From Methanotrichaceae archaeon (GTDB taxonomy: Archaea; Halobacteriota; Methanosarcinia; Methanotrichales; Methanotrichaceae), in the NCBI GenBank assembly GCA_013178225.1, contig JABLXE010000021.1, forward strand, positions 1-35,797: a stretch of 35,797 nucleotides of DNA, written 5' to 3'. The notes under the pieces were generated by a model. That model was not told the origin of the DNA. It made no database searches and was given only the letters and a program-made list of their open reading frames with translations. A program made the position numbers and the translations under genes. Positions 1 to 35,797 of the stretch are shown here, piece by piece. Each line of letters opens with the position of its first letter. Within the stretch, counting starts at the first letter, position 1.

Positions 1-291
1 GACTCCAGAAAGGGCTTTCAGGCGGAAAATGCCTCTGGAAGCCTATTTCGCAATTGGTCATAGACTGTTCGGGTTGTGAGAATTATATGAATAATTCAGA
101 CTCTATAAAACTAGAACGGACGCGAAACAATTTCAGGACTCTACAAATGCAGTTCTCTTTTAAAATAAATTATTTTTTATCTTTGTCAAAGTTCCTAATT
201 AAGGAGCAAATTCTGCTTTTCTTCCCAAGGCGCTGCTTCCCATAACTACGTTACTCCTTTAATGAATTACCGACGAAAAAATATATGATGA
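1..291. other. AT-rich leader region without a recognisable gene
   Basis: No convincing coding frame is seen. The only structure noted is a perfect 7-bp inverted repeat with a 4-base loop at 80-97 (GAATTAT, loop ATGA, ATAATTC). A short open frame at 54-245 has low-complexity composition and no ribosome site, so it was not called. Confidence 0.5.
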
Positions 292-1107
292 ATGTTCTCG
301 TTTCAATTGCCAAGAACAGGAGGGAGATTCATAGCGAAGTGGTATATAATCCTGGCTGTTTTAGCTCTGGCCTTGATCGGCATGGCCGGTGCAGCCAACT
401 ATATGTACGAAAAGGCGTCGGTCAGGGGCGTCGGATACAAGGATGCGGAGATGATCATCTCCACTCAGTACGGCTTTAACGGTGCCAAGCTAGTGGAGAA
501 GGAGTCCGGATCTGGCAACGTGATTACCGAGAAGGTCGAGCTTGAGGCCGAGCGGCAGATCGATACTGGATGTTTTCCCAGGTTTGTGATTAACATCGGA
601 CAGTGGGTGGACTGGTCGATCAGGAGGGATTACATCAACTTCACCAAGGAGGCCGAGTTCGAGTACATGCCAGTCTCCTATCAGACCGGCACTTACGATC
701 AGAAATGGATAGAGAAGCTGTGCGTGCAGAACTACAGGATCGGCGCGGTCCTGACCGAGATGTACACTCACGCCGAGCACCTGCAGAAGACAACCGAGGT
801 CAGGACCCGGCTGTATCCAACTTACTGCGATGTGGTGCCGCCGGGAGTCACGGGTAGGTGCAGGCTGAAACCACCCTGCTGCACTGGCGTTTTAGAGGCC
901 AACCTGAACAGCAACGTGATCGGCGTCGCCCACATAGGCTGGCTGTCAAGAGATCCTGAGCCCGAGAGCAGCCTGAAGGGCCGCCACGCGGAGTACGGAC
1001 GATCGGTAGAGGACCTGACCGGGGTCTTCTCGGTCGAGAAGTTCATCCAGCTGTGGGGAAACTCGACCTGCAGCGCGATAAGCGTTGACTGGCTCCCCTG
1101 TCTCTAA
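292..1107 (+). CDS. membrane-anchored extracytoplasmic protein, unknown function
   Basis: This 271-residue protein was not recognised. Residues 1-16 are basic and polar, then a hydrophobic helix (about 17-36) looks like an uncleaved signal anchor. The rest is soluble and should lie outside the cell. It has several cysteines, clustered around residues 179-198 (a Cys-Arg-Leu-Lys-Pro-Pro-Cys-Cys stretch) and at the extreme C-terminus, which suggests disulfides. Codon usage is GC-rich like the housekeeping block. The start is uncertain: two ATG codons just upstream are out of frame and no clear ribosome site is visible. No operon partner: the next gene is 170 bases away. Confidence 0.7.
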   Translation: MFSFQLPRTGGRFIAKWYIILAVLALALIGMAGAANYMYEKASVRGVGYKDAEMIISTQYGFNGAKLVEKESGSGNVITEKVELEAERQIDTGCFPRFVINIGQWVDWSIRRDYINFTKEAEFEYMPVSYQTGTYDQKWIEKLCVQNYRIGAVLTEMYTHAEHLQKTTEVRTRLYPTYCDVVPPGVTGRCRLKPPCCTGVLEANLNSNVIGVAHIGWLSRDPEPESSLKGRHAEYGRSVEDLTGVFSVEKFIQLWGNSTCSAISVDWLPCL

Positions 1108-1277
1108 AACACAGCCCGACTCCGACTATTTTTTCTTCTCTTGACCCGGAGCCAATCCATTCGCAAGCTATTTTACGTGTGACGGAAGAAAAACCCTGAA
1201 TAACCAGGTTTAGGCACTTGAGGAAAGAGGAAAGCAATTCAGCGAACTCCGATGAAATGGGATAAAGGAAATCGCAA

Positions 1278-1502
1278 ATGAACGAAAAAGTTGGCTATCT
1301 CACCCGTTTAAAATACCTCTTCATAGCACTCTTGCTGTTTCTTCTGGGATTCGTCCTCATGCTGCAGTTCTTCCTGATCATAACCATACCTTTTGCTCTG
1401 GCGGTCTGGGCGTGGGCGGGAATCTTCGCCTATCTGGCTGCAAGCGGAAGGTCCTATAGAGACTTCAGCGAAACGATGCCCCAGTGGCGCGGGCGGCGAT
1501 AG
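1278..1502 (+). CDS. small two-helix membrane protein, unknown function
   Basis: This 74-residue protein has two hydrophobic segments, about residues 13-35 and 37-55, separated by only a few residues. A basic, Arg-rich C-terminal tail (ends WRGRR) probably faces the cytoplasm. A weak ribosome site (AAGGAAAT) precedes the ATG. The opposite-strand frame (1308-1520) is a shadow: the hydrophobic pattern makes sense only on this strand. No family was recognised. Confidence 0.6.
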   Translation: MNEKVGYLTRLKYLFIALLLFLLGFVLMLQFFLIITIPFALAVWAWAGIFAYLAASGRSYRDFSETMPQWRGRR

Positions 1503-1562
1503 ACCAAAAGTCCAGGCCAAACTCCTCTGCGCCCAGGAAAAACCGTCGCTTTTTCCGTTTGA

Positions 1563-2299
1563 CTAATACTCCCAAGCTCCCGCAACCGGGATCAGGCTGC
1601 CGGTCACGCTCTCCGGACTCTCCAATAGCAGCCAGCGAACCGTCTCGGCAATCTCGTGAGGCCGGACCGGACGGCCCCAGGGGATCTGTCTGGACATCTC
1701 GATCCTCTCCGCTTCGGTGGCTGCCTCTTCCTCCACCAGGCCAGGCAGATGGCGTTTACCCGGACTCCCTTTGGGGCCAGCGAGGGGGCAAGCGATTTGG
1801 TCAGTATCACTATTCCCGCTTTGGACACACAGTAAGCAGTGGACATGGGCCAGGCCTTCAGGTCCTCCACTCCGGAGAATGCGAAGTTCACGATGTGTCC
1901 CCGGCTATGGATGAGGTAGGGGAGCGCATGTCTGGTCACATGGTAGCAGGTGTGCAGTTTTAGCGCGATGGTCTTCTCCCACTCCTGACAGGTGACATTG
2001 CCGATTTCCGAGTAGCTGAACGGGCCGATCACGATGATGAGCGCATCCAGACCGCCCAATTCGCTGGCTGCTCGGGAAACCATCATTTCAGCCTTCTCGC
2101 TATCCGTCAGATCATAGCAGAACAGTTTGCAGCGGCAATTTTTCAAGGATAGGGTCTCTTGAATCGATCTTGCCTCACCCAGGTTACGGTGGTAGTGCAG
2201 GGCCAGGGAGGAGCAATACCGGCCCAGCTCCAGTGCTATGCTTTTGCCGACTCCTGAGCTTGCACCGGTGATGAGAGCGTTTCTGATCATAAAAACCAT
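1563..2299 (-). pseudogene. short-chain dehydrogenase/reductase, broken by a one-base frameshift
   Basis: A classical SDR of the FabG-like type, an NAD(P)H-dependent oxidoreductase of unknown substrate. The cofactor motif TGASSGVG is at residues 11-18 and the catalytic YxxxK is Y156/K160 (YCVSK) with a Ser before it. The frame is normal to VNAIC (residue 185), then runs into an Arg/Pro-rich tail atypical of SDRs. Adding one C to the CC near 1744-1746 (complement) restores the expected continuation: PGLVEEEAATEAERIEM, then a C-terminus with VTGSLIPVAGAWEY and a TAG stop at 1563-1565. The full-length product would be about 245 residues, a normal SDR length. The lesion is either a recent mutation or a consensus error. 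An alternative start is the Met three codons downstream (MIRNALITG). Confidence 0.85.
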
Positions 2300-2426
2300 C
2301 TTTTTTCAGCCGAACAGAGCAGCAAACGAAATTCGGCAGATTCTGCAAGCAAAACATCGCCTTAAATTATTTAATAAGTTTTCGGGCCTGAACCATGATC
2401 AATAAAAATTTATTAAGTACAATCAA

Positions 2427-2587
2427 TTAAAATTCCTTGATTTTATCTATCTCCTCGTAATAAACCAATCCGCAATTTCCGCAGGTGACAATGGCGACCG
2501 GCTGCTCTCTGGTCTTTCCTACCTTCAGAAGGCTCTCTCCGATCTCAACTCCCGTGTTTTTCCTCAGCGGGGACAGGCTCCAACCAT
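2427..2587 (-). pseudogene. small zinc-ribbon protein, frameshifted near its start
   Basis: A GGAGG site nine bases before ATG at 2587 marks the start. The frame reads MVGACPR and then meets TGA. If one base is added at that point the frame reads CPRCRKNTGVEIGES and goes on to VAIVTCGNCGLVYYEEID and a stop at 2427, about 53 residues. That gives a CPxC/CGNCG zinc ribbon, common in tiny archaeal DNA- or RNA-associated proteins. Like the SDR next door, the fault is a single missing base in a coding C/G context. I cannot name a family member. Confidence 0.6.
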
Positions 2588-2662
2588 TTTCTCATGCCTC
2601 CTTTGAATGAACGTGAAAGACAACCGGCCCCGGTCCTGGGGCCTCCTGTCTCTGAGTCCTGC

Positions 2663-3250
2663 TTACTCTATCGTGATCTCCTTTCCAACCCTCTTCTCCT
2701 TCTTTTCAAGCTCAACCGTCAGGACTCCGTTGTTGTAGGATGCCTTGGCCGATTCGGGATTAATAGACGAGGCCAGATCGATCATCTTGTAGAACTTGCG
2801 CTCATCATCGGTCTTGACCTCCACGCTCCCCTCGGCCACATCCAGCTTTATCTTCTCCTTGTCCACTCCGGGAAGCTCCACATAGATCTTGTAGTGGTCC
2901 TTTTCCTCCATCACGTCCACCATGGGCTCCCGGCCCACTGCCGGCTCAATTCCCCTGGCAGAGGGGCGGATGTTTCCGAACTCGCGGAAGACGGGCTCCT
3001 TTCCCGGCTCTGAGGTGTAGGAGAAGCCGTAGACGAACGGTCCGTAGCGCCGGACTACTCCGGAGGGTGTGCTCTCCTCATGCACCAGAGACTCCGCCTC
3101 GGGAGGCACCGACTCCTCAAAGCGCTTGATCATCTCATCGAAAGGCTCCCGGAACCAATCCTCTCCGAACACATCCTTCTTCTCGAAGGGCGTTCCTTTC
3201 CAGAAGTCCTCCATCATATCGAAGATTGACGGGTATCTCCTTCTCCACAT
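2663..3250 (-). CDS. Hsp20/alpha-crystallin small heat-shock protein (copy 1)
   Basis: A 195-residue ATP-independent holdase chaperone of the small heat-shock family, forming cytoplasmic oligomers. The alpha-crystallin domain covers about residues 105-190, with the typical YKIYVELPGVDKEKIKL strand-turn and the late motif YNNGVLTVELEKK (the family's A-x-x-x-n-G-v-L signature). The ending KEITIE holds the I-x-I type C-terminal anchor. A Phe- and Trp-containing N-terminal arm (about 1-60) precedes a linker with GPFVYGFSYTSEPGKEP. That linker is shared with the two other Hsp20 copies at 12.6 and 30 kb. A GGAG site nine bases before the ATG supports the start. It is transcribed alone, away from the broken genes downstream. 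Confidence 0.95.
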   Translation of the reverse strand: MWRRRYPSIFDMMEDFWKGTPFEKKDVFGEDWFREPFDEMIKRFEESVPPEAESLVHEESTPSGVVRRYGPFVYGFSYTSEPGKEPVFREFGNIRPSARGIEPAVGREPMVDVMEEKDHYKIYVELPGVDKEKIKLDVAEGSVEVKTDDERKFYKMIDLASSINPESAKASYNNGVLTVELEKKEKRVGKEITIE

Positions 3251-3339
3251 GGCTGTGATCTCCTTATCATTCTTTAGACTATTATCACCTCTGATGCAAA
3301 TTATAGCTTTACGAACTTATCATCCGGAAAATTTGCAAG

Positions 3340-4515
3340 CTAGAACTCCGAGAGGGTGAGCTGCACCGGAGCCTGCAAGAGCGAGCACTCAGTACGCCAC
3401 TTTTCGGATGGTGTTCTCAGCCCCTTTGCCATCTCCTCCAGGGCCTCGGGCAGAGTGGAAAATCTTCGAGGTGCCCCTTGCAAGGTCTCGCGCGCCGCTT
3501 CTCTTACCACCCACACCCCAAGCGGCGCCCAGTAGGCCTCAGATATCTCTCGCACTGCCAGGACCGCAGCCTGACAGCCTCGCTTTGCCAGATGCTCCAA
3601 AACTGCCAGGCGGGCGGCATAATAGCCACCTGCAAGCGAGCTGTAGCCCTTTTTTTCCCGGCTCTCCTCCCGGTCCGATCCAATCCATCCCTCCGGAGCC
3701 CAGGCCGAGCCTGCCATCCAGGTCTCCAGCAGCTCGAAGCTGTAGGGCCGGGGAAGCAGCAGTATCTCAAAATGGTTTCCGAGCCCTCCGCCTGAATACA
3801 GGAGATAATCGCTGATCAGCGGCCGATCGAATATCCGATCCCTGAGGGCCTTTCCGGTCATATCGTCGCAGGCGGTGATGGACCAGCGGGTGGGAACCAG
3901 CTTTCGTTCCTTTCCCAAGAGGCCCAGGGAAAGCAGCCGGGAGATGTGATCCATATCGATTCCCGAGGCATAAAGCTCTGCCACCGAATCGAAGGCCAGG
4001 GAGTCCCTGTCCTCCACCAGCTGGTCGACTTTTCTCGGAACCATCGGGTTGGTGGTGATCTCCATCTGCTGCAGTTCTCCGGAAGGTCCCGAGGGCGAGA
4101 GAACGCCGTCGAACTGCAGCCTTCCTCGCGGCGGCTTTAAAAATGACACTTCGGCTCCGACGGGATCCGAGGACATGGCCATCTGCTGACAGCTCTCCAG
4201 CACCTTGCCCGGCCAGCGCGCCTCCTTAACCGTGAGACGGGCCTCAGAGCGGACCATAGAGGCTCGCAGTGCGATGATCTCTCCCACGTCCATTCCCAGC
4301 GATGGTGCAGTGGCCTGAAGGTCATCGTGAAGCGGCAGCATCGGCCCGGCCCTGACCAGCGGGTAGCCCTTCCGGCCCACAAAGACCTCCGGCGGGGAGA
4401 GTCCTTCTATCTTTCGTCCTGCCCTGGGCAGCTCCGCCATCTCCTCCAGGCGGCGCAGAATGGGGCAGGCTGGACGCCCACAGAATCCCCGTCCCTTGCA
4501 GGTCACGCACTGCAT
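3340..4515 (-). CDS. nreA: DNA repair protein NreA, PCNA-interacting
   Basis: A 391-residue match to the archaeal NreA family (COG1602), which acts with the sliding clamp PCNA in DNA damage tolerance. The N-terminus has four cysteines (C3, C6, C12, C17) arranged like a small zinc-binding motif. The C-terminus ends QLTLSEF, a good match to the PCNA-interacting peptide pattern (Q-x-x-hydrophobic-x-x-aromatic) in the expected terminal position. Length is typical. It is divergent from hisI with only 46 bases between the start codons. A TATA-like element about 28 bases upstream implies a leaderless or nearly leaderless transcript. Biochemical activity of the family is still poorly defined. Confidence 0.9.
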
Positions 4516-4529
4516 GGTCCTTCAATTAG

Positions 4530-4548
4530 GACTTTATAGGATATATCC
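4530..4548. promoter_or_regulatory. divergent TATA elements between nreA and hisI
   Basis: The 46-base gap holds two AT-rich boxes: TTTATA at 4533-4538, about 25-28 bases before the hisI ATG, and GATATATCC around 4540-4548, about 28 bases before the nreA ATG on the other strand. Archaeal transcription starts roughly 25 bases from the TATA box, so both messages should be leaderless. This is inferred from spacing only. Confidence 0.5.
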
Positions 4549-4561
4549 ATCTCTGACAAAC

Positions 4562-4897
4562 ATGGACAAGCTGATCCCCGCCATCGCCCAGGACTGGAAA
4601 ACCCGCGAAGTGCTGATGCTGGCCTACATGAACGGGGAAGCCCTGCAAAAGACCAGGGAGACCGGCCGGGCCCACTACTGGTCCCGTTCTAGAGGCAAGC
4701 TCTGGTTGAAGGGCGAGTCCTCCGGCCACTATCAGGAGGTCATGGAGATCAGGATCGACTGCGACCAGGACGCCATACTGCTTTTAGTAAAGCAAGAGGG
4801 CGGGGCCTGCCACACTGGCTATAGGTCCTGCTTCTACCGTACCATCGACGGACAGATAGTGGGAGATAAGGTGTTTGAGCCTGAAGATGTCTACTGA
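4562..4897 (+). CDS. hisI: phosphoribosyl-AMP cyclohydrolase (histidine biosynthesis)
   Basis: A 111-residue enzyme that opens the purine ring of phosphoribosyl-AMP, the third step of histidine synthesis, in the cytoplasm. The family's metal-binding motifs are present: CDQD at 67-70 and [10 protein letters not shown] at 81-90. The N-terminal [20 protein letters not shown] pattern is also typical. This is the stand-alone HisI form without a fused HisE domain. The ATG at 4562 matches family length, and no ribosome site precedes it, in line with a leaderless transcript from the 4533 TATA box. Its end overlaps the radical SAM gene, so the two are probably co-transcribed. No other his gene lies in the window. 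Confidence 0.95.
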
Positions 4898-5984
4898 AAG
4901 GTCCTATCCTCTTTACCGCAGTCCACTTCTGGAGGTGGAGGCTCACCTGGTGGATGGCCGTATCAGGGTGAAGCTCAGAGGTCCTCTCTCGGCCATGCCC
5001 CAGGTCAGATCCTCGGTGGAGATGTTCGAGGGCCAGATCCCGGCCCATGCCGGAGAAGAGCTGTGCCTTTCCACCTGGCTTCCTCCCTTAGGCAGCCGGG
5101 CCTTCGACCGCCTGGCCAAAAGCCAGCTCAAGGCTTTGCTGGGCCTGAGAACTCCCGATCAGGTGACCATATCCATCACCGAGGAGTGTCCCAACCGCTG
5201 CCAGCACTGTGCACTTCCCGACAGCGGACAGAAGCTCTGCCTCAGTCCCGAAGCCGTCAGAAAGGTGATCGACCAGGTGCTGGATCTCGGGACCACGACG
5301 GTCATATTCGACGGCGGTGAGCCCACACTGTACAAAGAGCTTCCTGATGTGGTGCGGCATGTGGACGGCCGGGCAGTTTCCACATTGTTCACTTCCGGAG
5401 CAGGCTTCAGTTCAACTCTGGCCGATAAGCTCAAGGAAGCCGGCCTGTATGCGGTGAACGTGAGCCTTGACAGTCCCGTCGCCGAGGAGCACGATCTGAT
5501 GCGCGGAAGGTCGGGAGTCTTTGAGGATGCCATGAGGGCGGCCGAAAATGCCCTGGCAGCAGGCCTTCTGGTGGACCTCTACGTGGTTCTGCGGCCGGAG
5601 AATGTCTGTCATCTGCAGAGATTCCACGATCTGGCAAGGGAGGTCGGGGCTCATGAGCTGACCTTCTTCGAGGTTGTGCCCACCGGGCGATGGATGGGCA
5701 AAAAGGATGTCGCCCTCTCGGATCGTGATCATGCTGCCTTGCAGCACTTCGTGGCCTGTGCTGATGCTCCCCGCATCTTCTCCGTTCCCGATGCTCTGAG
5801 GCGCTTTGGCTGCTTTGCCGGACGGAGCTGGATGCATATCACTCCTGCCGGGGACGTGTACCCCTGTGCTTGCGTCCCGCAAGCTCTGGGAAACATCTTC
5901 AAAGAACCGGTTAAGGATATCTGGCGCAAGATGGGCAGCCTGACGTATCCCGGGAGCAAAAAGTGCCCTATGCGAAATTCCTGA
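4887..5984 (+). CDS. radical SAM protein with SPASM-like C-terminus
   Basis: A radical S-adenosylmethionine enzyme of unknown substrate. The [4Fe-4S] motif C-x3-C-x2-C is CPNRCQHC at residues 101-108, preceded by about 95 residues that I do not recognise. Typical elements follow: the GGEPTL segment, then SLDSP. Near the end, [22 protein letters not shown] and KKCPM supply extra cysteines, as in SPASM/AhbD-NirJ-like enzymes for auxiliary clusters. The ATG at 4887 overlaps hisI by 11 bases; a TTG at 4875 with GGGAG nine bases upstream is an alternative start. The C-terminus stops abruptly after KCPMRNS. Shifting frame by one base gives [19 protein letters not shown], so the end may be frameshifted. 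It could be a peptide- or heme-modifying enzyme, but the sequence does not settle this. Confidence 0.85.
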
Positions 5985-6084
5985 ATTTTATTCCCTTTTT
6001 GAGCAAAATTGTCGATTTAAGCTCCCTCCTGAAGGACATATGAATCAAAATAAATTATTATTTGGCACAGCTACCATCAATAAA

Positions 6085-6092
6085 TCTATATA
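6085..6092 (+). promoter_or_regulatory. TATA box of the CBS-domain regulator gene
   Basis: TCTATATA lies 26 bases before the ATG at 6111 and 41 before the in-frame ATG at 6126. The expected transcription start is near 6112-6115, which would put the 6111 ATG at or just before the message start and so favours 6126. Confidence 0.5.
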
Positions 6093-6110
6093 GGACATTA
6101 ATCATGATGA

Positions 6111-6992
6111 ATGTCCGATCGAATTATGGAATTAACACCAGTCCAGAGAGACATTTTAACCGCACTGATCAACATTCATCGCGTTGAGGGGCGGGCGGTC
6201 AAGGGCGAGGAGATCGCCGAGCTGATCGACCGCAACCCGGGCACCATCAGAAACCAGATGCAGTCTTTGAAGGCCTTGAACCTGGTAGAGGGCGTTCCAG
6301 GTCCCAAGGGGGGCTATAAGGCCACCGGCGCGGCTTACGAAGCCCTGAACATCGATGCCACGGGCGAGACCGTGGTGGTGCCGGTCACGAGAAACGGCGT
6401 GGTGGTCGATGGCGCGACTGCCAGCGAGATAGTCTTCAACAAGGTCATGCACTCCCATCAGTGCGACGGCGTGGTCAGAATCATCGGCAATATCCGCGAT
6501 TTCAACGTTGGTGACGAGATCGAGGTCGGCCCGACTCCAGTCAACCGTCTCTACGTGCGCGGCGACGTGATGGGAAGAGACGATACCATGAGCCGGCTCA
6601 TCCTGCACATCAAAGAGATGATCTCCGTTCCCAAGGTGTCCATCAAGAAGGTTGCCCGAAGGGCAGTGAGGATCGCGCCCAACCTCTCTTTGCAGGAGGC
6701 TTCCAGGATCCTGGTGCACAACGGTGTTCAGGAAGCACTGGTGGACGACAGCTCTCCCGGGCTGATCAATCAGGCCGATATAGCCCGCGCCGTGGCCGAA
6801 GGCAGGTCCGGGGTGGAGGTCAGATCGATTATGACCCGCGGTTTCCTGACCATAGATTCGGAGGAGCCCATTTACGAAGCCATTAAGATGCTGGGCCGGA
6901 CCGGCGCCAGCCAGCTGGTGGTCTCCGAAGACGGCGTGCTGTGGGGAATAATCACTCCCGGCGACCTGATCAAGACCCTTACTCCGGCCTGA
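6111..6992 (+). CDS. HTH/CBS-domain transcriptional regulator
   Basis: A 293-residue predicted regulator of the archaeal COG2524 type. Residues 6-75 form a winged helix-turn-helix (ELTPVQRDILTAL, then IAELIDRNPGTIRNQMQSLK, the recognition part). A beta-rich middle domain runs from about 85 to 170. Two CBS domains follow (about 175-230 and 235-292), a pair that usually binds adenosyl ligands. It is therefore a candidate energy- or metabolite-sensing regulator; the targets are unknown. The real start may be the in-frame ATG at 6126 (MELTPVQ), which fits the TATA spacing better. Its 3' end overlaps convergent pyrH by 14 bases. Confidence 0.85.
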   Translation: MSDRIMELTPVQRDILTALINIHRVEGRAVKGEEIAELIDRNPGTIRNQMQSLKALNLVEGVPGPKGGYKATGAAYEALNIDATGETVVVPVTRNGVVVDGATASEIVFNKVMHSHQCDGVVRIIGNIRDFNVGDEIEVGPTPVNRLYVRGDVMGRDDTMSRLILHIKEMISVPKVSIKKVARRAVRIAPNLSLQEASRILVHNGVQEALVDDSSPGLINQADIARAVAEGRSGVEVRSIMTRGFLTIDSEEPIYEAIKMLGRTGASQLVVSEDGVLWGIITPGDLIKTLTPA

Positions 6993-7653
6993 TCTCCGTC
7001 CCGTCGTGCCCTCCCAGGGCACCTCTTTTCAGGTTCTCCAGATTTTTTCCCAGGACCACTGAAGTGGGTATGAGGCTCCTCTGGATGATCTTGGCCGCCA
7101 GAGGATCAATAGGCGATCTGGAGCCGGCTTTCATATCCGTCTGCATGGCCATATCGGCCAGCTCGGCGTGAGTCAGCCTTTCATACTTCCGGGCCGAAGG
7201 GTCAACCTCCGGATCTGCGGTGTAAACTCCGTCCACAGAGGTGGCGATAATCAGCTTGTCAGCGCCGACATACTCGGCCAGCATGGCGGAGACAGCATCG
7301 GTGGTCTGGCCGGGTGACAGCCCTCCCATCACCACTACGATTCCGGGGGCGCTGAGCGCCGCGGCCTGAGCGTAAGAATCGGGAATCTCCTGTCGCGTGT
7401 TCTTTTCCAGGGCGGCAATCAGCAGCGAAGCATTGAGCTTGGTGGCTCCGATTCCTATCAGATCGCAGAAGACCTCGGAGGCCCCCAGCGCCCGTGCCTT
7501 GGCGATGTACTCCCGGGCGATCTTTCCGCCGCCCACTACTACAAATATCCGGTGCTCGGAGGCGAGTTCTTTCAGGGCTTGGGCATACCCCTTCAGGCTC
7601 TGGGCATCGCGGCCCGCCAGGATAGAGCCGCCTAGAGAATAGACCAATATCAT
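6979..7653 (-). CDS. pyrH: UMP kinase, archaeal type
   Basis: A 224-residue amino-acid-kinase-fold enzyme that phosphorylates UMP to UDP in pyrimidine synthesis. Markers are the N-terminal LVYSLGGSIL, the VVVGGGKIAREY nucleotide/substrate loop, the TTDAVSAMLAE segment and DGVYTADPEVDP near residues 147-158. The length suits the short archaeal PyrH form. A TATA-like TTTTTATC on this strand (7678-7686) sits about 28 bases before the ATG and no ribosome site is visible, so the mRNA is probably leaderless. It converges with the CBS regulator, overlapping by 14 bases. Confidence 0.93.
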   Translation of the reverse strand: MILVYSLGGSILAGRDAQSLKGYAQALKELASEHRIFVVVGGGKIAREYIAKARALGASEVFCDLIGIGATKLNASLLIAALEKNTRQEIPDSYAQAAALSAPGIVVVMGGLSPGQTTDAVSAMLAEYVGADKLIIATSVDGVYTADPEVDPSARKYERLTHAELADMAMQTDMKAGSRSPIDPLAAKIIQRSLIPTSVVLGKNLENLKRGALGGHDGTEIRPE

Positions 7654-8148
7654 GAGGATGGGCTAGCAGGGCGAGGGGATAAAAAGATTGTTGTAGGGCC
7701 CTTTGGTCTTCATTCCCGTTGGTAATACTCGGTTCGCTTTGTGTGGCTCGCCATAGTCCGAGCAGGCATTGCCAAATTTTGCCCAGGAGTCTCTCTTTCG
7801 CCCCTGATGTCGCCGATTCACATGAGATTTCAGATCGGGACTGATGGCAGTTCGCTCTTTCGATGTCTTTGACAAGTATTTCCCGAACTACTTCGGGATA
7901 AATTCAAAAGTCCTTGTGGTGCCAATCCAGGGGGTGAAGTCAGGTCAGGCGGCTCGTTTGTCCTCTGACTCCCGGATGGATAGATCTTCAACAATTAAAA
8001 TTAAAACATATCTGCAACAAGGCACTCCCCAAATTGGCCAAATTATTGGCTGAGGTCATTCAAGCTAAACGTTCAATACTTTAGAGAGATAACGCCACGA
8101 TAGACTGACTCTGAAGATCAGACGAAAAAAGAGTTGTGCAGAGGTTCT
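7654..8148. other. intergenic region between pyrH and adk with one hairpin
   Basis: Nearly 500 bases without a convincing gene. It contains the pyrH TATA box (7678-7686, minus strand) and a perfect 7-bp hairpin at 7881-7898 (TCCCGAA, loop CTAC, TTCGGGA). Short frames at 7663-7875 (minus) and 7844-8053 (plus) show no family resemblance. Both genes flanking the gap run leftward, so the gap lies downstream of adk and upstream of pyrH; the hairpin could be an RNA element or a terminator. Confidence 0.4.
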
Positions 8149-8793
8149 TTAAATCTTATCCAGCTTCTTGGCTACTTCGTCGAAGATCTCTTTGATGTCG
8201 CCCACCCCGAGAACTGTGGCCACGAGCCCCTTCTTGTTGTAGTAGTCGATGAGGGGTTGGGTCTGGGCATGGTAGGCGTTCAGCCGCTGCTTGACTGTCT
8301 CCTCGTTATCGTCAGCCCTCTGGTACAGGTCTCCGCCGCAGGCGTCGCATTTTCCTTCGACCTTGGGCTTATTGAATATAACGTGGTAGGTAGCGCCGCA
8401 CTTGCACATCCTTCTGCCTGTGACGCGCTTGACCAGCTCGGCATCGGGAACATCGATGTTCAGGACGACATCGATCTTCTGGCCAAGAGCGGGAAGAATC
8501 TTGTCCAGTGCCTCTGCCTGGGGCATGGTCCGGGGGAAGCCGTCCAGCATCCAGCCGCCCTTGACGTCATCCTTGGCCAGCCTGTCCTTGATGATGTCAA
8601 TGAGAAGTGCGTCCGGAACCAGTTTGCCGGCGTCCATGAACTTCTTGGCCTCGACTCCCAAGGCAGTTCCGTTTCTCACGTTCTCTCTCAGTATGTCACC
8701 AGTGGAGACGTGCTTTACGTGGTATCTATCGACGATCATCTTGGCCTGTGTGCCCTTGCCGGATCCCGGTGGACCGATCAGAATAATATCCAT
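8149..8793 (-). CDS. adk: adenylate kinase, zinc-lid (bacterial-type) form
   Basis: A 214-residue enzyme that interconverts ATP+AMP and 2 ADP. The P-loop GPPGSGKGT is at 7-15. STGDILRE and the LDGFPRTMPQA loop (about 84-94) are family signatures. The lid domain has four cysteines, C130/C132 and C149/C152, so it binds zinc structurally. This is the long bacterial/eukaryotic-like Adk found in Methanosarcinales, not the short trimeric AdkA. A strong GGAGG ribosome site lies eight bases before the ATG, and a T/A-rich box at about 8867-8876 suggests a leader of around 50 bases. Confidence 0.96.
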   Translation of the reverse strand: MDIILIGPPGSGKGTQAKMIVDRYHVKHVSTGDILRENVRNGTALGVEAKKFMDAGKLVPDALLIDIIKDRLAKDDVKGGWMLDGFPRTMPQAEALDKILPALGQKIDVVLNIDVPDAELVKRVTGRRMCKCGATYHVIFNKPKVEGKCDACGGDLYQRADDNEETVKQRLNAYHAQTQPLIDYYNKKGLVATVLGVGDIKEIFDEVAKKLDKI

Positions 8794-8899
8794 TCCAATA
8801 TCCTCCTTTTCCCTTTGTCAGAGCAGCTAATGCCGCCTTTTTGGCGTGGACTGATATAATGGCATACTTTAAAAAACCTTTCTCGCTGGAGAATGGCGC

Positions 8900-9529
8900 T
8901 CATATCGCGGAGCCCAGCCAGGTGGCCAGGCTCATCATGAAACCCGCGAAGATGGGGATGGTCAGGTTGTCATCCAGGCTCCGGTTGCGGAAGAAGAGCG
9001 CCACGGAGTCGGCAACGGTGGCCCCGACGGCTCCTGCCAGATAGACCGGAAAGGAAAGATGCGTGACCGCCGAGGAGAAGTAGCCGATGGCAAGACAGGC
9101 CAAAAACATGGCCGAGACCACCGGAAAGGGCTTGACGGATCTTTCTCCCCCGGTCCTGACATTGGAGTCCCGCAGGACCGACCCCACGATTCCGCTGACC
9201 GCATCGCCCAAGGAGAGCATGAGCATGGAGGCCACGGCGATCATGGGCTGGAAAAGGACCACCGTCAGGAGGCTGCCAATGATATAGTATACGTATCCGG
9301 CCACCTTGTTCTGCTCCTGTTCACGAGTCTCAGGAAGGCTGATCTTTCCCCGCAGGCGGCCTGCCTCCAGGGCCAGAGCCACCAGTAGCGCCACAGCTAT
9401 CATCGCTGCGGTGTAGAGGCGGCCGAAGATCAGGATGCCAGCCGGCACTGAGAGGCCGGTGATGTGGATTGCCTTTCGCCGGATCTCTTTTTTCAGGGCT
9501 GCCCGCCACTCTGGGATAACCTTCCACAA
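8900..9529 (-). CDS. polyprenol/dolichol/phytol kinase-like membrane protein
   Basis: A 209-residue integral membrane protein of the SEC59/DGK1/VTE5 family, whose members phosphorylate polyprenols, diacylglycerol or phytol, often with CTP. It begins with the typical ELRRKAIH-like segment (here EIRRKAIHITGL). About six hydrophobic helices follow, with the conserved cytosolic LSLGDAVSGIVGS and the ERSVKPFPVVSAMFL region. In archaea such enzymes may serve dolichol-linked glycosylation or isoprenoid salvage; the substrate cannot be told. It starts 14 bases after glyS ends, so the two form an operon. Confidence 0.85.
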   Translation of the reverse strand: MWKVIPEWRAALKKEIRRKAIHITGLSVPAGILIFGRLYTAAMIAVALLVALALEAGRLRGKISLPETREQEQNKVAGYVYYIIGSLLTVVLFQPMIAVASMLMLSLGDAVSGIVGSVLRDSNVRTGGERSVKPFPVVSAMFLACLAIGYFSSAVTHLSFPVYLAGAVGATVADSVALFFRNRSLDDNLTIPIFAGFMMSLATWLGSAI

Positions 9530-9543
9530 GCTATTTTCACCTT

Positions 9544-11304
9544 TCAGGCGGCAGGGGATTCCTGCTCTTTGGCCGAAGAGACCGGCTCTCCAGCGTCCTC
9601 AAACTTGAGGGCCCCGGAGCGGAGCTGCTCCAGCTTCTCACACAGCTCTTCGACCTTGACCCTCACCTGGTTCATGGAATCCCGGTCGCGAATGGTAACC
9701 GTCCCCTGTTCCACCGTCTCGTAGTCCACGGTGACGTCGTAGGGCGTACCGATTTCATCATTTCTGCGATAGCGCCTGCCAATTGAGCCCGAGGTGTCGT
9801 AGTCAACCCGGAAGCCCAGGACCCGCAAATCATCCACAATCTTCCTGGCCGGCCTGACTAGCTCATCACGGTCCATGAGCGGCAGGACCGCTACCTCGAT
9901 TGGTGCCACCGCCGGCGAGAGCCTGAGAACCGATCGAGCCTCTCCGTCTACCGTATCCTCGTAGTAGGCGTGGTCCAATACGCTGTAGGTTATGCGGTCT
10001 ATGCCGAACGAAGGCTCGATCACGTGAGGAACTATCTCCTCTCCTCGCACCTCTTCTTCCACCGTCTCGTAGGAGACCAGCGAGGAATCGATCTCGATCT
10101 TCTCTCCACCCAGGTCTATCAGGATCCGCTCGCCCTCCAGCTCTTCCGGATTCAGGGATTTGAGGGCCTCGGCCACGGCCTTGGCCTGGCCCTTGAAGCG
10201 GGGCCCGAGCGCCTTCATGTCCGGCTTGACCACCAGCTTCTGTCGCTTGACCGGCTTTTCGAAGGGCACAAAGACCTTGAGGTTCACCTTGCTGATGTCC
10301 ATGTGGGCCTTGAGGTCGTAGTCAGTGCGGTCGGCGATGCCGACGATCTCTATCCAGCCCAGGCGGTCCAGCAGAACCTCGGCGTCCCAGCAGTCTGCCG
10401 CGTAATGCGCCATCTCGTCCGACTGGTGCTGCCGGAAGCGCATCCTCTCCGGCGAGACTCCCACCGCCAGCAGGAACTGATAGGTTCTGGCCACGTAGTA
10501 GGCCAGCATCTGGTGGGCTACCACTCCCCTCTCCACCGCCTCGCCAAAGGTCATCTCCTCCGGCTCTCCCCTCTCCTGAGCGGCCTGGGAGTAGAACTTC
10601 ATGCGAACGTCCTTCACCTCATCGAAGCGGGGGTGGGTCTTGTCCCGGGGGTCTATGAATATCTCGGCCTCGGCCTGGGTGAACTCCCGAAGGCGGATGA
10701 CTCCCTGGCGGGGCGAGATCTCGTTTCGATAGGACTTGCCGATCTGCACCGCCGCAAAAGGAAGGCGGTCGCGGAAGTAGCGCAGCAGGCGGGGGAAGTT
10801 GATGAACATGCCCTGTGCGGTCTCCGGCCTCAGGTATCCGGCCATCTTATTCCCTGGACCAATCATGGTCTTGAACATGAGATTGAACTCGTAGACCTCA
10901 GACAGCTCTCCGCCGCACTCGGGGCAGCCGATTTCGTTCTCTTTGATGACGCTGTATATCTCCTGATTGGAGAGGGCGTCCGGAACCTCTATGATATGCT
11001 TGATCAGGTGGTCGGCGCGGTAGATCTCCTTGCACTCTTTGCAGGAAGTGAGGGGATCGGAAAATCCGCTCAGATGGCCCGAGGCCTGGAATATGCCTTC
11101 CACGCCTATGGTCGGGGCTTCGATCTCGGCGAAACCCTCCTTTATGACGAAGAACTGACGCCAGATGTCCTCTATCCGCCTCTTTAAGGGGGCACCGAGA
11201 GGACCGTAATCGTAAAATCCCGCTGCTCCCCCGTAGAGCTCAAAGGCGGGCCACAGAAAGCCCCGTCTCCGGGCAAGCTCGGTTACCTTCTCGTAATTAT
11301 CCAT
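9544..11304 (-). CDS. glyS: glycyl-tRNA synthetase, archaeal/eukaryotic dimeric type
   Basis: A class II synthetase of about 586 residues that charges tRNA-Gly. The N-terminus (MDNYEKVTELARRRGFLWP, then YGGAAGFYDYGPLGAPLKRR) is diagnostic. A zinc-like insertion has CKECKEIYRADHL and CPECGGEL. Class II motifs follow, with FRNEISPR-like SYRNEISPRQGVIRLREFTQ and the late GIDRITYSVLDHAYYED region. The C-terminal anticodon domain is intact. The reading frame is open to 11334, but GAGG seven to eight bases before the ATG at 11304 and the family N-terminus favour this start. The polyprenol kinase gene follows at once. Confidence 0.96.
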   Translation of the reverse strand: MDNYEKVTELARRRGFLWPAFELYGGAAGFYDYGPLGAPLKRRIEDIWRQFFVIKEGFAEIEAPTIGVEGIFQASGHLSGFSDPLTSCKECKEIYRADHLIKHIIEVPDALSNQEIYSVIKENEIGCPECGGELSEVYEFNLMFKTMIGPGNKMAGYLRPETAQGMFINFPRLLRYFRDRLPFAAVQIGKSYRNEISPRQGVIRLREFTQAEAEIFIDPRDKTHPRFDEVKDVRMKFYSQAAQERGEPEEMTFGEAVERGVVAHQMLAYYVARTYQFLLAVGVSPERMRFRQHQSDEMAHYAADCWDAEVLLDRLGWIEIVGIADRTDYDLKAHMDISKVNLKVFVPFEKPVKRQKLVVKPDMKALGPRFKGQAKAVAEALKSLNPEELEGERILIDLGGEKIEIDSSLVSYETVEEEVRGEEIVPHVIEPSFGIDRITYSVLDHAYYEDTVDGEARSVLRLSPAVAPIEVAVLPLMDRDELVRPARKIVDDLRVLGFRVDYDTSGSIGRRYRRNDEIGTPYDVTVDYETVEQGTVTIRDRDSMNQVRVKVEELCEKLEQLRSGALKFEDAGEPVSSAKEQESPAA

Positions 11305-11428
11305 GACAATCCTCGCTAGGGGCTTTAAGAGCACAGAGGTGATTTAATCTTTGTCATGTCAGCGGATCATGGAAGGCTCAGGCAGCACCATTTTCGCGCC
11401 CCGCGGGGATAAAAAGGAAAGCTCCAAA

Positions 11429-11447
11429 ATAGCTGAATCGCAGCTAT
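11429..11447 (-). terminator. hairpin terminator after the NTF2-like gene
   Basis: ATAGCTG, a 5-base loop and CAGCTAT form a perfect 7-bp stem. On the minus strand it is followed by TTTTGG, and on the plus strand by CAGATTTTTAG, so it could work in both directions. Confidence 0.5.
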
Positions 11448-11460
11448 CAGATTTTTAGTC

Positions 11461-11892
11461 CTATGCTCTATCCGGAAATGACCTTCCAGCCTTTTGTCTC
11501 ATATCCGGAAGGGAGAAATGGATATGCACAATGCGCCATTCGTTGCCCACTTTCTTCAAAACGGCGCTCATTCTGCCCTCCAGATGCATCGCTTCGCCGC
11601 CGTTTATTGCGGAGACCTGGCAGCTTCCAGCGCACCAGGCTACGCTGCCCTCTTTATCCAGCGAGTCTGGATTGAATTTCAAGAGAAGGTCCCCGCTTTG
11701 GGCGAAATCTCTCTCCAATTGAGATCTCAGCTCCATTGAATTGTTCACAACTTCGTCAGGCCCGGAGCCGTAGCCGAAGAAATTGCCATCAATTATCGCG
11801 AAAATTTTATCGAGATCTTTCTTCGAGTAGTAATTTGCATAGTTTGATAGCGTTTCAGCGACTTCTGCCCTAGACTGTACATCGATTGCCAT
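11461..11892 (-). CDS. NTF2-like (SnoaL/DUF4440-type) protein
   Basis: A 143-residue protein with the NTF2-like cone fold pattern. There is an N-terminal helix (about 8-30: EVAETLSNYANYYSKKDLDK), then IFAIIDGNFFGYGSGPDE, and a C-terminal sheet ending in NEWRIVHIHFSLP. Members of this superfamily range from ketosteroid isomerase-like enzymes to ligand-binding proteins, so no reaction can be assigned. It stands alone on the minus strand. A second NTF2-like protein is encoded at 27.0 kb, but the two are clearly diverged. Confidence 0.8.
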   Translation of the reverse strand: MAIDVQSRAEVAETLSNYANYYSKKDLDKIFAIIDGNFFGYGSGPDEVVNNSMELRSQLERDFAQSGDLLLKFNPDSLDKEGSVAWCAGSCQVSAINGGEAMHLEGRMSAVLKKVGNEWRIVHIHFSLPDMRQKAGRSFPDRA

Positions 11893-12031
11893 AGATAACT
11901 CTATAATTTAATTATATATGTATTGATCGCCAGGGCCGGGCCTGAACACCTCAATTGAATTATCATCGATCTTGTTGTTTAAACTTGGATGTTGAATCGA
12001 AAAAAAATAGAGGGGGCCTGGGCCTTGGGAT

Positions 12032-12166
12032 CTAGCCCAGGGCCGACACTGCCAACAGTGTGCCGAAGGCCACCGCTACTGAGCAGAGAAGAAAAAGATC
12101 GCTGTATTTGTGTTTCATGAGCTTTCGGAGGCCAGCAGTCAATGTGCTGACGTTATTGATATTCAT
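12032..12166 (-). CDS. 44-residue single-helix membrane peptide
   Basis: The frame is open to 12250, but AAGGAGAG eight bases before the ATG at 12166 points to a 44-residue product beginning MNINNVSTLTAGL. A basic segment (RKLMKHKYSD) precedes one hydrophobic helix (about 24-42), so the C-terminus should lie in or outside the membrane. No family is recognised; the good ribosome site is the main support. Confidence 0.5.
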   Translation of the reverse strand: MNINNVSTLTAGLRKLMKHKYSDLFLLCSVAVAFGTLLAVSALG

Positions 12167-12589
12167 ATCCCCACTCTCCTTACCCGACACAAAACTCACC
12201 CCACTCATGAAGAGTACTTCTATGGCTGCATTTAAGTAACTATTTTTCACATTGAGGTTTTATTAGGTTTAACATCTCATTTTTGGCTCATGTGAGCTTC
12301 ATATTAGACTCATGGAGATCCGAATCCGGAAAGATCATCAGATGCATGTCCAGCGTTTTTTCCGCATCCTCCGTTCCAGGCTGGCAAGCGATCCAAATAG
12401 TCTACAGAAGCGTTTTTTGGGCGTCTTTTCTCTTGGACCCAGGCCTGCACCATTCGACTCTTGCAGATTTGGGTGGCAAGATTGGTCGATGCCAGACCGC
12501 TTGGCAAAGCCTCTGCCAAAAATTATAAAATTACCGGCGATCGGATGCCGGCAAAAAAGGAATCTAATTGAGCATTTCGGGCCCTGGAT
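12167..12589. other. intergenic region without a convincing gene
   Basis: Several overlapping short frames occur on both strands, but none has a ribosome site or a recognisable product. The right end holds the terminator of the second Hsp20 gene (12515-12552). Confidence 0.4.
12515..12552 (-). terminator. terminator of Hsp20 copy 2
   Basis: On the minus strand a GCCGG...CCGGC stem with an 8-base loop (12534-12551) is followed by AATTTTATAATTTTT, about 40 bases past the Hsp20 stop codon. A G/C stem plus T-rich tract fits an archaeal or intrinsic-like terminator. Confidence 0.5.
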
Positions 12590-13177
12590 CTACTCGATGT
12601 TTATCTCCTTGGCCTTTCTCTTCTCCTTCTTCTCCAGGTCAATTGTCAGGACGCCGTTCTTGTAGGAGGCCGTGGTGCTGTCCGGGTCCACGGACGCGCC
12701 CAGCTGGATCATCTTGTAGTACTTCTTCTCGTCCTCGGTCTGAATCTGTATGCTGGTATCAGCCACATCCAGCTTGATCTTCTCCTTATCGACTCCGGGA
12801 AGCTCCACATAGATCTTATAGCGATCCTTTTCGTCCATCACATCCACCATGGGCTCCCGGCCGGCTGCCGGCTCGATGCCGCGGTAAGACGGCTTGATGT
12901 TTCCGAACTCGCGAAAGATGGGCTCCTTTCCCGGCTCGGCGGTATATGAGAAGCCGTAGACGAAGGGACCGTATCGGCGTACGACGCCGGATGGCGTGTT
13001 CTCCTCTTTCACCATCTCCTGGAAGTCGGACGGCATTGAGGTCTCAAATCTCTTGATCATCTCGTCGAAGGGCTCCTTGAACCAGTTTTCCTCTGATTTA
13101 TCCTTTCTTTCCAGGGGAAATCCCCTCCAGAAGTTCTCCATTATATCAAATATTGACGGGTATCTCTTGTCCCACAT
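12590..13177 (-). CDS. Hsp20/alpha-crystallin small heat-shock protein (copy 2)
   Basis: A 195-residue paralogue of the Hsp20 at 2.7 kb, alike along its whole length (KRYPSIFDIMENFWRG at the N-terminus; GPFVYGFSYTAEPGKEP; YKIYVELPGVDKEKIKLD; ASYKNGVLTIDLEKKEK). The C-terminal INIE supplies the I-x-I anchor. The frame can start at a GTG (13186), but GAGGTG lies at good distance from the ATG at 13177, matching the start of copy 1. It has its own TATA box and terminator and so is a single-gene unit. The two copies probably arose by duplication and may form mixed oligomers. Confidence 0.95.
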   Translation of the reverse strand: MWDKRYPSIFDIMENFWRGFPLERKDKSEENWFKEPFDEMIKRFETSMPSDFQEMVKEENTPSGVVRRYGPFVYGFSYTAEPGKEPIFREFGNIKPSYRGIEPAAGREPMVDVMDEKDRYKIYVELPGVDKEKIKLDVADTSIQIQTEDEKKYYKMIQLGASVDPDSTTASYKNGVLTIDLEKKEKRKAKEINIE

Positions 13178-13228
13178 TTGATTCACCTCATGATTACTTA
13201 TGTTTACTAACCTAAAGATAGTGCTAGG

Positions 13229-13238
13229 ATATAAATTT
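13229..13238 (-). promoter_or_regulatory. TATA box of Hsp20 copy 2
   Basis: The minus strand reads AAATTTATATCC here, about 55 bases before the ATG, which leaves a leader of about 25-30 bases containing the GAGGTG ribosome site. Confidence 0.5.
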
Positions 13239-13353
13239 TTTGTCCTCCCTCTCAGCTGGCGGATGAGGTGAGATTTTTACAGGAAGCTTCTTGTGCTTTG
13301 AAGCCCCAGATTAGAGCAGACAGGACGGTTATCATCGGACGGAGACTGCTGCA

Positions 13354-13680
13354 ATGACTGCGAAAATTGTTCAATTTGAGGCCGAGATCAGAGACCCCAG
13401 CCGGATCAGATCGAGGGTGGTTTGGCCGGATTCTGCCGGCCCCTGGATAGAGGGCGGTTTGGAGGACCTGATGGTTCACTTCACCTACGCCGGCTGGACT
13501 GCTTTTCGCTTGGGGCTTTCCCTTTCCATGATCCTGTCCAGCCAGGAGGAGCAGATGGGCCAGACCGTCTCAGATATGATGAGCAAATTGATTCAAGCTC
13601 TGGGCGCAGTGGAGCTGGCTGAAGTCAGGCTGACCCGTGACGCGCTGGAAGAGCTGAAAAGAGACCGCATTGAGCCGTGA
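13354..13680 (+). CDS. hypothetical 108-residue protein
   Basis: No family was recognised. The protein has a mixed beta-like start (TAKIVQFEAEIRDPSRIRSR), a hydrophobic middle (LMVHFTYAGWTAFRLGLSLS) and a helical, charged C-terminus (about 65-105). GC-rich third positions and a steady composition suggest real coding. GGAG lies about 11 bases before the ATG. It ends 25 bases before the convergent tRNA-Gln gene. Confidence 0.55.
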   Translation: MTAKIVQFEAEIRDPSRIRSRVVWPDSAGPWIEGGLEDLMVHFTYAGWTAFRLGLSLSMILSSQEEQMGQTVSDMMSKLIQALGAVELAEVRLTRDALEELKRDRIEP

Positions 13681-13705
13681 CTTTTAGGATGGTTGCTAAG
13701 GATAG

Positions 13706-13778
13706 TAGCCCGGCCAGGATTCGAACCTAGGTGAGGAGGTCCAGAGCCTCCCGTGATTGACCGCTACACTACCGGGCT
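13706..13778 (-). tRNA. tRNA-Gln (anticodon CTG)
   Basis: The minus strand folds into a full cloverleaf. The acceptor AGCCCGG pairs perfectly with CCGGGCT, followed by discriminator A and no encoded CCA. The anticodon stem GGAGG/CCTCC encloses the loop CTCTGGA, giving anticodon CTG. The T arm is CTAGG-TTCGAAT-CCTGG, with one G-T pair. There is no intron. It reads CAG codons; in archaea tRNA-Gln is usually charged with Glu first and then amidated by GatDE. Confidence 0.95.
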
Positions 13779-13844
13779 TCGCGGTTAATCACGCCAAAGG
13801 TGGTTATTAATCTATCGATCGGAGGCAATTGACGGTTCCGCGGC

Positions 13845-14504
13845 TCATCCTGAAACTGCCTTCTTTGTCCGGGGGTACTCCAGGAGAATAATCTTTTTGC
13901 TGAGCCTTTGTAGATCCTCTTTTTTCAGCTGCAGGCTCTCTCGCGGCCCCTCGTAATCGCGATCTTTGATGAAGCCGTCCACGCGATCCAGGTAAAAGGT
14001 GAGTGCCTTGGTATGATAATGCATGGGCAGCGTGATTCGCGGACTCAGCTGATTCTCCACCTCGTGGGCCCCGTCGGAATCGATGGTGTAGACTCCTCCC
14101 ACCGGTATGAAGAGCATATCGACGGAGCCGATGGCCGAGACTTCTTTTTCGCTCAGGCTGTGTCCGAGATCACCCAGGTGACAAAAGCGTATTTTATCGA
14201 GCTGGAAACAGAAGATGGTATTGCTGCCGCGGAGCTTGCCGTGGGCTTCGTCGTGGTAGGTTTCAATGCCCTTGAAATCAACCCCCAAGACGGAATGCTG
14301 GCCAGGCCCTCTTACCACTGCCGGCTTTCCCTTCACCGCGGCGACATTGTTGTGGTCATGATGATTGTGGCTTACGGTGACGATGTCGGCCTCCACCTGT
14401 GGAAGCCTGTAGCCAACCGCCTCGTCGAACGGATCGGTCAGGACTGATGGTCCGTCTTCGGGCAAGATATGAAAGCAAGAATGGCCAAGCCAAAATATTC
14501 TCAT
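13845..14504 (-). CDS. metallo-beta-lactamase-fold hydrolase (UPF0173-like)
   Basis: A 219-residue zinc-type hydrolase fold of unknown substrate. It begins MRIFWLGHSCFHI, as UPF0173/YtnP-like archaeal proteins do. The metal motif is SHNHHDHNN (about 45-53), of the HxHxDH type. Later ligands are supplied by HLGDLGH (about 109-115) and LPMHYHT (about 159-165). No signal peptide is present, so it is cytoplasmic. It lies 30 bases downstream of taw2 on the same strand and may share its transcript. Confidence 0.85.
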   Translation of the reverse strand: MRIFWLGHSCFHILPEDGPSVLTDPFDEAVGYRLPQVEADIVTVSHNHHDHNNVAAVKGKPAVVRGPGQHSVLGVDFKGIETYHDEAHGKLRGSNTIFCFQLDKIRFCHLGDLGHSLSEKEVSAIGSVDMLFIPVGGVYTIDSDGAHEVENQLSPRITLPMHYHTKALTFYLDRVDGFIKDRDYEGPRESLQLKKEDLQRLSKKIILLEYPRTKKAVSG

Positions 14505-14533
14505 AATTATTTAGTGGTGGTTCATGCTAGAAA

Positions 14534-15562
14534 TCATTTGTCTATACGCGCATCCACCACCGCATGAACCACGCCCGGAGAGTATTTCTTCACTCTGCTG
14601 CAGCCGATGATCTCCGCTTTTCTACCTTCCTCATCTGCCGCCTTTACCACATCATCGATTGCCCTCGCGGGATAGAGCCGGGAGGGGATGGTCTGATGGT
14701 AGTGAAGCATCCCTCCGGGCCGAAGGGCCCGGATGCCCGTTTGCAGGTACTGGTCCGTCACCTGCACCATTCCCATGATCACCCGGTCGGCCAGGCCCAC
14801 GGGTGTCCGGTCTCTGCAGTCGCCCAGCAGCGGCCGGACTCTGTCTGCCACATGGTTGAGCTGGACGCTGTCCTGGAGGTAGTGAAATGCCACCGGGTTC
14901 AGCTCAATGGCCAGGATCTTTCTGGGATTCGAATGGACGGCCATGGGCAGTGACAGGTATCCAATTCCGGCGAACATGTCCACCACGGTCTCGTCTCTTC
15001 CGAGCCTGCTCATGCGGATTCGTTCGCGAAGGTTTCCCTGAGAAAACATTATCCGTGCTGCATCAAGCTTAAAGCGAACGCCGTTTTCCACGTGGACCGT
15101 TTCAGTTATGCTGCCGGCTATGATCTCTCTTCTGGGCTGGCGCAGCTGGCCCTCGATTCCAAAATCGCGCAAGACCGTTTTGCAGCGCGGGTACATTGAG
15201 AGCAGCGCCCGCGCGATCCTGGGACAGAGACGATCCAGCCGCGAATCGATCTTTACTATAATCACCTGGCCCAAGATGAACCAGCCCCTGGGCAGGAGAT
15301 CGATCTCTTCCGAAGAAAGATCGGCCTTCAGCATCTCGGACAGTTCCGGAGCCTCGCGGTAGAATTCCGGATGGTCCTGCTGCCTGGCCTCATGGCCTGA
15401 TAGAGGCCCCAACAGCGGTATCTCTACAAATTCCTCCTGGGCGGTCACCTTCCTCCGGGGGTCCAATAGATCCTCGGCGATCGCCTGTCTCAAAATCGCT
15501 TGAGCTTCTTCTTTTCTGACCCGGACCACCAACCTAGCGCCTGGGAGTATAGCTCTGCTCAA
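14534..15562 (-). CDS. taw2: Taw2/TYW2-like tRNA-Phe wyosine aminocarboxypropyl transferase
   Basis: A Rossmann-fold SAM-binding protein of the Trm5/TYW2 family, 342 residues. The SAM motif VVDMFAGIGYLSLPM (about 190-204) and the AIELNPVAFHYL acidic loop are clear. The active-site region reads RVIMGMVQVTDQYL and then GGMLHYHQT, with the His-containing ending expected of TYW2 enzymes, not the N-L-P type of Trm5 methyltransferases. It should therefore transfer the 3-amino-3-carboxypropyl group of SAM to imG-14 at position 37 of tRNA-Phe. The annotated start overlaps the upstream gene by 29 bases; a TTG or GTG around 15530 (LVVRVRKEEA) is an alternative. Confidence 0.8.
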   Translation of the reverse strand: MSRAILPGARLVVRVRKEEAQAILRQAIAEDLLDPRRKVTAQEEFVEIPLLGPLSGHEARQQDHPEFYREAPELSEMLKADLSSEEIDLLPRGWFILGQVIIVKIDSRLDRLCPRIARALLSMYPRCKTVLRDFGIEGQLRQPRREIIAGSITETVHVENGVRFKLDAARIMFSQGNLRERIRMSRLGRDETVVDMFAGIGYLSLPMAVHSNPRKILAIELNPVAFHYLQDSVQLNHVADRVRPLLGDCRDRTPVGLADRVIMGMVQVTDQYLQTGIRALRPGGMLHYHQTIPSRLYPARAIDDVVKAADEEGRKAEIIGCSRVKKYSPGVVHAVVDARIDK

Positions 15563-16811
15563 AGGAGATACCTTCCTCTGTCAGATTGAACTGCAGGACC
15601 AAGGTGTCATCTTTGCGGGTCACTAAGTAGTCTTTGCCCAGAACCACGACGCCGGAGTCGAAATCTTCCGGCACGACCATGTCAAGGGTAATGGGCACAT
15701 GTGTCCAGTTGCCCATCAGGTATATTTTCACGCTGGCATCGTCGCTGGAATTGAGCTTAACTACGGTCTCGTCGGCATGCGATATGCTCACCACGCCGCC
15801 TCTAGCGCTTATGCTGCGGTCGATGTCCTTGGGAAGGAGCATCTGCACCTCATTCTCAACGCCGTCCGGGTTGATGATATCCATTCCCAGATAGGTCTCG
15901 TTGCTCGAGTTGGAGAGATAGGCGGAGTATTTCACGACCGAGGGCGATCCCGCCGGCTGCTGGCCTAAGAAGAAGGCCACTCCGGCAGTTATCAGTATCG
16001 CTGCCACCACCAATGCCGCGACGATTATTTTCGTCCTCTGGTCCTCGCCCTTCCTTCTTTCTTCAATCGGCGCCGTTTCACGACGCGGTTTCGGCATCTC
16101 TGGCGGAGGTGGCGGCGGAGTCGCTACCGTGGCTGACGGTGCGGGCTTTTCTTCAGGTACAGCGGGCTCATCCATCTCCAGATAGGGCTCGGCCGCGTGT
16201 CCCGGAAAGACCGGAGGCACATTTTTTTCCGGGGCCTTGGCCGGCTCTTCAGCCTTTGCCTGAGAAGCTTCCGCTGACACCACCGGCTCGGCCGGGGTTG
16301 CCGGCGCCTGTCCTGCAGATCCATTCTCCTCTTCCGCTGGAAGCTCTTCCGCCGGTTCGAAGCTCTCGTCGCTTGCTGAGACGAGGTCGATTTCTACCGG
16401 AGCCGGAGTCTTTCTCCTGGTGGGAAGGGTTACCGCTCCCTCTTCGAAGTTGAGCAACAGGTCGGTGTAAGTTCCGGATGCATCGATGAACCGCAGTGCT
16501 TTGGGCACTAGATAGGACACGCCAGATATCTTGACCTCTTCGAAGAACTCGGTGTTCTTCATCAGGCGGTCCTTAAAGGCATAGACGGCTCCGCTCTCCA
16601 TCTTGGAGTCGATCTCGCTCAGGCTGGGGAAGCGGTCTTCCTGAGAGGCCAGCTCCTTGGTGGCTCGCACATAGGCCTCAAAGAACACCCTGCTCATGCG
16701 ATTGAGCCTATTGGTATAGCGCCTATCGAAAAGGAAGGAGAAACTATCCCCCTTGAGCACCAGATTTTCCTCGCGGGCATGGCTCCAGGCAGAGAAGGAA
16801 ACGTCCATCAC
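15534..16811 (-). CDS. single-pass membrane protein with long Pro/Glu-rich linker
   Basis: A 425-residue protein of unknown function with clear architecture. Residues 1-125 form a soluble domain with charged helices (FDRRYTNRLNRMSRVFFEAY). A low-complexity Glu/Ala/Pro linker (about 130-255) includes a run of six prolines. One transmembrane helix lies at about 265-288, just after a basic stretch (EERRKGEDQRTK). The final 135 residues are beta-rich and hold N-x-S/T sequons (SNSSNET, KLNSSDD), so they should be outside the cell. A cytoplasmic domain tethered through the membrane to an external beta domain suggests sensing or cell-envelope anchoring. It is immediately upstream of, and overlaps, taw2. 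Confidence 0.75.
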   Translation of the reverse strand: MMDVSFSAWSHAREENLVLKGDSFSFLFDRRYTNRLNRMSRVFFEAYVRATKELASQEDRFPSLSEIDSKMESGAVYAFKDRLMKNTEFFEEVKISGVSYLVPKALRFIDASGTYTDLLLNFEEGAVTLPTRRKTPAPVEIDLVSASDESFEPAEELPAEEENGSAGQAPATPAEPVVSAEASQAKAEEPAKAPEKNVPPVFPGHAAEPYLEMDEPAVPEEKPAPSATVATPPPPPPEMPKPRRETAPIEERRKGEDQRTKIIVAALVVAAILITAGVAFFLGQQPAGSPSVVKYSAYLSNSSNETYLGMDIINPDGVENEVQMLLPKDIDRSISARGGVVSISHADETVVKLNSSDDASVKIYLMGNWTHVPITLDMVVPEDFDSGVVVLGKDYLVTRKDDTLVLQFNLTEEGISFEQSYTPRR

Positions 16812-16961
16812 ACAGCCATAATCTGCATGCGAATAAGTATTTTATGTAAGGTCGCATTCGTGGGTGAAGGGCCATCGGCCTCTTTGAGATAAAACGAGAT
16901 CTCATATCAATCTCGTATGAGAGGTATCTTTAAATCTCGATTAATAAGAATAGGAGATTTG

Positions 16962-17606
16962 ATGAAGCAATTGGCACTCTTGCCCATTCTTCTGCTGCTG
17001 GGGGTGGGGATGACCAGCGTGTCTGCATCTGCGGAGTTGACCGCTAGCCACAGCGTGCCTCCTTCTGCGTCCGTGGGCCAGACCGTGGCAGTGACTGTGA
17101 TGCTGTATAACGGCGGTTCCGAAAACACTCAGGTAGTGGTCACGCCCGGGCTTCCGTCCGGCGTGGTCACAGATCCTCCCGGGTCCTGGCCGTCATCGCT
17201 GAATCCGAAAAGTCAATCGGTGATCAGCTATCCCATCCGAGCAGTGGAAAGCGGAACATACTGGATTACCTCTCAAATAGCCTACTCAGAAGGGGGAGTA
17301 TGGCGAGAACTGCGTCTGGAGGCTCCCTTCACAGCCGAAGGCTCGCCGAGCACTCCGCTGGTTCCATCGCCGGAGTCTGCTCCGCCAAATACTCTTTCTT
17401 TGGAACCGTCAGGGAATGGCCAGCCCTCGACCAGCGTGCCACCCTCCGGTGGCGAGCCCGCGGCCAATAACAGGCCTAATTTTAATAACGAGCCTTCCTC
17501 CAACAAGGAGCCCCATTTAGATGCTGGGGCTCCGTCCAACGAGGCGGCTCCGGGAACTGAACCGGCCGGCGAGGCTTCTCCGGATGGGTCCTCTGCCGGT
17601 GTTTAA
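16962..17606 (+). CDS. secreted protein with CARDB/NEW3-like beta domain and disordered tail
   Basis: A 214-residue secreted protein. GGAG six bases before the ATG at 16962 decides the start; the frame is open further up to 16917. The first 24 residues are a signal peptide ending near SVSASAE. Residues 25-115 form a beta-sandwich-like domain, with VPPSASVGQTVAVTVMLYN of the kind found in CARDB and NEW3 adhesive domains. The rest (about 120-214) is Pro/Ser/Gly/Glu-rich with quasi-repeats of PSSN/PSNE and no hydrophobic anchor at the end. A surface or extracellular role is likely; the partner is unknown. Confidence 0.7.
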   Translation: MKQLALLPILLLLGVGMTSVSASAELTASHSVPPSASVGQTVAVTVMLYNGGSENTQVVVTPGLPSGVVTDPPGSWPSSLNPKSQSVISYPIRAVESGTYWITSQIAYSEGGVWRELRLEAPFTAEGSPSTPLVPSPESAPPNTLSLEPSGNGQPSTSVPPSGGEPAANNRPNFNNEPSSNKEPHLDAGAPSNEAAPGTEPAGEASPDGSSAGV

Positions 17607-17688
17607 GTGAGGCTGGATTTTGCGCTAGGGTTTTAAAAATCGAAAGGGAGAATTGAATAGCTCTCTTTTTGATCGTTGCGATCTTCTG

Positions 17689-18234
17689 CTACTGGCCAAG
17701 GTTCAGATCTTCGCGAGTGTATATCGACTGCAGCCTGTAGCCTTTATCCTGCAGGGCTTCTCTTCCCCCTTCCTGGCGGTCGAATATTGCCAGGGCCTGG
17801 ACCGGCCGGTATCCCGCGGCCTCAATTCTCTCAATGGCTCTTAAAATCGAGGCCCCTGAGGTAACCACGTCCTCTATCACCGCGACTTTTGCACCCTTCT
17901 TTAGGGTGGGGCCTTCGACGTAGCTCATGGTGCCGTGTTTCTTGGGCTCTTTTCGCACGATCAGCCCCTGCAAATTTCGTCCCTCTATGTGGCTCAGCGC
18001 CGCAATTGCGGCCACCAACGGATCGGCACCCAGGGTAAGTCCGCCTACGGCTTCAGCTTCCGGCGCAATCATGTCCAGAAAGATCCGGGCGGCGAGATAC
18101 GCTCCTTCCGAGCTGAGGGTAACTCGCTTGCAGTCGATGTAGTAGTTGCTGGTCCGTCCTGAAGACAGAGTAACTTGGCGCAGCTCCAGCGCCCTGGTCT
18201 TCAACAGCTCTAAAAGTCGGTCACGTTCGCTCAA
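17689..18234 (-). CDS. pyrE: orotate phosphoribosyltransferase
   Basis: A 181-residue enzyme that joins orotate to PRPP to give OMP in pyrimidine synthesis. The PRPP-binding motif VIEDVVTSGAS is at about 119-129. SSGRTSNYYIDCKRVTLSSEG and GGLTLGADPLVAAIAA are typical. The start is a TTG (LSERDRL), with AGGAG about 12 bases upstream. A four-codon frame (MTPN) overlaps the start and is probably incidental. This is the second pyrimidine gene in the window besides pyrH, but the two are 10 kb apart. Confidence 0.95.
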   Translation of the reverse strand: MSERDRLLELLKTRALELRQVTLSSGRTSNYYIDCKRVTLSSEGAYLAARIFLDMIAPEAEAVGGLTLGADPLVAAIAALSHIEGRNLQGLIVRKEPKKHGTMSYVEGPTLKKGAKVAVIEDVVTSGASILRAIERIEAAGYRPVQALAIFDRQEGGREALQDKGYRLQSIYTREDLNLGQ

Positions 18235-18304
18235 TTAGGCGTCATCTCCTTTTATGAAACAGCACTGGCCTTGGACAGATTATTGATTTAACCTTTTCTT
18301 TGCC

Positions 18305-19030
18305 TCAAGTTCTGTGCTGGGCGGCTGCTATTCCCCTGAGCGTTCCGAGGTCGGTTCCGTCCAGAAGGGTGATCCGGGCCTGCATCATGTCGCACATCGC
18401 CATAACCGGCCCCCTCACCCCTTCGCCGGGTTCGTTCAAGGGGAGGCCTCCGCACAGGTTATTGAAGGCCGGGACGACGATCAGATCCCGCGCCGGAAGC
18501 TGGCAGCCGTACTGGCGGCGGAGTGATTCCGGAGAGATTTTATTCCTGACCCAGACCCTGTGAGAAGAGCAGCACCCCAGCGGATCTTTCAGCCTCACCG
18601 CCGGATGAAGGTGCGCGGTCAGGAGCAGCTGAGCCTTGAACACATCCCGGCCTGGCCAGGTATGTCCGTGAAAGTATCCCACTCCATCGAGGACGAACCC
18701 TTCAGCCGACTGGACTTCCGTTCCCGCCGGGGCCATGTTTATCAGGCCCGCGTCGTGATTTCCGGGAACGATTAGAACCCTGACCTCATCGCTGAGGCTC
18801 TTGAGGAATGCCGGAACCTCCTGCTTCTCCTGCCAGCTGGTGCGGGGAACGTTGTGCTTTACATCCCCCAGTAGTACCAGCCGGTCAGGTTCCTGCTCGG
18901 AGACGGCGGCCCTCAGCCTCTTCAGAATGCCATCGGTCTGGCTGGGAATGCTTATTCCCCCCAACCACAGCTCGTATTCGAGGCCCAGATGCAGGTCCGC
19001 TGCTACCAGGACCCGCAGTTTGCGTTCCAC
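18305..19030 (-). CDS. calcineurin-like metallophosphoesterase (COG1407 type)
   Basis: A 241-residue phosphoesterase with all dimetal motifs in order: ADLHLG (about 10-15), LLGDVKHN, VPGNHDAG, YFHGHTWPG and TAHLHPAV. This is the archaeal/bacterial SbcD-like family COG1407, often found beside DNA repair or ligase genes; the substrate is not known. It follows the nucleoside deoxyribosyltransferase gene by 32 bases and lysK beyond that, so these three form a probable operon. Confidence 0.85.
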   Translation of the reverse strand: MERKLRVLVAADLHLGLEYELWLGGISIPSQTDGILKRLRAAVSEQEPDRLVLLGDVKHNVPRTSWQEKQEVPAFLKSLSDEVRVLIVPGNHDAGLINMAPAGTEVQSAEGFVLDGVGYFHGHTWPGRDVFKAQLLLTAHLHPAVRLKDPLGCCSSHRVWVRNKISPESLRRQYGCQLPARDLIVVPAFNNLCGGLPLNEPGEGVRGPVMAMCDMMQARITLLDGTDLGTLRGIAAAQHRT

Positions 19031-19062
19031 CAGGAGCAGGGGCTGTCCATATAGCGGGCTTA

Positions 19063-19476
19063 TCAGGGCAGAACCTTCTCCATATCGGATGCCAGCTCTT
19101 CCAGGTCGCGGGCGATCGATGAGCAGGACTGCTCGATCATGGCGTTCACCCTGGAGTCGCTGCGTTCGCCGGCTTTTCTAAAATCGGTGCGGATGCCCAG
19201 GATGGGTCCGCCGCGAGCATAAAAGTAGCCGATCTCCCAGGCCGTTCCGTCGTCCACCTGCGCCCCCTCCAGGACCGCGATCATGAGGCCGCAGTCCTGC
19301 AGTGCGGAGAGGTTAGATGCGAATATCTCCCCGGAAGTGCCGCAGGCGATCTCATGCGGCCAGATTACCTCAACTCTTTCCCCGAATCGCTCCTCCAGGA
19401 AAGCCCTGGCTTTCGCAGCCCACTCAATCTCGGCCTGGGAGAAAATCGGGCCGGACAGATAGATCCTGGCCTTCAT
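19063..19476 (-). CDS. nucleoside 2-deoxyribosyltransferase family protein
   Basis: A 137-residue protein of the nucleoside 2-deoxyribosyltransferase/DNPH1 fold, which cleaves or exchanges the base of (deoxy)nucleosides or nucleotides. It begins MKARIYLSGPIFSQAE (the substrate loop). Then come LQDCGLMIAVLEGAQVDDGTAWEIGYFYARG, holding the acidic D-x-G-T-x-x-E catalytic segment, and the GPILGIRTDFR strand. Its ATG overlaps the lysK stop (ATGA), showing translational coupling. A role in nucleotide salvage or sanitation is inferred from the family. Confidence 0.9.
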   Translation of the reverse strand: MKARIYLSGPIFSQAEIEWAAKARAFLEERFGERVEVIWPHEIACGTSGEIFASNLSALQDCGLMIAVLEGAQVDDGTAWEIGYFYARGGPILGIRTDFRKAGERSDSRVNAMIEQSCSSIARDLEELASDMEKVLP

Positions 19477-20972
19477 TGACCTGCTGTGGAGGCTTCAAGC
19501 AGCCTCTTCTTGACGAAATCGCGGTCCATGCTGGCCAGGAACCAGCCAACTTTGGGCCCCTGCCGGTCGCCGAGGAATGTCAGGTAAATGGCCTGGAAGA
19601 ACTTCTTGGAGTCCAGACCTTTTTCCTGGGCCACGGCGTAAACCGCGTCGTGGATCTCCTGAGCGGTCTTGTCATCCACCCGCTCCGCCAGCAGCCCCAG
19701 CCCCTGACGCTCCTCCACGGTCAGGTTGTTGACGGCAGGGGGCATGGTCTCGCGCACCTGGAACTTGACGAACTTGGGGGCGTATCTTTCCAGCCACATC
19801 TGTACGTTCCGGGACCGGCCCAGGATCTCGTCCCGCCTGGATATGTCGTACCCCGACCTCTGCAGGGCCTTGAAGAGCAGATCATCGCTGCCCTGTGCGA
19901 TCTGGACCGCCGTTACCATGTGGCGGAACGGTATCTCGAAGGGCTCGCTCTCACCTATGGCCGAGAGCTGCAGGGCTCGCTCGTCTCCCTTCCTCTGGTC
20001 GTACTCGTCCACCAGGTTCAGAAGCGGCAGGCCGGGATCGAACTCGATGTGCTTTTCCGGCTTGTTTCGAATTATCAGGTAGCGAAGCACCTCCGGAGGA
20101 ACCACGTCCAGCATCTCCTGGATGGTGACCACGATTCCGGTGGAGCTGTGCATGGCCCCCATGCCCTTAAGGTGAATCCACTCGTAAACTATGGGTTGGG
20201 GGGCAGGGTAGCCGTAGATCTCCTCGCTGATGCGCTTGCCGGTATCGTAGGACCCTCCGGCTGTGGCATGGTCCTTTCCGAAGGGCTCGATGGTTACATT
20301 GAATATCGACCAGCGGGCCGGCCAGTCCACGCGCCAAACCAGCTTGCCTCCGCCTCGCATGGAGACGCTGCCCCTGGAGCCGCACTGGCACTGGTAGTCC
20401 ACGGTTTCGTTCTCCAGGTCAAAGCCCACCACCTGAGAGGTGCCCATGCGACCGCAGCTCTGGCAGATGGGGTCAAAGGGGCTCCAGCTGGCGGGAACGT
20501 CTCTCCCTGAGACTTCCTTTAAGATCCTGGCGATCTCATCCCGGCGCTCCAGGGCGGTCTTGATGACTCCCACGTACTTGCCCTGTTTGTAGAGCACGTC
20601 TGCCCGGTAGATCTCGGGCTTGATGCCCAGGCGCTCCATGCTTCTTAAGAACGGAGCCAGAAAGTGGTCGGCGTAACTTCCGCAGCACCCGGTGGGGCAG
20701 GGAATCTCCGAGAGGGGCTTTCCCACATGCTCTTTGAAGCTCTCCGGCAGGAAGGGGTACAGCCGGCGCAGCCGGTCGAAGGTGTCGGCGATGTAGATCG
20801 GCCGTGCCTTCACGCCCCTGTCCTGCAGGGCGCGATAAACCGCCTCTGCGGACATGACCTCGCGCATATTGCCGATATGAACGGGTCCGGAAGGCGTGAT
20901 TCCTGTGGCGATGGTGTGAGGGCCGCTGTCCTCCAGTTTTTGAGCGATCACGTCAGCCCAGTGAATGGTCAT
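19473..20972 (-). CDS. lysK: lysyl-tRNA synthetase, class I
   Basis: A 499-residue class I synthetase that charges tRNA-Lys; many archaea use this form in place of the class II enzyme. The frame is open to 21071, but homology begins at MTIHWADVIAQKL (20972). The HIGH-type signature is in PSGPVHIGNMRE (about 25-36), and a KMSKS-like segment is KGMGAMHSSTG (about 265-275). A zinc-like region has CQSCGRMG and CQCGS. The C-terminal helical anticodon domain is complete. It is the first gene of the lysK-deoxyribosyltransferase-phosphoesterase unit. Confidence 0.96.
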   Translation of the reverse strand: MTIHWADVIAQKLEDSGPHTIATGITPSGPVHIGNMREVMSAEAVYRALQDRGVKARPIYIADTFDRLRRLYPFLPESFKEHVGKPLSEIPCPTGCCGSYADHFLAPFLRSMERLGIKPEIYRADVLYKQGKYVGVIKTALERRDEIARILKEVSGRDVPASWSPFDPICQSCGRMGTSQVVGFDLENETVDYQCQCGSRGSVSMRGGGKLVWRVDWPARWSIFNVTIEPFGKDHATAGGSYDTGKRISEEIYGYPAPQPIVYEWIHLKGMGAMHSSTGIVVTIQEMLDVVPPEVLRYLIIRNKPEKHIEFDPGLPLLNLVDEYDQRKGDERALQLSAIGESEPFEIPFRHMVTAVQIAQGSDDLLFKALQRSGYDISRRDEILGRSRNVQMWLERYAPKFVKFQVRETMPPAVNNLTVEERQGLGLLAERVDDKTAQEIHDAVYAVAQEKGLDSKKFFQAIYLTFLGDRQGPKVGWFLASMDRDFVKKRLLEASTAGQ

Positions 20973-21251
20973 GAACTGATCTCGAAGTAGGTAGAAGATA
21001 TTAAACTTCCGTTCTTGCTTCTGCTGGCCTTGAGGATGCCCAAGGCGTCGGGAAATTGAGGGTCTCACCAAAGGCCGGATAATCTAAAATTGCTGAGCCG
21101 CCGTATGCAACTGCCGGGCCATAGGCGCATTGGTCGCGGGCTCTTCCTGCAGTTGGTGCGAATTCTGATTCGGACCCAACCAGCAATTTAGCGGCAAGTG
21201 CGGGGCACGTACACCTGGTGCGTGGATTAGGAACGGTGGGCCATCGCGAGT

Positions 21252-21647
21252 TCAATATGAGATGACTGCTAATCCAGGGATACGCTTGAAATGGCTATCG
21301 TTTGACACTATTGAGGCTCCATTAGTCATGGTGATTGCTGCTATCAGGCAATCGAAATCGTTTATCGATTCCCCGCGTGATTTGAGTTCCGCAGAGAGAG
21401 CCGCAAACACCTCATAGGTGTCATCTTTTATCGGGAGGACAACAAAGGCATCCAGTATCTTCTTGACTTTCTGTATATCTCGCCTGGATTTCGTGGGCAA
21501 ATATGCGCCTTTGTATAGCTCGAGAGCGTTGACCTGTGTTGTGCACATCGTTTCTTGAGTTTCTTCCAGCTCAACGATCTTTCTGAGTGCTGGCTCCTTC
21601 CTGTGCAAGGCATCGATCAGGATGGTGGTATCAAGCACCAGCATCAA
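21252..21647 (-). CDS. vapC: VapC-type PIN-domain toxin
   Basis: A 131-residue PIN-domain ribonuclease, the toxin of a type II toxin-antitoxin pair. The acidic active-site residues are in place: D6 (LDTTILID), E43 (ALELYKG), D97/D99 ([10 protein letters not shown]) and D117 ([10 protein letters not shown]). VapC toxins usually cleave a specific tRNA or rRNA; the target is unknown. Its ATG overlaps the end of vapB by four bases, so the pair is translated together. Confidence 0.93.
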
Positions 21648-21868
21648 AGATCAACTTCTCGCAATTTGGATTTACGCATTTCTTTGGACGCTGCCTCAAT
21701 CCGGTCTGCCAATGCATCATCCTGGCCTATCTCGGCCAGTATCTCTGAAAACTTTCGTTTGGCCGGGAAATTCTGGATAATAACATCCGAAAAGCTCTGA
21801 TTCTCACCCTTTCGACTCTTCAGCCGGTTGTAAGCCTCTTCGGTTATGGTTATGGTTTTGGTCGACAT
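21644..21868 (-). CDS. vapB: VapB-type antitoxin (DUF217-like)
   Basis: A 74-residue antitoxin. The N-terminus ([21 protein letters not shown], then [10 protein letters not shown]) fits the short archaeal ribbon-helix-helix/DUF217 antitoxins that bind DNA. The charged C-terminus (about 45-74) should wrap the VapC active site. The ATG at 21868 is preferred over a TTG one codon upstream. An imperfect palindrome lies directly in front of it, a likely self-regulatory operator. Confidence 0.88.
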
Positions 21869-21872
21869 CAAA

Positions 21873-21886
21873 ACATACGTGCATGT
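21873..21886. promoter_or_regulatory. imperfect palindrome before vapBC, candidate operator
   Basis: ACATACGTGCATGT pairs with its own complement at five of seven positions and lies five bases before the vapB start codon. Type II antitoxins usually bind such sites to repress their own operon. Confidence 0.4.
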
Positions 21887-22452
21887 ACTTGTATTAGTAT
21901 CTGCTCATCAGAGCGAAGTGCTAAGCCGTTTATGACATCTCCTTTCGTCATTGAGGCTGACGTGCCTGGGGATGATACCCCCGCACGATTTTACAAGTAA
22001 ATTTCAAACTTTTCGGTGTTCGTCCATCTTTTAAAGAGCTTAATTCGCAGCTTGTCTGCTTGAATAGATTGGTTATTGAAAACTCGGTGGTGTACCTCTA
22101 TTGAGTTGTTGCACATAAAAATCGCGTCAAAGGACGTCTCGGCCTATATATGCCAGATGAAACGCCATTCAGAGGCATTCAGCTCCTTTTGTGCCTGCAT
22201 TGAGATCCAGAAGGATCGATCAACTCAATGAAGGTAGACTACCTGCAGTCCTTGTGTAAGCTTTAAGTATCCAAAATTAAGATATATAATGATAATCCAT
22301 CAATAAATTGGGTGGGGTTATGCCATCCAGTAAAAATGATATAAAACGCGAAATATAGAACACAAAGCGAACATAACTCTTAATGAGTATACAGAAAGTT
22401 GATGAATCTTAATACTTGACATTATAGATAAACCATCTAAGGGGTAAAGAAG
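21887..22452. other. AT-rich intergenic region
   Basis: About 570 bases with no recognisable gene. A 41-codon open stretch at about 22107-22230 (plus strand, with AYICQMKRHSEAFSSF) resembles no protein I know. It has no start codon in good context and may be a decayed remnant. TATA-like sequences occur near 22277 and 22420-22430; the latter is suitably placed for the following gene. Confidence 0.35.
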
Positions 22453-23196
22453 ATGAGTTTTCAATTTTTAGCGATCACGTGTATCTTGATAGCAATGAGT
22501 TATGGGCCGATATGTTTGGCAGAAGTTGATGAAAAAATGGCTAATGGTACCCATAATTCCACTGATGTACCTCAGGAAATTGTCGTGTGTACTGGATGGC
22601 ATGCCCTTTGTACTGCATCCCACGACTGCATAATGCATGGCGACAAGGCTGATTGCGACTGTATGAGGGTTAATGAAACCCATATTGTTGTAACAAGCGA
22701 AATCCAGGATACTGAGATCAAAAACCTGACGGAGGCCCAATGCACTAATAAACATCCTTGCGATGTAGATCAAGCTCCTGTTTGTAACGCCATTAAGTAC
22801 GGACCGTATAAAGTTGATAATGTTACGTATGATTGGGTATCGACTTATTCTTATCGTGGATGGTGTGACCTTTGGCTGAAGCCAACAGTTTGTGATCAAA
22901 ACGCAACAGGTTATACCGGAGATAGATATTGGGCTATCTGTGATGGCGCTCCATGCACGGAAAACCAGAATCCATCCAATCCAGATAAACCCTTGAGCTG
23001 TCAGTGTCGGGTAAATGATACACCATTTGTGGGAATTAATGGCCGCTGCACCGGTGATGACGGTGGGATAATGTCAAGCATGCCTCTATGGGCATGGGAT
23101 TTCCGAAACAACACATACCCGTTTCCTATGCCTGGCTATGAATACGTAAAGAGTGCATGTGCCGATTTGAAATCTGATCCGTGGCCACCGAGATGA
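22453..23196 (+). CDS. secreted Cys-rich, N-glycosylation-site-rich protein
   Basis: A 247-residue protein with a signal peptide (about 1-23) and no other membrane segment. The mature part has 16 cysteines, many in close pairs (DCDC, SCQC), which suggests many disulfides. At least eight N-x-T sequons are present (NGT, NST, NET, NLT, NVT, NAT, NDT, NNT), so it is likely heavily glycosylated on the cell surface. AAGGGG nine bases before the ATG supports the start. Base composition is more AT-rich than the block to the left. No family was recognised. Confidence 0.75.
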   Translation: MSFQFLAITCILIAMSYGPICLAEVDEKMANGTHNSTDVPQEIVVCTGWHALCTASHDCIMHGDKADCDCMRVNETHIVVTSEIQDTEIKNLTEAQCTNKHPCDVDQAPVCNAIKYGPYKVDNVTYDWVSTYSYRGWCDLWLKPTVCDQNATGYTGDRYWAICDGAPCTENQNPSNPDKPLSCQCRVNDTPFVGINGRCTGDDGGIMSSMPLWAWDFRNNTYPFPMPGYEYVKSACADLKSDPWPPR

Positions 23197-23518
23197 TGGG
23201 GGCTGGGATACTAAGGCTAATCCCAACTCCAACTATATATAACCCACAAATTCGCCATTTCATTCTTGGCATCTCCAAAGCCAGAATTCTTTTTATAAAT
23301 ACCTTCTTAAACTCCAAAGGTCCCCATTCTACCCGATGGATGATACCGCCTCTTTTCTGGCTTACCGATATCGGAAAATCCAGACTGGGCAATTGTCGAA
23401 AATTCATTCCATAGTGTATCTGATAACAAGTAGTTAGCCCAAACGCTAATAGGCATCGCCCAATAGCTTCATCTCAACTTGTATAAAATCGTATGTACAA
23501 CTTTCAGACCTGAGTCTC
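23197..23518. other. intergenic region with a weak hairpin
   Basis: Just after the Cys-rich gene a TGGGAT...ATCCCA inverted repeat with a 10-base loop lies near 23213-23234, a weak candidate terminator. Nothing else was identified. Short frames on both strands lack ribosome sites. Confidence 0.3.
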
Positions 23519-23937
23519 TTAGATCTCGCCCTTCTTGAACATCTCAACCATCACCGAGAACACTGCAGTCTCCACGGATCGTCCAGCGCATAGAAGGCCT
23601 CGCTGGAATGCTTCTTGGCCATCTCCGCCAGCATCTGCCCGTAAACCCGATCCTCCTTCTTCAGCGCCTCTGGAGGCTTTCAGCCTTCTTTCCGAGACTT
23701 CCTTCATGCCCCATCCTAACGCTCTCGAAGCTCCTTCCCATGGTTGCTCCCCCACCCAAAACCTCTCCGGCCACATCCCGCCCTCTGGCAGAACGGCAGT
23801 CCTCCACGGCCCTTTTCCACGATACCCGCCCAGGACCTCGAATTGCGCTCGCGGGTAGGCAAGGGCTGCAGGTTCCAGTCAAGCCAGGGAAGGGCTGCAC
23901 CCACGTTGGCTGAGTTCAGGATTGCCAGCTCCTGCCA
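23519..23937 (-). pseudogene. GC-rich relic of a broken gene, C-terminal part
   Basis: On the minus strand, four pieces in different frames read as one protein. Piece 1, from 23937: WQELAILNSANVGAALPWLD, on through PLPTRERNSRSWAGIVE. Piece 2: RAVEDCRSARGRDVAGEVLG, on through GHEGSLGKKAESLQR. Piece 3: EALKKEDRVYGQMLAEMAKK, then HSSEAFYALDD. Piece 4: VETAVFSVMVEMFKKGEI and a TAA stop at 23519-23521. Shifts lie near 23816-23826, 23661-23672 and 23573-23582. The region is clearly GC-richer than both flanks. The upstream half of the gene is absent. The family was not recognised. Confidence 0.5.
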
Positions 23938-23996
23938 AAAACCTGGACAGATTTGATAATCTGAAATTGATAGAGCTAAATGTTCAATCTCTTCAA

Positions 23997-24048
23997 ATTC
24001 AAATCAATATTCGATTCAAATTAATATTTGATTCCAAATTAATATACC
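23997..24048. repeat. three tandem 17-18-base direct repeats
   Basis: Units are ATTCAAATCAATATTCG (23997-24013), ATTCAAATTAATATTTG (24014-24030) and ATTCCAAATTAATATACC (24031-24048). The copies abut exactly and differ at two or three positions. They lie 74-125 bases before the cupredoxin ATG, so they are candidate regulator-binding sites for that operon. Confidence 0.75.
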
Positions 24049-24065
24049 ATATCCCGCCACGATAA

Positions 24066-24080
24066 TCCTAAGTATTAGGA
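24066..24080. promoter_or_regulatory. perfect 6-base inverted repeat before the cupredoxin gene
   Basis: TCCTAA, spacer GTA, TTAGGA. It lies 42 bases before the ATG, between the direct repeats and the ribosome site, about where a transcription start region or operator would be. Confidence 0.45.
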
Positions 24081-24121
24081 AACAGAATATTAGAATTAAT
24101 TTTCTTCAAGGAGTGAGCGTT

Positions 24122-24859
24122 ATGATTGAGCCATTCGTATCCAGGATGATAGCATTATCTGTGTTGCTGATGCTTATGTTTTTTCCATCTCTTGTTCTGG
24201 CAACAGAGACGGGAACGCCCAATATTGCGATCAAAGATCCTTCTGACGGATCGGAAATTGCTGCGGGAAATGTGATTGTATCAGTTGAAGTTATGAACTT
24301 TTCACTGGCAGATAAATTCGGCCAGGAAAATGTTGCCGGCGAAGGGCACATTCACTACTACATAGATGCAGCAGTCCCCACGGAGCCCGGAAAACCAGCC
24401 ATCTCTGCCCCAGGTACATATATACCCTCTGCAGAAATTACCCATACATGGCAAAATGTGATTCCAGGACCACATAACCTTTCTGTTCAACTGGTGAACA
24501 ACGACCATACACCACTTGATCCATCCGTCGTAGACACCGTGAACGTCACCGCGCTCTCTGCAGCTAATGAGGCCGTGGTGGATCTGATTGCCCGAGGAAT
24601 CGCCTTCAATACCAAGAGCATCACGGTGCCCGCAGGCTCAATGGTCACGGTCAACTTTGATAACCAGGACTCTGGAATTAGACACAATTTCGCTGTTTAC
24701 GACTCTTCCGCTGCTGAAAAAGTGATCTTTAAGGGAGACCTCATAACCGGCCCGAGAAAGATTACCTATACCTTCCAGGCACCTGATGAGCCAGGGGTCT
24801 ACTTCTTCCGCTGCGATCCCCATGCTCGGATCATGAACGGTCAGTTCATTGTTCAGTAA
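24122..24859 (+). CDS. secreted two-domain cupredoxin
   Basis: A 245-residue secreted copper protein. GGAG nine bases before ATG 24122 fixes the start; an upstream GTG is less likely. A signal peptide (1-27) is followed by a DUF4399-like domain (about 33-142) with GEGHIHYYID and PGPHNLSVQLVNNDHTPL. The C-terminal domain (about 150-245) is plastocyanin-like. H188 (RHNFAVY) and the cluster C231, H234 and M238 (FRCDPHARIM) form a type I copper site. It should act as a small electron carrier outside the membrane. The quinoprotein-like gene follows 47 bases downstream, making electron transfer between the two products plausible. Confidence 0.9.
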   Translation: MIEPFVSRMIALSVLLMLMFFPSLVLATETGTPNIAIKDPSDGSEIAAGNVIVSVEVMNFSLADKFGQENVAGEGHIHYYIDAAVPTEPGKPAISAPGTYIPSAEITHTWQNVIPGPHNLSVQLVNNDHTPLDPSVVDTVNVTALSAANEAVVDLIARGIAFNTKSITVPAGSMVTVNFDNQDSGIRHNFAVYDSSAAEKVIFKGDLITGPRKITYTFQAPDEPGVYFFRCDPHARIMNGQFIVQ

Positions 24860-24906
24860 ACGAGATTGAGGATCGCATGAGACCGATATAGGACGAAATC
24901 GAGAGG

Positions 24907-26469
24907 ATGATGGAATTGAAGTCTGAAAAAGCCCGCTTTAGTGAGATGGTGTTGCTGATTTTCCTGGCAGCACTCTTGATCATGCCTACCTGGGCTGAGG
25001 ATGCAGGACCTGTCCCTCCCGAGGTGCTGCAATATTCAATGGACTGGCCGCTTCCAAACAAGGACTATGATAACAGCAGGGCCTCTTTTGATGTGAACAT
25101 CAATTCTGAGAATGCCAAGAGTTTAAAAATGGTCTGGTCGGTTCCCATCAACGCCTCAAGCCTATTTGGTGGAGCCTCCTCCAATCCTTTGATCATGGGG
25201 AACACAGTGTACTTACAGGATCTGCAAAGCAATGTCTACTCGCTGAATCTTATGGATGGAAGGCTCAACTGGCAGCAGATTTACAATCTAACCACCATCG
25301 GCCCCAATGGGCCGGCGGTGGGTTGGGGAAAGGTCTTCTTCGCCAAAGGCGTCTACAAAATCTCGGCTCTGGACAGAGAGACCGGGAACATGATATGGGA
25401 AAGGAACATCTCCGACAAAAGCACCGTAGGGATAGATATCCAACCAGCTGTCTACAACCATACTGTTTATGTGTCCACCGTCCCAGGAACTAGCGCTGAG
25501 GATTTCTACAGCGGCGGAAGTATCGGCGTGATCTATGCCCTGGATCAGCAATCCGGCCGGATTAAATGGAACTTCAGCACTGTTGATACACCTGATCTCT
25601 GGGGCAACAGAGAAGTTAATAGCGGCGGAGGCTGCTGGTACACTCCGTCTGTGGATCTGAAAACAGGAATCATGTTCTGGGGGGTCGGCAATCCGGCACC
25701 CTGGCCGGGGACGCCCCGGTTTCCCAACGGCTCCAGCCGCCCTGGCCCCAACCTTTACACCAACAGCATCCTGGCATTGGACAGCAGCGACGGCAGGCTC
25801 GTATGGTATAACCAGGTCAATCCCCACGATATTCTCGACCTCGACTTCCAGATCCCCCCTATCCTTGCCCGTGCCGAAATTGGCGGAACCGCCCAGGAAA
25901 TAGTGATTGGAGCCGGCAAATTAGGCAAGATTTATGCATTCAATCGATCCACTGGCTGCACGTTATGGACCACAATCGTGGGAACACATCTCAACGACCA
26001 GCTGGCAAAATTGCCCCAAGGGGTGACCAAGGTGTATCCTGGCTACTTTGGCGGAGTGGAAACTCCTATGGCCTATGCTGAGGGAGTGGTGTTTGTCCCC
26101 TACCTCGATCTTTATACCAATTATACAGACAGCAGCATCGTTGAAGCGCAGAGCTTCGACCAGGCTAAAGGAGGACTTGTGGCCATCGATGTCGAGACGG
26201 GCAAAATCCTTTGGGAGAAGACTTTCGATTCCATCAATGTTGGTGGGGCTACCGTAATCAATGATCTGGTCTTTACTGCCACCTTCGACGGGACCATCTA
26301 TGCCTTCCTGAGAGAGGATGGTCGTGAAGCGTGGAGGTTCGAGGCTCCTGCCGGAATCAATGCCTGGCCGGCCGTGGCTGGCGATTCTATCGTCTGGCCC
26401 TGCGGAACTGGTGGCAGACCATCGCTTATCGCCTTAAGCTTTCCCAAAGCAATGCCGATAGGTCCATAA
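24907..26469 (+). CDS. secreted PQQ-type quinoprotein dehydrogenase homologue
   Basis: A 520-residue eight-bladed beta-propeller of the PQQ-dependent alcohol dehydrogenase family, exported by a signal peptide (about 1-30). The repeated A-L-D-x-x-T/S-G-x-x-x-W blades are obvious (ALDRETGNMIW, ALDQQSGRIKW, ALDSSDGRLVW, AIDVETGKILW). Two active-site segments of the family are kept: GNPAPW (261-266) with RPGPNLYTNS (278-287), and NPHDILDLD (305-313), which carry the calcium-binding Asn and catalytic Asp in methanol dehydrogenase-type enzymes. It has no heme-binding CxxCH, so electrons would leave through another carrier, most simply the cupredoxin encoded upstream. Substrate and actual PQQ use are unknown; no PQQ synthesis gene is in the window. 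A strong terminator follows. Confidence 0.85.
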   Translation: MMELKSEKARFSEMVLLIFLAALLIMPTWAEDAGPVPPEVLQYSMDWPLPNKDYDNSRASFDVNINSENAKSLKMVWSVPINASSLFGGASSNPLIMGNTVYLQDLQSNVYSLNLMDGRLNWQQIYNLTTIGPNGPAVGWGKVFFAKGVYKISALDRETGNMIWERNISDKSTVGIDIQPAVYNHTVYVSTVPGTSAEDFYSGGSIGVIYALDQQSGRIKWNFSTVDTPDLWGNREVNSGGGCWYTPSVDLKTGIMFWGVGNPAPWPGTPRFPNGSSRPGPNLYTNSILALDSSDGRLVWYNQVNPHDILDLDFQIPPILARAEIGGTAQEIVIGAGKLGKIYAFNRSTGCTLWTTIVGTHLNDQLAKLPQGVTKVYPGYFGGVETPMAYAEGVVFVPYLDLYTNYTDSSIVEAQSFDQAKGGLVAIDVETGKILWEKTFDSINVGGATVINDLVFTATFDGTIYAFLREDGREAWRFEAPAGINAWPAVAGDSIVWPCGTGGRPSLIALSFPKAMPIGP

Positions 26470-26475
26470 GCAAAG

Positions 26476-26519
26476 CTGCCCGTCCTCTTTAGGATGGGCA
26501 GGTTCTATTTTTGTATTTT
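26476..26519 (+). terminator. strong terminator after the quinoprotein gene
   Basis: An 11-bp stem (CTGCCCGTCCT with AGGATGGGCAG, one G-T pair) with loop CTTT is followed by TTCTATTTTTGTATTTTT. It begins seven bases after the stop codon and closes the cupredoxin-quinoprotein unit. Confidence 0.85.
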
Positions 26520-26678
26520 TAAGCCAATTATTTTTCAAGCAATGTATTGCAAAGCGCTGTAACATTAGTTTTCAATAGGTCAATTGTAAACCTCTTGACC
26601 GACTTTACTAATAATTGACTTTAGAAAAAAACCAAAATTATATACCATTGGAATGCCTATAATAATAGATTGAAGGTG

Positions 26679-26966
26679 ATGAATTATGCCCTATTCGTAT
26701 CTAGACTTAAATCTGCAGATTATGCTAAGGCTAAGCAAGTGTTTGATCAAGCTGCGGTTATTCGAAAGGCTGCCGGTGCGAAAGGATGGACCCTTCTTCG
26801 AAATGCTGACGATACTAATGAAGTCATCGTTTTGATTGAATGGGATAATCTAGAAATTGCACGCAAGTTCATTCAATCAGAGGGTGTAAAAAAAGCACTA
26901 ATGGATGCTGGTATTATTGAAAGCAATTTCTATTTCCTCAACGAAGTAGAGAAAGTTAAAATTTAA
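26679..26966 (+). CDS. dimeric alpha/beta-barrel (ABM-like) small protein
   Basis: A 95-residue protein with the ferredoxin-like alpha/beta pattern of antibiotic-biosynthesis-monooxygenase and EthD-like proteins: a first strand YALFVSRLK, a helix KAKQVFDQAAVIRKAAG, the strand pair GWTLLRNADDTNEVIVLIEWDN, then a helix ARKFIQSEGVKKALMDAG. Such proteins act on small aromatic or quinone molecules or on stress metabolites, but no catalytic residue identifies a reaction. ATG 26679 is chosen over a TTG three codons upstream; AAGGTG overlaps the spacing closely, so the start is not certain. It precedes an NTF2-like gene by 42 bases. Confidence 0.7.
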   Translation: MNYALFVSRLKSADYAKAKQVFDQAAVIRKAAGAKGWTLLRNADDTNEVIVLIEWDNLEIARKFIQSEGVKKALMDAGIIESNFYFLNEVEKVKI

Positions 26967-27008
26967 GATTCTTTTTAAAAGGTACGAAAAGTCGAGGAGT
27001 GGATCGAA

Positions 27009-27395
27009 TTGAATAGCGACGAAATAAAGACGGCCATCGATAAGGCCAATAAAAAATTCGAAGAAGGGTTTCTAAAGAGTGACGCCTCAATAACGGCATC
27101 TGGTTTTGCCGATGATGCGGTTATCTTTCCACCAGATGCTGGTATGATACAAGGCAAAAAAGCTATCGAGGATTTCTGGGGAACTGTCATGGCATCAGGT
27201 GTAAAGGGAGTGAGCCTGAATACCGTCGAGGTATCTGCTAGCGGAGATTTTGCCGTTGAGAGGGGAACAGGTGTTCTAGAAATCCGTCCAGCCAGTGGAG
27301 CGCCTTCTGAGCAGAACATCAAGTATGTCGTTGTATGGAAGCGCACAGCAGAAGGCTTGAAAAATATGTGGGATATTTGGAATGCATCGCCTTAG
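27009..27395 (+). CDS. NTF2-like (SnoaL/DUF4440) protein
   Basis: A 128-residue single-domain NTF2-like protein. A long N-terminal helix (EIKTAIDKANKKFEEGFLKSD) and the ASGFADDAVIFPPDAGMIQG segment followed by KKAIEDFW are typical of DUF4440. The beta sheet ends in IKYVVVWKRTAEGLKNMWDIW. It starts with TTG, with GAGGAG about nine bases upstream and no ATG available. It lies 42 bases after the ABM-like gene and both are small alpha/beta proteins of stress or secondary metabolism type, so they are a likely operon. Function is unknown. Confidence 0.8.
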   Translation: MNSDEIKTAIDKANKKFEEGFLKSDASITASGFADDAVIFPPDAGMIQGKKAIEDFWGTVMASGVKGVSLNTVEVSASGDFAVERGTGVLEIRPASGAPSEQNIKYVVVWKRTAEGLKNMWDIWNASP

Positions 27396-27599
27396 ATAAG
27401 GTGCGTGAGGGATAAACGGCAATTCAAGTCAAGAAGTAAGAAGACTTATCTCGGGGATGGCTTCACACCCTCTCTATTAGATCAATCGAGCGGCAGAGCA
27501 CTCAGTAATGGATGGAATAGGCCAAAATTGCATCTAGTATAGTACCATACCAATGAAAATTATTTTATAATCCAAGCGATAACTCACAGAGGGATAAAT

Positions 27600-29351
27600 A
27601 TGAAAATCAGAAATCATTACAATGCGATAATCTTATTGTCATTCCTCTGGTTATCGTCTGCAATGGCCTTTGAGCCCGAGTCGGTCAGCGCCAACCCTGA
27701 TCTGGTCGCTCTCACGGCGGGATGGACGCCACCAACCATATATAACGTAACAGATGGGGTTTATGTCGCCGTGGGCTACGGTCGCGCCAATCCAGTTTTA
27801 ATAGAAGGAACTGATGGCCTTATCGTAGTCGATCCCGGAGAGAGCATAACGTCCGCAAAAATGGTTAAAGCAGCTTACAACAAGCATCTTGACGATATAT
27901 TTTCCAAAAAGCCAGTCAAGGCCATCATCTACACCCACTACCACGACTGCCATATGCAGGGGACTAGCGTCTTTGCTGGGAACGACTCGCCGGAGATTAT
28001 AGCTCATGAGACCTTTGAGAAGAACCTCTTCGGCCCGAGTGCTTTATGCAGTCAGATCTTTCCCGTTAAAGTATACCGGGCAGTTAAGTACGCGGGCATA
28101 CCGTACCAGAATGATCCAGGCTACTTTGTAAATGGCGGCATCTTCCCCTTCTCGATCCCAGGACCGTCGGGATATCTACCGCCCACCAGGACTGTGGGGG
28201 ACATGCTTGAGGCCAATATTGCCGGAGTAAATCTCACCCTAGTCCACGCTCCTGGTGAGACCACAGACATAATCTACGTCTGGCTGCCGGACGAGAAGGT
28301 GATAGTTCAGATAGGGAACTTCTACAAATCGTTTCCAGCCATCAATACACTTCGCGGCGCATCTCACCGCGACCCACTGAACTACATAGCCAGCATAGAT
28401 GATATGAGGAAGCTCAATGCGGAATACCTGGTCTTGATCCACAGCGGCGGTGGACCAATCGTCGGCGCCGAAAATGTCAGCCGTACCCTCACCAACGCCC
28501 GCGATGCTCTCCAGTACGTTCATGACCAGACGGTCCGCTATATGAACAAAGGGCTGATCCCCGGCGAGATCATCGAAGTCATCGAACTGCCGCCCCACCT
28601 CGCCAATGATCCAAACTTGAAGGAATACTTCGGCGAAGTAGATCGAGATATCTTCCAGATCTTCCAGCAGTACATGGGATGGTTTACCGGCAAGAGCAGA
28701 GATATATTCCCGACTTCTCCCCGAGAAGAGGCGGAGGATAGGGCCTACCTGGCCGGCGGCATTGCCGAACTTGCCGTCAAGGCGAAGGCGGCCTTGGATG
28801 AAGGGAATATGAAACGGGCTCTGATATTATCAGATAGTGTCCTCCTCCTCGATCCGCAAAATGCTGAAGCTCGGGATGTCAAAAACTCGTCAATCCTATC
28901 CCTGGCCGAAGAGTCCTCAAATGCTCAGGTGAGAAACTATCTCCTCTCCGAATATCTCGAGGAGACCGGCCAGATAAACATCCCGCTTGATAGGGGCTTC
29001 AGGGTGTTGGACGATAATATAATCTTCTACATGCCCATGGAGGACATATTCAGATGCATGGCCGTGAGCCTCAACGCCTCTAAAGCCTTGGAAGAGGAGT
29101 ACTTGGTTGACCTCACTCTCTCGGATGAGCCCGTCTCTGGCGATTATGTCATATACATTCGAAAGGGGATCGTGGATGTTCAGCAAGAAACGGCTGATGA
29201 TCCCAGGTTCACCATCGTCACCGACTCGCTGACATGGAAGAACCTGGTTTTAGGAAAGCTAAATCCCACGGATGCCGTCACTAACGGAGATGTCGAAATA
29301 AGCGGAGGTGACCCTGAGGAGTTCTATGGATTTATGGATCTCTTCAAATGA
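27600..29351 (+). CDS. secreted alkylsulfatase-like metallo-beta-lactamase protein
   Basis: A 583-residue protein of the SdsA/BDS1 type III linear alkylsulfatase family with a signal peptide (about 1-23). Residues 45-330 form the MBL domain. A helical dimerisation domain (about 375-450) follows (EDRAYLAGGIAELAVKAKAALDEG). The C-terminal SCP2-like domain (about 470-583) contains MAVSLNASKALEEEYLVDLTL. The key metal motif is odd: THYHDCH at 112-118, where family members have T-H-x-H-x-D-H, so the invariant Asp is replaced by Cys. The second metal-ligand region (VHAPGETTDIIYVW, IVQIGN) also departs from the usual Glu-containing form. Catalytic activity is therefore uncertain. GAGGG before the ATG supports the start. 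Confidence 0.85.
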   Translation: MKIRNHYNAIILLSFLWLSSAMAFEPESVSANPDLVALTAGWTPPTIYNVTDGVYVAVGYGRANPVLIEGTDGLIVVDPGESITSAKMVKAAYNKHLDDIFSKKPVKAIIYTHYHDCHMQGTSVFAGNDSPEIIAHETFEKNLFGPSALCSQIFPVKVYRAVKYAGIPYQNDPGYFVNGGIFPFSIPGPSGYLPPTRTVGDMLEANIAGVNLTLVHAPGETTDIIYVWLPDEKVIVQIGNFYKSFPAINTLRGASHRDPLNYIASIDDMRKLNAEYLVLIHSGGGPIVGAENVSRTLTNARDALQYVHDQTVRYMNKGLIPGEIIEVIELPPHLANDPNLKEYFGEVDRDIFQIFQQYMGWFTGKSRDIFPTSPREEAEDRAYLAGGIAELAVKAKAALDEGNMKRALILSDSVLLLDPQNAEARDVKNSSILSLAEESSNAQVRNYLLSEYLEETGQINIPLDRGFRVLDDNIIFYMPMEDIFRCMAVSLNASKALEEEYLVDLTLSDEPVSGDYVIYIRKGIVDVQQETADDPRFTIVTDSLTWKNLVLGKLNPTDAVTNGDVEISGGDPEEFYGFMDLFK

Positions 29352-29357
29352 ATGCAA

Positions 29358-29393
29358 GGGCGCTTGTGAGCGCCCCGACATTCAATATTTTTG
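29358..29393 (+). terminator. terminator after the alkylsulfatase-like gene
   Basis: A perfect 7-bp stem GGGCGCT/AGCGCCC with loop TGTG begins seven bases after the stop codon. A weaker T tract (AATATTTTTGG) follows. Confidence 0.7.
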
Positions 29394-29991
29394 GTTTAAT
29401 TTAATCAGTAGCTACTATCACAGAGGAATCCAGAGGAATCCGGGTCAAATATTGCCCGCTGTAGATGTATGCTGACAACAGGCTACGAGGATCTGACTTT
29501 ATCGGTATTCACCAAAATCGATACTATGAAAATAGCTAAATTGAGAAGAATCCCAATGTAGCCCTGATGATTGCACCTGAAGGAGCTAAGAGCTAAACAC
29601 ATACGAAGATATGAATTGGAAGCCCTGTCTGTCAGCGGACAGGCATATAGCATCGAAGACCTGAAATTGCGCCAGATTCTGCATAAACACGGACAGCAGT
29701 CGCCTTCAAATTTCTGATATATGAAATTCGGACTTGGTCAGGCATGAAGAGGGTGGTTGAACGACTGGATGTGGTCAATGCATATGCTATCGCAAACTAA
29801 AGGATGTGTTCAAAAAGCTTTAAATATCGAAATCGAAAGTGTCAAAATTTTTTGGAGGGAAAGATATATGAATAATAATGAATGAAAATATGGTAAAGAA
29901 AGTGGATAGCACTAGTAATTTGGTCGGTATATGATCAATTAAATTATCACAAAAATTGCATAAAAATTGGATTTCATAGGAGTGTTGAGAG
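29394..29991. other. intergenic region with decayed coding-like stretches
   Basis: About 600 bases. A 48-codon frame at 29571-29717 (TTG start; LHLKELRAKHIRRYELEALS, later EDLKLRQILHKHGQQSPSNF) and a further open stretch near 29745-29860 look like fragments of a decayed gene, possibly a mobile element, but no family could be identified. A TATA-like TTTAAATAT at about 29819-29827 may drive the Hsp20 gene to the right; if so its leader would be near 150 bases. Confidence 0.35.
29421..29440. repeat. exact 10-base tandem duplication
   Basis: CAGAGGAATC occurs twice in direct succession, 45 bases after the alkylsulfatase-like terminator stem. It may be the trace of a short duplication or element excision. 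Confidence 0.6.
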
Positions 29992-30546
29992 ATGAGAGAA
30001 AGGTACCCAACGTCAAGGGTTGTTCGAAGGGAAGATGAATGGTTCAGGGGCATGCTTGGAAACATGATGCGCATGTTTGAAGAACTGCCTGAAGAAGTGG
30101 AAAGGATGGGCCGAGAGGCCGAAGCTACAGCTGGCGCAAGAAAGAGAATAGGTCCATTTGTGTACGGCTTTTCTTTTTCAGCTGAACCAGGAAAGGAACC
30201 CGTATTCAGCGAATTCGGCAATATAAGGCCATCTTTGCGTGGAGTTCGATCAGTCGAGGGCAGGTCTCCTGTTATTGATAAATCCGAGGATGAGGTATTT
30301 TTCAGGATAGTTGTTGAGCTTCCTGGAGTGGAAAAGCAGGATATCAAACTGGTTGTAGACCAGGAGAGTTTCAGATTGGAGACGACCGGCGATCTCAAAT
30401 TCGCAACTCATACCTATTTGGATGAGCCTGTCAAGCCGGAGACAGCCAGAGCCCAGTATAGAAATGGCCTATTGCATCTGACGATTGAGAAAAAGGAAGC
30501 CCGCACCGCTAAAGAATGGAAAGGAACTACTGTGGCCATTGAATAA
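29992..30546 (+). CDS. Hsp20/alpha-crystallin small heat-shock protein (copy 3)
   Basis: A 184-residue divergent paralogue of the two Hsp20 proteins to the left. It keeps the GPFVYGFSFSAEPGKEPVF linker and the alpha-crystallin domain (FRIVVELPGVEKQDIKL; later AQYRNGLLHLTIEKKEA), and ends VAIE. The N-terminal arm is shorter and Met/Glu-rich (MLGNMMRMFEELPEEVERMG), unlike the Trp/Phe-rich arms of copies 1 and 2. A TTGAGAG site lies next to the ATG. A ChaB-like gene follows 33 bases downstream, a probable stress operon. More AT-rich codon use sets it apart from the other two copies. Confidence 0.93.
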   Translation: MRERYPTSRVVRREDEWFRGMLGNMMRMFEELPEEVERMGREAEATAGARKRIGPFVYGFSFSAEPGKEPVFSEFGNIRPSLRGVRSVEGRSPVIDKSEDEVFFRIVVELPGVEKQDIKLVVDQESFRLETTGDLKFATHTYLDEPVKPETARAQYRNGLLHLTIEKKEARTAKEWKGTTVAIE

Positions 30547-30579
30547 GGCCATTTGTCTATTTTTGTTATTTAGGGACTG

Positions 30580-30819
30580 ATGGCAATGCCTTACGAAGAT
30601 ATTGATCACCTACCGGATAGCGTTAGAGAAAATCTTCCCAAACATGCGCAGGAAATTTACATGAAGGCGTTTAATAGCGCCTGGGAGCAATACGCTGAAC
30701 CGGAAGAGCGCCGTGGAGATGCAAGCCGCGAGGAGACCGCGCATAGGGTTGCTTGGTCTGCAGTAAAAAATGTCTATGAAAAGGATGAGGAATCCGGCAA
30801 ATGGAAGAAAAAAGATTAG
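30580..30819 (+). CDS. ChaB-like protein
   Basis: A 79-residue protein that fits the ChaB family: PYEDIDHLPDSVRENLPKHA, then IYMKAFNSAWEQYA and AHRVAWSAVKNVYEKD, a compact helical fold. ChaB was named for a proposed link to cation transport in E. coli, but its function is unproven. The charged C-terminus (GKWKKKD) is typical. ATG 30580 or the ATG two codons later may be the start. It directly follows an Hsp20 gene, which suggests stress-linked expression. Confidence 0.9.
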   Translation: MAMPYEDIDHLPDSVRENLPKHAQEIYMKAFNSAWEQYAEPEERRGDASREETAHRVAWSAVKNVYEKDEESGKWKKKD

Positions 30820-30899
30820 CAAGGGCAAGCCTAACCAAGCATAACAGCCCATGAATATCGATTATTGGATTTAGGTTAACCTGAAGGCTGATTTATAGC

Positions 30900-32573
30900 T
30901 TAAGGATAAACCGTATCTGCGGGACTTCCCGAATTTTCATGCAACCATTGCTGTGCTAGAATTAGAGCGTCTTTGGTTGATGTGATCAATAAATCGGGAG
31001 CCAAAACAATATTCTCCTCGCTTAATAAAGTCTGACTTGAATTTCCCTGCTTTTTTCCTGAATGGCTGATCCATGCTAACATGAGCCTTCCTCCGTTGGA
31101 TTTAATCTGCTCCCCATAGCTTTCCAGAACAACGATGAAACCTCTGCAGACAATATTTTGCCGATATAATCGCAAAATTACCACAGAATTATAAGATTTC
31201 TCAGCCGAAGGAAGAAGAGACTTTAATTTATCAGACCCTGCATATAACAAGCTACCATGGATATCCAACAGGGTAATCGAATTACTTGGCAGCTCATGAG
31301 GAGGGCCCTCTTGCTCATATGTTCCGTCCTTTTTAGGCACTATCTTAATAATTTTTATTCCATCGGCTATATTGGAAAAGTGCACTATTCCTGACAGCAC
31401 AACTCCCACGAATATAGCCCAGATGATGGGCAATGAAATGGTAAGAACGAACGTCGATAGCATTACAACTCTAGATCCCATGCCGATATTCCAGACTTCC
31501 ATGATACGTTCCCTACGTAACGACTGTACACCGGCCGCAATGAGAATTGCCGCCAGCGTTGGGACCGCGACCAAACCCACTTCTTCCCTGAATAGCAGCA
31601 CCGAGAGGATTATTATAGGACTGAAGACCAAATTTGACAGTCGCGACTTTGCGCCAGAATTGAGGTTTAAGATTGTGGCGGCTAACGAGCCGCCGAGTGG
31701 CATACCCTGGAAGAAGCCTGCCGCAATATTTGCTCCACCCTGACCTACAAAATCACGAGATATATCTGGATAACTTCCATCAGGATTTGGATATGCCTTG
31801 CTGATTCCAGCTCCCTGCACAAGACCTATAAGGCTCACCGCGAGCGCTGGGATAATTAAGCCAGGCATTAAAGAAATATCGGGCAACATAAAAGATGGCA
31901 GGCTCTGTGGGACGCCACCTATATCCGCGACAGTTATCACTTCATTCCACTGAAATATCAGGGCGGCCGCCGAAGGCAAAATGGTAGCCAAGAGCAGAGA
32001 AAAGTTGCGTAGCTTGGTTCGATCGAAAAAGGATATTAAAAGGAGTGCCAGAGTTCCGATGGCCAGAGTATGTGCATCAACCTGGTGCAAATTCATGAAC
32101 AGATCTGCAGCTCTGGCCAAAGTTTGATCAAATTCGCTTGAAAATCCGGTCAAGCTCCCCAATTGAGATATAACGATGAGAACTGAAATTCCTGATAAGA
32201 AGCCGATCATTACTGCATTGGACACAAAACGGGCGAAATGACCCAGTTTGAGGAGACCTGAAACCACCTGAATTATTCCTATGAGGATGGTAAGTGAGAA
32301 GAGTGCTGAAGTATAGCTTTCGCCACTGAAATTGGAAAGCGCGCTACCAACAGTCAATGCCATGGCACTTGTAGTACAAACTGTCATGAAACGCGAGCTG
32401 GTAAGAATCGCGCCGACCGATGTTCCGGTCATAAGAGCATAAAGACCGTGAACGGGATTGGCACCGGCCAGGATGGCGGAGGCCATCGCATCTGGGATGT
32501 TGGAGATAGCTGTGATCAAACCTGCATTTAGATCCGAAGCCAGCTCTCTTTCATTTGGAATATTTATCTTCAT
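30900..32573 (-). CDS. SulP-family anion (sulfate/bicarbonate) transporter with STAS domain
   Basis: A 557-residue SLC26/SulP transporter in the membrane. The N-terminal signature (ELASDLNAGLITAISNIPDAMASAILAG split by short gaps) and about 10-12 hydrophobic helices run from about 20 to 400. A cytosolic STAS domain (about 430-555) follows. Conserved GGSLAATILNLNSGAKS (about 295) matches the family. Substrate could be sulfate, bicarbonate or another anion. The frame opens at a TTG (32582); ATG 32573 is chosen, with no obvious ribosome site. The secreted alkylsulfatase-like protein 1.5 kb away would fit sulfate supply, but on opposite strands and without shared control. Confidence 0.9.
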   Translation of the reverse strand: MKINIPNERELASDLNAGLITAISNIPDAMASAILAGANPVHGLYALMTGTSVGAILTSSRFMTVCTTSAMALTVGSALSNFSGESYTSALFSLTILIGIIQVVSGLLKLGHFARFVSNAVMIGFLSGISVLIVISQLGSLTGFSSEFDQTLARAADLFMNLHQVDAHTLAIGTLALLLISFFDRTKLRNFSLLLATILPSAAALIFQWNEVITVADIGGVPQSLPSFMLPDISLMPGLIIPALAVSLIGLVQGAGISKAYPNPDGSYPDISRDFVGQGGANIAAGFFQGMPLGGSLAATILNLNSGAKSRLSNLVFSPIIILSVLLFREEVGLVAVPTLAAILIAAGVQSLRRERIMEVWNIGMGSRVVMLSTFVLTISLPIIWAIFVGVVLSGIVHFSNIADGIKIIKIVPKKDGTYEQEGPPHELPSNSITLLDIHGSLLYAGSDKLKSLLPSAEKSYNSVVILRLYRQNIVCRGFIVVLESYGEQIKSNGGRLMLAWISHSGKKQGNSSQTLLSEENIVLAPDLLITSTKDALILAQQWLHENSGSPADTVYP

Positions 32574-32756
32574 CAATAGCAAGTATAATTGGAGACGCTC
32601 TACTATAAGAAATTTTTTTGTTGAATATCCAGTGCAAAATGTCTAATATTGCAAATTGAAAATATTTATATTGCTAGATTGATTTTAAGATTTATGTTGA
32701 GAGAAAACAACCAAAAAATGAATTTTCAGGATAAAGAATTCACCCAAATGTACTAA

Positions 32757-33047
32757 TCAAGCCTTCCATTTCTGGATCTGCTCTTCCCTCCATTTCTCGA
32801 TAGCCTTCCACACAGGCAAGGGATCGAAGCCGTGTAACTTCTGGTATTCCTCGCGGGTCAGTTCCTTCATATTTCCGTCCACGAACTTCATCGTGGCTTG
32901 ATCGGCCTGCAACCTGGCCCCGGTAGGGATCGCAGCAGGATTGACGCACACCTCCCCGCAGAAAGCCCAACCTTCGCCCCCTGAGCGAGGTTCTAGGCGA
33001 AAAGGTCTTCCGCAATACGGACAAACTCCAACCATTTCTTCAGCCAT
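32757..33047 (-). CDS. small zinc-finger protein, unknown function
   Basis: A 96-residue protein with a treble-clef/zinc-ribbon start: CPYCGRPF at about 9-16 and FCGEVC at about 29-34. A helical, Lys/Trp-rich C-terminus follows (LTREEYQKLHGF, VWKAIEKWREEQIQKWK). GAGAGG seven bases before the ATG at 33047 decides the start over one five codons upstream. It is divergent from the N-ATPase operon, sharing a roughly 250-base promoter region with it. No family was recognised. Confidence 0.65.
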   Translation of the reverse strand: MAEEMVGVCPYCGRPFRLEPRSGGEGWAFCGEVCVNPAAIPTGARLQADQATMKFVDGNMKELTREEYQKLHGFDPLPVWKAIEKWREEQIQKWKA

Positions 33048-33246
33048 CTTCGTGCCTCTCATTCACATCTTTAATTATAATATAAATATTGCATGTTATT
33101 GCATATATCATTTTCCTACACAGTTTTGATCCCTTATGAATTGTGATACCGACAAAAATCTCGATAGCATGGCAGGATCTACATATCTGAATTAAGGTGA
33201 GGTCTACCATCGAATATTGTCAATGGTCTTTCTTCTGCGCGGATTA

Positions 33247-35049
<1,803 letters not shown>

Positions 35050-35061
35050 CAGGACGAATGG

Positions 35062-35364
35062 ATGGACGAAGACCGCGAGGAGTTTATAGAAGAGATAGGC
35101 GCAAAAGAAGAGCGCAAAATCAAGGCCAGACGTGAGAAGGATAGAGGCATCTGGTTCGGGCTGGGAATGATGGGGGTAATCGGATGGTCGGTAGCAGTTC
35201 CAACCTTGATCGGCGTGGCCGTAGGGGTTTGGATCGATATCAATTATCCAAGTTCAGTATCATGGACCTTGGTGTTTTTGACTGCCGGCTTGGCTATGGG
35301 CTGCATTAATGCCTGGTTCTGGGTAAAGAAGGAGCAAAAAGAGATCGAAGGAGAGCAGAGTTGA
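35062..35364 (+). CDS. atpQ: N-ATPase AtpQ (AtpI-like) membrane protein
   Basis: A 100-residue AtpI-family protein specific to the N-ATPase operon. A highly charged N-terminal helix (EEFIEEIGAKEERKIKARRE) precedes two transmembrane helices (about 30-55 and 67-88) with conserved glycines. AtpI proteins help assemble the c-ring. It follows atpC by 12 bases and overlaps atpR by four. Confidence 0.85.
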   Translation: MDEDREEFIEEIGAKEERKIKARREKDRGIWFGLGMMGVIGWSVAVPTLIGVAVGVWIDINYPSSVSWTLVFLTAGLAMGCINAWFWVKKEQKEIEGEQS

Positions 35365-35660
35365 TTCAGGAAACGGTAACTCTAATTCTGAGCACTTCTT
35401 TGGGCATAGCTCTGGGTATCTTTTACTTCGGAGGCCTGTGGATTACAACCAGACGCCTGCCCGGCTCTTCGCAACCCGCTCTGCTTGCTTTGAGCAGTTT
35501 CTTGGTGAGATCCTTGATCTGTCTCTTGGGTTTTTATCTGGTGGTGGGAAATGGCCTGACGTCGTCGCTTCTGTGCCTTGCAGCCTTCATCCTGACCAAG
35601 ATGGTCATGGTCCGTCACCTGGGCTATGGCTCCCATGCAGAAGGTGAAATGAATGGTTGA
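35361..35660 (+). CDS. atpR: N-ATPase AtpR membrane subunit
   Basis: A 99-residue hydrophobic protein of the AtpR family, found only in N-ATPase operons and with about three transmembrane helices. The family's Arg residues (TRR and the VRS segment) are inside hydrophobic stretches and are thought to interact with the c subunit. It starts with TTG overlapping the atpQ stop codon (TTGA). The end overlaps a proposed atpB start by eight bases. Confidence 0.85.
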   Translation: MIQETVTLILSTSLGIALGIFYFGGLWITTRRLPGSSQPALLALSSFLVRSLICLLGFYLVVGNGLTSSLLCLAAFILTKMVMVRHLGYGSHAEGEMNG

Positions 35661-35670
35661 ACTCAGCCCT
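35653..35670 (+). pseudogene. atpB: first six codons of atpB, interrupted
   Basis: ATG at 35653 overlaps the end of atpR and reads MVELSP, as expected for the start of the Fo a subunit, which is the next gene in the N-ATPase order. The frame then changes to a Cys/Arg-rich sequence and stops after 28 codons, with no hydrophobic helices. The change point matches the putative insertion-sequence end at 35671. The rest of atpB would lie beyond the window if the insertion is real. Confidence 0.45.
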
Positions 35671-35725
35671 TGTCATAGGCGGTCAAAAAGTGCTCAATTT
35701 CGGCGGGATAAAAATGCCCACCTCT

Positions 35726-35755
35726 ACAGCTTTTGATTTTCAAATCAAAGGCTGT
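35726..35755 (+). promoter_or_regulatory. 14-bp hairpin before the transposase start
   Basis: ACAGCTTTTGATTT and AAATCAAAGGCTGT pair along 14 bases with one G-T pair and a 2-base loop. It ends 28 bases before the ATG, in a position where such structures in insertion sequences block read-through or limit transposase translation. Confidence 0.6.
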
Positions 35756-35783
35756 ATTGATGCTGAAATGGGAGGAGTTTCTC

Positions 35784-35797
35784 ATGTTAAGAGAACT
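35784..35797 (+). CDS. start of a putative IstA-like transposase (cut by window end)
   Basis: GGAGGAG (35771-35777) lies six bases before ATG at 35784, followed by Met-Leu-Arg-Glu and the window end. Four residues cannot prove the identity; the assignment rests on the terminal repeats and the ribosome site. Confidence 0.4.

Follow-up and report, generated by a model that had tools for sequence, protein, structure and literature searches.

A secreted cupredoxin and a PQQ-dehydrogenase-like propeller as a probable extracellular redox unit in a Methanotrichaceae archaeon

In a Methanotrichaceae archaeon we identified two adjacent genes for exported proteins, a type-1 copper protein and a homologue of PQQ-dependent alcohol dehydrogenases, which probably form one extracellular redox unit, with a secreted dehydrogenase delivering electrons to a dedicated blue-copper carrier. 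The genes are located in a contig of 35,797 nucleotides, hereafter the window, which is the entire contig G000:C14 of a 2.98 Mb genome that is 99.8% complete. The initial annotation had described two neighbouring exported redox proteins closed by one strong terminator, and this description stands. Both open reading frames were confirmed, both lie on the forward strand with 47 bases between them, and both products begin with a hydrophobic leader of the Sec type, as judged by eye. An intrinsic-terminator-like hairpin (26476-26520, forward strand) closes the pair with an 11-bp stem, a 4-nt loop and a T-rich tail, and the segment 26476-26501 has a folding energy of -21.7 kcal/mol (z -4.5).

The genome is also methanogen-like, as had been suggested, its nearest named relatives being Methanosaeta/Methanothrix of the Methanotrichaceae. 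Contamination of the contig was considered and rejected, given that 10 further genomes of this archaeal family carry orthologues with 55-80% identity, and that the GC content of the pair (48-53%) fits that of the window (52%). Eight other genes of the window (lysS, PIN, Cys-rich, ABM, DUF4440, metallo-hydrolase, HSP20 and sulfate permease) were searched for in relatives (L031-L058) up to about 6 kb from the pair, and none recurs there. The Cys-rich gene (22453-23196, forward strand) encodes an exported protein of 247 residues that matches neither Pfam nor NCBIfam and has no counterpart at related loci. The metallo-hydrolase (27600-29351, forward strand) is an exported alkylsulfatase-like protein (PF14863, PF14864), not conserved beside the pair, with a weak match to the 'quinoprotein relay system zinc metallohydrolase' family TIGR04559 (36 bits, cut-off 280). 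No cytochrome c gene was found near the pair or near the orthologue of the Methanothrix harundinacea type, and an open reading frame with a CxxCH motif in L042 was rejected as spurious low-complexity sequence.

The product of the first gene (24122-24859, forward strand; alternatively starting at the in-frame GTG at 24113) is, judging from its sequence, an exported type-1 copper protein, as first proposed. It consists of a signal peptide, a DUF4399-like beta domain (residues ~32-145) and a type-1 copper domain (146-245), and scores above the cut-off for both PF13473 (35.8 bits) and PF00127 (34.2 bits), while missing that of amicyanin (TIGR02657, 20.5 bits against 110.2). The ligand set that defines type-1 copper sites on a cupredoxin fold is complete, with His188, Cys231, His234 and Met238 invariant in an alignment of 15 homologues. 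The structure model of the copper domain matches auracyanin A, and the best fold and sequence matches are auracyanin A/B and plastocyanin (2aan, 1qhq), which have the same His, Cys, His and Met ligands; the window protein differs from them in its additional N-terminal DUF4399-like domain and in its quinoprotein neighbour.

The second gene (24907-26469, forward strand) encodes an exported protein of 520 residues, predicted to be an eight-bladed propeller of the PQQ-alcohol-dehydrogenase superfamily, with a PF01011 score of 145.2 bits (cut-off 26.7). The model has a pLDDT of 93.7, and its top 30 PDB matches are all PQQ-dependent alcohol, methanol or sorbose dehydrogenases, the best being PedH (E 1.8e-36), whereas BamB reaches only 3.5e-20 or worse. 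The propeller nevertheless misses the cut-off of the methanol/ethanol dehydrogenase subfamily TIGR03075 (171.7 bits against 480.05). Repeat propellers encoded on contigs C24 and C27 of the same genome were rejected as paralogues, since they are distant surface repeat proteins. Two orthologues elsewhere are interrupted, L034:2876-4468 by one stop codon and L058:3547-5147 by a frameshift, either through sequencing error or through decay.

Active-site residues were assigned from an alignment to methanol dehydrogenase and PedH, together with a family alignment of 58 sequences. The Asn and Asp segments noted in the initial annotation are present, as the motifs GNPAPW and HDxxDxD, and CxxCH is indeed absent, the only cysteines being three scattered ones (Cys243, 351 and 499). 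W244, N262 and D311 occupy the floor Trp, metal Asn and catalytic Asp positions; the corresponding residues of TIGR03075-type enzymes are W243, N261 and D303, in methanol dehydrogenase numbering, and Arg/Lys331 of these enzymes corresponds to K338. W244, N262 and D311 are kept in 57 of the 58 sequences, and D308, D313, K338, N238 and R58 in all of them. The Asp segment actually holds a pair of Asp residues, D311-x-D313, a lanthanide-type signature that had gone unremarked: the extra Asp is a feature of lanthanide enzymes (PMC8546591, PMC11996626), and the D-x-D acidic pair is described as diagnostic of lanthanide binding (PMC11996626). A literature search for 'DYD motif' returned nothing.

The proposal of a Ca/PQQ pocket is thus only partly supported. 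The Trp of the floor, the Asn of the metal site, both Asp residues (the catalytic and the second one) and the Lys are in place, but other elements of the characterised enzymes are not. The vicinal Cys-Cys disulfide is absent from the window propeller and not conserved among the 58 sequences, the equivalent of Arg109 aligns with Asn134 with no conserved active-site Arg in the family, and the capping Trp is not kept. In addition, the Glu55 position is Ser/Thr, the region of the metal Glu177 falls in a gapped, non-conserved loop with Glu198/Asp199, and D177 replaces a PQQ-contacting Thr (D or N in 52/58). Work cited in PMC8546591 links the vicinal disulfide to electron transfer to cytochrome c, so its loss may fit a change of acceptor. 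The site is conserved without being a textbook PQQ pocket, and the PQQ part of the proposal has half of its support from the alignments.

The suggested search for PQQ synthesis genes came out against an endogenous supply. No pqqC (TIGR02111) was detected in the genome itself or in 40 relatives (0 of 41), nor in any methanogen host searched, and of 50 other hosts of the propeller family two gave a match above the cut-off in the same search; for PqqE (TIGR02109) nothing rose above the cut-off, with radical-SAM background only. Either PQQ is scavenged, therefore, or a different cofactor is used. The apo-form of Escherichia coli glucose dehydrogenase can depend on external PQQ, and with this precedent the absence of pqqC is compatible with PQQ use.

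The association between the two proteins extends well beyond the window. A genome-wide scan with the quinoprotein alignment gave 66 loci, in methanogens, Chloroflexi, CPR bacteria, Actinomycetota and Myxococcota, and home-made profiles revealed three arrangements of partner domains among them. Linkage to a cupredoxin recurs across phyla, which, together with the orthologues in the family, makes a chance arrangement unlikely. The cupredoxin gene is adjacent in the window and in L031-L034, L058, L040, L043, L044, L047, L049 and L050, and a cupredoxin is fused to the C-terminus of the propeller in L035, L037, L038, L051-L054, L089 and L094. In two of these, L035 and L053, of the Methanomicrobiales type, a single chain comprises propeller, DUF4399-like domain and cupredoxin, that is, the two genes of the window fused. 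The L053 protein (L053:5464-8142) is a four-part chain, with an N-terminal domain that by eye resembles the 'secreted repeat' lipoprotein family. Cupredoxins likewise occur beside, or fused to, distant propellers (27-29% identity), at the N-terminus in the case of G018. Among the Methanotrichaceae genomes with a clear cupredoxin orthologue, 7 of 8 have it beside a quinoprotein, a count in which the propellers of G024 and G003 are distant ones (27-29%). The exception, G008, has no quinoprotein, and its cupredoxin homologue (L114:2355-2900) has lost two ligands (Cys to Ser and the first His to Gln), possibly by decay after the partner was gone.

In the sister group of the Methanothrix harundinacea type, the fused C-terminal domain is a DOMON domain instead of a cupredoxin (L036, L039, L041, L042, L072 and L108:9593-11785), identified by PF03351 with 88-99 bits and carrying conserved Met and His. 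This replacement has a single origin in the tree (100/100), within a clade of 16 propellers (98/91) from methanogens and one Chloroflexi, all of which are partnered, 12 with an adjacent or fused cupredoxin and four with a fused DOMON domain. DOMON is the family to which AA8 heme domains belong, and exchange of a cupredoxin for such a domain is what would be expected if the job of the partner is electron transfer. L036, L042 and L072 also have a free DOMON gene alongside, and the genome of the window itself encodes a DOMON lipoprotein with a C-terminal extension (L109:853-2451, on G000:C24), with the same layout in G008 (L113:522-1676). In the more distant bacterial members no cupredoxin was detected, suggesting that the propeller can work without one; the 25 families listed around these members include no redox partner, only scattered sulfatases, hydrolases and dehydrogenases.

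A second class of quinoproteins shows the same association. Of the three PF13473 cupredoxin domains in the genome, one belongs to the window pair, another is the N-terminal domain of the sole PF07995 protein, of the glucose/sorbosone-dehydrogenase type (GSDH; G000:C25:~135370-137000, L105:2782-4368, minus strand), and the third lies in a Gln-rich surface protein, so that two of three are associated with propellers of the quinoprotein type. Just upstream of the pair in L032 and L034 there is a cupredoxin-GSDH gene, and in Methanoculleus (L051) the gene order is cupredoxin, quinoprotein-cupredoxin, cupredoxin and GSDH-cupredoxin, the last with a C-terminal cupredoxin. The PF07995 type has a six-bladed PQQ fold. 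Two unrelated folds, both PQQ-binding in their characterised members, thus occur with the same copper partner, which suggests electron transfer from quinone to copper. The pair is a genuine one, and the comparative data, namely fusion, conserved adjacency and replacement of the partner, strongly support the idea of an extracytoplasmic electron-transfer module; the transfer itself, and its direction from dehydrogenase to copper, are inferred. A literature search returned no description of a quinoprotein-cupredoxin pair.

Among characterised systems, the lanthanide-type PQQ-alcohol dehydrogenases PedH and XoxF/ExaF (6zcv, 6zcw, 4mae) are the best PDB matches to the window propeller in sequence and fold, at an identity of about 23% over the fold alignment, and share with it the eight blades, floor Trp, metal Asn and D-x-D. 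In contrast to them, the window propeller lacks the vicinal disulfide and the active-site Arg and has no conserved metal Glu, its family is partnered by a cupredoxin or DOMON domain and not by cytochrome c, and its host has no pqqC. Pyranose dehydrogenase of Coprinopsis cinerea combines a PQQ domain with an AA8 cytochrome b domain (PMC6881789), and is thus a secreted PQQ-type propeller with its own one-electron acceptor in the chain; the DOMON-fused proteins L005-L009, with their conserved Met and His, look analogous. The fungal enzyme has, however, the six-bladed AA12 fold, and the copper partner of the window protein is separate. Within the same archaeal family, SqpA (Mthe_0878) of Methanothrix thermoacetophila is an exported PQQ-type propeller with a proposed role in electron transfer (PMC10470525). 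It is probably not orthologous to the window propeller, for which the genome inferred to be M. thermoacetophila gave only weak repeat-type matches.

The initial annotation had offered interspecies electron exchange as an example of what the module might do, a reading in which the cupredoxin and propeller take up electrons from a syntrophic partner (DIET) and pass them to the membrane carriers of the methanogen. SqpA and cell-surface copper-domain proteins have been put forward as candidate uptake proteins in M. thermoacetophila, in a study that calls its own uptake model speculative and found no DIET-specific regulation of such genes (PMC10470525). Many methanogens are found among the named relatives that carry propeller homologues, but the pair is patchy, being missing from many Methanotrichaceae, including the genomes inferred to be M. 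thermoacetophila and M. soehngenii. Usual potentials are about +90 mV for PQQ and about +200 mV or more for cupredoxins. Methanophenazine, for which PMC12072023 quotes -165 mV, lies far below these values, which would make electron uptake by way of it energetically unfavourable, the usual copper and PQQ centres being too high in potential to reduce it. On these grounds we consider uptake very unlikely.

It is also unlikely that the propeller is an 'empty' quinoprotein, serving as a scaffold or binder without PQQ, with the copper protein acting in copper storage or as a chaperone. The loss of the disulfide and Arg, the lack of a conserved metal Glu and the absence of PQQ synthesis would agree with this, and a named acido-empty-quinoprotein family exists (TIGR04528), for which the propeller scores 153.5 bits, below the cut-off of 650. 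Against it, the 58 diverse sequences show little or no variation at the catalytic and metal positions, as would not be expected of an empty site, and storage or chaperoning leaves unexplained both the DOMON swap in the sister clade and the presence of cupredoxins on two unrelated PQQ-type folds. A protective outlet, with oxygen, metal oxides or humic quinones as electron acceptors, giving oxidant tolerance in zones of fluctuating redox conditions, would suit the potentials of cupredoxins, which are appropriate for high-potential acceptors, and the isolate OWC_0023 is among the carriers of the pair; yet no oxidase, multicopper oxidase or cytochrome gene is conserved beside it, and we regard this function as quite improbable. 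A secreted dehydrogenase-to-copper relay is the most economical reading, and the one we favour over interspecies uptake.

In such a dehydrogenase-to-copper relay, the propeller, with its PQQ-alcohol-dehydrogenase fold, would be secreted as a dehydrogenase and would oxidise a small alcohol-, aldehyde- or sugar-like compound at a metal and catalytic site formed by Asn262, Asp311 and Asp313, beneath a quinone stacked on Trp244. Electrons would be passed singly to the dedicated blue-copper partner, which would take the place of the usual cytochrome c and deliver them to an external acceptor whose potential is fairly high. The quinone, if it is PQQ, would be scavenged, and the metal may be a lanthanide or Ca. 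What is known of PQQ and lanthanide biochemistry comes from bacteria, mostly aerobic ones, and methanogens are not known to use secreted quinoproteins for the oxidation of alcohols or sugars. As a more specific and decidedly tentative proposal, on balance rather unlikely, strictly anaerobic methanogens may possess a lanthanide-dependent D-x-D quinoprotein that uses scavenged PQQ or another quinone together with a fused or neighbouring blue-copper acceptor, evolutionarily exchangeable for a DOMON heme-type domain. If the relay is as we propose, it would represent outer-surface redox chemistry in methanogens, with a copper- or quinone-linked electron path that would be directly testable.
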